Positions 1 through 43,468 of a stretch of DNA of 43,468 nt are shown here, one piece after another. The position numbers were made by a program, and so were the translations under genes. The stretch spans positions 1-43,468 of the forward strand of contig CALUML010000007.1 in the NCBI GenBank assembly GCA_944321745.1. Reading direction: 5' to 3'. The notes under the pieces were generated by a model. The model saw only the letters and a list, made by a program, of their open reading frames with translations, was not told the DNA's origin and did no database searches. Origin of the DNA: an uncultured Bacteroidales bacterium. Its GTDB lineage: Bacteria; Bacteroidota; Bacteroidia; Bacteroidales; Paludibacteraceae. Position 1 is the first letter of the stretch; each line of letters opens with the position of its first letter.

Positions 1-534
1 ATACGCCGTCTGGAGAAGGCATACCGCAGAGGTACTCTTACCAAAGACAATATCAACAAGCGCGGATACAACAAGTTCCTGAAAATGGAAGGAGATGTGA
101 AAGTGACCATCAATTACGAGAAACTGGAGAAAGATGCGAAATGGGATGGTCTCAAAGGATACCTTACCAATACGAATATACCTGTCAATGACGTATATGC
201 CGCCTACCATAACCTATGGCATGTTGAAAGGGCCTTCCGCATATCAAAATCAAAGATTGAGATAAGACCAATGTTTCACTTTACAAGGCGAAGGATAGAA
301 GCCCATGTCTGTATCTGCTTCGTGGCCTTGAAAGTTTACAAGGAATTGGAACGTCTGCTGAAACTCTCCGGCATAAATATGAGTGTGGACAAGGTACTCG
401 AACTTGCTAAAACTATAGTGACTATACAGATTACATTGCCTCAAAGCAAGCAAACAATCAACAGAACTATGCTGATGAAACGCCATCAACGCATTGCGCC
501 ATTGTTCACAGATGAATTTTGGGTGACACGTTGA
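1..534 (+). CDS. IS1634-like transposase, C-terminal part (5' end outside window)
   Basis: The reading frame is open from base 1 to the TGA before base 535, so only the last 177 residues are in view. The C-terminal half has the layout of IS1634/IS4-type DDE transposases: WDGLKGYLTNT, then YHNLWHVERAFR, where the Glu of VERAFR is the likely third catalytic acid, then RPMFHFTRRRIEAHV and a conserved CFVAL helix. The aspartates of the DDE triad lie upstream of the window. The protein would catalyse cut-and-paste transposition of its own element. The right end of the element should lie just after the stop codon, but I cannot place the inverted repeat without the left end. The start of the window inside this gene fits an assembly break at a multicopy element. 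Family assignment is by remembered motif pattern. Confidence 0.8.
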   Translation: MRRLEKAYRRGTLTKDNINKRGYNKFLKMEGDVKVTINYEKLEKDAKWDGLKGYLTNTNIPVNDVYAAYHNLWHVERAFRISKSKIEIRPMFHFTRRRIEAHVCICFVALKVYKELERLLKLSGINMSVDKVLELAKTIVTIQITLPQSKQTINRTMLMKRHQRIAPLFTDEFWVTR

Positions 535-722
535 CGAAGTCAGGAAAAAAGCCATGCCCGACTCCCACAAAGGCCGTCTTCGGCTTGTCGGCCAACAGTC
601 GGTCGGCAACCAACGTGAAAAGCCTGCATGACGGCCATGCGGGGCTTGCCGCCATGCGGGGCATGGGCAAAAAGAAAGATGCTGACTGCGTTGTTACCTG
701 CAATCAGCATCTTCCCCTTTTG
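535..722. other. Intergenic flank between IS and tRNA-Lys
   Basis: The right end of the insertion sequence probably lies at the start of this stretch. It also holds a repeated GCCATGCGGGGC segment (about 637-667) and the tRNA terminator. The short open frames here show no protein-like composition and overlap the tRNA, so I call no gene. Confidence 0.4.
676..713 (-). terminator. Rho-independent terminator of tRNA-Lys
   Basis: On the minus strand a perfect 10-bp stem (AAGATGCTGA with TCAGCATCTT) is followed by CTTTCTTTTTG. It starts about 10 nt after the tRNA 3' end, which fits termination of the tRNA transcript. Confidence 0.7.
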
Positions 723-795
723 TGACCCCAGAGGGGCTCGAACCCTCGACCCACAGATTAAGAGTCTGTTGCTCTACCAACTGAGCTACGGAGTC
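723..795 (-). tRNA. tRNA-Lys (anticodon CTT)
   Basis: The minus strand folds into a full cloverleaf of 73 nt. The acceptor stem is GACTCCG with TGGGGTC (two G-T pairs) and discriminator A. The D arm reads TAGCTCAGTTGGTAGAGCA. The anticodon stem ACAGA/TCTGT closes a 7-nt loop CTCTTAA with anticodon CTT, and the T arm contains GGTTCGAGCC. CCA is not encoded (the next bases give CA). It reads AAG lysine codons. It stands alone with its own promoter and terminator. Confidence 0.97.
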
Positions 796-810
796 ATCGT
801 TAACGGGTTG

Positions 811-818
811 CAAAGGTA
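811..818 (-). promoter_or_regulatory. Bacteroidetes -7 element before tRNA-Lys
   Basis: TACCTTTG on the minus strand matches the Bacteroidetes sigma-ABfr -7 consensus TAnnTTTG and lies 15 nt upstream of the tRNA 5' end. I see no clear TTTG at the -33 position. Confidence 0.6.
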
Positions 819-986
819 AGCATTTTCTTGGTTTCTCCATCTGTTTTGCGGAAAAAATCTTTTCTTTTTTCGCAAAATGCCTTCCAAGGGGGCGTGGAGG
901 GCGTTTTGCCGGGAAGCCGGACGGCCGGGTGGAGAACATGCCTTAATATTATGGGGTGCATCATGCGTTTTTTCAAACGAAATATT

Positions 987-994
987 TAACTTTG
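987..994 (+). promoter_or_regulatory. -7 element of the sugar-nucleotide operon
   Basis: TAACTTTG matches TAnnTTTG and lies 28 nt upstream of the start codon at 1023. The -33 position has only a T-rich stretch. It is the likely promoter for the nucleotidyltransferase and galE. Confidence 0.6.
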
Positions 995-1022
995 CATCAT
1001 TGAATTCTAAAAACATACTCGT

Positions 1023-1928
1023 ATGAAACCTACATTATTCGTATTGGCAGCCGGCATGGGAAGCCGTTATGGCGGCCTGAAGCAGCTCGACGGGCTTGGC
1101 CCGAACGGGGAAACCATCATGGATTATTCCATATATGATGCCATCCGTGCCGGGTTCGGCAAGATTGTCTTTGTCATCCGCAAAAGTTTCGAGGCCGATT
1201 TCCGCGCCATCGTGGTGGAAAAATTCAAGGACAAGGTGGATGTGGAAGTCGTGTTCCAGGACATCACCGACGTGCCCGAAGGATGCACCTACAACCCCGA
1301 ACGCTCGAAGCCGTGGGGTACCAACCATGCCCTGCTGATGGGCAAGGACGCCATTCACGAGCCGTTTGCCGTGATCAACGCCGACGACTTCTACGGCAAG
1401 GAGTCGTTTGCCGTCATCGCCGACTTCCTCCGCAGCGTGGAAGGCAAGCAGAATGAGTATTGCATGGTGGGCTACCGCGTGGGCAACACCCTTTCCGAAA
1501 GCGGCTCGGTGAGCCGTGGCGTGTGCGTGGTGGATGCCGACAACTACCTGCAAAACGTGGTGGAACGCACGTCCATCGAGGAAAAGAACGGCGTCATTTA
1601 TTACGTGGACGACAACGGCGAAGACGTGGCCATACCCGCCGACACGCCCGTGTCGATGAACATGTGGGGCTTCACGCCCGACTATTTCGACTATTCGCTG
1701 GAGGCTTTCAAGCAGTTCCTGGCCACGGAAGGCGACAAACTGAAGTCGGAATTCTACATCCCGCTGGTGGTGAACAACCTCATCGTGGCGGGCAAGGCCA
1801 CCTGCAAGGTGCTCGACACGCCCGCCAAGTGGTTCGGTGTGACGTATGCCGAAGACCGCCCGCAGGTGGTGCTCAAAATCAACGAGCTGATTCGCAAAGG
1901 CGATTATCCGGAAAAGTTGTTCAAATAA
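1023..1928 (+). CDS. Sugar-phosphate nucleotidyltransferase (NTP transferase family)
   Basis: 301 residues, close to full family length. The N-terminus LAAGMGSRYGGLKQ is the nucleotide-binding signature of the RmlA/GlmU-type NTP transferase fold (G-x-G-x-R). INADDFYG near residue 120 supplies the metal-binding aspartates. The enzyme should join a sugar phosphate to an NTP, giving an NDP-sugar and pyrophosphate in the cytoplasm. The specific sugar and nucleotide cannot be read from sequence. It lies 15 bp upstream of galE on the same strand, and manA follows, so a role in supplying activated sugars for surface polysaccharide is plausible. The ATG at 1023 lies close behind a good -7 promoter element, which supports the start. 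Confidence 0.85.
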   Translation: MKPTLFVLAAGMGSRYGGLKQLDGLGPNGETIMDYSIYDAIRAGFGKIVFVIRKSFEADFRAIVVEKFKDKVDVEVVFQDITDVPEGCTYNPERSKPWGTNHALLMGKDAIHEPFAVINADDFYGKESFAVIADFLRSVEGKQNEYCMVGYRVGNTLSESGSVSRGVCVVDADNYLQNVVERTSIEEKNGVIYYVDDNGEDVAIPADTPVSMNMWGFTPDYFDYSLEAFKQFLATEGDKLKSEFYIPLVVNNLIVAGKATCKVLDTPAKWFGVTYAEDRPQVVLKINELIRKGDYPEKLFK

Positions 1929-1943
1929 TAAATCGATTCTGTC

Positions 1944-2996
1944 ATGGCAAAAATATTGGTAACAGGCGGCACCGGATATATCGGGTCGCACACCGTCGTC
2001 GAACTGCAAAAGGTGGGCTTCGAGGTGGTCATCGTGGACAACCTCTCCAACTCGAACATCGAGGTGCTCAACGGCATCGAGAAGATTACCGGCATCCGCC
2101 CCGCGTTTGAAAACATCGACTGCACGGACTACATGGCACTCGACCGCATGTTCGAGAAATATCCCGGCATCGAGGCCATCATCCACTTTGCCGCCAGCAA
2201 GGCCGTGGGCGAATCGGTGGAAAAGCCCCTGCTGTACTACCGCAACAACCTCACCTCGCTCATCAACCTGCTGCAGCTGATGCCCATCCACAAGGTGAAA
2301 CATTTCGTGTTCTCCTCGTCGTGCACGGTGTACGGCCAGCCGGACGAGCTGCCGGTGACGGAGAACGCCCCCATCAAGCCTGCCCTGTCGCCCTACGGCA
2401 ACACCAAGCAGATATGCGAGGAAATCATCCAGGACACCAGCCACTCCAACCCTTTCTACCGTGCCATCATCCTGCGCTACTTCAACCCCATCGGGGCGCA
2501 CCCCAGCGCGGAGATAGGCGAACTGCCCAACGGCGTGCCCAACAACCTGCTGCCCTACGTGACGCAGACGGCCGCCGGCCTGCGCAAGGAGCTGAAGGTG
2601 TTCGGCAATGACTACAACACCCCCGACGGCACCTGCATACGCGACTACATCAACGTGGTCGATTTGGCCAAGGCGCACGTCATCGCCGTGCAACGCCTGC
2701 TGGACGAAAAGGGCGAAAAGGCCGTGGAAATATTCAACCTCGGCACGGGTACGGGCCTCTCGGTGCTCGACATCGTGAACACCTTCGAGCGGGTGAACGG
2801 CGTGAAAGTGCCCCACAGCTTCGCCCCGCGCCGCGAAGGCGACATCGAAAAGGTGTGGGCCGACCCGACGCGCGCCAACACCGTGCTGGGCTGGAAGGCT
2901 CAGGAAACGGTGGAAGACACGCTGAAGAGTGCCTGGACCTGGGAATGCAGGCTCGCCAAGCTGCGCGAAGAAAAAGCCGCTAACGCCGAAGAATGA
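1944..2996 (+). CDS. galE: UDP-glucose 4-epimerase
   Basis: 350 residues, slightly above the usual 330-345. The N-terminal Rossmann motif GGTGYIGSH binds NAD. DNLSNSN follows at the usual place. The catalytic Ser is in SSSCTVYG, and the Tyr and Lys are in SPYGNTK (YxxxK). FNPIGAHPS and RDYINVVDLA are typical of GalE. It interconverts UDP-glucose and UDP-galactose through a 4-keto intermediate in the cytoplasm, as part of the Leloir pathway and of sugar-nucleotide supply. It starts 15 bp after the nucleotidyltransferase, so the two are probably co-transcribed. The C-terminus is rich in Lys, Ala and Glu and extends a little beyond the fold. Confidence 0.96.
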   Translation: MAKILVTGGTGYIGSHTVVELQKVGFEVVIVDNLSNSNIEVLNGIEKITGIRPAFENIDCTDYMALDRMFEKYPGIEAIIHFAASKAVGESVEKPLLYYRNNLTSLINLLQLMPIHKVKHFVFSSSCTVYGQPDELPVTENAPIKPALSPYGNTKQICEEIIQDTSHSNPFYRAIILRYFNPIGAHPSAEIGELPNGVPNNLLPYVTQTAAGLRKELKVFGNDYNTPDGTCIRDYINVVDLAKAHVIAVQRLLDEKGEKAVEIFNLGTGTGLSVLDIVNTFERVNGVKVPHSFAPRREGDIEKVWADPTRANTVLGWKAQETVEDTLKSAWTWECRLAKLREEKAANAEE

Positions 2997-3117
2997 AAAC
3001 AATGGACAATGAACAATGAACAATTGGCGGCACGTTCCTTTTTCTTGTCGCTAATTGTTCACTGTCCATTGTTCATTGTCCATTGTTCATTGTTCATTGT
3101 TCACTGTTCATTGTATT
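2997..3117. repeat. Inverted arrays of a GTTCATT-type short repeat
   Basis: A short array of (ACAATGA)-type units at 2997-3025 faces an inverse array of GTTCATT/GTCCATT units at 3053-3117 across about 27 bp. The arms can pair from AATTGTTC outward and form a long imperfect hairpin between galE and manA. The right array runs to the manA start codon, so it would sit in the leader of that message. Confidence 0.85.
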
Positions 3118-3118
3118 C

Positions 3119-4096
3119 ATGCTTTATCCCTTGAAATTTTCCCCCATCTTGAAAGACAAGATATGGGGCGGTACGAAATTGAAAACCTTGTTCAACAAGC
3201 CAGCCACGTCCGACCACCTCGGCGAAAGCTGGGAACTGTCCGGCTACGAAGGCGACGAGTCTGTGGTGACCAACGGCTTCCTGGCAGGCAACAACCTGGC
3301 CGAACTGCTCGAAGTGTACATGGGCGACCTGGTGGGCGACCGGGTGTTCGAACGCTACGGGCACACCTTCCCCCTGCTGTTCAAGCTCATTGACGCGAAC
3401 GACAACCTCTCCATCCAGGTGCATCCGAACGACGAGACGGCCCGGGCACGCCACGACTCCCTGGGCAAGACCGAGATGTGGTACGTGGTGGATGCCGACC
3501 CGGGTGCCGAGCTGATCATCGGCTTCGCGCACGACTCGTCCAAGGAAGAATACAGCCAGGCCGTGGAGCGCGGCGAAGTGGAACGACTCCTGCAACACGT
3601 GCCGGTGCAGCGCGGCGACGTGTTCTTCATCCCCGCCGGGCTGGTGCATGCCATCGGGCGCGGTGTGGTGGTGGCCGAGATACAGGAGTCCAGCGACATT
3701 ACCTACCGCATCTACGATTACAAGCGCAAGGATGCCAACGGCCACGAACGCGAACTGCACGTGGCGCAGGCACTCGACGTGATTGACTTCGCCGCCAGCA
3801 CGCGCCCCAAAACTCCCTACGAACCTCGGCTCAACGAACCGGTGACGCTGGTGTCATGCGACTACTTTACCACCAACTCCCTGCGCTTCGACCGCGAAGT
3901 GGTGCGCGATTACGCCCCCATCGACTCCTTTGTGGCCTACATGTGCCTCGAAGGCGCGTTCGACATCGTGTGTGAAGGGGAGAAAACGCCGGTGCAGCGG
4001 GGCGAAACCGTCCTCGTGCCCGCCGCCATCAACGAGGTGAAGCTCGTGCCCTCGCAGCCCAGCGCCCTGCTCGAAGTGTACGTGCAGGCGAAGTGA
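3119..4096 (+). CDS. manA: Mannose-6-phosphate isomerase, class I
   Basis: 325 residues. The start at 3119 (MLYPLKFSPILKDKIWGG) is preferred over an in-frame ATG at 3083, because the extra residues would come from the upstream repeat. Zinc ligands are visible: Gln100 and His102 in IQVHPND, Glu119 in TEMWYV and His177 in GLVHAIG. IWGG near the N-terminus and the cupin-like C-terminal half fit the type I family. It interconverts mannose-6-phosphate and fructose-6-phosphate in the cytoplasm, feeding GDP-mannose/fucose synthesis or mannose use. It follows galE but is separated from it by a repeat-rich spacer, so co-transcription is possible but not certain. Confidence 0.93.
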   Translation: MLYPLKFSPILKDKIWGGTKLKTLFNKPATSDHLGESWELSGYEGDESVVTNGFLAGNNLAELLEVYMGDLVGDRVFERYGHTFPLLFKLIDANDNLSIQVHPNDETARARHDSLGKTEMWYVVDADPGAELIIGFAHDSSKEEYSQAVERGEVERLLQHVPVQRGDVFFIPAGLVHAIGRGVVVAEIQESSDITYRIYDYKRKDANGHERELHVAQALDVIDFAASTRPKTPYEPRLNEPVTLVSCDYFTTNSLRFDREVVRDYAPIDSFVAYMCLEGAFDIVCEGEKTPVQRGETVLVPAAINEVKLVPSQPSALLEVYVQAK

Positions 4097-4163
4097 GACG
4101 ATTGGGCACACGGAATACACGGAGAATACGGATTTATACGGATTTTCCCCGTGGATAACGCAG

Positions 4164-4200
4164 CAAGGCGCAGATTGTTTTCGAGACAATCTGCGCCTTG
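4164..4200. terminator. Bidirectional terminator between manA and the 4221 gene
   Basis: A perfect 15-bp stem (CAAGGCGCAGATTGT with its complement) closes a 7-nt loop. It sits between two convergent genes and is followed by CATTTTAT on the plus strand. The upstream 4097-4160 carries ACGGATTTATACGG-type repetitive sequence. Confidence 0.65.
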
Positions 4201-4217
4201 ACCATTTTATCTGCATT

Positions 4218-4380
4218 CTTCTAAAAGCTCACCGCCAGCGACACGCCTGCCACGGGAGTCCGCACCGTGGCGGTCGAAAGGGACGACACGTAAGGCTGCA
4301 AGCGCACATCGAGGGTGGACGACAGCTGCTGGCGGCGCAGGTCCTGCTCGTACATGTTCTTCACCTTGGCCACCCGCACG
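4218..4380. repeat. 163-bp direct repeat, copy 1 (3' end of paralog 1)
   Basis: This segment matches 4925-5087 at 162 of 163 positions (A at 4278 against G at 4985). It covers the last 52 or so codons and the stop of the 4221 gene. Identity stops abruptly at 4380/5087, although the proteins remain homologous beyond it. Confidence 0.9.
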
Positions 4381-4898
4381 GCATCCACGGCGGCGCACAC
4401 GTCCAATGCCAGATAACCCAAGAACCCGGCCAACAACACAAAATCAGCCATCGGTGGATAGACAAACACCATGGCTATGCCGCCATATGTCCCCACCAAA
4501 AGACTGCCCGCTGCGCCTCCCAAATAAGCGAAGCCGCGTCCCACTTCACCGCATATCATCTGCCCCAAACCGGGAATGAGTACTGAACACACGCTACTCA
4601 CCGCCGGTATGTAGCGGTCGCCCGGCTGGCGGTCATAGGTTTTCGGGTCGTACAACGCTTTGTAGTGCTTGTAACGCATACCGGGTTGTATGCCCGCCGC
4701 AACGTGCGACTCTACCTCGCCCAGCCCAATGGTCGGGGCGGAAACCTCCGACCCCTCAAGCCGGTGGCCCCGGCAGATGTCTGCTTGCTGGTTGTTCTCC
4801 TTCACCGAAGTGCTTTCGTGGTGCGCACCGGTATCCTGTGCCCACAGGCCCGGCAGGCACATGCCCGCCAGCAGAAAGACAAATACAAACTTTTTCAT
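4221..4898 (-). CDS. Small exported/membrane protein, paralog 1 of 3
   Basis: 225 residues. The start at 4898 gives a signal peptide (MKKFVFVFLLAGMCLPGLWAQ) that ends like a signal peptidase I site. About 55 residues of variable sequence follow, then PGMRYKHYKALYDPKTY, then hydrophobic segments around SSVCSVLIPGLGQMICG and GYLALDVCAAVDAVRVAK, which resemble TM2-like PGLGQ-G hairpins. A charged stretch KNMYEQDLRRQQ and a C-terminal tail rich in Ser, Thr and Val ending LAVSF follow. The last-residue Phe is typical of outer-membrane proteins, but the body looks like an inner-membrane hairpin, so the location is unclear. I do not recognise a function. The next gene upstream (4928) is a paralog with an almost identical 3' end. 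Confidence 0.8.
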   Translation of the reverse strand: MKKFVFVFLLAGMCLPGLWAQDTGAHHESTSVKENNQQADICRGHRLEGSEVSAPTIGLGEVESHVAAGIQPGMRYKHYKALYDPKTYDRQPGDRYIPAVSSVCSVLIPGLGQMICGEVGRGFAYLGGAAGSLLVGTYGGIAMVFVYPPMADFVLLAGFLGYLALDVCAAVDAVRVAKVKNMYEQDLRRQQLSSTLDVRLQPYVSSLSTATVRTPVAGVSLAVSF

Positions 4899-4924
4899 GA
4901 CGATTGCACGTTGAATGGTTGGCA

Positions 4925-5087
4925 CTTCTAAAAGCTCACCGCCAGCGACACGCCTGCCACGGGAGTCCGCACCGTGGCGGTCGAGAGGGACGACACGTAA
5001 GGCTGCAAGCGCACATCGAGGGTGGACGACAGCTGCTGGCGGCGCAGGTCCTGCTCGTACATGTTCTTCACCTTGGCCACCCGCACG
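4925..5087. repeat. 163-bp direct repeat, copy 2 (3' end of paralog 2)
   Basis: Second copy of the 4218-4380 segment, 707 bp away, with one mismatch. It encodes the C-terminal tail of the 4928 gene. Confidence 0.9.
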
Positions 5088-5707
5088 CCGTCCACGATGG
5101 CGCAGATGTCGATGGTCAGCATGCCCAAGCTGCCGCAAACCGCCAAGGTTGCTCCTGCGTCCGGGTTGTCGTACATGATGGCAGCCCCGATGACCGTGAG
5201 CACGGAGCAACCGAACGCGCCGCCGAGGTAGCCGAAGCCGCGTCCCACCTCGTCGCACAGCATCTGCCCCAGCCCCGGGATGAGCCATGAGCACACGCCG
5301 CTGAGGGCGGGGCTGTAGGGGTCGACGGGCAGGCGGATGTACGAGGACGGGCGGTACAGGTTTTGGTATTCGCGGTAACGCATGCCGGGGGTCACCAAGT
5401 CGGTTGTGCCATAATCCACGTTGGCGTAGATGTCATAGAGCGGGGATGTCTCGGTGGCGGGCTTGCGTGCCTGGTCGAACACCTGGTTGGCACCGTTGGC
5501 GTAGCGGATGAGCAGCACGTCGGCGGTGGGCAGGAAGAATTCCGGTCCGTCGGGATTGTCGGTGCGTTTGTACTTGATTTCGTCCGGGCTCACTTGCAGC
5601 ACCTTGGCCTCGATGTCGGTACCGTCGCGCAATGTGATGAGGTCCTGCGCCTGCATGGCGGCCATGCACAGGAGCGGGAGCAAGAGGGAGAGGAGGGTTC
5701 GTTTCAT
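4928..5707 (-). CDS. Small exported/membrane protein with N-terminal SH3-like module, paralog 2 of 3
   Basis: 259 residues from the ATG at 5707, with signal peptide MKRTLLSLLLPLLCMAAMQAQ. Unlike its two paralogs it has an added domain at about residues 22-75 (ITLRDGTDIEAKVLQVSPDE to VLLIRYANG). This is a beta-rich repeat module common in secreted Bacteroidetes proteins and similar to the modules in the 19066 protein. The shared part follows: PGMRYREYQNLY, SGVCSWLIPGLGQMLCDEVG, a second hydrophobic pair, VRVAKVKNMYEQDLRRQQ and the LAVSF tail. It lies 29 bp upstream of paralog 1 and 14 bp downstream of paralog 3, so the three form a probable operon. Function unknown. Confidence 0.82.
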   Translation of the reverse strand: MKRTLLSLLLPLLCMAAMQAQDLITLRDGTDIEAKVLQVSPDEIKYKRTDNPDGPEFFLPTADVLLIRYANGANQVFDQARKPATETSPLYDIYANVDYGTTDLVTPGMRYREYQNLYRPSSYIRLPVDPYSPALSGVCSWLIPGLGQMLCDEVGRGFGYLGGAFGCSVLTVIGAAIMYDNPDAGATLAVCGSLGMLTIDICAIVDGVRVAKVKNMYEQDLRRQQLSSTLDVRLQPYVSSLSTATVRTPVAGVSLAVSF

Positions 5708-5721
5708 AATCTTATTTGTGG

Positions 5722-6354
5722 TTAGAAGTTCACTGCCAATGAGAAACCTGCCACGGGGGTGTTGCTCGTGGCGGTGTTGAAAGTGGATACATAGGGTTGT
5801 AGCCGCATGTCGAGGGTGGAGACTTGCCGGCGCATGTCCCGTTCGTACATGTTTTTTATCTTGGCCACCCGTGCGCCGTCCACGATGGCGCAGATGTCCA
5901 CCGCCAGCAGTCCCGCCGCGCCTCCTATTATCAGGAGAGTGCCGCCTGTCAGTGCGCCCTTGCCCGAAGAGCCTTCGGAAGTGGTAGCTTTCACTATGCC
6001 TGCGAAAAGCAATCCGTAGCCCGTACCCACGGCCGCACCGCAGGCTACCGCTCCGCCGAGGTAACCGAAGCCGCGTTCCACTTCGCCGCATATCATCTGC
6101 CCGAGGCCGGGGATGAGCCAGGAACACACGCCGCTTACGGCAGGGCTGTGGCGGTCGCCCGGCATCCGGACGTAGTCTTTCGGATTGTACAACCTCTTGT
6201 AATCCCTGTAGCGCATGTCGGGCGAAAGGTTCCCATGCATGCTTGGATGCGTGGATGTTTGTTCTGGCGCAGGCTGGCGTGCCTGGAGGTCTTGTGCCTG
6301 CATGGCGGTCAGGCACAGGAGCGAGAGCAGGAGGGAAAGGAGGTTCTTTTTCAT
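5722..6354 (-). CDS. Small exported/membrane protein, paralog 3 of 3
   Basis: 210 residues. Signal peptide MKKNLLSLLLSLLCLTAMQAQ, a short variable linker, then the family core: MRYRDYKRLYNPKDY, SGVCSWLIPGLGQMICGEV with GFGYLGG, a glycine-rich hydrophobic segment, LLAVDICAIVDGARVAKIKNMYERDMRRQ and a tail ending LAVNF. It is the first gene of the trio and has a Bacteroidetes-type promoter close upstream. Its 3' end has diverged from the other two (no near-identical tract), so it shows how far apart the paralogs are without recent sequence exchange. Function unknown. Confidence 0.82.
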   Translation of the reverse strand: MKKNLLSLLLSLLCLTAMQAQDLQARQPAPEQTSTHPSMHGNLSPDMRYRDYKRLYNPKDYVRMPGDRHSPAVSGVCSWLIPGLGQMICGEVERGFGYLGGAVACGAAVGTGYGLLFAGIVKATTSEGSSGKGALTGGTLLIIGGAAGLLAVDICAIVDGARVAKIKNMYERDMRRQVSTLDMRLQPYVSTFNTATSNTPVAGFSLAVNF

Positions 6355-6380
6355 ATATTATAGTATGGGATTGATTGGGA

Positions 6381-6411
6381 CAAATATACGAAGGTTATTT
6401 TGAAAAACAAG
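6381..6411 (-). promoter_or_regulatory. Promoter of the three-paralog operon
   Basis: TATATTTG (6381-6388, minus strand) fits TAnnTTTG and lies 26 nt before the ATG at 6354. CTTG at 6408-6411, 19 nt further upstream, is one base off the -33 TTTG. Confidence 0.6.
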
Positions 6412-6600
6412 GGAAAGGAAGGAAATGCCGTCCCGCCTGCTTGTGTTTTCCATTTTCCCATGGGATGTTTTCCTGTTTGTGGGCAGTAGAAGTTGTGCTC
6501 ACGATTAGGAAAACATCTGCTCACGTTTTGGAAAACGGATGAGCTTCCCCGAGCCTTCCCAACGGGAGGAATGGGAGGACGTGTCGGAAGCGGAGGCAAA
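6412..6600. other. Gap between the paralog trio and the S9 peptidase, with an inverted repeat
   Basis: No gene is evident. An 11-bp inverted repeat, GATGTTTTCCT (6464-6474) and AGGAAAACATC (6507-6517), spans a 32-nt loop. The segment also has repeated CTCACG and GGAAAAC words. Confidence 0.5.
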
Positions 6601-6640
6601 AAAAAAGAGCCGTATTCATCGGTGAATACGGCTCTTTTTT
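6601..6640. terminator. Strong terminator downstream of the S9 peptidase
   Basis: A perfect 12-bp stem (GAGCCGTATTCA with its complement) closes a TCGG tetraloop. It is flanked by an A tract on the left and TTTTTT on the right, so it works in either direction. It lies about 50 bp past the stop of the 6690 gene on the minus strand. Confidence 0.88.
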
Positions 6641-6689
6641 CATAATCCCTTCAGACGGGGACGGATGGTATGATTACATCCTCCCAACG

Positions 6690-8801
6690 TCATTCGCGTT
6701 CCCCGTCCTTCAGCCAGCGGTCGAGCCAGGCGAAGAAGGTGCGCTGCCACAGCACGGCGTTCTGCGGTTGCTGCACCCAGTGGCATTCGTCCGGGTACAC
6801 GAGCAGCTGGGCGGGGATGCCTTGCAGGCGGGCGGCGGAGAAGGCGGCCAGCCCTTGCGTGTAGGGGATGCGGTAGTCGCGTTCGCCCACGATGACGAGG
6901 ATGGGCGTGTCCCAGCGGTCGACGAACCAGTGGGGCGAGTTGGCGAAGGAGCGTTGCGCGGTGGCGTTGTCCTTGTCCCAATACGGGCCGCCGAGGTCCC
7001 AGTTGGCAAAGAAGGTTTCCTCGGTGGTGAGGTACTTCTGGTGGAAGTTGAACATGCCGTTGTGGGCGATGAAGGCCTTGAACCGTTTGTCGTGGTGTCC
7101 GGCCAGCCAGTAGACGGAGTAGCCGCCGTAGCTGGCTCCCACGCAGCCCAGATGGTCGCGGTCCACGTAAGGCTCGGCTGCCACGGCATCGATGGCGGCG
7201 AGGTAGTCGCGCATGTTCTGCCCGCCGTAGTCGCCGCTGATTTGTTCGAGCCATTCCTGCCCGAAGCCGGGCACGCCGCGCCGGTTGGGCATTACCACGA
7301 TGTAGCCGTTGGCGGCCATGATTTGGATGTTCCACCGGTATGACCAGAACTGGCTGACGGGGCTTTGCGGCCCGCCTTGGCAATAGAGCAGGGCGGGGTA
7401 CTTCTTGGCGGGGTCGAAGTGGGGCGGGTAGACCACCCAGGTGAGCATCTGCTTGCCGTCGGTGGTGGGTATCCAGCGTTCTTCCACGCGCCCCATCTGC
7501 AACTGCGCCATGAGGTCTTGGTTTTCAAACGAGAGCTCGGTGGCTTCGCCGCTTTGCGGGTCGACGGAGTAGATTTCGGTGGGTGCGCTCATGGACTGGC
7601 GGGCGGCGATGAGGCGGCCACCGGCGGCGGGCGCGGCGGAGAGGTAGTCGTAGTCGCCCGTGGTGATTTGGCGCACGTCGCCCGTGGCTACGTCTACCTG
7701 GTAGATGTGGGTGCGGGCTTGGACGCAGGCGGTGAAGTAGAGCGACCGGCCGTCGGGCGACCAGACGGGTCCGTGTACGCTTTCGGGGAAGCGGGCGGAG
7801 AGGTCGCGGCGCGTGCCGGTGGCCAGGTCGAGCAGCATGAGCCGGTTCTTGTCCGACTCGTAGCCGTCGCGTTCCATGCTTTCCCAGGCCATCCAGCGTC
7901 CGTCGGGCGAGAAGGCGGGGTTCATGTCATAGCCCTTGTTCGGTTCGGTGAGGTTGCGGGTGTCGCCCGTTTCCAGCGTATATAAATAAATGTCCGTGTT
8001 GGTGGAAAGGGCGTAGGCCGTGCCGGTCATCTTCTTGCAGGTGTAGGCGATGGAGCGGCCGTCGCGGCTCCAGGCCACTTGCTCGATGCCGCCAAAGGGC
8101 TTTACGGGGCTTTCGTAGGGTTCGCCTTCGAGCAGGTCTTTTTCGTTGGAAAGGCCGTTTTGCAGGCTGAAGTCGGCCACGAAGGGGTGGGGCACCGTCT
8201 CGCTCCATTCGTCCCAGTGGCGGTACATGAGGTCGTCGATGACACGCCCCGTGGCCTTGGGCAGGTCGGGATGGAGGTCGGCCACGCGTTGTCCGTAGGG
8301 CACGTTGGCGATGAAGAGCATGCGTGTCTCGTCGGGCGAGAAGGCGAAGTCGGCGATGCCGCCTTCGCGGTCGGTGAGCTGGCGTTTGCCGCTGCCGTCG
8401 GCGTTCATCATCCAGGCCTGCATGGAGCCGCTTTCGTTGCTCAGGTAGGCGATGCGCTGGCTGTCGTTCATCCAGCGGGGCGCGGCTTCCTGGAAGGCCG
8501 AGCGGGTGAGCTGCCGCTTGCCGCTGCCGTCGGCGTTCATCACGAAGATTTCGGAGTTGCCCTTGTTCTCGGCGATGCTGTAGTAGCTCACGGTGTAGGC
8601 CACGCGCTGCCCGTCGGGCGACACGCTCACCGTGCCGATGCGCCCGAACGCCCACAGGGCCTCGGGGGTCATCAGGCCGTTGTCCACTGTCACTTGTTGC
8701 TTGCCGATGACCGGGGTATCGGCTTGCTTGTCGCCGCCGCATGAGGCGGTCGCTGCGGCTAATGCCATCATCATGCTTGTCTTTAAAAACGTTTTGTTCA
8801 T
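6690..8801 (-). CDS. S9 family peptidase (prolyl oligopeptidase/dipeptidyl peptidase type), lipoprotein
   Basis: 703 residues from the ATG at 8801. The N-terminus ends in ATASC, a lipobox with lipidated Cys21, so the protein is exported and membrane anchored. Residues 45-400 contain WD40-like beta-propeller repeats (SPDGQRVAYT, SPDETRMLFI, SPDGRWMAWE, SPDGRSLYFT). Residues 430-703 are the alpha/beta-hydrolase peptidase domain, with nucleophile Ser557 in GASYGGYS, Asp642 in GERDYRIP and His674 in DECHW. It should cleave short peptides in the periplasm or at the surface, with the propeller limiting substrate size, as in family S9 enzymes linked to peptide use. The cleavage specificity is not readable. 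It stands alone, followed by a strong terminator. Confidence 0.93.
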   Translation of the reverse strand: MNKTFLKTSMMMALAAATASCGGDKQADTPVIGKQQVTVDNGLMTPEALWAFGRIGTVSVSPDGQRVAYTVSYYSIAENKGNSEIFVMNADGSGKRQLTRSAFQEAAPRWMNDSQRIAYLSNESGSMQAWMMNADGSGKRQLTDREGGIADFAFSPDETRMLFIANVPYGQRVADLHPDLPKATGRVIDDLMYRHWDEWSETVPHPFVADFSLQNGLSNEKDLLEGEPYESPVKPFGGIEQVAWSRDGRSIAYTCKKMTGTAYALSTNTDIYLYTLETGDTRNLTEPNKGYDMNPAFSPDGRWMAWESMERDGYESDKNRLMLLDLATGTRRDLSARFPESVHGPVWSPDGRSLYFTACVQARTHIYQVDVATGDVRQITTGDYDYLSAAPAAGGRLIAARQSMSAPTEIYSVDPQSGEATELSFENQDLMAQLQMGRVEERWIPTTDGKQMLTWVVYPPHFDPAKKYPALLYCQGGPQSPVSQFWSYRWNIQIMAANGYIVVMPNRRGVPGFGQEWLEQISGDYGGQNMRDYLAAIDAVAAEPYVDRDHLGCVGASYGGYSVYWLAGHHDKRFKAFIAHNGMFNFHQKYLTTEETFFANWDLGGPYWDKDNATAQRSFANSPHWFVDRWDTPILVIVGERDYRIPYTQGLAAFSAARLQGIPAQLLVYPDECHWVQQPQNAVLWQRTFFAWLDRWLKDGERE

Positions 8802-9111
8802 ATGTTTATGGTTGCGAATTATACTTTTGTCCTTGCCGGGGGCTATCCGCCCCCTTGCCCCGGACTTACTTTCTTTCTCCAGCGAAAGAAAGTAAGCAAA
8901 GAACGCCGCCGCTGTGCCCGCTTCGCTCGGGAAACACATCGTTTCACGGGCTGAAATCCTTGAACTTGCCTCCGCTTCGCTTCGGCTTCGGACAGCAAGG
9001 CTTTCTGCCGCCCGCTTCACTCGGTTTCCCGGCTCATCGGCCAAGGCGGACCCTTCCGCCAAGGTGTATGCGTGCTAAAAAGTCCCTCTCATTTGGAGGG
9101 TTGGGGGATGC
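8802..9111. other. 310-bp gap with palindrome and repeat-like sequence
   Basis: No gene is supported. It holds a perfect 13-bp stem-loop at 8865-8896, then a GC-rich block (about 8900-9070) with internal repeats of CCGCTTC and GCTTCG. This has the look of a dispersed intergenic element. Confidence 0.45.
8865..8896. repeat. Perfect 13-bp inverted repeat
   Basis: CTTACTTTCTTTC and its complement flank a 6-nt loop TCCAGC. It lacks a U tract, so it is a poor terminator. From memory, similar CTTTCTTT/AAAGAAAG hairpins recur between genes in many bacterial genomes. Confidence 0.8.
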
Positions 9112-9792
9112 CTAATGCGCCATGGCCAGGGCGAATACGCTTACCTTCACGCCGGGCGAGTGGAGCAGGGCTTGTATGCATGCCTCCAGGGTGGAGCCGG
9201 TGGTGATGACATCGTCCACCAGCAGCACGTGCTTGTGGGCAAACGCCAGCGGGTCGGTCAAGGCAAACACGCCCTGCATGTTCAGATAGCGGTCGAACAG
9301 CGACTTGTGCGTCTGCGATGCATTCTCTGTCTGATGCGCCAAATGCTCCGTATCCATCGGCTTGTTTATCTTTTCCGCCAGGCCGCGGGCTATCCATTCG
9401 CTTTGGTTGTATCCGCGCTTGGCCCGTTTTTTCGGATGGAGCGGCACGGGCACGATGACATCTACCGCATCATACACCCCCGCCTCGGCCAATGCCGTTC
9501 CGGCATACCGGCCCAGCACCGTGCCCAGTTCCTTCTCGCCCCGGTATTTCAATTGGAAGATGGCCTGTTGCAAGGCCGACTCCTTGTCATAATAAAAGAA
9601 CGCGATGCCCCTTTCCACCGGCACTTTTCCCCAGAAGCGGCGTTCCACCTCGTTGCCCGGCCAGGTGTGGAAGCCGGTTTGCGGGAATGCGTTCAGGCAT
9701 GCCATGCAGATGTGTTGCTCCTGCCTGACCAACGCTTCCCCGCACACCGCGCACAGCTCGGGGTACATCAGATGGAACAAATCTTTTAGCAA
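9112..9792 (-). CDS. comF: ComF-family phosphoribosyltransferase-like protein
   Basis: 226 residues, normal for ComF. Four N-terminal cysteines in CAVCGEA and CMACLN form the zinc-finger part. QLKYRGEK and VPVPLHPKKRAKRGYNQSE follow. The PRPP-binding loop VLLVDDVITTGST lies near residue 190. The family is linked to DNA uptake and to recombination or repair, with the exact reaction unresolved. It lies 10 bp downstream of dgkA, so it is probably the last gene of an lpdA-dgkA-comF unit. Confidence 0.92.
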   Translation of the reverse strand: MLKDLFHLMYPELCAVCGEALVRQEQHICMACLNAFPQTGFHTWPGNEVERRFWGKVPVERGIAFFYYDKESALQQAIFQLKYRGEKELGTVLGRYAGTALAEAGVYDAVDVIVPVPLHPKKRAKRGYNQSEWIARGLAEKINKPMDTEHLAHQTENASQTHKSLFDRYLNMQGVFALTDPLAFAHKHVLLVDDVITTGSTLEACIQALLHSPGVKVSVFALAMAH

Positions 9793-9802
9793 CGGTTAGT
9801 GG

Positions 9803-10180
9803 TTAACGGTTAGTGATTAACGCCTCTACCCAGTTGATGGCCTTCGGCAGGAAGATAATCAGGCCGATGGCTACGGAGAAGATGGCGCACACGAGCACGG
9901 CTCCGGCGGCCATGTCCTTGGCATCGGCGGCCAGCTTGTGGTAGCCGGGCGAGGCGAGGTCCACCACGCTCTCCACGGCGGAGTTGAACAGCTCCGCCCC
10001 CATGACCAGCGCGAAGCACAGCACGCAAAGCACCCATTCCACCGCGCTTATCCCGAACAGGAATCCCGCCGCCGTCACGCCAGCCGCCACCACCAGGTGG
10101 ATGCGCATGTTGGGCTGCGTGGCCACGGCCTTCCCGATGCCCCGGAAGGCGTACACGAAACTTTTCAGGCGGCGGTTCAT
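9803..10180 (-). CDS. dgkA: Diacylglycerol/undecaprenol kinase, DgkA family
   Basis: 125 residues with three predicted membrane helices (residues about 33-50, 53-72 and 98-118). Family motifs are present: MRIHLVVAA, then AELFNSAVESVVDL with the catalytic and metal-binding glutamates, and LAADAKDMAAGAVLV. It phosphorylates a membrane lipid, diacylglycerol in proteobacteria or undecaprenol in many other bacteria, at the inner membrane. Which substrate applies here is not decided by sequence. The start ATG overlaps the stop of lpdA by four bases (ATGA), which fixes the start and suggests translational coupling. The 3' end runs into short GGTTAGTGATTAAC repeats. Confidence 0.93.
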   Translation of the reverse strand: MNRRLKSFVYAFRGIGKAVATQPNMRIHLVVAAGVTAAGFLFGISAVEWVLCVLCFALVMGAELFNSAVESVVDLASPGYHKLAADAKDMAAGAVLVCAIFSVAIGLIIFLPKAINWVEALITNR

Positions 10181-11541
10181 AGATCCTGGTCCTCGAACAC
10201 CCCCAGGGTTTCCTTCAATATCTCGCTCACGGAGGGGTGGGGGAACACGCAGCGTTGCCATTTTTCCACGGTCAGTTCCTGTTCCACCGCGAGGGTGGCC
10301 GTGGTGATGATTTCCGACGAGTAGTTGCCCAGCAGGTGCACGCCGAGGATTTTGTCGTCCTCGCCCACCAGTATCTTGCACAGGCCGGTCGCGCCCTCGT
10401 TCTCGGCCACGAACCGTCCGGAGTAGGTCATGGGCAGGCGCAGGGCCTGGTATTTCGTGCCTTGGGCGGCGAGGCTTTCTTCCGTCTCGCCCACGCCGGC
10501 CACTTCGGGGTTGGTGTACACCACGCCCGGGATGGCGCGGTAGCTCATGGAGTCGTATTCGCCGCGGATGATGTTCACGGCCACTTCCGCCTCGCGCACC
10601 GCCGTGTGTGCCAGCATGGAATGCCCCGTCACGTCGCCTGCGGCGTACACGTTGGGGTCGGAGGTGCGCATGTGCTCGTTCACGGCGATGCCCCCGCCCG
10701 GTGTCATGTCGAGTTGGAGCGTCTCCAGTCCGAAGCCTTGCGTGCTGGGCCGCCGCCCCACGCTGAGCAATATCCGCTCGGCACGGACGGTGTGCGTTTC
10801 GCCTTCCTGTTCGAAGAGCACCTCGTCGTCCCGCACTTCCAGCACCCGGCTTTGCAGGTGGAAGGTCACGCCCCGCCTGGCCAGTTCCTCGCGCAGCAGG
10901 CGGCCCACCTCGCGGTCCATCTGGGGCAATATCTCGTCTTGCATCTCGATGACGGCGACTTCGGTTCCCAACATATTATATAAGGATGCGAACTCCATGC
11001 CGATGACCCCGCCGCCGATGATGGCCACGCTGGCCGGGCGTTCTTTGGCGGCCAGTGCCTCGCGGCTGCTCCACACGCGCTCGCCATCGATGCCGGGGAT
11101 GGGGGGGACGGCGTTGTGCGAGCCGGTGCACACCAGCAGGTTGCGCATGAGGTAGCGCGTGCCGCCGCATTCCACCGCGATGTCCTTGTCATCGCGCCCC
11201 GCGATGCACGCATCGCCTTTCACCAAGGTGATGTTGCGGTGGTTCAGCCGGGCGCGCACCCCGGCCACCAGCTTGCGCACCACCTTGTTTTTGCGGGTGG
11301 CCATCTTGCCGTAATCCGCCGCCACGCCCTCCGCCGCCACGCCGTATTTGGCGGCATGGAGCGCATGGTCGTACAGCTTGGCACCGTACAGCAGGGTTTT
11401 GGTGGGGATGCAGCCCTCGTTGAGGCACACCCCGCCCACTTCGTTTCGTTCGAACAGATAGACTGTCAGGCCCAGTTTCGCAGCATGTTCCGCCGCCGTG
11501 TATCCGGCCGGGCCACCGCCGATAATTCCTAAATCGCACAT
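10177..11541 (-). CDS. lpdA: Dihydrolipoyl dehydrogenase
   Basis: 454 residues. The N-terminal FAD-binding motif is GIIGGGPAGYTAAE. The redox-active disulfide is Cys39-Cys44 in GGVCLNEGCIPTK. A second Rossmann motif, VAIIGGGVIGMEFASLY, binds NAD. TSDPNVYAAGDVTG is the second FAD site, and the catalytic HPSVSE lies near residue 437. It reoxidises dihydrolipoyl groups of 2-oxoacid dehydrogenase or glycine-cleavage complexes, passing electrons to NAD. No E1 or E2 gene is next to it, so the partner complex is unknown from context. It heads an operon with dgkA and comF. Confidence 0.94.
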   Translation of the reverse strand: MCDLGIIGGGPAGYTAAEHAAKLGLTVYLFERNEVGGVCLNEGCIPTKTLLYGAKLYDHALHAAKYGVAAEGVAADYGKMATRKNKVVRKLVAGVRARLNHRNITLVKGDACIAGRDDKDIAVECGGTRYLMRNLLVCTGSHNAVPPIPGIDGERVWSSREALAAKERPASVAIIGGGVIGMEFASLYNMLGTEVAVIEMQDEILPQMDREVGRLLREELARRGVTFHLQSRVLEVRDDEVLFEQEGETHTVRAERILLSVGRRPSTQGFGLETLQLDMTPGGGIAVNEHMRTSDPNVYAAGDVTGHSMLAHTAVREAEVAVNIIRGEYDSMSYRAIPGVVYTNPEVAGVGETEESLAAQGTKYQALRLPMTYSGRFVAENEGATGLCKILVGEDDKILGVHLLGNYSSEIITTATLAVEQELTVEKWQRCVFPHPSVSEILKETLGVFEDQDL

Positions 11542-11580
11542 GGTGTTGATGCTTTAATGGTATGGCATGACGCCACGTTG

Positions 11581-11588
11581 CAAATATA
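11581..11588 (-). promoter_or_regulatory. -7 element before lpdA
   Basis: TATATTTG on the minus strand matches TAnnTTTG, 39 nt upstream of the ATG. No clear -33 TTTG is seen. Confidence 0.5.
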
Positions 11589-11623
11589 GTGAAAATTGGA
11601 ACACAGAGATACGGATTTGGATG

Positions 11624-11653
11624 GATTGTTTCCCGCAGATTTCGCAGATGGGC
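11624..11653 (+). repeat. 30-bp dispersed repeat, copy A
   Basis: This 30-mer (starting GATTGTTTCCCGC) recurs inverted at 15751-15780 with two mismatches. A looser relative (CCGCAGATTACGCGGAT) is near 17754. All lie between genes. Confidence 0.75.
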
Positions 11654-11697
11654 GCGGATGGTTTCTTGCCTCTTATTCCTCACCTCTTGCCTCTGTT

Positions 11698-11743
11698 CAT
11701 AGGGCATTGCCCTATGCTGAACGCCGCAAGGCCGTTGGCCTTG
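11698..11743 (+). repeat. Double-hairpin intergenic repeat, copy A
   Basis: Two adjacent perfect hairpins: CATAGGGC-att-GCCCTATG (8-bp stem) and CAAGGCC-gtt-GGCCTTG (7-bp stem), about 10 nt apart. The same composite element recurs at 13178-13223, and a weaker one lies at 15040-15063. Confidence 0.85.
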
Positions 11744-11842
11744 GGTTTTACCTCTTGCCTCTTACCTCTTGCCCCTGTCGTTACTACGCGGTGAAATTTC
11801 CGTAGGCACGCAAATGAATTTCCGCAGGCACGGAAAAACAGT

Positions 11843-11856
11843 TCCGCACGTGCGGA
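11843..11856. repeat. 14-bp perfect palindrome downstream of the EamA gene
   Basis: TCCGCACGTGCGGA is fully self-complementary. It is preceded by two TTTCCG-AGGCACG words. It could terminate the minus-strand EamA transcript, but there is no clear T run. Confidence 0.5.
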
Positions 11857-11873
11857 GTTCCCGGGTGCGGGCT

Positions 11874-12296
11874 TCACTTTACCAGCATGACGATGCTGCC
11901 GCAGGTGATGAGCAATGCTCCGAGCACTACCCGCCAGGTGACGGGCTCCTTCAGGAACAGGAAGGAGAGGCAGATGGTGATGACCACGCTCAGCTTGTCG
12001 ATGGGTGCCACGCGCGACACGTCGCCCGTTTGCAACGCCTTGAAGTAGAACAGCCACGACAGCCCCGTGGCTGCCCCGCTCAGGATGAGGAACAGCCAGG
12101 CGTGGCGTGGTATCTCCTTTATCTCGTGCACGTGTGAGCCAAACAGCACGATGCCCCACGTGATGAAGAGTATCACCGTGGTGCGTATGGCGGTGGCCAG
12201 GTCCGAATTGATGTCTTTCACGCCTACTTTGGCGAAGATGGCGGTCAGCGCGGCGAAGAATGCCGACAGTAAAGCGTAATATTTCCACATGATCAT
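11874..12296 (-). CDS. EamA-type small transporter (half-size, single domain)
   Basis: 140 residues with about five hydrophobic helices (near residues 5-22, 38-54, 65-84, 95-113 and 120-138). It has one EamA unit with the typical GAATGLSWLFYFKALQTGDVS and LGALLITCGSIVMLV, where full-length EamA permeases have two. Single-unit members can act as dimers, so this need not be a truncation. The substrate is unknown. The start may be the ATG at 12296 or 12290. It starts 6 bp after the stop of the flavodoxin/ferredoxin gene on the same strand, so the two are very likely co-transcribed. Confidence 0.85.
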   Translation of the reverse strand: MIMWKYYALLSAFFAALTAIFAKVGVKDINSDLATAIRTTVILFITWGIVLFGSHVHEIKEIPRHAWLFLILSGAATGLSWLFYFKALQTGDVSRVAPIDKLSVVITICLSFLFLKEPVTWRVVLGALLITCGSIVMLVK

Positions 12297-12302
12297 TTGT
12301 TG

Positions 12303-13079
12303 TTACACCACCCAGCGGGGCGATTTGCGTAAGGAGAAGTTTTCCGCCAGGGGGCGGGCGAAGGGCGACAGGAAGCGGCGTGCCTGGGCGGGGCACGCTT
12401 TCACGCAGGCACAGCAGGCGATGCACCGGGCGGGGTCGATGGCGTAATCGCTCCCGATGGCTTCGGCGGGGCAGGCCGCGATGCAGGTTCCGCATCCGCT
12501 GCACAGGTCTGCCCGGTATTCGGGCACGAATGGCCGGGGCGAGGCGGCTTGCCGGGCGGAAAACTCGCGCACGAAGGCGGCAAACCGTTTGACGGAGGCT
12601 TCGGGCGAAGGCTCGTCCTGCAAGTCGGTGGCGCGGACGGATGCGGGGTCGCCTGCAAGGATTTTCTGCCCGACGAGCCTGCCGAACTGCTCGGCGGCTT
12701 GCAGGTCGTCGGCATCGGGTCGTCCGGCGGCTATCGGGGTGTCGGGGGTGCTGTAGGAGTGTTCGCACACGAACGCTGCTGCGGCAACGGGGCGGAAGCC
12801 GCGTTCCCGCACGAATGTTTCCAGGTCGGTCAGCGCATGCTCGAAGGCGCGGTTGCCATACACGGCCACCAGGATGGCCGGTTGGCCGTCGGCCGTGGCA
12901 CGCACCAGGTCGAAACGTTTTTTTGCCAGGGCTGGCATGTGTCCGCCATAGACGGGAACCGCGAAGATGCGGGGCTCCACATCGCTGCAAGGGGCGCACC
13001 CCTCCAGCCCGCGCCGGATGGCTTGTGCCACCTTTTCCCCGCCACCTGTGGGCGAGAAGCATGAAATGGAAGCATTCAT
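12303..13079 (-). CDS. Flavodoxin-like domain plus two [4Fe-4S] clusters (EFR1-type ferredoxin)
   Basis: 258 residues. The N-terminus CFSPTGGGEKVAQAI is a phosphate-binding loop of a flavodoxin-like fold, followed by VPVYGGHMP and VAVYGNRAFEHAL (FMN region). The C-terminal part (about 190-235) has two bacterial ferredoxin motifs, CSGCGTCIAACP and CIACCACVKACP, which hold two [4Fe-4S] clusters. The architecture is known as an EFR1 family ferrodoxin, a cytoplasmic electron carrier of undefined partner. It sits between the PerR-like regulator and the EamA gene on the same strand. This suggests a link with redox or oxygen stress, but the link is an inference from position only. Confidence 0.88.
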   Translation of the reverse strand: MNASISCFSPTGGGEKVAQAIRRGLEGCAPCSDVEPRIFAVPVYGGHMPALAKKRFDLVRATADGQPAILVAVYGNRAFEHALTDLETFVRERGFRPVAAAAFVCEHSYSTPDTPIAAGRPDADDLQAAEQFGRLVGQKILAGDPASVRATDLQDEPSPEASVKRFAAFVREFSARQAASPRPFVPEYRADLCSGCGTCIAACPAEAIGSDYAIDPARCIACCACVKACPAQARRFLSPFARPLAENFSLRKSPRWVV

Positions 13080-13177
13080 AAGTTGGATGGAAACTTGTTG
13101 GTGATGGAGGATGTCTTTTGCTTGAGCCGGAAGGCTGTGTGTGCCGCTTGGAGGATGGTCTTCTCCTTGCCCCTTGC

Positions 13178-13223
13178 CATAGGGCGTTGCCCTATGCTGA
13201 AAGCCGGAAGGCCGTTGGCCTTG
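13178..13223 (+). repeat. Double-hairpin intergenic repeat, copy B
   Basis: CATAGGGC-gtt-GCCCTATG followed by AAGGCC-gtt-GGCCTT. It matches copy A at 11698 at nearly every position. It fills the 163-bp gap between the PerR-like gene and the ferredoxin gene. Confidence 0.85.
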
Positions 13224-13242
13224 AATTTTTCCCTTTCTCCTT

Positions 13243-13674
13243 TCACCCTTTCTTTCCCGTCTTGCATTCCGGGCATATGCCCACGTAGGATATTTCGGCG
13301 GCTTCGATGTCGAAGCCCTCTACGCGGGGCAGGGAGAACAGGGCGGGTTGCACGTCGCGCAGGTCGTACACCCGGTCGCACATCCGGCAGCGCAGGTGGG
13401 CGTGGTGCGATATGTCGGCATCGTAGCGGGCGTTGCGCTCATCGATGGTGAGCATGCGCACCGCGCCTTTTTCCAGGAAGAGGTTCAGCGTGTTGTACAC
13501 GGTTGTTTTCGACAGGGTGGGCATGGTCGGGCTCAGAGCCGTGTAGATGTCGTCCACCGTGGGGTGCGTCATGTGGGAGAGCAGGTAGTTCATCACGGCC
13601 GTGCGCTGCACCGACGGCTTGATGTCGAACCCCAGCAGGTATTGATGCGTGTGGGAAAGTGTTGGTTGTTCCAT
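13243..13674 (-). CDS. perR: Fur-family regulator, PerR-like
   Basis: 143 residues, the usual family size. The N-terminal winged helix (residues about 15-80) includes TLSKTTVYNTLNLF, the DNA-recognition helix. The C-terminal dimerisation domain has two Cys pairs, Cys96/Cys99 (CRMC) and Cys134/Cys137 (CPEC), for structural zinc. His37, Asp85, His91, His93 and Asp104 are all present, at the same numbers as the regulatory Fe/Mn ligands of B. subtilis PerR. This argues for peroxide sensing by metal-catalysed histidine oxidation rather than iron sensing. It may control the downstream ferredoxin gene. The protein starts 32 nt downstream of a clear promoter. Confidence 0.88.
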   Translation of the reverse strand: MEQPTLSHTHQYLLGFDIKPSVQRTAVMNYLLSHMTHPTVDDIYTALSPTMPTLSKTTVYNTLNLFLEKGAVRMLTIDERNARYDADISHHAHLRCRMCDRVYDLRDVQPALFSLPRVEGFDIEAAEISYVGICPECKTGKKG

Positions 13675-13705
13675 AGCGGGCTGTTTGTCAATTTTGTAAC
13701 GAGTA

Positions 13706-13736
13706 CAAAGGTAATGCTATTTCGGGAAATGTCAAA
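13706..13736 (-). promoter_or_regulatory. Complete Bacteroidetes promoter of the PerR-like gene
   Basis: The minus strand reads TTTG (13733-13736), 19 nt of spacer, then TACCTTTG (13706-13713). This matches both the -33 and -7 consensus elements with ideal spacing. The -33 element overlaps the stem of the upstream mdh terminator. Confidence 0.8.
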
Positions 13737-13787
13737 ACGGCCAGGCATTCCGTCCCCCCGGAGGGAGTGGGAGATGCCTGGCCGTTT
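13735..13787 (-). terminator. Hairpin downstream of mdh
   Basis: A 14-bp perfect stem (AAACGGCCAGGCAT with its complement) closes a 25-nt loop with its own small CCCCCCGGAGGG fold. It lies about 100 bp after the mdh stop codon. The T tract is short, so efficiency is uncertain. Confidence 0.65.
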
Positions 13788-13885
13788 GGGTGTCCGTGCA
13801 GACGAAAGGAAACGGGGCAAACCTGTTTTTATCCCTGTCCCCTTTCCGTGTGGAGGGGGCAGGAACGTCGCTTGTCCCTTTCCGT

Positions 13886-14827
13886 TTACAGCACGTTGAG
13901 TTCCTTCAGCACGCTGTTGGTTTTGTGAACGGCAGCCGCGCTCTTGGCGAAGAGGGCTTTTTCTTCATCGTTCAGCTTGTAGTCCACGATGGCTTCCACG
14001 CCGTTTTTGCCGATAACGGCAGGCACGCCGATGCAGAGGTCGCTTTCGCCGTATTCGCCTTCGAGGTAGGTGCACGAGGGGATGATCTTCTTTTGGTCGT
14101 GGATGATGGATTCCACCACGTAGGCAGCCGCCGCACCGGGTGCGTACCAGGCCGAGGTGCCGAGCAGCTTCGTCAGCGTGGCACCGCCCACCATGGTGTC
14201 GGCCACCACTTTGTCGAGCGTTTCTTTGTCCATCAGGTCGGCTACCGGACGGCCTTTGTAGGTGGCGTAGCGGGTGAGGGGTATCATGGTGGTGTCGCCG
14301 TGGCCGCCGATGACGATGCCTTCCACTTCGTTCGGGTTGGCGTTCAACGCCTTGCTCAGGTAGCATTTGAAGCGCGAGCTGTCCAGGGCGCCGCCCATGC
14401 CGAACACGCGGTTCTTCGGAAGCCCCGTGGCTTTCAGTGCCAGGTAGGTCATGGTGTCCATCGGGTTGCTGATGATGAGCAGGATGGCGTTGGGCGAGTA
14501 TTTCAGCACGTTTTCCGCCACGCTTTTCACGATACCGGCGTTCACGCCGATGAGTTCTTCGCGCGTCATGCCCGGCTTGCGGGGAATGCCCGAGGTGATA
14601 ACCACCACGTCCGAGTTGGCCGTCTGGGCATAATCGTTCGTGCAGCCCACCAGGCGCGAGTCGAAACCGAGCAAGGCAGCCGTCTGGAACATGTCGAGGG
14701 CTTTGCCTTCGGACACGCCTTCTTTCACGTCGAGCATGACCACTTCATCGGCCACTTCCTTGAATGCAAGTACGTTTGCACACGTGGCACCTACGTTGCC
14801 GGCACCAACTACTGTTACTTTTGACAT
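13886..14827 (-). CDS. mdh: Malate dehydrogenase
   Basis: 313 residues from the ATG at 14827, the usual length for the LDH-like malate dehydrogenase group. The NAD-binding motif is VVGAGNVGATCA. The catalytic loop is GIPRKPGMTREELI, SNPMDTMTYLA follows, and the proton-acceptor His is in IGGHGDTTM. Arg in the IPRKPGMTR loop is the substrate-specificity residue expected for malate. It interconverts malate and oxaloacetate with NAD, part of the reductive branch toward fumarate and succinate in anaerobic Bacteroidales. It appears monocistronic, with its own -7 element and a downstream hairpin. Confidence 0.95.
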   Translation of the reverse strand: MSKVTVVGAGNVGATCANVLAFKEVADEVVMLDVKEGVSEGKALDMFQTAALLGFDSRLVGCTNDYAQTANSDVVVITSGIPRKPGMTREELIGVNAGIVKSVAENVLKYSPNAILLIISNPMDTMTYLALKATGLPKNRVFGMGGALDSSRFKCYLSKALNANPNEVEGIVIGGHGDTTMIPLTRYATYKGRPVADLMDKETLDKVVADTMVGGATLTKLLGTSAWYAPGAAAAYVVESIIHDQKKIIPSCTYLEGEYGESDLCIGVPAVIGKNGVEAIVDYKLNDEEKALFAKSAAAVHKTNSVLKELNVL

Positions 14828-14880
14828 AATCTTTTTATTTAAGAGTTTGACAAAATAAAATCCGAGTCTTGAATGACGCA

Positions 14881-14888
14881 CAAAGATA
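14881..14888 (-). promoter_or_regulatory. -7 element of mdh
   Basis: TATCTTTG on the minus strand matches TAnnTTTG, 53 nt before the ATG. A T-rich TTTTTC sequence lies at the -33 position. Confidence 0.6.
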
Positions 14889-15039
14889 GCAATAAGTTGG
14901 ATTGCGGAAAAATTTCTTTAATCTATTTTTAGCTTTGCGGTTGAATTTTCAGGCGCGGCATGCCGTGCCTCTGCAGCAGGGCGGCGGGGCGGAGGTAACC
15001 ACAGAAAACTGCGCAGGAAACTATTGGGATGTTGACCGA

Positions 15040-15063
15040 TTCAGTACGGGGCAACGCCCTACC
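15040..15063 (-). repeat. Degenerate copy C of the intergenic hairpin repeat
   Basis: On the minus strand TAGGGCGTTGCCC followed by a CTGAA-like end matches the first hairpin of copies A and B. The second hairpin (AAGGCC) is absent. Confidence 0.55.
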
Positions 15064-15232
15064 GAAGGAGAGGCGGGATGTGTTTAAATATATTTAACCA
15101 TCCTCCCTTTCGCACCTTTTCTTTGGCATGATACTTGCAAGGGCGGATGGCCTTTTCGGCAGGGGATGCCCGGTTGGATATGGATTGACCTTAATGCGTT
15201 GATTATTATCCCATATATATGGATAGTACAAA

Positions 15233-15420
15233 GGTTCGTACCCCTTTGGGCAAAAGGGTACGACCCCTTTGGGCAAAAGGGTACGACCCCTTTAGGCAAA
15301 AGGGTACGACCCCTTTAGGCAAAAGGTTCATACCCCTTTGGGCAAAAGGGTACGACCCCTTTGGGCAAAAGGGTACGACCCCTTTAGGCAAAGGATTCAT
15401 ACTCCTTTGGGCAAAAGGGT
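15233..15420. repeat. Minisatellite: eight tandem 23-bp units plus a partial ninth
   Basis: The unit is GGGTACGACCCCTTT(G/A)GGCAAAA. Unit boundaries fall exactly every 23 bp: 15233, 15256, 15279, 15302, 15325, 15348, 15371 and 15394. A second variant (GGTTCATACCCC or GGTTCGTACCCC) appears at units 1, 5 and, diverged, 8. Each unit contains an imperfect palindrome (ACCCCTTT facing AAAAGGGT). There are no unique spacers, so it is not a CRISPR array. Confidence 0.95.
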
Positions 15421-15750
15421 CATGCCCGCTGTTTATAAGGGAGAGGGGGGGGTGGCGTGATGATAAAGGCAGGTGAGTAGCTGTTGTGCGGGAGTACACT
15501 TCGCTTATGGCTTTGCATAAGCAAAGTTACATGAAAAAGATGACATTTGCAAACATGGATACTGGCATGTGTTAATATTACATAAAAAATATCCGTCATT
15601 CTCCTGTAGCAGGATTCGTCAAGGCATGTCCAAATAAGAACGGACATGGGTTTGACGGATAACCACGGATGGAGATGCACCCTCCGCAACGTGCCCGCCG
15701 AAAAAACAGGGAAATACAGCAAACAGGGTCGTACAGAATCTGCGGTCTGT

Positions 15751-15780
15751 GCCAATCTGCGAAATCAGCGGGAAACAATC
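15751..15780 (-). repeat. 30-bp dispersed repeat, copy B
   Basis: Inverted copy of 11624-11653 with two mismatches. Confidence 0.75.
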
Positions 15781-15811
15781 TGAAATTTGGATTTTGAAAT
15801 TTTATTTTACT

Positions 15812-15819
15812 TATCTTTG
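15812..15819 (+). promoter_or_regulatory. -7 element of the Na/Pi cotransporter gene
   Basis: TATCTTTG fits TAnnTTTG, 26 nt before the ATG at 15846. TTTG words occur upstream at 15786 and 15793, but their spacing (22 and 15 nt) is not ideal. Confidence 0.6.
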
Positions 15820-15845
15820 CACCGAATTTATAATCCTTTCATGCA

Positions 15846-17657
15846 ATGAACTATACATTCTTTGATTTCCTTGCCCTTGTCGGCTCGCTGGGTCTGTTCC
15901 TGTACGGGATGAAGATTATGAGCGAAGGGCTGCAGAAGATGGCGGGCAACCGCTTGCGTTCCATCCTCACGGCCATGACCAAGAACCGGGTGACGGGCGT
16001 GCTCACGGGGCTGCTCATCACGGCACTCATCCAGTCGTCGAGTGCCACCACGGTGATGGTGGTGAGCTTCGTCAACGCGGGGCTGCTCACGCTGGTGCAG
16101 TCCATCACGGTCATCATGGGGGCCAACATCGGGACCACGGTCACGGCGTGGCTCATCTCGCTGCTGGGCTTTTCGGTGAGCATCGTCGATTTCTCCGTGC
16201 CCCTCATGGCGGTGGCCATACCGTTTATCTTTTCGAGCAAGAGCAAGCGCAAATCTCTGGGTGAGTTCATCATGGGGTTTGCGCTTTTGTTTATCGGGCT
16301 GGACTGGCTGAAGAACTCCATGCCCGACTTGCAGAGCAACCCAGACATGCTGGCCTTCCTGTCGCGCTACACGGACCTGGGCTTCGGGTCGGTGCTTATT
16401 TTCCTGGGCGTGGGCACGCTGATGACGGTCATCGTGCAGTCGTCGAGTGCCACGATGGCCATCACGCTGGTGATGTGTGCCAAGGGCTGGATACCGTTCG
16501 AACTGGGGGCGGCCATGGTGCTGGGCGAGAACATCGGCACCACCATCACGGCCAACATTGCGGCCATCCCGGCGAACATCTCGGCCAAACGGGCGGCGTT
16601 GTCGCACCTGGTGTTCAACGTGTTCGGCGTCATCTGGATGCTGGTGGTGTTCTATCCTTTCACGGGATTGATATCGCACCTGGTGGAAACCATCGGCCCG
16701 GGCGACCCCAACCAGCTCACGGCGTTCACCTCGTCGCTCGACCCGGCCACGCTGAGTGCCATATCGGCTCCCACCGGCGAGGGGCTGACGCCGGACCAGC
16801 TGGCCCTGAAGGACCAGTTCCTGCAATACCAGCTGGCCACGTCATACGGGCTGTCGCTCTTCCATACCATGTTCAACATCATCAATACGTGCGTCATGGT
16901 ATGGTTCGTGAAGACCATCGCCCGCACGGTGTCCGTCCTCATCCCGCAGAAGGAGTCGGACGAGGAATTCCAATTGAAATACATCTCCACGGGGATGCTC
17001 TCCACTTCGGAACTGTCGCTGCTTCAGGCACGCAAGGAAATCGTGGTGTACAGCGAACGCACGGAACGCATGTTCCACCTGGTGCGCGACTTGTACAGGG
17101 AGACGAACGAGAACGAGTTCGTGAAGCTGTTCAGCCGCATTGAGAAGTATGAGAACATCAGCGATCGCATGGAGGTGGAAATAGCCGGATACCTCACCAA
17201 GGTGGCCGAAGGACGCCTGAGCGAGAACGGCAAGCACCGCCTGCAAGCCATGCTGCGCGTGGTGTCCGAAATAGAAAGCGTGGGCGACAGCTGCTTCAAC
17301 CTGGCACGCACCATCATGCGCAAGCGCGATGACAAGGCGGGCTACACGAAGGAGATGGACGACAACGTGCAGCTGATGTTCAACCTCATGGAGGAAGCCT
17401 TGGCCTCGATGAAGAAGCAGCTCATGGCCGAACAGCAGGAACCGCATTCGGACGAGTTCAACCGCTCGGAAAACATCGAGAACGAAATCAACAACTTCCG
17501 CAACCAGCTCAAGATGCAGAACCTGAACGACGTGAAGGAACAGAAATACGGCTACCAGGCCAGCGTCACCTACATGGATATGATTAACGAGTGCGAAAAG
17601 ATGGGCGACTACATCATCAACGTGGTCGAAGCGCTGGACGAGGAGTATTATAATTAG
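15846..17657 (+). CDS. Na+/phosphate cotransporter family protein with C-terminal PhoU-like domain
   Basis: 603 residues. The N-terminal half (1-360) is membranous and has two inverted family repeats, marked by QSSSATT at 63-69 and QSSSATM at 198-204, with GANIGTT and GENIGTT after them. These are the signatures of the NptA/SLC34-type sodium-phosphate symporters. Residues about 375-600 are helical and charged and match the PhoU-like domain often fused to bacterial members. It should import phosphate with sodium across the inner membrane, with the PhoU part possibly gating it. It has its own promoter and is followed by a repeat array. Substrate is inferred from the family. Confidence 0.92.
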   Translation: MNYTFFDFLALVGSLGLFLYGMKIMSEGLQKMAGNRLRSILTAMTKNRVTGVLTGLLITALIQSSSATTVMVVSFVNAGLLTLVQSITVIMGANIGTTVTAWLISLLGFSVSIVDFSVPLMAVAIPFIFSSKSKRKSLGEFIMGFALLFIGLDWLKNSMPDLQSNPDMLAFLSRYTDLGFGSVLIFLGVGTLMTVIVQSSSATMAITLVMCAKGWIPFELGAAMVLGENIGTTITANIAAIPANISAKRAALSHLVFNVFGVIWMLVVFYPFTGLISHLVETIGPGDPNQLTAFTSSLDPATLSAISAPTGEGLTPDQLALKDQFLQYQLATSYGLSLFHTMFNIINTCVMVWFVKTIARTVSVLIPQKESDEEFQLKYISTGMLSTSELSLLQARKEIVVYSERTERMFHLVRDLYRETNENEFVKLFSRIEKYENISDRMEVEIAGYLTKVAEGRLSENGKHRLQAMLRVVSEIESVGDSCFNLARTIMRKRDDKAGYTKEMDDNVQLMFNLMEEALASMKKQLMAEQQEPHSDEFNRSENIENEINNFRNQLKMQNLNDVKEQKYGYQASVTYMDMINECEKMGDYIINVVEALDEEYYN

Positions 17658-17892
17658 CTACGAGCTACGAGTTACGGGTTACAAGCTACGAGGGCGCGGA
17701 AGCGCATAATCGCTTAATCGCTTAATCGCGGAAACGTTTCTGCGATTAGATGCCCGCAGATTACGCGGATTTCCGCAGAAGTCTCAGATGGTACGACTTG
17801 TAGCTCGTAACTGACTCGTAGCTTGTAGCTCGTAGCTCGTAGCTCGTAGCTCGTAGCTGACTTGTAGCTCGTAGCTTGTAGCTTGTAACTAA
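17655..17892. repeat. Inverted arrays of GTAGCTC-type short repeats between the Na/Pi gene and argD
   Basis: A left array of TACGAGC units (17655-17692) faces a longer right array of GTAGCTC/TTGTAGC units (about 17795-17890). The arms are complementary. The spacer holds an AATCGCTT triplet and a CCGCAGATTACGCGGAT word of the dispersed 30-bp family. The layout mirrors that of 2997-3117. Confidence 0.88.
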
Positions 17893-17906
17893 ATTATCAA
17901 TTGCAT

Positions 17907-19034
17907 ATGAACCTCTTTGATGTGTATCCCCTGTTCGATGTGGAGATTGTGCGGGGGAAGGGTTGCCGGGTGTACGACACCCACGGCACGGAGTACTTGG
18001 ACTTTTATGGCGGCCATGCCGTCATCTCCATCGGCCACACGCATCCCCGCTACGTGCAGGGGCTGGAGCGGCAGGTGGAACAGTTGGGCTTTTATTCCAA
18101 CTCGGTGGTGAACCGTTTGCAGGCCGAGGTGGCCGGGCGGTTGGGTGCCTTGTCGGGTTACGAAGACTATTCGTTTTTCATGATTAATTCGGGGGCGGAG
18201 GCCAACGAGAATGCCTTGAAGCTGGCTTCGTTCCACACCGGGCGGCGCAAGGTGGTGGCCTTCGGCAAGAGCTTCCACGGGCGCACTTCGGCCGCCGTGC
18301 GGGTGACGGACAATCCGAAGATAGTCGCTCCGCTCAACGAGGGATTCGAAGTGCAGTTCCTGCCCTTGAACGACATTGACGCGGTGCGCGAAGCCTTGCG
18401 CCCCGGCGACGTGTGTGCCGCCGTCATCGAGGGCATACAGGGCATCGGGGGCATCCGGGTGCCGCGCCCCGACTTCCTGCAACAGCTGTCAGAGGCCTGC
18501 AAGCAGACGGGCACGGTGCTGATACTCGATGAAATCCAGTCCGGCTACGGGCGCAGCGGGCGGTTCTTCGCCCACCAGTACGCCGGCATCCGCCCCGACC
18601 TCATCACCGTGGCCAAGGGCATGGGCAATGGTTTCCCGGTGGGGGGCGTGCTCATCAGCCCCATGTTCAAGCCGGTGTATGGCATGTTGGGCACCACCTT
18701 CGGGGGCAACCACCTGGCCTGTGCCGCCTCCTTGGCCGTGCTTGATGTCATCGAGGAGGAACACCTGGTGGACAATGCCGCCAAGGTGGGCGGCTATCTG
18801 CTGGAAGAGCTGAGGAAAATCCCGCAAATCAAGGAGGTGCGCGGGCAAGGGCTGATGATAGGGCTGGAATTTGAAGAGCCCGTCAAGGAATTGCGCAGCC
18901 GCCTGTTGTTCGACAGGCACGTCTTCACCGGCGTGAGCGGTGCGAACACCATCCGCCTGCTGCCGCCGCTGTGCCTCACGGTGGCCGAGGCCGACGAGTT
19001 CCTCGCTGCCCTGCGGGAAGAGGTGGCGGGATAG
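17907..19034 (+). CDS. argD: Acetylornithine/succinylornithine aminotransferase, class III PLP enzyme
   Basis: 375 residues from the ATG at 17907 (MNLFDVYPLFDVEIV). The start matches the known Bacteroides-type ArgD N-terminus. NSGAEANENALK is the PLP phosphate-binding region, FHGRT follows, ILDEIQSGYGR holds the PLP aspartate, and the Schiff-base lysine is in VAKGMGNGFPVGG. It transfers an amino group between glutamate and the N-acylated semialdehyde in arginine synthesis. Bacteroides is known to use N-succinylated intermediates in this pathway, so the substrate is probably N-succinylornithine, by lineage. No other arg gene is in the window. The 19066 gene follows 31 bp later on the same strand. 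Confidence 0.9.
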   Translation: MNLFDVYPLFDVEIVRGKGCRVYDTHGTEYLDFYGGHAVISIGHTHPRYVQGLERQVEQLGFYSNSVVNRLQAEVAGRLGALSGYEDYSFFMINSGAEANENALKLASFHTGRRKVVAFGKSFHGRTSAAVRVTDNPKIVAPLNEGFEVQFLPLNDIDAVREALRPGDVCAAVIEGIQGIGGIRVPRPDFLQQLSEACKQTGTVLILDEIQSGYGRSGRFFAHQYAGIRPDLITVAKGMGNGFPVGGVLISPMFKPVYGMLGTTFGGNHLACAASLAVLDVIEEEHLVDNAAKVGGYLLEELRKIPQIKEVRGQGLMIGLEFEEPVKELRSRLLFDRHVFTGVSGANTIRLLPPLCLTVAEADEFLAALREEVAG

Positions 19035-19065
19035 CACGGCGGCAAACGATTAAGTGTCTGTTAGG

Positions 19066-19989
19066 ATGCGTTTCCCGGTATTCATCATATGGTGTTTGGT
19101 AAGTTTCCTGTCCGTATGGGGGCAGGAGGTCGACTCGGTGCGTTTGCGCACGGGCGAGGTGCTCACGGGCCGTGTGGTGTTCCGCAACGGGCAGGTGGTG
19201 GTGTTGCAGGCGGAAGACGGCAGCCGCTACCAGTTTCCCGCAGGCGATGTGCAGTCGGTGAGCCTGGCCTCTCCTGCTCCGGAGGAGGCGAAGGGGATGA
19301 AAATAACGTTGGAAACGGGCGAAACGTATCAGGGCGAGGTGCTGGCGGAGAATGAACGGGTGGTGATGTTGCGCCTGGCCGACGGCAGCCGGATGCAGAT
19401 ACGCCGGGAAGAGATTGCCGCGATGGAGTCGGATGCCTTCACGGCCATCGATAGGTCGGATGCTTTGCCCGTGGTGGAGGCATCCCCCGGCGGGCAGTTC
19501 GGCATGATGATCGAAGTGGGTGGCGGCACGTCCTTCTCGCGCAACAGCTACGGATGGGTGCCTGCCGTGCAGGCGGCCTGGGTGCTCGGTGTGCGCGACG
19601 TGGCCTGGGCGGGCACGTTCGCGGGCGTGGGCATCGGCTACAACCTGTGCGCGGCCAACAAGTCGGGCGAGGGTGCCATCAACCTCCTGCCGTTGTTCGC
19701 CCGTCTGCACAGCACCATCGGGCGGCACGTCACAGCCCCTTACGTGGAACTGGATGCCGGATATGCCTTCAGCTTCCACCCCGACATGAGCGGGGGGATG
19801 CTGCTGCGGCTGTCGGTGGGGGTGGCCCGCCGGTTTTCTTCCCGCACGGCTTTTTATGCGGGCGTTTACGGCGGCCTGCAAGGCCTGTCGGGCGACCTGC
19901 GCGACATAGACCCTTGGGGCGACTACTTCACCTATCACGGCCACACCATCACCCAGCAGGTCGGGGTGAAGGTGGCGTTGAGGTTCTGA
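19066..19989 (+). CDS. Secreted outer-membrane-type protein with two SH3-like modules
   Basis: 307 residues from the ATG at 19066; a GTG at 19054 is possible. Signal peptide about 1-20 (RFPVFIIWCLVSFLSVWGQ). Two similar beta modules follow, VRLRTGEVLTGRVVFRNGQ to DVQSVSL (about 23-65) and ITLETGETYQGEVLAENER to EEIAAMES (about 75-120). The rest (about 145-307) alternates aromatic and small residues as in a small beta-barrel and ends in Phe (VKVALRF), as outer-membrane proteins do. The module resembles the N-terminal part of the 4928 protein. I do not recognise a function. It may be co-transcribed with argD, but nothing links it to arginine synthesis. Confidence 0.8.
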   Translation: MRFPVFIIWCLVSFLSVWGQEVDSVRLRTGEVLTGRVVFRNGQVVVLQAEDGSRYQFPAGDVQSVSLASPAPEEAKGMKITLETGETYQGEVLAENERVVMLRLADGSRMQIRREEIAAMESDAFTAIDRSDALPVVEASPGGQFGMMIEVGGGTSFSRNSYGWVPAVQAAWVLGVRDVAWAGTFAGVGIGYNLCAANKSGEGAINLLPLFARLHSTIGRHVTAPYVELDAGYAFSFHPDMSGGMLLRLSVGVARRFSSRTAFYAGVYGGLQGLSGDLRDIDPWGDYFTYHGHTITQQVGVKVALRF

Positions 19990-19998
19990 ATAAGCTAC

Positions 19999-22900
19999 TC
20001 ATTCTTCTCCCCGGAGTTTTTTCACGAAATCGCGTGGTAAAATGCCGAATTGCTTTTGGAATGCTTTTGTGAAATACGAGGTGGACGAGAAGCCTACCAA
20101 ATAGCACACTTCGTTTACCTTGTATTCTCCTTCCTGCAGAATTTCGGCGGCTTTTTTCAACCGGATTAATCTGATAAAGTCGTTGGGAGTTACGCCCGTT
20201 ATTCCTTTTATTTTACGCAAGAAACTGGATCGGCTCATACAGAACTCTTCTGCTAAATGGTCAATGTTGAAATTAAAATCGGCATTGGAGATGTTCATTT
20301 GCACCATTTCTGTCAGTTTATTTAAAAATTGTTCATCCGATTTAGTTAGAGCGATGGAGCCGGTGTGTACAAGAGGCGAATTAGCAAATGCTTCTCTTAT
20401 CTTGCGTCTGTTGTTTAGCAGGTTGGATATCTGTGCCACGAGATGTTCCAAAGAGAATGGCTTTTCAATGTAAGCATCTGCACCTGATTCCAACCCGGTA
20501 ACCTTGCTTTGGACGTTCGTTTTGGCGGTGAGGAGGATAACGGGAATGTGGCTGAATTCTGCGTTATTTTTTATCGTTGCGCACAATTCAAATCCATCCA
20601 TTTGTGGCATAATGATATCGCTGATGATTAGGTTGATGACTTCTTGTGCGAGTATTTTCAATGCTTCCATTCCGTTCCGTGCTTGGAACACCACATACTG
20701 TTTGCTCAATTTTTCGGATAAGAATTGGAGCATGTCATCGTTGTCGTCCACTAGCAATAAGTTGTAAGGTTCTTTTTTGAAGTGCCTTTTCGTGTGGTTT
20801 GGGCTTGTTATGATTGGGAGCAGCCCAGTTGGGGTTTCTGCGAGTTCGAACACACGTTTTTGCTCTTTTGGCAATGTGACAACAAAGGAGGTGAATGTTG
20901 GGTCGTTGGTGTCAAGGAAAACGCATCCTTCATGCAATTCGACTAAAGCTCTTACCAGAGCCAAACCAATCCCAGAGCCGGATTTTATTTCGTTTTGCTT
21001 GTTCTCGCCTTGGAAGAACGGTTCGAAAATCTTTTCTTTTATCTCCTCGGAAATGCGTTCTCCGTCGTTGCTGACTTTGATTTGACAATTTTTATCATTT
21101 AACCGCAAGTCCACGAAAATGCAGCTATGGGCATATTTTATGGCATTCGTGAATAGGTTGCTAATAACTTTCGTGATGGCTTCACGATCAATGTCTATCA
21201 AGATGCTTTCTTGGGGAGAAGATAGTTCGAATATCAATCCTTTTTGTCTGGCAAGTGGTTCGAAGCGGCTATAGGTTTCGTTTAATAGCTCGACTACATC
21301 CACGTGTGTGAAGGTCAGGCTAAAATTCTCGGATTCGGTTTTTCGAAAATCAAGCAGTTGGTTAACAAGTGAAAGTAACCGATCTGTGTTCTTTTCCATG
21401 ACAGACAAATTGCTTTTTAGTTCATCTTGCCCGATTTCGTTTTTTATGATATATTCCAGCGGCCCTTTGATCAGCGTTAAGGGGGTGCGTACTTCGTGTG
21501 CTATGTTGGTGAAAAATTCTATCTTGGAACTGTATATTTCCTTTTCTTTCTCTAATTCGAATGCTTGTTGCTGTTGCCTGTTCTTGTTTTCTATTTGTTT
21601 GGTGTAGTAGCGCAAGATAAATGTAATCATAGCGATGGTAGACAGCATATATGCGAGGTAGGCCCACTTGGTTTGCCAAATTGGGGGAGTGATGACAATG
21701 CCAAGCGTGTCGCCGTGGTCGTTCCATATGCCATCGTTGTTGCAAGCTTTGACCTGAAATGTATATTTGCCATGCGGCAGGTTAGAATAGATAATCTTTT
21801 GCGGGGATAGCAAGTGATGCCAGCCATCGTCTAAGCCCGTCATTTTGTATGCGTAGCGGTTCATTTCAGGTGCCACATAGCTCAGTGCGGCAAAGTTGAT
21901 GCTAAAGGAAGATTGATTGTGCTTTAGCGAGATGTTTTTCATGTTAGACTGGTGGATGCGTTGGGGGATGTCTTCTTCAAGCAGTTCAAAATTAGTAATG
22001 ACCACAGGAGGAATATGCTTGTTTGGGTTGAAATTGCCAGGGGAAAAAGATACTAAGCCATTCAGACTGCCGAAGTATAATGTTCCATCTTGGCCTTTGT
22101 AACCAGACTTGTAATTGAACTGGTTGCTTGGCAGGCCGTTGCTTTGTGTGAAGATTTGCATTTTTCTTGTGTCGGGGTCAAAGCGTATTAACCCTGAATT
22201 GCTTGAAATCCATAAATTCCCCTCATGGTCATCTAATATTTTGTAGATGGAGCCGCTGGGCAGGCATTGTCCGTAGCGCACAAAGTGATTGGCGTTTTCA
22301 TCGAACGCGCAAATCCCATTGGATTCGCCCCCAATCCAGAGTTGTCCTTTTTGACTCACATATAGGCAAGTTATTTTGTGATAGCAGATAGACGTGGAGT
22401 CAACGGGGTTATAGCGGTAGTTTTGGATTTCTTGGGTTCTTGGGTTGTATCGATACGCTCCATTCGTATAAGTTGCAATCCAAATTTGTCCAGATGTGTC
22501 TTCTGTGATGTCGGATACAAATTCGTTTCTTATTTGTTCGAATGTGGTGAACAGGTCGTGCTCCTTGTCATATAGGAATAGGCCACTGGATGTGCCTACC
22601 CATATCCTATCGGACGAGTCTTTGTACAGTGCAAAGATGTCATTGTTCTTCAATGCTCCGTATTTTTCGCTTTTTTGGTAATATTTCCACTTCTTGCTTT
22701 TTAAGTTGAATACATTGATGCCTCGGCTAAATGTGGCTATCCAAAGGTCTTCGCCATCAAGGATGATATCGTGCACGTTGTGGTAATTGAGCCCCTTGTT
22801 CTCGTTGCTGACGGCTATGTGTTCAAATTGCATTGTTTTCAAGTCCAGTTTGTTTAGCCCTGCATCTTCTGTGCCGATCCATATGTTGCCTTCTTGGTCT

Positions 22901-24006
22901 TGACATAAGCCGCTGACCCTTTCTCCCGAAAGAGAGTTTTTTCCAGGTATCGGATAATATTTGCGGAAGTGTGTGTATGGAAGTGGGAAGTAATTGACCC
23001 CTCCAAAATAAGTTCCAATCCAAATACCCCCTTCCCGGTCTTCATACATGGAGTAAATGGCATTGTCGGACAACGAGCAGCGGTCGTAGAGGTTGTGGCA
23101 TAAATGGGTGGTGTGGTGGGATATGGGGTCGTGTATGTAGAGGCCGGACTCAGTGCCGATCCAGATATTTTGGTCGGAAAAGCATTTCATTGTGCGGACG
23201 AACAAGTCGGCATGTTCAAAAGGATGCCCTAAGGGATAGTCTTGAACATTTCCATTCGTTTTATTGAGCATTTTGAGCCGCTTGTCAAACGAGCCTATCA
23301 ACAAATGGTTGTTGCCGATGTTGACAGTGTTGGATATTTGGCATTCTTTTTTTGATATTTCGTAGGATGTGATTTGTTGCTTTTCTGGGTCGATTCTTTT
23401 TAATCCTCCCTCCAAGAGACTGACCCAAATTTGATTGTCATTGTCAATATTGATCGACCATGTTCTTGGTTCGAATGAAACGCTATCATGGAGCTCCTCT
23501 TTCATATGCAGGACAATTTCAAGTTTCTCCGTCTTCGTAGAGTATTTGTAGAGGTTGTGGCATGAGATCCACACATTGCCGTTCCCATCCAGTTTCATGT
23601 CCAACACACTGTTTGTAATGGTATGTCCGTTGTCTGCTTTTTTAGAGAAAAAATGGAATCCGTCTGTGTGGGGATTATAAATGTAGATGCCACGGTCTGT
23701 GCCAGCCCAGATGGTTCCATCTGGCAATTCCAATAATGACCAAATGGTATTGTTGCCTAAACAACGCGGTTGGTTTTCATTTTGTCTGTATACTGTAATT
23801 TTGTTGCCATCATATTTGTTCAGCCCATCTTTTGTCCCAAACCACATGAAGCCCGTCTGGTCCTGAAGAATGGACAAGACGGTATTTTGCGATAACCCGT
23901 TCTCTGTATTCAGGCTTCTAAAATAATAGTTCGCATGTTGTGCTTGAGTGAGACAAATTGTCATTATCAGAAAAAGCGATGATGTGAGATGGCGTTTGCT
24001 TGACAT
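19999..24006 (-). CDS. Hybrid two-component system regulator (HTCS) of the PUL
   Basis: 1335 residues, full length for this family. Signal peptide 1-22. Periplasmic beta-propeller of Reg_prop repeats (about 30-690: WFGTKDGLNKYDG, WAGTDRGIYIYN, WIGTESGLYIHD). Y_Y_Y domain (about 700-765). Transmembrane helix (about 775-795). HisKA with phospho-acceptor His837 (NIAHEVRTP). ATPase domain (SGSGIGLALV). Receiver with Asp1130 (ISDIIMPQMDGFE). C-terminal AraC-type helix-turn-helix (about 1235-1330). It senses a sugar in the periplasm and activates the adjacent PUL. It is transcribed divergently from that locus across a 323-bp shared promoter region. It looks more AT-rich than the housekeeping genes around it. 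Confidence 0.96.
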   Translation of the reverse strand: MSSKRHLTSSLFLIMTICLTQAQHANYYFRSLNTENGLSQNTVLSILQDQTGFMWFGTKDGLNKYDGNKITVYRQNENQPRCLGNNTIWSLLELPDGTIWAGTDRGIYIYNPHTDGFHFFSKKADNGHTITNSVLDMKLDGNGNVWISCHNLYKYSTKTEKLEIVLHMKEELHDSVSFEPRTWSINIDNDNQIWVSLLEGGLKRIDPEKQQITSYEISKKECQISNTVNIGNNHLLIGSFDKRLKMLNKTNGNVQDYPLGHPFEHADLFVRTMKCFSDQNIWIGTESGLYIHDPISHHTTHLCHNLYDRCSLSDNAIYSMYEDREGGIWIGTYFGGVNYFPLPYTHFRKYYPIPGKNSLSGERVSGLCQDQEGNIWIGTEDAGLNKLDLKTMQFEHIAVSNENKGLNYHNVHDIILDGEDLWIATFSRGINVFNLKSKKWKYYQKSEKYGALKNNDIFALYKDSSDRIWVGTSSGLFLYDKEHDLFTTFEQIRNEFVSDITEDTSGQIWIATYTNGAYRYNPRTQEIQNYRYNPVDSTSICYHKITCLYVSQKGQLWIGGESNGICAFDENANHFVRYGQCLPSGSIYKILDDHEGNLWISSNSGLIRFDPDTRKMQIFTQSNGLPSNQFNYKSGYKGQDGTLYFGSLNGLVSFSPGNFNPNKHIPPVVITNFELLEEDIPQRIHQSNMKNISLKHNQSSFSINFAALSYVAPEMNRYAYKMTGLDDGWHHLLSPQKIIYSNLPHGKYTFQVKACNNDGIWNDHGDTLGIVITPPIWQTKWAYLAYMLSTIAMITFILRYYTKQIENKNRQQQQAFELEKEKEIYSSKIEFFTNIAHEVRTPLTLIKGPLEYIIKNEIGQDELKSNLSVMEKNTDRLLSLVNQLLDFRKTESENFSLTFTHVDVVELLNETYSRFEPLARQKGLIFELSSPQESILIDIDREAITKVISNLFTNAIKYAHSCIFVDLRLNDKNCQIKVSNDGERISEEIKEKIFEPFFQGENKQNEIKSGSGIGLALVRALVELHEGCVFLDTNDPTFTSFVVTLPKEQKRVFELAETPTGLLPIITSPNHTKRHFKKEPYNLLLVDDNDDMLQFLSEKLSKQYVVFQARNGMEALKILAQEVINLIISDIIMPQMDGFELCATIKNNAEFSHIPVILLTAKTNVQSKVTGLESGADAYIEKPFSLEHLVAQISNLLNNRRKIREAFANSPLVHTGSIALTKSDEQFLNKLTEMVQMNISNADFNFNIDHLAEEFCMSRSSFLRKIKGITGVTPNDFIRLIRLKKAAEILQEGEYKVNEVCYLVGFSSTSYFTKAFQKQFGILPRDFVKKLRGEE

Positions 24007-24329
24007 AAAGAATGAAAAAATGGTTTGTTATTGCTATGGGTTATGATAATACATTACATGAGCGTGTGATGTTTTTGTCTATGGCAGATTAACATGTTTT
24101 TTCTCTTTCGTCGGGTTGTAAAGATATTGTATGTTTCTTTCATGGGCAATTTTATCAGGCTCTTTATTTCGTCAAGAGTTGGCTCTTTTTAATCAAAAGG
24201 AAGAAGTGGAGTAAAAACGTCATTTGTTGGTTGGAGGAAGTAGTAATATAAATCTGTTTATTTGATAAATTTGCGGACATGATTAAAATTCATAATAAAT
24301 TATTTGTCTAACAATTAAAAACATTAGTC
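24007..24329. promoter_or_regulatory. Divergent control region of the PUL
   Basis: The 323-bp AT-rich stretch lies between the divergent regulator and the first PUL gene. It should hold the binding sites of the regulator. I see no clear TAnnTTTG on the minus strand for the regulator gene and no obvious direct-repeat operator. Confidence 0.5.
24266..24273 (+). promoter_or_regulatory. -7 element of the PUL first gene
   Basis: TAAATTTG matches TAnnTTTG and lies 56 nt upstream of the ATG at 24330. There is no good -33 TTTG, which would fit a promoter that depends on an activator. Confidence 0.5.
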
Positions 24330-25046
24330 ATGAAAAAGTATTATTTCTGTTTAAGCCTTATGGGCTTGTTTGCATTCAGTGCAATGGGGCAAGACGTTCA
24401 GTGTTACACGGACGATGAAAAACAGACTCCGGATTGGTTCTTGGATCATCCTTATTATGCCACATGTACCGATTATATAGGTACGGGCAGCAAGCCTTTT
24501 GGGGATAATCCTGAATACGTGGATTTCAACGGCGGTTCAACGGTTGATTTTACGGACATTTATGTATCGCAGGATGGCTATTATGCACTGACCGTATGGT
24601 ATGGCGTTGGTTATGCTGATGAAACAGGGGCTACCTTGGAACTAAATGTAAACGATGCGCCTTGGGATATCATGACTTGCTTTACGGTAACCAACCCTCC
24701 CGTAACGCAGGAGTTTGAAATTGAATTGTACGGTGGTGGGTTCAGCAACACGATTCAGTTCAAGCAAGTGAAGGACTGGCCCATCCTTTCTCGCATCCAG
24801 CTGGCTTTGGTCGAAGCTTTCAGCGGCACTCCGTCTATCGAGACGGAATCCTGCAAAATTGTTTCTTCTCAGAACATGATTGCTATCAGCGAATTAGTTC
24901 CTAATAGCGAAATCAGTATCTATACTACTGCCGGGGTTTTGGTCGAACAGGCTATCGCCACGTCCTTATATAATAGCACGGTGCTGAATGAAGGGCTTTA
25001 CATCGTGAAAATAAACGGAGAGGCGCATAAAGTTTTAGTAAATTAA
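24330..25046 (+). CDS. Secreted CBM6/CBM35-like protein with C-terminal sorting-like tail
   Basis: 238 residues. Signal peptide 1-20 (MKKYYFCLSLMGLFAFSAMG). Residues about 25-165 look like a beta-sandwich carbohydrate-binding module: DYVDFNGGSTVDF-type strands, then DGYYALTVWYGVGYAD and ATLELNVNDAP, as in CBM6/CBM35. No enzyme motif is seen. Residues about 175-238 (EISIYTTAGVLVEQ to LNEGLYIVKINGEAHKVLVN) resemble the type IX secretion C-terminal domain. It is the first gene after the PUL promoter and is followed by a terminator-like hairpin, so it may be made in excess as a glycan-binding protein. Family placement is tentative. Confidence 0.72.
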   Translation: MKKYYFCLSLMGLFAFSAMGQDVQCYTDDEKQTPDWFLDHPYYATCTDYIGTGSKPFGDNPEYVDFNGGSTVDFTDIYVSQDGYYALTVWYGVGYADETGATLELNVNDAPWDIMTCFTVTNPPVTQEFEIELYGGGFSNTIQFKQVKDWPILSRIQLALVEAFSGTPSIETESCKIVSSQNMIAISELVPNSEISIYTTAGVLVEQAIATSLYNSTVLNEGLYIVKINGEAHKVLVN

Positions 25047-25056
25047 GTATCATCGT

Positions 25057-25103
25057 ACTCGAACGGGCAATGGGCTTGAAGCCCTTGCTCGTTCGAGTTT
25101 TTA
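25057..25103 (+). terminator. Terminator or attenuator after the first PUL gene
   Basis: A stem of about 18 bp (ACTCGAACGGGCAA with TTGCTCGTTCGAGT, extended by GGGC/GCCC, with one bulged T) is followed by TTTTTATTG. It separates the first gene from the rest. TAACTTTA at 25109-25116 is one base off a -7 element and may start a second transcript. Confidence 0.8.
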
Positions 25104-25129
25104 TTGTATAACTTTATAAATAATAACGC

Positions 25130-27685
25130 ATGAAGCAATGCAGAATTTATGCAGTATTATCGGTCGTTTTGTCTCTTTACACTATAGGAATGCGGGCCGA
25201 TGTGGTTGAGGGCACATTGGCTTCGGGCGATGCTAGCATCCAAGTGGTAAAAACAGATGGAGGCACCTATAAATTGGCCTTCGTTTACAATGGCAGAACC
25301 GTTCCTACGACCAATCCGGACAATCCCATTTACCTTTCTGTTATGACGAGGGAACTTTCGGGACAGTATTCTTCATATGAATTGGCTGTGGATAGGCTCA
25401 CTTGCCAAGGGGTTCTTACAACACAGCGAGGGTCTGTTTTTACTGTGACGGATGTGTACATGGCAAAAGGGAATGGAGTCATTGAGTTGCAGCGTGACGT
25501 GAAGGTATCCAATCCGCAAGCGGTCGATAAATATTTCAATTCATTATTTGGTTTTTGTGTGGATGAGCAATGCACACGTTTGACGGACAATGAGTATTTT
25601 ATTCCCGCCGTGTGGTATAAAGGGAATTTCACTCCCAATGGCAATCTTCCAGATGGCATTCCAGGGGTGGACGATACGCACTTTTATTACCGGGAGGATC
25701 GCATCACGTTGCCGCTTGTGGCGTTTAGGGAGCCTGATACCGGCTTTACATTGACACTCATTCATAAAGATTCAAAATGCAATACGGTCATAAATGATGG
25801 ATTGGGGCATTTTTATGATGCCGGTTACCAATTTGGCGCAGTTGGAATAAAACATGAAAATGATGTGATTTACGAGCATGTCATTTTCCCGGGATCAGAT
25901 GAAGATACAAAAGGCGGATGTGGTAGGCGCTTTCATCCCGTACAGGAAGGGATCAGCCACAAGTATAATGTGGAAATGTGTTTTTCTACCACTCTGGATT
26001 ATGCTACGGCAGTGCAAGGTGCTTGGAATCATGCGTTCGAATTATATGCACCGCAGATTTACCCCGTGCGTTTGCAAGATGCTTACGACGGGCTGATAGA
26101 AACTCTGATGACTTACTATGGGGCTAATACGGAAATGGGAGGCATTTATGATGCTCCGGGTTGGCCGTTTGAGGTAGACCTCAACACTTTCCAGCCACGG
26201 GCATATAATTATCAGATGGGCTTTGTCGGGATGCAGGTAGCCACTGGATATTACATCTATAGGGAAGGTAAGGAAACCGGGAACGAAGATATGCAGGCAA
26301 AGGGCGAAGCGGTACTTGATTGGTGGGCAGCCAATGCTTTGAATCCGCAAGGACTTCCTCGTGATTGGTACGACCCTGGTACAAATGGAGCGACAGGTTC
26401 GTTTCGTCCTTTTGGGGCGAACTTGCGCGTGAATACAGGGGGCATGGAGGCTCTTATTGCCGGTTGGGCTTTTGCCAAACGCAATGGCATAGACAAGCCA
26501 GCTTGGATAAATGCTTGTAAAGGTTATGGTGATTGGCTTGTGAGAAACCAGAATGGCGATGGCACTTGGTATTTTTCCTATGAAGACCGTACAGAAAGTG
26601 CGGAGGGCAAGAATCCACCAATTAATACGAATAAGTTCCTTACGATATGTGCAGTGCGCTATCTGACGGAGCTGTATATTGCTACAGAGGATGAACGTTA
26701 CAAGACTGCGGCATTGGAGGCTGGTAATTGGTGTTATCGTAATATTCACCAGCGGTATACATACGTTGCGTGTGTCATAGACAATCCGCAGACCATTGAT
26801 AGCGAATCGGGGCTCATGGCTATGAACGGTTTTATGGCTCTGTATGATTTGACCAAGGATGCAAAATGGTTGGCTGCTGCCGAGCAAGCTGCCACTTACA
26901 CGGAAAGCTGGGTTTATTGTATGGAAATACCGGTGGAAACGGATAAGGGTGACCGCCAGACGCTTTTCCCTGCTGATCGTAGCATAGTGGGGCAGCACCT
27001 TATTGCTATTGGCCATTCTGCCTCCGACTTGGGTTTTGCATGGGCTTCATTTGTATTTTATCGGCTGTATATGGAAACGGGCAATCCTCACTATTTACAT
27101 GTGGCAAGGCTTTCGGCGCACAACTCAAAACAGTCGATGAATTGGGACCAAACAATTTGGCCTGGTCAGCCGAAGGGCTTGCAAATGGAGGCATTTCCTG
27201 TAAATGGGTTGCGGCGTGAAGGCGGTGTGTACACGTGCTTGAACTGGAACTATGCCGCACATTTGGATCCGATGTTCCGTTTCAAGGATGCTTTCGGCAC
27301 CCCAGATTTGGAAGAGGTTGAGAAAATGAGTTGGGAGGAACGCAAGAGACTCAATTTCATTTACTCACAAGTGCAATCTGCTAATTGGGGACAGGAAACG
27401 GAAGAATACAACGGGTTGGCAACCACAGAGAGCCAATCGTTTTCTATCCTTCCCAACCCGTTGTGGGGAAGCAATATGCTTGAAGTAGAACTTCCGGAAA
27501 ACGTGGACGACAACTGCACGTTTGAAATACGCGACGTGGCAGGGCGCAACATCCTCATTCGCCATATTAGCAAAGCCGATGGGAAGAAACAGAACATCGG
27601 AATTGAGAGACTTCAAACCGGGCATTATGTGGCGAGTCTCGTGGGAGCTTCCAATGTGTTCTCAACCAAATTAATTGTTTTATAA
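25130..27685 (+). CDS. Secreted putative alpha/alpha-barrel carbohydrate-active enzyme, family not recognised
   Basis: 851 residues with a signal peptide (1-23). Residues about 25-310 are beta-rich, like the N-terminal domain of some lyases and glycosidases. Residues about 320-740 have repeating helical pairs with aromatic and acidic residues (DGLIETLMTYY, GFVGMQVATGYYIYREG, GGMEALIAGWAFAKRNG, YGDWLVRNQNGDGTWYF, FLTICAVRYLTELYIAT, SGLMAMNGFMALYDLTK, WASFVFYRLYMETGN). This is the pattern of a six- or seven-hairpin (alpha/alpha) barrel. Residues about 765-851 (ILPNPLWGSNM to ASLVGASNVFSTKLIVL) resemble the type IX sorting domain. It probably degrades the PUL glycan at the cell surface, but I cannot give family, bond or catalytic residues. 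Confidence 0.7.
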   Translation: MKQCRIYAVLSVVLSLYTIGMRADVVEGTLASGDASIQVVKTDGGTYKLAFVYNGRTVPTTNPDNPIYLSVMTRELSGQYSSYELAVDRLTCQGVLTTQRGSVFTVTDVYMAKGNGVIELQRDVKVSNPQAVDKYFNSLFGFCVDEQCTRLTDNEYFIPAVWYKGNFTPNGNLPDGIPGVDDTHFYYREDRITLPLVAFREPDTGFTLTLIHKDSKCNTVINDGLGHFYDAGYQFGAVGIKHENDVIYEHVIFPGSDEDTKGGCGRRFHPVQEGISHKYNVEMCFSTTLDYATAVQGAWNHAFELYAPQIYPVRLQDAYDGLIETLMTYYGANTEMGGIYDAPGWPFEVDLNTFQPRAYNYQMGFVGMQVATGYYIYREGKETGNEDMQAKGEAVLDWWAANALNPQGLPRDWYDPGTNGATGSFRPFGANLRVNTGGMEALIAGWAFAKRNGIDKPAWINACKGYGDWLVRNQNGDGTWYFSYEDRTESAEGKNPPINTNKFLTICAVRYLTELYIATEDERYKTAALEAGNWCYRNIHQRYTYVACVIDNPQTIDSESGLMAMNGFMALYDLTKDAKWLAAAEQAATYTESWVYCMEIPVETDKGDRQTLFPADRSIVGQHLIAIGHSASDLGFAWASFVFYRLYMETGNPHYLHVARLSAHNSKQSMNWDQTIWPGQPKGLQMEAFPVNGLRREGGVYTCLNWNYAAHLDPMFRFKDAFGTPDLEEVEKMSWEERKRLNFIYSQVQSANWGQETEEYNGLATTESQSFSILPNPLWGSNMLEVELPENVDDNCTFEIRDVAGRNILIRHISKADGKKQNIGIERLQTGHYVASLVGASNVFSTKLIVL

Positions 27686-27710
27686 GTTACAAATAAATCT
27701 AAAGAATGAC

Positions 27711-30700
27711 ATGAACCGATATTTTCGTATCAAAAAGAACGGGTGGAGCGGTGTCGGCACGTGGGTGTTGGCATTCTTGCTCTGTTTCCCAAGTTTGGTT
27801 ACTGCGCAGGCTATACGGACTGTGGAAGGTAGCGTCTCCGATGAAGAGGATATGCCGCTCATTGGGGTGAGTATCATGGAAAAGGGCACAAGCAACGGGA
27901 CGATAACCGATGTGGACGGCTCTTATAAACTGGTAGTGTCGGGCGATGATGCCGTGCTCCTGTATTCATACGTGGGCTACACTACGCAGGAAATAAACAT
28001 CGGCAACCGTTCGACCGTGAACGTCGTCTTGGAAGAAGACCGTCAGTTGCTCGATGAGGTGGTGGTCGTAGGTTACGGCACGCAACGTAAGGGCAACTTG
28101 GCCGCATCGGTCAGCACGGTCAAGAATGATGACATCATCCGTTCTGCTTCGACGACCACGGCGGGTGCCATTGTCGGCAAAGTCGCAGGTATCACGGCAC
28201 GGCAAAAGTCGGGTGTGCCAGGCTCGTCTGCCACGTTGCAAATCCGCAACATGGGCGAGCCTCTTTACGTTATCGATGGCGTAATGACTGATGCGAATGC
28301 CTTCAATAATCTCGACATGCATGACATTGACAATATATCCATATTGAAAGATGGTGCGGCTGCCATTTATGGGGTGAAGGCCTCGAATGGGGTTGTGTTG
28401 GTGACAACAAAAAGCGGTAATCATAACCAGAAGATGAGCGTGAACATCAACGCTTACACCGGCTGGCAGCAATGGACGAAATACCCGCGCTTACTCAATG
28501 CATATGAGTGGAACTATGCCAATGACATGGCTGATGTCAATGCAGGCACATTGACCGACCCCAACGTCATCGCACAGAAGCGTGAGGAATTGGAAAAATG
28601 GAGAGTAGGTTATTACAACCCCGAAACAGGCGAAGACTATCGGGGGTTCAACTGGTATGACAACTTTGTGGATAATGCCGCGCCCCAGCAATATATCAAT
28701 GCGAATGTGAGCGGGGGAACCGACCGAGCCACCTACTACTTTTCCATCGGCCATATCAATCAGGATGCCGTGTTCAAGGATTACAACTTCAACCGTAGCA
28801 ATCTTACGGCCAGTTATAACGTTCAGGTGACAAAACGTTTTGAAATTGGTTTTAAGTTGTTGGGAAAGATAGAAACGCGGCGTAATCCAGCCTTGGAGGG
28901 TGATGACGATTATCAGCTGATGCGTAAGGCTATATTCAACCTGCTTCCTATTAACCGCCCATACGCTAATGATAATCCTGATTATCTGCAAGCCATGTCC
29001 GGGCATGATGGTGAGCGCAATATGGCCGCACTCACGATTGATAATGCAGGTGAACACCTTGAGAAAGTACAAACCGTACAGCCTATCTTGAATCTGAAAT
29101 ACGACATCCCAGTGAATGGATTGAGTTTTAACGCCTTGTTCTCTTATGCGTTTTCTAATAATTATACCTCCGACTTTGAAAAAGGTTGGAAAGAATATGA
29201 GTACGATTATGCGACCGATACCTATAACGAGGTGCGCGACCGTACTGCCGATGGGCAGACCTACTTGGGCAAGAACATGAGCAATGTAGGGGAATGGAAC
29301 GGACAATTATTGTTGAATTACGACAATACTTTTGCAAAAAAGCATCATGTAACTGCGGTAGGCGGTTTCGAGTTTTACAAGCGAAATGAAGATTACTTGA
29401 ATGTGTCTCAAAAGCCTGCCAATACAAATTTCATTCCCAATTTGAGTGATAGCGAATACAATAGCGTATCAAACAATAAATTTACCTATACCACTGCCAG
29501 TTTCATTATGCGTGCAGGCTATTCGTATGACAACCGATACATCATTGACTTTGCAGGGCGTTACGATGCATCATGGCGTTTCCAGCCTGGTAATCAGTGG
29601 GGATTTTTCCCTTCCGTATCAGCAGCATGGCGTATTTCCGAGGAAGATTTCTTCAAAAACTGGGGTGGATCTGCTTGGTTTAGTAATTTGAAGTTGCGTG
29701 CTTCTTATGGGAGTACGGGTGATGATGCGTTGGACGAAGGTATCTATCGCCGATTTGCATACCTGGCGGGTTACGACTATAACAAAGGCGGGGCAGTCAT
29801 AACGAACAATCCGCAGTCTGGTTCGGAAGATAAAATGCAGATAGGCAGCCAGTCAAAAGGCTTACCCGTTACGAGCGTCAGTTGGATTACCGCATCCATG
29901 GCCAATGTGGGTGTTGACTTAGGTTTTTTCAACGATCGTTTAACCGCCGAATTTGATATGTTCAGGCGTCAACGGAATGGACTTCCGGCATATCCAGACG
30001 ATGTTGTTTATCCTTCGGAAACGGGTTTCAGTACTATGCCTCAAAATTTGAATTCGGACATGACGCTCGGCATGGACGGGTTCATCAGGTGGAATGACCG
30101 CGTAGGCAATTTCTCTTATTTCGTAGGGGTCAATGCCACCTTGGCTCGGCAGAAGAACGGCTTGCAGTATGGCGAAAAGTTTTTCAATGCATGGGATCAG
30201 TACCGTTGGACGAAGAAAGACCGTTGGGGCAACGTGCAGGATGGTGCCGTGTGGATGTTGGAAACGATAGGACGTTTTGAAACTCAGGAACAGATAGACA
30301 ACTATCCAGTTAATATTGATGGCGAAAACAACACGACCTTGTTACCAGGCGACTTGATATTTAAAGACGTGAATGGGGATGGCATTATCAATGACTATGA
30401 TTATCGTCCGTTGGGTTATGCTAATTACGATTCGCCGCTTGGTGCTGGGGAGAGCCGCCAACCTCTGCTTTCGTTCGGCTTGAATCTGGGCTTCGAATGG
30501 AAGGGCATCGACTTCGCAGCCGATTTCGCAGGAGGTTGCATGAATACTTTCGTGGCCGACTGGAATGTGAAGACTGGCCCGCTACGCACCCAGACTGGTT
30601 ATTACTACAGTGCCATCGATGTGTGGCATCGTGAAGACATCTATGACCCGACTTCGGCATGGATACCCGGTACCAATCCGGCTCCGCGTAGCTGGTGTTC

Positions 30701-30962
30701 GAACAACAACCGTTGGAGCGACTTTTATACGAAGGATGTGAACTATCTTCGTTTGCGTAACTTGGTGGTAGGGTGCACATTGCCACAAAAATGGACGCGG
30801 AAGGCATTCATAGAAAAGTTCAGGGTTTATTTCGAAGGAAGCAACCTGCTGTGTTGGGATACATTGACCGACTATGGCTTCGACCCAGAAACGTCTTCCA
30901 TGGATGGTTTTGACTATCCGCAGCACCGTACTTATCTGATTGGCATCAATATATCATTTTAA
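27711..30962 (+). CDS. SusC-family TonB-dependent outer-membrane transporter
   Basis: 1083 residues. The ATG at 27711 is chosen over an in-frame TTG at 27675, because it gives a normal signal peptide (about 1-33, ending LVTAQ). The family order is clear: a carboxypeptidase-regulatory-like domain (VEGSVSDEEDMPLIGVSIM, about 37-115), a TonB box-like DEVVVVGYGTQ, the plug (GKVAGITARQKSGVPGSS, PLYVIDGVM, ILKDGAAAIYGVKASNGVVLVTT) and a long beta-barrel ending in ISF. It imports glycan fragments bound by SusD, energised by TonB. It lies 25 bp after the 851-aa enzyme and 3 bp before susD, which marks a single PUL operon. Confidence 0.96.
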   Translation: MNRYFRIKKNGWSGVGTWVLAFLLCFPSLVTAQAIRTVEGSVSDEEDMPLIGVSIMEKGTSNGTITDVDGSYKLVVSGDDAVLLYSYVGYTTQEINIGNRSTVNVVLEEDRQLLDEVVVVGYGTQRKGNLAASVSTVKNDDIIRSASTTTAGAIVGKVAGITARQKSGVPGSSATLQIRNMGEPLYVIDGVMTDANAFNNLDMHDIDNISILKDGAAAIYGVKASNGVVLVTTKSGNHNQKMSVNINAYTGWQQWTKYPRLLNAYEWNYANDMADVNAGTLTDPNVIAQKREELEKWRVGYYNPETGEDYRGFNWYDNFVDNAAPQQYINANVSGGTDRATYYFSIGHINQDAVFKDYNFNRSNLTASYNVQVTKRFEIGFKLLGKIETRRNPALEGDDDYQLMRKAIFNLLPINRPYANDNPDYLQAMSGHDGERNMAALTIDNAGEHLEKVQTVQPILNLKYDIPVNGLSFNALFSYAFSNNYTSDFEKGWKEYEYDYATDTYNEVRDRTADGQTYLGKNMSNVGEWNGQLLLNYDNTFAKKHHVTAVGGFEFYKRNEDYLNVSQKPANTNFIPNLSDSEYNSVSNNKFTYTTASFIMRAGYSYDNRYIIDFAGRYDASWRFQPGNQWGFFPSVSAAWRISEEDFFKNWGGSAWFSNLKLRASYGSTGDDALDEGIYRRFAYLAGYDYNKGGAVITNNPQSGSEDKMQIGSQSKGLPVTSVSWITASMANVGVDLGFFNDRLTAEFDMFRRQRNGLPAYPDDVVYPSETGFSTMPQNLNSDMTLGMDGFIRWNDRVGNFSYFVGVNATLARQKNGLQYGEKFFNAWDQYRWTKKDRWGNVQDGAVWMLETIGRFETQEQIDNYPVNIDGENNTTLLPGDLIFKDVNGDGIINDYDYRPLGYANYDSPLGAGESRQPLLSFGLNLGFEWKGIDFAADFAGGCMNTFVADWNVKTGPLRTQTGYYYSAIDVWHREDIYDPTSAWIPGTNPAPRSWCSNNNRWSDFYTKDVNYLRLRNLVVGCTLPQKWTRKAFIEKFRVYFEGSNLLCWDTLTDYGFDPETSSMDGFDYPQHRTYLIGINISF

Positions 30963-30965
30963 GAA

Positions 30966-32945
30966 ATGAACACAATGAAAAAGCATAGCATTATTATCAT
31001 ATTGGCAGCTGTATTGGCTGTACTTCCCTCCTGTAGCGGGTGGCTGAATCAGAAGGATTGGAATGCTATTTCCACTGAGGACATCTATTCTTCTGAACAA
31101 GGCATAAACAGCATCGTAGCTAATTTGTACTCTCGGTTACGCTATGAACAAGACTTTCAGACTGACAGTGAAAGTTACGACTTGTGCCGTTGGGACGAGG
31201 CAACGAATTACAGTCAATATTGGACCTCATCGGGCAATGTAGGCATTGACTACCGTTCGTATTACGATTACACGCTTGTGCGTGAAGTCAACCTGCACAT
31301 CGAATCGCTGAAGCAGTATGCAAACCATCTGTCTGAAGAGCAATTCAAGTATTATATAGCCGAAGCGCGTTTTATCCGAGCGATGGTTTATTTCACGTTG
31401 GTATCCCGCATGGGTGGTGTCCCGATCATTGAAGAAACCATGGAGTATGTGGATGACCCTTCTACGTTGATGAGAAAGCGCGACAAAGAATCGGATGTGT
31501 ATGATTTTATTTTGTCTGAAATAGACAAGATAAAGAATGACCTGGATGTGCGACCGTCTGGCGGCACGATTACGAAGAGCCGGGCCACGAAAGGCAGTGC
31601 CTTGGCACTCAAGTCAAGGGCAGCCTTATATGCCGGGAGCATGGGGTATAACCATAAACGCAATGTGGAAAAAGGGCTCGACTTGCCGAGCGGAGCTACC
31701 GGGATACCGGCCGAAAGAGCGAATGATTATTTGCAGCAGTGCCTGGACGCGTTGAAAGAACTGGATGAGATGAATTACTACAGCCTGTACCAAGGAGATG
31801 CCAACTTGTCGGATAATTACTATAAGATATTCACCGACAACACAGCGGCTAATAAAGAAATCATATTCTATAAGGCGTATGACGGTGTGAATGTGTTGAA
31901 TTACTTTACGCAGCGGGCTTTGCCCCGTTCGCAGACCAGCATTGACAAAAGTGGTGCCCAGATCAACCCGGTGCTCAACTTGGTCAATGCCTACGAACTG
32001 CTGGACACGCACGAGGTGAAGCCCATAGAAGCGTACAATGGTGAACAAACGGTGGAAATGCTTGATGAAACGAAATCTTCGCTGGATTATAAGGTGTTTG
32101 ACCACCCGGAAGACATTTTTGCTGGTCGCGACCCGCGTCTTGCCGGCACCATCCTATATCCGGGTTCCTCTTTTCGTGGCAGTCCACTCGATTTGCAGGC
32201 TGGGCTGGCTATTCTTGAACCAGATGGAAGCTATACGTTTGAAGTGGCAAGTTCCGTTGCCAATATTGCGACTACCTTTCATGGAGAAGGTGACGAGCAG
32301 ATGAAAGTGACGGGAGCCGATGGCCCGTTCCGAGTGCTGGAAGGTAATTGGTATATAACGCATACGGGCTTTTTGCTGAGGAAGTTCGTTGACTCGGCTA
32401 GTGGCAGTGAAACGCAAGGAGAGAGCACCGTACCCTACATTGTGTTCCGTTATGGTGAAATGTTACTCAATGCAGCAGAAGCCGCATTCTTGTTAAATCA
32501 AAACGGTGTGGCGACTTATGACGGACAGGATACAAAGGCGTTGGCATTGGATTGCATCAACAAAATACGCGAACGTGCCGGTGGGGAAATCTTCAAATTG
32601 ACGGATGCCGAGTTGACATTCGATCGTATCATGAACGAACGTCGTGTGGAACTTGCTTTCGAGGACCATAGATATAACGACTTGAAGCGTTGGCGCATAG
32701 CCGATGAAGTGTGGGATGGAGATCGCGAAAATGAAACGGCTGTCCTCTATGCCCTGTGGCCTTATCGTATATATGCGCCGAATAACGAAAATCATGGTAA
32801 ATGGATTTACCGCGTAGTTCGGGCAGAGAACCGAGGTTCTACCACGGATCCTGGCTTGCCGATTAAATTCGACTTGGGTATGTACTATGCAAGTTATCCG
32901 ATGAACGAGGGTAATACGTTGATAGAAAAGAACCCGCATCATTGA
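30966..32945 (+). CDS. SusD/RagB-family glycan-binding lipoprotein
   Basis: 659 residues, at the upper end for the family. The signal peptide ends in the lipobox VLPSC, with Cys23 as the lipidation site. SusD features include YYIAEARFIRAMVYFTLVSRMGGVPII (TPR-like helices near residue 125), ASKGSALALKSRA-type helices, and near the C-terminus ALDCINKIRERAG and ERRVELAFEDHRYNDLKRW, a hallmark of the family. It sits on the cell surface over SusC and captures glycans. The start could be the ATG at 30966 or 30975. It begins 3 bp after susC. Confidence 0.96.
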   Translation: MNTMKKHSIIIILAAVLAVLPSCSGWLNQKDWNAISTEDIYSSEQGINSIVANLYSRLRYEQDFQTDSESYDLCRWDEATNYSQYWTSSGNVGIDYRSYYDYTLVREVNLHIESLKQYANHLSEEQFKYYIAEARFIRAMVYFTLVSRMGGVPIIEETMEYVDDPSTLMRKRDKESDVYDFILSEIDKIKNDLDVRPSGGTITKSRATKGSALALKSRAALYAGSMGYNHKRNVEKGLDLPSGATGIPAERANDYLQQCLDALKELDEMNYYSLYQGDANLSDNYYKIFTDNTAANKEIIFYKAYDGVNVLNYFTQRALPRSQTSIDKSGAQINPVLNLVNAYELLDTHEVKPIEAYNGEQTVEMLDETKSSLDYKVFDHPEDIFAGRDPRLAGTILYPGSSFRGSPLDLQAGLAILEPDGSYTFEVASSVANIATTFHGEGDEQMKVTGADGPFRVLEGNWYITHTGFLLRKFVDSASGSETQGESTVPYIVFRYGEMLLNAAEAAFLLNQNGVATYDGQDTKALALDCINKIRERAGGEIFKLTDAELTFDRIMNERRVELAFEDHRYNDLKRWRIADEVWDGDRENETAVLYALWPYRIYAPNNENHGKWIYRVVRAENRGSTTDPGLPIKFDLGMYYASYPMNEGNTLIEKNPHH

Positions 32946-32983
32946 TAAATGTTTCATTAGGCATAATATTCATTCAATTAAAC

Positions 32984-33757
32984 ATGAAATTTATGAAAAA
33001 GATACAATTGATAGTTGCTTTGTTGCTGGCACTCTCTTTTACCGCCTGCGAATATGACAACTACGAACCGCCCACCATCCGGGTTTCTGGTCAGTTGACC
33101 AGTAACGGGGCAAATTTCTTGTATGATGGTGCTGGTAGCAGAGGTTTGCTCAAGTTAATACAAAAGGGATACGGGAAAGACGATCCAGGCACACCGTTGT
33201 ATGTCAATCAGGATGGCAGTTTTACCCAATTGGTGTTCCCTGGCGAGTATTGGCTCACGTTGGATAATAACCCTTATCCGTTTGAGTTGCCGGATTTTCC
33301 TTCCTTAGGGGGTGGCATGGGGTACGATTCTATTCATATGAACATTACGAGCGATGTTTTGCGCAACTTTGAAGTAATACCTTATTATTTCATCAGCGAC
33401 TTTAGCGCAACGGTTGAACGGAAAAACATTGTACTGACGGCGACTGTCACTAAGAATCCGGCGGTTTCTCAGCAAAACATACCTGAGCCTTCTTTCGTAC
33501 GAGGCTTTATTGGAACGAATACGTTGGTAAATAGCGGCAGCCGATGCACCAAGCAGTCGAGGGCAAGGCTCACCAATGGTACGGGTACAGTAAGTGTATC
33601 CATCCCCATCAGTGGCAGTGCCATATCCTATCGTGGTGCTTATACCTATAACACGAGGGATTATGCCTATTGCCGCATTGCTTTGGAGCTGGATGGCATA
33701 CCAAATTATTACCTGTTTTCCGAGACAATCAAATTAGAGGGTATTCCGCAAGAATAG
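32984..33757 (+). CDS. DUF3823-type lipoprotein of the PUL
   Basis: 257 residues from the ATG at 32984, with lipobox LSFTAC and Cys22. The mature part begins EYDNYEPPTIRVSGQLTSNG, which matches the layout of DUF3823 lipoproteins found directly after susD: a beta domain with LYVNQDGSFTQLVFPGEYWLT, then a second beta-sandwich with FSATVERKNIVLTATVTK. These proteins are thought to be surface glycan-binding partners of SusD, though their role is rarely tested. It lies 38 bp after susD and 1 bp before the GH43 gene. I rely on remembered architecture for the family name. Confidence 0.75.
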   Translation: MKFMKKIQLIVALLLALSFTACEYDNYEPPTIRVSGQLTSNGANFLYDGAGSRGLLKLIQKGYGKDDPGTPLYVNQDGSFTQLVFPGEYWLTLDNNPYPFELPDFPSLGGGMGYDSIHMNITSDVLRNFEVIPYYFISDFSATVERKNIVLTATVTKNPAVSQQNIPEPSFVRGFIGTNTLVNSGSRCTKQSRARLTNGTGTVSVSIPISGSAISYRGAYTYNTRDYAYCRIALELDGIPNYYLFSETIKLEGIPQE

Positions 33758-33758
33758 G

Positions 33759-34877
33759 ATGGATATGAAAATGGCAAAAATGAAAGAAAAAATGTCGAAG
33801 GGTCATGCTTGGGCTGTTGTCTGTCTGGTGCTAGCCCTTTGTGGTTCGTGCAGTGACAAGGGGGCAGTGCAGACGTTTACCAACCCCCTGCTTCCCAAAG
33901 GACCGGATCCCTGGGCGTTGTGGCATGACGGATACTATTACTACATGCATACGATGGGGGATAGCCTTGTGTTGTGGATGACGAAAGACTTGACCGACTT
34001 GAAACATGCTTCACAGAAGACTATCTGGATACCGACCGACCCCAGCAACTCTTACCACCTGTGGGCTCCAGAGATACACTGCATCGATGGAGCATGGTAC
34101 GTGTATTATGCGGCGGATGATGGCAATACGGACAACCACCAGTTGTACGTGTTGGAGAACAAGAGCGAAAACCCGTTTGAGGGCGAATTTGTGATGAAAG
34201 GGCGTATCAGCACCGACCCGGACAACAACTGGGCGATTGACGGTTCGCTGTTCGAGCACAAAGGGGATTGGTACATGGTGTGGTCTGGTTGGCAAACGAG
34301 GCGCATCGACACCGAGACCCAATGCATTTACATTGCCCGCATGGCCAATCCGTGGACGCTCGGCTCGGAACGGGTGCTCATCTCCAAGCCTGAGTTGGAA
34401 TGGGAACGCCATTACATCAACGAGGACGGTTCGCACCCCTCTTACATCATCTATGTGAACGAGGGGCCGCAACCGCTCAAGAGTCCGAATGGGGAGTATG
34501 TACACATAGTGTATTCTGCCAGCGGCTGCTGGACACCCTATTATGCATTGGGGCTGCTTACTGCCCGTTCGGATGCCGACCTGCTCGATCCGCAGTCGTG
34601 GGTGAAATCGGCCAATCCCATCTTTCGCCAGTCGCCCGAAAATGGGGTGTACGGCACGGGGCACAACAGCTTCTTCAAGTCACCCGACGGCACGGAAGAT
34701 TACATTCTGTACCACGCGCGCGATACGAAGACCGATCCACCCGGTATGGGCGATACTCGTTCTCCGCGTGCCCAAAAGATAGAGTGGGATGCGAACGGCT
34801 TCCCTGTATTGGGTGTGCCGTTCCCTACCAGCAAGAAATTGCCCAAGCCGTCCGGCACACCGAATGACGGACAATGA
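33759..34877 (+). CDS. Glycoside hydrolase family 43-type lipoprotein
   Basis: 372 residues. An N-terminal signal with LALCGSC suggests lipidation at Cys31, though the lipobox is imperfect. The five-bladed propeller of GH43 is evident. The three expected acids are Asp50 in GPDPW (base), Asp161 in WAIDGSL (pKa modulator) and Glu235 in NEGPQPL (acid). LWAPEIH, WYVYYAADD and GVYGTGHNSFFKSPDG are typical of the family, and the last suggests one of the exo-acting arabinofuranosidase-like or galactosidase-like subfamilies. It should release terminal arabinose, xylose or a related sugar from the PUL glycan. Subfamily and linkage are not decided. It begins 1 bp after the DUF3823-type gene. Confidence 0.88.
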   Translation: MDMKMAKMKEKMSKGHAWAVVCLVLALCGSCSDKGAVQTFTNPLLPKGPDPWALWHDGYYYYMHTMGDSLVLWMTKDLTDLKHASQKTIWIPTDPSNSYHLWAPEIHCIDGAWYVYYAADDGNTDNHQLYVLENKSENPFEGEFVMKGRISTDPDNNWAIDGSLFEHKGDWYMVWSGWQTRRIDTETQCIYIARMANPWTLGSERVLISKPELEWERHYINEDGSHPSYIIYVNEGPQPLKSPNGEYVHIVYSASGCWTPYYALGLLTARSDADLLDPQSWVKSANPIFRQSPENGVYGTGHNSFFKSPDGTEDYILYHARDTKTDPPGMGDTRSPRAQKIEWDANGFPVLGVPFPTSKKLPKPSGTPNDGQ

Positions 34878-34945
34878 GCCGTGGTGACATGTGTTTAATC
34901 AAGTATCATGTTTCATGTTGTTAAATCTACAAGCAAAAAATCATT

Positions 34946-36442
34946 ATGAAAGGAAATTTATTTATTATGGCGATGTTGGGTTTGTCCATTTTCCAATTGG
35001 ATGCCCAAAAGCAAATTAATTGTTTGATTCATCCGACCACGATCAATGCAGGTTTAGATGGGTGGAACTTGGAATGGGACGAAGGTACCTTTATCCTACA
35101 GACAGAAGATGATGTCATCAAGGTAGTGAACAGCAATTCCTCCGCAGCCATGAAGGGCAAGTTCCAGCAACGCTTCACAGCATCTGTGAATGGGCGGTAC
35201 ACGCTCACTTTCAAGGCAAAGAAAGATGCTTCCGCTGGGCAAAAAATAGAAATCAACCTGTTGGCTCTCGACTCTTGGGCCAACATATCGTCCGTCAAAG
35301 CTGTCGCTACGATTGATTCCAATGAGTGGAAAGATTATGTGGTGACTTTCCAATATTCCGATGATGCGAGGGTGGTCATGCCCCATGGCGCACAAGTTGA
35401 AATGTATGTAGCAGGAGTAGTCGGAAACTTGTGGTTCAAGGATTTTGTCTTAACGGAAGACAACAACAACTTGACGGCTTACGAGGATGGCTTCGAGACC
35501 GACATCTCCACTGGTACGAATGGCGGGGAAACAAACAACTGGGTAGGCGAAAGGCTGCAACTACTGAAACAGGGTGGCAATACCGTATTGGAATACACAC
35601 AAGGGGATACCTTTGGAAATGCTCCATGGGACATCTCGTTTACCCGTTACTTGTGGTGCATGGCAGGTGTGAAGTACCGCATCTGGTTTGACATGAGTGC
35701 CAGTACATCCATTTCGGCTGAAAACGGTGTGGGATTGGAAATGCTATCGACCGGCGGAGCTGACAAGATAGCCAACCAGTACTTTAACCTGACCCAGGAG
35801 ATGCAAACGTTTGACCTCATTACGAAAGCTACGTCACTTTGTATTAATTACAATCCGACGTTTTACGTGGGGCGTGTACCTGTGGGTGAAAAGGTGTACA
35901 TTGATAATTTCTCGATAGCACCCATCTACCTGTATAATGTCACGCAGGAACTGGTTGAAGGGGCTGCCAAGGTGAAACTGACTTGGCTTCATTCCGGGTA
36001 TCTTACTGAAGATAAGTTGGCTGTGTATTTGGTAGGTGAAAATTATGAGGAAAAGGTGGTCGAAGGGATTGAAATTGTCGATGGAAGTGCGACGGTCGCA
36101 CTTCCCGTCGGACTTCCTACCGGGCAGTACCGGCTGAAATTGGCCGATGTGGTGGGCGAAGGCGATTTTGCGGTAGGCAATGAAACCCTCACCGAGCCTT
36201 TCCAATACATGGCTCCGACTACCGGCATCAATGATGTAGACGAAGTGCAGGCAAACGTGTTCGTGGACGATGGGATGCTGTGCGTGACCAATTGTCCGGA
36301 AGGTAGCGAGGTTTCCGTGTTTTCTTTGGACGGTAAGGAGGTAAGGAAGCTGACGGTTGACAAAATGGTTGAAACCATATCCTTGGAGAGTGGCGTATAT
36401 GTGGTGCGGGCAGATGGGCGCACCTTTAAAGTAGCTTTGTAA
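34946..36442 (+). CDS. Secreted protein with two CBM-like domains and a sorting-like tail
   Basis: 498 residues with signal peptide 1-20. Residues about 22-170 (GWNLEWDEGTFILQ, GRYTLTFKAKKDAS, EWKDYVVTFQYSDD, LWFKDFVLTED) and about 178-310 (NTVLEYTQGDTFGNAPWDISF, YRIWFDMSAS, VYIDNFSIAPI) each fit the jelly-roll pattern of CBM4/9-like modules. Residues about 315-405 look like an immunoglobulin-like linker. Residues about 420-498 (EVSVFSLDGKEVRKLTV to SGVYVVRADGRTFKVAL) resemble the type IX C-terminal domain. No enzyme motif is visible. It is the last plus-strand PUL gene, followed by a strong terminator, and probably binds the target glycan. Confidence 0.78.
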   Translation: MKGNLFIMAMLGLSIFQLDAQKQINCLIHPTTINAGLDGWNLEWDEGTFILQTEDDVIKVVNSNSSAAMKGKFQQRFTASVNGRYTLTFKAKKDASAGQKIEINLLALDSWANISSVKAVATIDSNEWKDYVVTFQYSDDARVVMPHGAQVEMYVAGVVGNLWFKDFVLTEDNNNLTAYEDGFETDISTGTNGGETNNWVGERLQLLKQGGNTVLEYTQGDTFGNAPWDISFTRYLWCMAGVKYRIWFDMSASTSISAENGVGLEMLSTGGADKIANQYFNLTQEMQTFDLITKATSLCINYNPTFYVGRVPVGEKVYIDNFSIAPIYLYNVTQELVEGAAKVKLTWLHSGYLTEDKLAVYLVGENYEEKVVEGIEIVDGSATVALPVGLPTGQYRLKLADVVGEGDFAVGNETLTEPFQYMAPTTGINDVDEVQANVFVDDGMLCVTNCPEGSEVSVFSLDGKEVRKLTVDKMVETISLESGVYVVRADGRTFKVAL

Positions 36443-36476
36443 GAAACGTTCCTACCGTTGGGTGATAAAAGCATGG

Positions 36477-36517
36477 AAAAAGAGATGGCTGGATGTGTGT
36501 TCCGACCATCTCTTTTT
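36477..36517. terminator. Bidirectional terminator at the end of the PUL
   Basis: A 12-bp stem, AAAAAGAGATGG with CCATCTCTTTTT, closes a 17-nt loop and has T or A tracts on both sides. It lies between the convergent 34946 and 36543 genes. Confidence 0.88.
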
Positions 36518-36542
36518 TGTGCGTTTTGTTTGTTGCTCTTGC

Positions 36543-38183
36543 TTACTGTAAGATGACCTTTTGGCTTAGGACACCGTTGCTTGTGTCGATGTGTACCACG
36601 TACAAGCCTTGCGGCAAGGTTGACAGGTCGTAGTCTTTCTGTCCGTTCCCGATCGAACTGATTTGTAGCATGGGGCGACCGGCTAGGTCATATACGCCCA
36701 CATGGTTCAGTGTGAGGTCTTGTGGTGCGACTATGTGCAGCCATCCTTCGCTGGCAGTCACTTTCACATCCTTTTCAGCAGGAAGGGTTAATGTCGATGT
36801 CCCTTGCATGGGAATGTCGAGACGGTTTGTTCCTTGGGGCAAATTGTAATAAAAAGCTACGCAGAAGTTGTATAGCGGGTATGGGCGGTTGTAGATGACC
36901 TGTCCCTTTTCGTCCTTGGGTTCGTAGGCGGGTCTCAAGGGTTTGTCATCCTTGCGAGGGTATATGTATAGGCCGTTTTTGTCCTTTTCATCCACATCGA
37001 TGTATGGAAAAGCTGCTTCATAGTCATCACTATCTCGCAAGTTACCGTGTCCTCCAGTGTCGAGACTGCCGTATATCACCTCCACATCGCCGATAAGCCT
37101 AGCACCCGCATATATTTCTACGCAGTCACCCACTATCTTGAAATCCTTTATCATGACGCGGTTGCCGTTGTTATACACTTGGAAGCCGTATTCCGGCTGC
37201 TTTGTCACGATGTTGGTGTCGAACACTAAAGGAAGTTGAGGAACGAGGAAGCGGATGGTCAACTTCGTGTTGTCTTCCGTATCGCGATATATAACGAGTG
37301 GTTGCAGAGGTTTGAAGCCTTCTTTCAAGATGGAGTGGCGATAATAAGCTTTGGCCATCATTTCACCGTACCAGCGGTAACCGTTGGCATCCAGGTGTCC
37401 GCCATAGTCCGTCATGGGATATACCGGCCCGGCGCACACGATATCGGGGTATTCGTTGGATGCTTCAAGCTGCGCCATGCCGATGGTCAGCTCTTTGCCG
37501 CGTGTCCATTGTGCCCCTGTCTGGTATGTGTAAAAGACGGGGGCGTCCGTTTGCTTATAAATCCTCTTGACATCGCTTTGCATGTCGTTTTTTAACTGGA
37601 CAAGCAGTTTTTTGTATTCGTTCTTGTCGGAAGTTGCCAACGAACCGGGTTCTACACCGTTGCCTGTGTTGCCGTAGTTGTTCTCTCCTTGCAGTATGAA
37701 CAGGGCGGGGCAATGCACGGTGAATTGGTTTTTCCTTGCCGATATGCTCCCGGACGATAGGGCACTTTCAAAATAACCGTACCAGGTTGCAGTCTTTGAG
37801 TGTTTTGACAGTTCCTCAATGGATGTACCACTTTGCCCCGTGGATGTAGCTATGATACGTTTGTGTACGTTGCGTATGCGCAGGTGGTTGGCTAATCCGA
37901 TAACTGGCGGTTCTAGTACGTCATTAGGAGCGCAGGCGGATGGTTTGCTTACTAGTGGGTTCAACACTAGCTGGTTTGTGTTGCCGCAGTTCATCCACAC
38001 TTGGTCGCCCAGCATGTAGCAGCCGGGTACATTTTCCACGGAGATGGAGGTGCCCGCTTCGTGTCCGTTGGACAGGCTTTGCCCGTACATGATGACGTGT
38101 TCATAAGTTTGTGCCATTACGCCGGTGTACAATGAGGTTGACACAAGAGCCGTAAATAACTTGGAAAAATTTTGTTTGTTCAT
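36543..38183 (-). CDS. SGNH-type carbohydrate esterase (sialate O-acetylesterase/CE6-like) with sorting-like tail
   Basis: 546 residues with signal peptide 1-25. The block I motif MYGQSLSNG contains the likely nucleophile Ser36. LFILQGENN is the block III-like QGE motif. DYGGHLDANGYRWYGEMM carries the Asp and His of the triad, with DxxxH spacing instead of the common DxxH. These mark the SASA/CE6-like SGNH esterases that remove acetyl groups from sugars. The C-terminal part (about 475-546: VGVYDLAGRPML, LSTLPQGLYVVHIDTSNG, KVILQ) is the clearest type IX sorting-like tail in the window. It is convergent with the PUL operon and probably deacetylates the same glycan. The exact acetylated sugar is unknown. 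Confidence 0.83.
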   Translation of the reverse strand: MNKQNFSKLFTALVSTSLYTGVMAQTYEHVIMYGQSLSNGHEAGTSISVENVPGCYMLGDQVWMNCGNTNQLVLNPLVSKPSACAPNDVLEPPVIGLANHLRIRNVHKRIIATSTGQSGTSIEELSKHSKTATWYGYFESALSSGSISARKNQFTVHCPALFILQGENNYGNTGNGVEPGSLATSDKNEYKKLLVQLKNDMQSDVKRIYKQTDAPVFYTYQTGAQWTRGKELTIGMAQLEASNEYPDIVCAGPVYPMTDYGGHLDANGYRWYGEMMAKAYYRHSILKEGFKPLQPLVIYRDTEDNTKLTIRFLVPQLPLVFDTNIVTKQPEYGFQVYNNGNRVMIKDFKIVGDCVEIYAGARLIGDVEVIYGSLDTGGHGNLRDSDDYEAAFPYIDVDEKDKNGLYIYPRKDDKPLRPAYEPKDEKGQVIYNRPYPLYNFCVAFYYNLPQGTNRLDIPMQGTSTLTLPAEKDVKVTASEGWLHIVAPQDLTLNHVGVYDLAGRPMLQISSIGNGQKDYDLSTLPQGLYVVHIDTSNGVLSQKVILQ

Positions 38184-38318
38184 GTTGTTATTTGAATGGT
38201 GATATCGTTACAAAGTTCTTTTTTTCTTCTTTCTCTTCATTTGTTGGTTTCGTCAAAAAAAAGCTGTCTTGCACCATTTTTATGAAAAGATAAACGAGCA
38301 ATGCCCATATTTAAATAT

Positions 38319-38326
38319 TATCTTTG
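38319..38326 (+). promoter_or_regulatory. -7 element of purL
   Basis: TATCTTTG matches TAnnTTTG, 48 nt upstream of the ATG at 38375. The 190-bp gap from 38184 is otherwise AT-rich with no gene. Confidence 0.6.
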
Positions 38327-38374
38327 CACCGCCAAAGTAACGTGATTATTTTGAACATAGAGAAAACATACCCC

Positions 38375-41300
38375 ATGATCCATTTCTTCCAAACTTCCGA
38401 ACGGCACATTTATGCCGTGCAGTCGGCCAACACGCTGGCCGATGGTGACATCCAGAAACTGACCTGGTTGTTCAGCGGTGCGCAACTGCTGCCCGAAACC
38501 TCCCTGCAAGGCACCTTCACAGGGCCGCGCCGCGAAATGATTACCCCGTGGAGCACGAATGCCGTCGAGATAACGCGCAACATGGGCATCGGGGGCATCA
38601 TGCGCATTGAGGAGTACGCTCCGGCTGCCGCCGACGCTGCCTTCGACCCCATGCTGCAACGCCGTTACGACGGGCTGGGGCAAGACCTCTTCACCATCGA
38701 CAAGCAGCCCGACCCCATCCTGCACATCAACGACATTGCCGCCTACAACGAGCAGGAAGGCCTCGCCCTGAGCCGGGAGGAAATAGACTACCTCAACGGC
38801 GTGAGCCAAAAGCTGGGGCGCAAGCTGACGGACAGCGAAGTGTTCGGCTTCTCGCAAGTGAACTCCGAGCACTGCCGCCACAAGATATTCGGGGGCAAGT
38901 TCGTCATCGACGGCGAGGAAAAGCCCGAATCGCTCTTCGCCCTCATCAAGAAAACCTCGGCCACGAACCCCAACAAGCTCGTGTCGGCCTACAAGGACAA
39001 CGTGGCGTTCAACGCGGGCCCAGTCATCGAGCAGTTTGCCCCCCGCCGGGGCGACACGTCGGACTTCTTCCGCACGAAACCCATCGAGTCCGTCATCTCC
39101 CTCAAGGCCGAAACGCACAACTTCCCCACCACGGTCGAACCCTTCAACGGCGCGGCCACTGGCACGGGCGGCGAGATACGCGACCGCCTCGGCGGCGGCA
39201 AGGCCAGCCTCCCCATTGCGGGCACGGCGGTCTACATGACCAGCTACCCCCGGCCTGCCCTACCGGCCTCCCCAAGCCCCTCCCAAGGAGGGGATGTGAG
39301 CAACCAAGGTAATCCCGAAGCCTCCCCCTTGGGGGGAGGTATGGAGGGGGCACGGATATGGGAACAGCACACCACGCCCCGCCCCTGGCTGTACCAGACG
39401 CCGGAACAAATCCTCATCAAGGCCTCGAACGGGGCGTCGGACTTCGGCAACAAGTTCGGCCAACCGCTCATCTGCGGTTCGCTCCTCACCTTCGAACACG
39501 AGGAAAACGGCAAGACCTACGGCTACGACAAGGTCATCATGCTGGCGGGCGGCGTGGGCTTCGCCAAGAAAGCCGATGCGCTGAAAGGCACGCCCGAACC
39601 GCATGAAAAGGTCGTGGTCATGGGCGGCGACAACTACCGCATCGGCATGGGCGGCGGTGCCGTGTCGTCGGTCGACACGGGGCAGTACGCCAATGCCATC
39701 GAACTGAACGCCGTGCAACGCGCCAACCCCGAAATGCAGAAGCGCGTGGCCAACGTCATCCGCACGCTGGCCGAAAGCGACGACAACCCCATCGTGTCCA
39801 TCCACGACCACGGCGCGGGCGGCCACCTCAACTGCCTCTCCGAGCTGGTCGAAACCACCGGCGGGCGCATCGACATGTCGCAGCTGCCCATCGGCGACCC
39901 CACCCTGAGCGCGAAGGAAATCATCGGCAACGAAAGCCAGGAACGCATGGGCTTCCTGCTCCGCGAACAGGACGTGGAACGGGTGCGCCGCCTGGCCGAA
40001 CGCGAACGCGCCCCCATGTACGTGGTGGGCGAAACCACCGGCGACATGCAGTTTGTGTTTACTTGCCCCCCCACCCCCCAAAGGGGGGATTCCCAAACTA
40101 CGCCAGGATACCATACCTCCAACAAAGCCAATTATCATCTGCTGGCGGAACATGCCAAAGACATGAAGCGTTTCTCTACGGAGGCTGAAAGCTGCTTGTG
40201 GGAAATGCTGAGAAAGAAGAACCTTGGGGATAAGTTCAGAAGGCAACATGTAATTGATGACTTTATTGTTGACTTCGTCTGCCTGCCCAAGAAATTGGTA
40301 ATCGAAGTTGATGGTCAATACCACAACGAGCCTGAAATGGTTGAAGCGGACAAGCAACGTACCGAAGTACTGGAAAGTTTGGGTTACAGAGTACTTCGAT
40401 TCACCAACGAAGAAGTTCTGGCCAACACGGACGCTGTATTGCAAACGATACAAACGGAACTAACTCAAACACCCCCTCCTTCGGAGGGGCTTGGGGAGGC
40501 TATCAACATGCAGCTGAGCGACTTCTTCGGCAATCCGCCACGCACCGTCATTACCGACCACACGGTGCCCGAACACTTTGCCGCCGTGCAGGTCGATGAA
40601 GAAAAGCTGCTGGACTACCTGCGCCAGGTGTTGCAAGTGGAATCCGTGGCCTGCAAGGACTGGCTCACCAACAAGGTGGACCGCTCGGTAACGGGCAAGA
40701 TAGCCCGCCAGCAATGCGTGGGCGAAATACAGTTGCCGCTGGCCGACCTCGGCGCGGTGGCGCTCGACTACCGCGGACGCAGCGGCATTGCCACCTCCAT
40801 AGGGCATGCGCCCCTCGTGGCCTTGGCCGACCCCGCCGCCGGTTCGGTCATGGCGGTGGCCGAAGCCCTCACCAACATCGTGTGGGCACCCTTGGCCGAC
40901 GGCCTGCGCAGCGTGTCGCTCAGTGCCAACTGGATGTGGCCGTGCAAGAACCCCGGCGAAGACGCCCGCCTCTACCGGGCCGTGGAAGCGTGCAGCGACT
41001 TTGCCTGCGCCTTGGGCATCAACATACCCACCGGCAAGGACAGCCTCTCCATGACACAGAAGTACGGGGAAAAGAAGGTGTTCTCGCCCGGCACGGTCAT
41101 CATTTCCGCCGGGGCGGAAGTGGCCGACGTTACCCGAATCGTCACCCCCGACCTGAAGGACGTGCCCGACTCGTACATCTACTACATCGACTTCTCGTTC
41201 GATGCCCATAAGCTGGGCGGCTCGGTGCTGGTGCAAGTGCTGGGACGCATTGGCGACGAAGTGCCCACCGTGCGCGACGCGGAATACTTCGCGGAGGCCT

Positions 41301-42565
41301 TCAACGCCCTGCAGGAACTCATCGGCAAAGGGCTGGTATTGGCGGGACACGACATTTCCGAAGGCGGCCTCATCACCGCCCTGCTTGAAATGTGCTTCCC
41401 CAACACCAAGGGCGGCCTGCGCGTGAAGCTGGACGACCTGGCCGAACACTCCCTGCTGCACATCCTCTTTGCCGAAAACCCCGGCGTGCTCATTCAGGTG
41501 AAGAACCACAAGGCGGTGGAACGGATTCTCATGGAGCATGAAATCGGCTTTGCCCGCATAGCGCAGCCCATAGCCGAACGCCGCCTCGAAGTGCACAAGA
41601 AGAAAACGGCCTATGCTTTCGCTATCGATGAGTTGCGCGACCTGTGGTACCGCTCGTCCTACCTGCTCGACCGCCGCCAAAGTGGCGAGCAGTGTGCCGC
41701 CGCCCGCTACGCCAACTACAAGGAACAACCGTTGGAATTCAAATATGCCGACACGTTCCGGGGCAAGCTGTCGCAGTTCGGCCTCTCGCCCGACCGCCAG
41801 CCGAGCGGCGTGCGTGCCGCCATTATCCGCGAGCAGGGCACGAATGGTGAACGCGAAATGGCCTACGCGCTCTATCTCGCAGGCTTCGACGTGAAGGACG
41901 TGCACATGACCGACCTCGTTTCGGGCCGCGAGACATTGGATGACGTAAACATGATTGTGTTCTGTGGCGGGTTTGCCAACTCCGACGTGCTCGGCTCGGC
42001 CAAGGGGTGGGCAGGCAGCTTCCTCTACAACGAAAAGGCCAAAGCCGCCCTCGACCGCTTCTATGCCCGTCCCGACACGCTCAGCCTCGGCATTTGCAAC
42101 GGTTGCCAGCTCATGGTGGAACTGGGTCTGGTAACGCCCGACCACGACGTGAAGCCGTGCATGCTGCACAACGATTCGCACAAGTTCGAGTCTGAGTTTG
42201 TCACGCTCGCCATACCCGACAACCATTCCGTCATGTTCGGCTCGCTCGCGGGCAACAAGCTCGGCATTTGGGTGGCGCACGGCGAAGGCAAGTTCCGCCT
42301 GCCGAAGGAGGAAAGCGCGTACCACATTGTGGCCAAATACAACCACAGCGGCTATCCCGCCAACCCCAACGGGTCGGACTACGACGTGGCGGGCATCTGC
42401 TCGACCGACGGACGCCACCTGGCTATGATGCCGCACCTGGAACGCGCCATCTTCCCTTGGCAATGCGCCCACTATCCCGCCGACCGCCGCAACAGCGACC
42501 AAATCACCCCGTGGATGGAGGCCTTCGTCAACGCCCGCCGCTGGGTGGAACGGAACAGGAAGTAA
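38375..42565 (+). CDS. purL: Phosphoribosylformylglycinamidine synthase with two in-frame insertions
   Basis: 1396 residues from the ATG at 38375 (MIHFFQTSERHIYAV). It makes FGAM from FGAR, glutamine and ATP in purine synthesis. Synthetase halves are present (VNSEHCRHKIF, HDHGAGGHLNCLSEL, KDWLTNKVDRSVTGKIARQQ). The glutaminase domain has nucleophile Cys1241 in GICNGCQLM and the catalytic His/Glu in VAHGEGKF. From memory, Bacteroides relatives have about 1230-1240 residues. The excess is in residues about 294-323 (PALPASPSPSQGGD to GGGME, low complexity) and about 563-709 (a DUF559-like domain). Neither breaks the frame and no core motif is lost. The first follows VYMTSYPR; the second replaces or interrupts the linker before MQLSDFFGNPP. 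The enzyme may therefore still work. It stands alone with its own promoter and terminator. Confidence 0.95.
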   Translation: MIHFFQTSERHIYAVQSANTLADGDIQKLTWLFSGAQLLPETSLQGTFTGPRREMITPWSTNAVEITRNMGIGGIMRIEEYAPAAADAAFDPMLQRRYDGLGQDLFTIDKQPDPILHINDIAAYNEQEGLALSREEIDYLNGVSQKLGRKLTDSEVFGFSQVNSEHCRHKIFGGKFVIDGEEKPESLFALIKKTSATNPNKLVSAYKDNVAFNAGPVIEQFAPRRGDTSDFFRTKPIESVISLKAETHNFPTTVEPFNGAATGTGGEIRDRLGGGKASLPIAGTAVYMTSYPRPALPASPSPSQGGDVSNQGNPEASPLGGGMEGARIWEQHTTPRPWLYQTPEQILIKASNGASDFGNKFGQPLICGSLLTFEHEENGKTYGYDKVIMLAGGVGFAKKADALKGTPEPHEKVVVMGGDNYRIGMGGGAVSSVDTGQYANAIELNAVQRANPEMQKRVANVIRTLAESDDNPIVSIHDHGAGGHLNCLSELVETTGGRIDMSQLPIGDPTLSAKEIIGNESQERMGFLLREQDVERVRRLAERERAPMYVVGETTGDMQFVFTCPPTPQRGDSQTTPGYHTSNKANYHLLAEHAKDMKRFSTEAESCLWEMLRKKNLGDKFRRQHVIDDFIVDFVCLPKKLVIEVDGQYHNEPEMVEADKQRTEVLESLGYRVLRFTNEEVLANTDAVLQTIQTELTQTPPPSEGLGEAINMQLSDFFGNPPRTVITDHTVPEHFAAVQVDEEKLLDYLRQVLQVESVACKDWLTNKVDRSVTGKIARQQCVGEIQLPLADLGAVALDYRGRSGIATSIGHAPLVALADPAAGSVMAVAEALTNIVWAPLADGLRSVSLSANWMWPCKNPGEDARLYRAVEACSDFACALGINIPTGKDSLSMTQKYGEKKVFSPGTVIISAGAEVADVTRIVTPDLKDVPDSYIYYIDFSFDAHKLGGSVLVQVLGRIGDEVPTVRDAEYFAEAFNALQELIGKGLVLAGHDISEGGLITALLEMCFPNTKGGLRVKLDDLAEHSLLHILFAENPGVLIQVKNHKAVERILMEHEIGFARIAQPIAERRLEVHKKKTAYAFAIDELRDLWYRSSYLLDRRQSGEQCAAARYANYKEQPLEFKYADTFRGKLSQFGLSPDRQPSGVRAAIIREQGTNGEREMAYALYLAGFDVKDVHMTDLVSGRETLDDVNMIVFCGGFANSDVLGSAKGWAGSFLYNEKAKAALDRFYARPDTLSLGICNGCQLMVELGLVTPDHDVKPCMLHNDSHKFESEFVTLAIPDNHSVMFGSLAGNKLGIWVAHGEGKFRLPKEESAYHIVAKYNHSGYPANPNGSDYDVAGICSTDGRHLAMMPHLERAIFPWQCAHYPADRRNSDQITPWMEAFVNARRWVERNRK
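39254..39349 (-). repeat. Short palindromic element inserted in frame in purL
   Basis: A segment of about 90-96 bp with a hairpin at each end: CCCCTCC-caa-GGAGGGG (39277-39293) and CCTCCCCC-ttg-GGGGGAGG (39321-39339). The complement of 39266-39293 matches 40473-40500 at 27 of 28 bases. The other end resembles the left end of the 40061 element. It lies in the opposite orientation to that element and has only about 27 bp between hairpins, with no ORF of its own. Exact borders are uncertain by several bases. Confidence 0.82.
40061..40501 (+). mobile_element. In-frame element in purL encoding a DUF559-like endonuclease domain
   Basis: About 440 bp, clearly less GC-rich than purL. It is bounded by CCCCCC-aaa-GGGGGG (40074-40088) on the left and CCCCTCC-ttc-GGAGGGG (40473-40489) on the right. 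It translates in the purL frame. PurL residues 585-697 have the DUF559 pattern: YHLLAEHAKDMKRF, TEAESCLWEMLRKKNLG, FRRQHVIDDFIVDFVC, LVIEVDGQYH, DKQRTEVLESLGYRVLRF and NEEVL. Asp633 and the Glu644/Asp646 pair fit a PD-(D/E)XK or Vsr-like nuclease core. The domain is complete, so it may be active. Internal ATG codons (residue 597) would allow a separate product, but none is needed. Borders are approximate. Confidence 0.85.
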
Positions 42566-42566
42566 T

Positions 42567-42591
42567 ACCCCCACCCCCCCCTAAAGGGGGC
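42567..42591 (+). repeat. Solitary palindrome of the same family just after the purL stop
   Basis: ACCCCCACCCCCCC followed by TAAAGGGGGC resembles the left end of the 40061 element (CCCACCCCCC-aaa-GGGGGG). It begins 2 bp past the stop codon. No matching right end follows within 200 bp. Confidence 0.65.
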
Positions 42592-42603
42592 ATATTTAGT
42601 AAC

Positions 42604-42652
42604 GCGGGACATTTGGATTAGAGTACTTTAATCCAGGTGTCCCGCATGTTTT
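42604..42652 (+). terminator. Terminator of purL
   Basis: A 17-bp stem (42604-42620 with 42629-42645, including two G-T pairs) closes an 8-nt loop. It is followed by ATGTTTTTTT. Confidence 0.9.
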
Positions 42653-42754
42653 TTTGTCCTCTGCCACTTTGGCATCCCGCCCTTCGCCAGCACATTTTTG
42701 AAGGGGAGGAGGAAAACTTCGCTTTAGACTCTTTCTGTTCCTTGGATAATTCAT

Positions 42755-42762
42755 TAACTTTG
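42755..42762 (+). promoter_or_regulatory. -7 element of the KAP gene
   Basis: TAACTTTG matches TAnnTTTG, 23 nt before the ATG at 42786. TTTC at 42732-42735, just at the -33 position, is one base off TTTG. Confidence 0.65.
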
Positions 42763-42785
42763 CAAATAACCTATTATTGAACGGT

Positions 42786-43394
42786 ATGAAGTCTAAGTTA
42801 GAAGACCCCAAAATAGAGATAGAAAATCCTTTCAAGAATTGCAAGTTGAATCGTCTTCGGTATGGCGAAATATTGACCCAAGTGGTTTCTACGTATTCGG
42901 ACGGATGCGTGATGGCTATTAACGGTAAGTGGGGGAGCGGTAAGACTACTTTTGTGAAAATGTGGAAACAACATTTGGAGAACTCTGGTTTTAAAACGCT
43001 ATATTTTAATGCTTGGGAAGATGATTTTATTTCCGATCCTTTAGTCGGATTAGTGGCAAAGTTCAAAAAGATCGAAGAACCGAAAAAAGTTAAGATTAAG
43101 TTTAATTCTTTAATAGAGTTGATTTGTAAATTAAGTCCAAGTGTAGGAAAGGCAATTATAAAAAAACATGTGGGTGAAGATGTCGCGAATATTGTTGACG
43201 CCGCGCTTCAAACTACTTCCGAAATATTTGTGAAAGAAATAGAAGCTTATGAAGAACAAAGTACATCAATAATAAATTTTCGTAGAACTTTAACTGATTT
43301 TGTAACAGAGCGAATAAATACTAAACCATTAGTGTTTTTTGTGGATGAGCTGGATAGATGCAACCCTCATTATGCAGTAAAGGTATTGGAGTAA
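42786..43394 (+). pseudogene. KAP-family P-loop NTPase, truncated after Walker B
   Basis: 202 residues from the ATG at 42786; a TTG at 42777 is possible. Walker A is GKWGSGKT at residues 47-54, followed by FYFNAWEDDF-like LYFNAWEDDFISDP, a KAP hallmark. Walker B is PLVFFVDELDRCNPHYAVKVLE near residues 182-202, after which the frame stops at once. KAP NTPases normally continue for several hundred residues, so the C-terminal part is missing. The bases after the stop look like the end of an insertion sequence. KAP proteins include the phage-exclusion protein PifA of plasmid F, so a defence role is possible but unproven. The gene is AT-rich next to GC-rich purL, which suggests recent transfer. 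Confidence 0.8.
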
Positions 43395-43420
43395 TAGTCC
43401 GTTAAAATTCAACATATCGG

Positions 43421-43468
43421 CTAAGCGGCTTCTGCCACTATGCCAAATAGTTCTTTGATAAGTTTAGT
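43421..43468 (-). CDS. Possible transposase C-terminus (runs off the window)
   Basis: On the minus strand the frame is open from the window edge for 15 residues (TKLIKELFGIVAEAA) and then stops. The sequence between it and the truncated KAP frame (43395-43420, with GTTAAAATTCAACAT) could be the terminal repeat of an insertion sequence. With so few residues the family cannot be named. It is not the same protein as the transposase at the window start, which ends in DEFWVTR. Confidence 0.4.
   Translation of the reverse strand, partial: TKLIKELFGIVAEAA

Follow-up and report, generated by a model that had tools for sequence, protein, structure and literature searches.

The stretch of DNA analysed here, referred to as the window, comprises positions 1 to 43,468 of contig C7 (CALUML010000007.1) of a 2.66 Mb draft genome from an uncultured Bacteroidales bacterium of the family Paludibacteraceae (207 contigs, 89% complete; labelled G000). 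Towards its right end lies purL, in a frame that runs uninterrupted from 38324 to 42565 and codes for 1413 residues from a possible TTG start at 38324, or 1396 from the ATG at 38375. A Pfam scan of this frame returned the domains of the FGAR amidotransferase and, at residues 608-713, a match to PF04480 (DUF559, E 2.1e-34), confirming the claim of the initial annotation that a complete DUF559 nuclease domain sits in frame inside purL. As had also been proposed, the element is placed between domains of the host: it occupies a short turn that separates the AIRS_C match, ending at residue 575, from the FGAR-AT PurM_N-like domain. Its base composition is likewise unlike that of the host gene, with 44.8% GC in the DUF559 stretch (40112-40468), compared to a minimum of 58.5% and a mean of 62.8% in 1092 overlapping purL host windows of the same length. 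No sign of a broken purL was seen. The frame contains no stop, purL is single-copy in G000 and five relatives (one match to PF22689 in each of the 6 genomes), and the frames of the 44 long-frame relatives described below are open as well. Coordinates are collected in Table 1.

Table 1. Features of the purL region of the window.
Feature	Position	Strand	Remarks
purL (FGAR amidotransferase) with two in-frame inserts	38375..42565	+	Pfam; 1396 aa from ATG
Nuclease-free double-palindrome insert, in frame in purL (MITE-like derivative)	39266..39351	+	fold z -1.87; 9/200 shuffles as good
DUF559 element, in frame, palindrome to palindrome, 436 nt	40065..40500	+	absent in same-genus G058, G076
Left end: outer C-rich tail and palindrome (arms 40074-40079 / 40083-40088)	40065..40091	+	identical 27 nt in G031 purL locus
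DUF559 / PD-(D/E)XK Vsr-like nuclease domain	40145..40462	+	PF04480 E 5.7e-36; structural match to I-Bth0305I
Right end: palindrome (arms 40473-40479 / 40483-40489) and tail CTTGGGGAGGC	40473..40500	+	motif 17x in genome
Related C-rich palindrome, intergenic, just 3' of purL stop codon	42568..42591	+	weak: 58/200 shuffles fold as well

The initial annotation had described GC-rich hairpins at the borders of the element. GC-rich palindromes are present there, but as single strands they show no folding beyond that of dinucleotide shuffles (equalled by 75 of 200 for the left end and by 27 of 200 for the right), and they form no significant mutual inverted repeat, their score of 22 being equal to the best of 100 shuffles and below that of a far-flank control (24). 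The two ends belong to different subtypes. The search of the genome with the 28-bp right end that had been suggested yielded 17 copies of the motif, and 0 with the reversed control, so that palindromic borders do occur elsewhere. Two copies are inside purL, and 8 of the 15 others fall in frames longer than 400 aa. Seven of these eight frames were empty in Pfam (E<=0.001) and were for this reason treated as chance frames; 4Fe-4S domains were found in the remaining one (L017, contig C116 of G000). At position 1501 of L017, the motif is a nuclease-free palindrome, apparently in frame in the 4Fe-4S-domain gene.

A second purL insert, at 39266-39351, was missing from the initial annotation. Over 28 nt, it is a 96% match to the right end of the DUF559 element of the window. 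It lies in a loop of PurL, SYPR...W (window 39253-39356), which is variable among relatives, palindrome-like extensions being visible by eye in G076, G031, G061, G039 and G024. We concluded that this loop is a hot spot of loop extension, with various in-frame palindrome inserts across family genomes. The loop palindrome of G031 matched the two ends of the DUF559 element located in metH of the same genome, with 95% identity over 41 nt for one end and 95% over 37 nt for the other. Short palindromes and nuclease-bearing elements therefore share end sequences, as far as short, GC-rich matches can tell.

Other repeats are found in the window. A 23-nt unit with an inner palindrome (AAAGGGTACGACCCCTTTGGGCA) forms an array of about 8-10 copies at 15207-15436, arrays of AGCTACGAGCTACGAG-type repeats in inverted orientation occupy 17656-17890, and ATTGTTCACTG arrays similar to the latter are located at 2998-3124. 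Downstream of purL, a frame ending near the contig end (42777-43394) has a Walker-A-like motif, GKWGSGKTT, and is perhaps that of a KAP-type P-loop NTPase.

PurL was matched in 132 of 150 genomes of the same family, and its turn was readable in 20 of the 30 loci fetched, 4 filled and 16 empty. Filled turns belong to G000 and G031, from the same genus, and to G093 and G139, from another genus. The turn was empty in G058 (GDMQFVFEQKDGTKPIDMQ) and G076 (GDMQFVFTKPDGEAPINMQ), of the same genus as G000; the insert is thus not shared by all close relatives, two of the four genomes sampled in this genus being filled and two empty. When present, it replaces the short turn between F and PI of PurL. For the G093/G139 pair, the insert had a dS of 0.69, and the host had values of 1.48 and 1.39. 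On the tree of DUF559 domains, the copies of the window and G031 group among valS copies (support 99/93), and those of G093 and G139 with spoIID copies (support 93/90). As the two purL groups sit in different clades, the purL turn has probably undergone two independent colonisations.

The census was then that of the family. PF04480 is present in 65 of the 150 same-family genomes, which hold 91 strong matches (E<=1e-17), 44 of them in frames of at least 400 aa, the length by which the in-gene set was chosen; 20 weaker matches, 13 of which are in frames of at least 400 aa, lie outside this set. All 44 long-frame copies are inside host genes, namely leuS (9), ileS (6), metH (6), valS (5), uvrA (4), purL (4), a degT-like aminotransferase gene (4), a spoIID-like gene (3), prmC (1), and methylase or restriction-modification genes (2). 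Host names were assigned by reading, with Pfam scans for the window and 10 representatives. A BLAST comparison against nine reference hosts bore out the name for the two halves of 33 further copies; the nine references match themselves, and none was available for the two methylase-gene copies. These two (L078 and L087) are counted among the 44; they form a separate long branch and probably represent another lineage.

Contigs were also searched for relatives in named organisms. Among the best 80 of at least 567 such relatives, all are Bacteroidota by title, 5 are copies already present in the family sample, and 69 are in frames of at least 290 aa, one of which (L185) has an internal stop, leaving 68 of the 80 open. 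Hosts of these 69 long-frame copies, still among the best 80 of at least 567, were assigned by BLAST or reading and were leuS (20), ileS (12), recG (11), valS (10), addA-like genes (4) and others (twelve). Named isolates also carry in-gene inserts of this kind, among them Tenacibaculum gallaicum DSM 18841 and Flavobacterium glaciei DSM 19728. Pfam confirmed RecG, a UvrD-like helicase, urocanase, a poly(A)-polymerase/CCA-type nucleotidyltransferase, GH31, two epimerase-type proteins and MazG as further hosts, as well as fusions in which DUF559 stands ahead of a SpoU methylase, IspF (YgbB) or RNase H. This brings the host kinds confirmed by Pfam to 22, some of them related, IleRS being separated from its relatives by reading alone. 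Across the phylum, 126 of the 296 genomes sampled had a DUF559 match at E<=1e-10. Relatives were also found in phages (2 records, 37-41% identity) and plasmids (31 records, all below 60% identity).

Within a given host, insertions fall in the same short region: 5/5 in valS, 9/9 in leuS, 6/6 in metH, 4/4 in purL, 4/4 in degT, 4/4 in uvrA and 3/3 in spoIID. Three regions were found in ileS (4, 1 and 1 copies). In valS (5/5), leuS (9/9) and one ileS, the palindrome-coded stretch ends about 12 residues or less from ATTRPET, FTTRP/ADT or WTTTPWT, motifs which we take to mark the editing-domain entry of these related synthetases. In recG, the insert ends a few residues before PPHVLVMTATP. Permissive turns of this kind, beside deeply conserved coding DNA, are the sites that a homing endonuclease would be expected to use. 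None of 29 short-frame copies (18 of the 47 from the family, and 11 named ones) was flanked on both sides by one of the nine reference hosts, so no out-of-frame interruption was found as far as these nine hosts are concerned.

Stand-alone copies deserve a separate mention. L100 (G075) groups with metH copies and is located just downstream of metH; it is possibly a relocated copy. Solo DUF559 frames of Prevotella/Bacteroidaceae (L190, L199, L200, L210 and L214) sit at, or right beside, the start of the following same-strand frame. Together with the spoU, ispF and RNase H fusions, solo copies at frame starts may possibly be insertions at gene starts. L104 (G034) and a short DUF559 at positions 4447-4767 of L065 make up a distinct intergenic lineage with long inverted repeats of its own.

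Family-wide, each element end consists of a palindrome and an outer tail. The left end compared with the reverse complement of the right end scored above the best of 100 mononucleotide shuffles in 39 of the 44 in-gene copies, the five copies without this signal being L049, L070, L076, L091 and that of the window. Intergenic DUF559 copies with inverted ends exist as well. Similarity between ends tracks nuclease identity across different genomes and hosts (rho 0.43, 966 pairs, 0 of 1000 permutations), in a test made on 48 of 62 copies (inverted-repeat score of at least 26, left end of 19-59 nt, methylase-gene copies left out), the window being outside this set. Among in-gene copies, end similarity was 0.36 within a genome, 0.35 between genomes and hosts, and 0.51 for the same host in a different genome. 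The ends vary along with the nuclease and not by genome, and therefore ends and nuclease travel together. Once translated, in frame with host and nuclease, the ends are the Pro/Gly-rich stretches that flank the nuclease domain, a composition that would suit flexible linkers.

The nuclease itself is under purifying selection. Of 18 pairs tried, 4 were synonymously saturated; dN/dS was 0.04-0.19 in 13 of the 14 computable pairs, several of which are near saturation, some sharing a copy and three being stand-alone pairs. The remaining pair, stand-alone and nearly identical, gave 0.52 on very few changes. Neither the 40 nor the 60 aligned copies vary at a core made of T, W, D-F, E-x-D-G, H, D and N. 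An AlphaFold model of the domain (pLDDT 85.7) was compared with known structures using Foldseek, and matched 3hrl (E 2.3e-6) and 3r3p, the catalytic domain of I-Bth0305I (E 2.5e-5, TM 0.77 on target), with E. coli Vsr further down (E 0.03). A profile search ranked the same two entries (3hrl, E 1.9e-29; 3r3p, E 3.7e-7). The alignment with 3r3p retains the E and the later D but has A in place of the D of DF, N in place of the D of ExDG, and W in place of the H, so that the two active sites may not be identical. Judged by profile and modelled fold, the DUF559 domain is homologous to a characterised homing endonuclease. A DUF559 protein of Caulobacter has been reported to be a Vsr-like PD-(D/E)XK endonuclease (PMC12907096). 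The AlphaFold model of the RecG chimera was poor (mean pLDDT 59) and was set aside.

A tree of 61 DUF559 domains, from which the partial copy L093 was left out, placed 42 in-gene and 4 solo copies in one clade (91/92, just below the starred level). Host labels required 16 changes on this tree, compared to 40.5 when shuffled (0 of 200 shuffles as low), and 23 compared to 70.6 on a wider quick tree of 102 domains. One recG lineage spans many genera, and a Lutibacter urocanase copy lies inside the recG clade. In G042, two ileS sites carry copies that are 96% identical over 433 nt.

The recG insert lent itself to an analysis of descent and transfer. It was found in 9 of 150 genomes of one genus. 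Of 21 empty recG loci read, 17 were clean and 4 had short in-frame residues resembling scars of the ends. A recG host tree with 41 rows requires 7 changes in presence, of which starred branches force at least 5, and shuffled labels need 14.0; presence is therefore patchy yet partly inherited, and much of the history of this insert is probably vertical. In three species pairs, the recG insert has moved between species without its flanks. The inserts of G502 and G438 differ at 3 of 453 nt, compared to 3-13% per 100 nt in the surrounding recG, and their synonymous differences are 0.01 in the insert and 0.31 in the flanks. For G532/G544 the corresponding values are 0.17 and 0.42, and for Tenacibaculum larymnensis/gallaicum, pS is 0.19 in the insert and 0.57 in the flanks; in each pair, 0 of 300 bootstraps reversed the order. 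Over 190 recG pairs, the insert was less diverged than the flanks in 100, significantly so in 12, and significantly more diverged in 7, which argues for recent transfer in some lineages and not for a general low rate.

Mobility and in-frame insertion are well supported by these results. The initial annotation had likened the insert to a homing endonuclease in strategy, with no splicing, and had seen in it a selfish element translated as part of its host protein; this view gains support, and movement driven by the nuclease is the part of it that we infer. In our opinion the best reading, and a probable one, is a homing cassette that dispenses with splicing and is translated through. The cassette would consist of a palindromic end, the DUF559 nuclease and a second palindromic end, and would be a member of a mobile family. 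Cassettes would enter permissive turns of housekeeping proteins in frame and be translated through as an extra domain, with no splicing of RNA or protein. The nuclease probably serves as a homing endonuclease: it would cut its own host-gene site in alleles that lack the insert, and the cassette would be copied in when the break is repaired on a filled allele. New lineages may occasionally be founded at another gene, as could be the case for the purL copy of the window, which groups with valS copies. Because the cassette sits in frame in a needed gene, sloppy deletion would be costly; losses would therefore be in frame, and some would leave short scars. Inserts made of palindromes alone would derive from cassettes by internal deletion or cross-mobilisation, and the palindromes may assist insertion or serve as linkers. 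What we infer beyond mobility is that the empty allele is cleaved, that the palindromes play such a part, and that the chimera is made and works.

Transposition through the ends is the main rival. The element would then be a small transposon, pasted by DUF559 or another enzyme by means of its palindromic ends; only in-frame insertions would survive selection, and recurrence at the same site would reflect an old insertion followed by vertical descent. Such a transposon would account for the inverted ends of 39 of the 44 in-gene copies and their co-variation with the nuclease, for the near-identical copies at the two ileS sites of G042, for nuclease-free palindromes with the same ends and intergenic copies with inverted ends, and for the clustering of presence on the recG tree. 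However, inserts that are closer than their flanks at the same site, in three species pairs, fit homing better, as does a single recG lineage over many genera, and no target-site duplication was seen by eye at the recG junctions, where the empty alleles compared came from other species. We regard this rival as unlikely to be the sole explanation, and note that homing for spread at the same site and rare transposition to new sites could both operate.

The strong purifying selection, and the long retention at some sites, would also be expected if DUF559 had been recruited as a useful extra domain, for nucleic-acid binding for example, with nothing selfish about it. A domain found in 22 host kinds, several of them unrelated, with a patchy presence and scar-like remnants, moving without its flanks and bounded by palindromic ends, makes such a recruitment very unlikely. 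A spliced element also comes to mind, either an intein or an intron that escaped recognition and is excised at the protein or mRNA level, since a homing-type nuclease in conserved genes is typical of both. Yet no splicing (Hint) domain was found in Pfam scans of 23 interrupted frames, that of the window included (E limits 0.01 to 1e-6), Rfam gave 0 matches at E<=1 over 39000-41500 and hence no intron RNA fold, and the ends are read in frame as Pro/Gly-rich stretches. The absence of splicing motifs noticed in the initial annotation is thereby upheld, and we give a spliced element a very slim chance. As to an assembly artefact or a pseudogene, which a draft genome in 207 contigs could lead one to suspect, the same arrangement at the same turn in G031, the similar inserts in named isolates and the lack of stops leave it a negligible probability.

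Homing endonucleases are generally tolerated because they are located in introns, inteins or between genes. The DUF559 cassettes are apparently tolerated as an extra translated domain of tRNA synthetases, RecG, UvrA, MetH and PurL. We see an even chance that they form a separate class of selfish element, a splice-free homing cassette embedded in proteins, whose palindromic ends double as codons of flexible Pro/Gly-rich linkers, making each element a protein domain that brings its own tolerance to insertion, and which spreads among essential genes across a phylum, undergoes cycles of gain, decay and in-frame scarring, and seeds nuclease-free palindromes that extend loops of host proteins. If true, this would be a testable case of selfish DNA directly reshaping essential proteins. 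It would explain odd insertions in many Bacteroidota enzymes, reveal a source of new loops and domain fusions, and provide many small nucleases together with their candidate natural targets.

A search of the open-access literature, by title and start of abstract, returned no description of such elements. Several known systems share part of their properties. Inteins with a homing endonuclease are in-frame, nuclease-bearing segments of essential proteins, near conserved motifs; here, in contrast, no splicing domain was found, and the product would stay chimeric. REPIN / RAYT systems comprise inverted pairs of palindromic repeats with nuclease-free derivatives, whereas here the enzyme is DUF559 and insertions are inside genes. 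A RAYT-driven REP was considered and rejected, as the Y1 transposase PF01797 gave 0 matches in G000 (89% complete). In fungal mitochondrial rps3, homing endonuclease genes of the LAGLIDADG type are found in frame, at the C-terminus, with no splicing. Common to both is a homing nuclease in a protein gene without splicing, but the present one is of the DUF559 type, and bacterial. As in homing elements, we found a fixed site across species together with empty alleles, and flank-independent spread in three recG species pairs.

The EDxHD enzyme I-Bth0305I (3r3p) shares with DUF559 a Vsr-like nuclease fold and residence at conserved host-gene sites. According to PMC3943268, EDxHD homing endonucleases are long proteins of several domains, encoded in group I introns and similar elements, whereas here a domain of about 110 residues, with three aligned core residues different, is translated within the host enzyme and has palindromic ends. 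Rickettsia palindromic elements are palindromes that lie in frame within many metabolic genes of unrelated kinds and are translated with them; they are about 150 bp long, and the passage on them in PMC10969869 speaks of a conserved peptide but of no nuclease. In-frame palindromic DNA in a coding gene is also what was found at 39266-39351 and 40065-40500, so that translated in-frame palindromes are common to both systems, to which a nuclease is added here, the comparison being one of descriptions only. The nearest precedents are Rickettsia palindromic elements for the in-frame translated palindromes, and EDxHD homing endonucleases for the nuclease.
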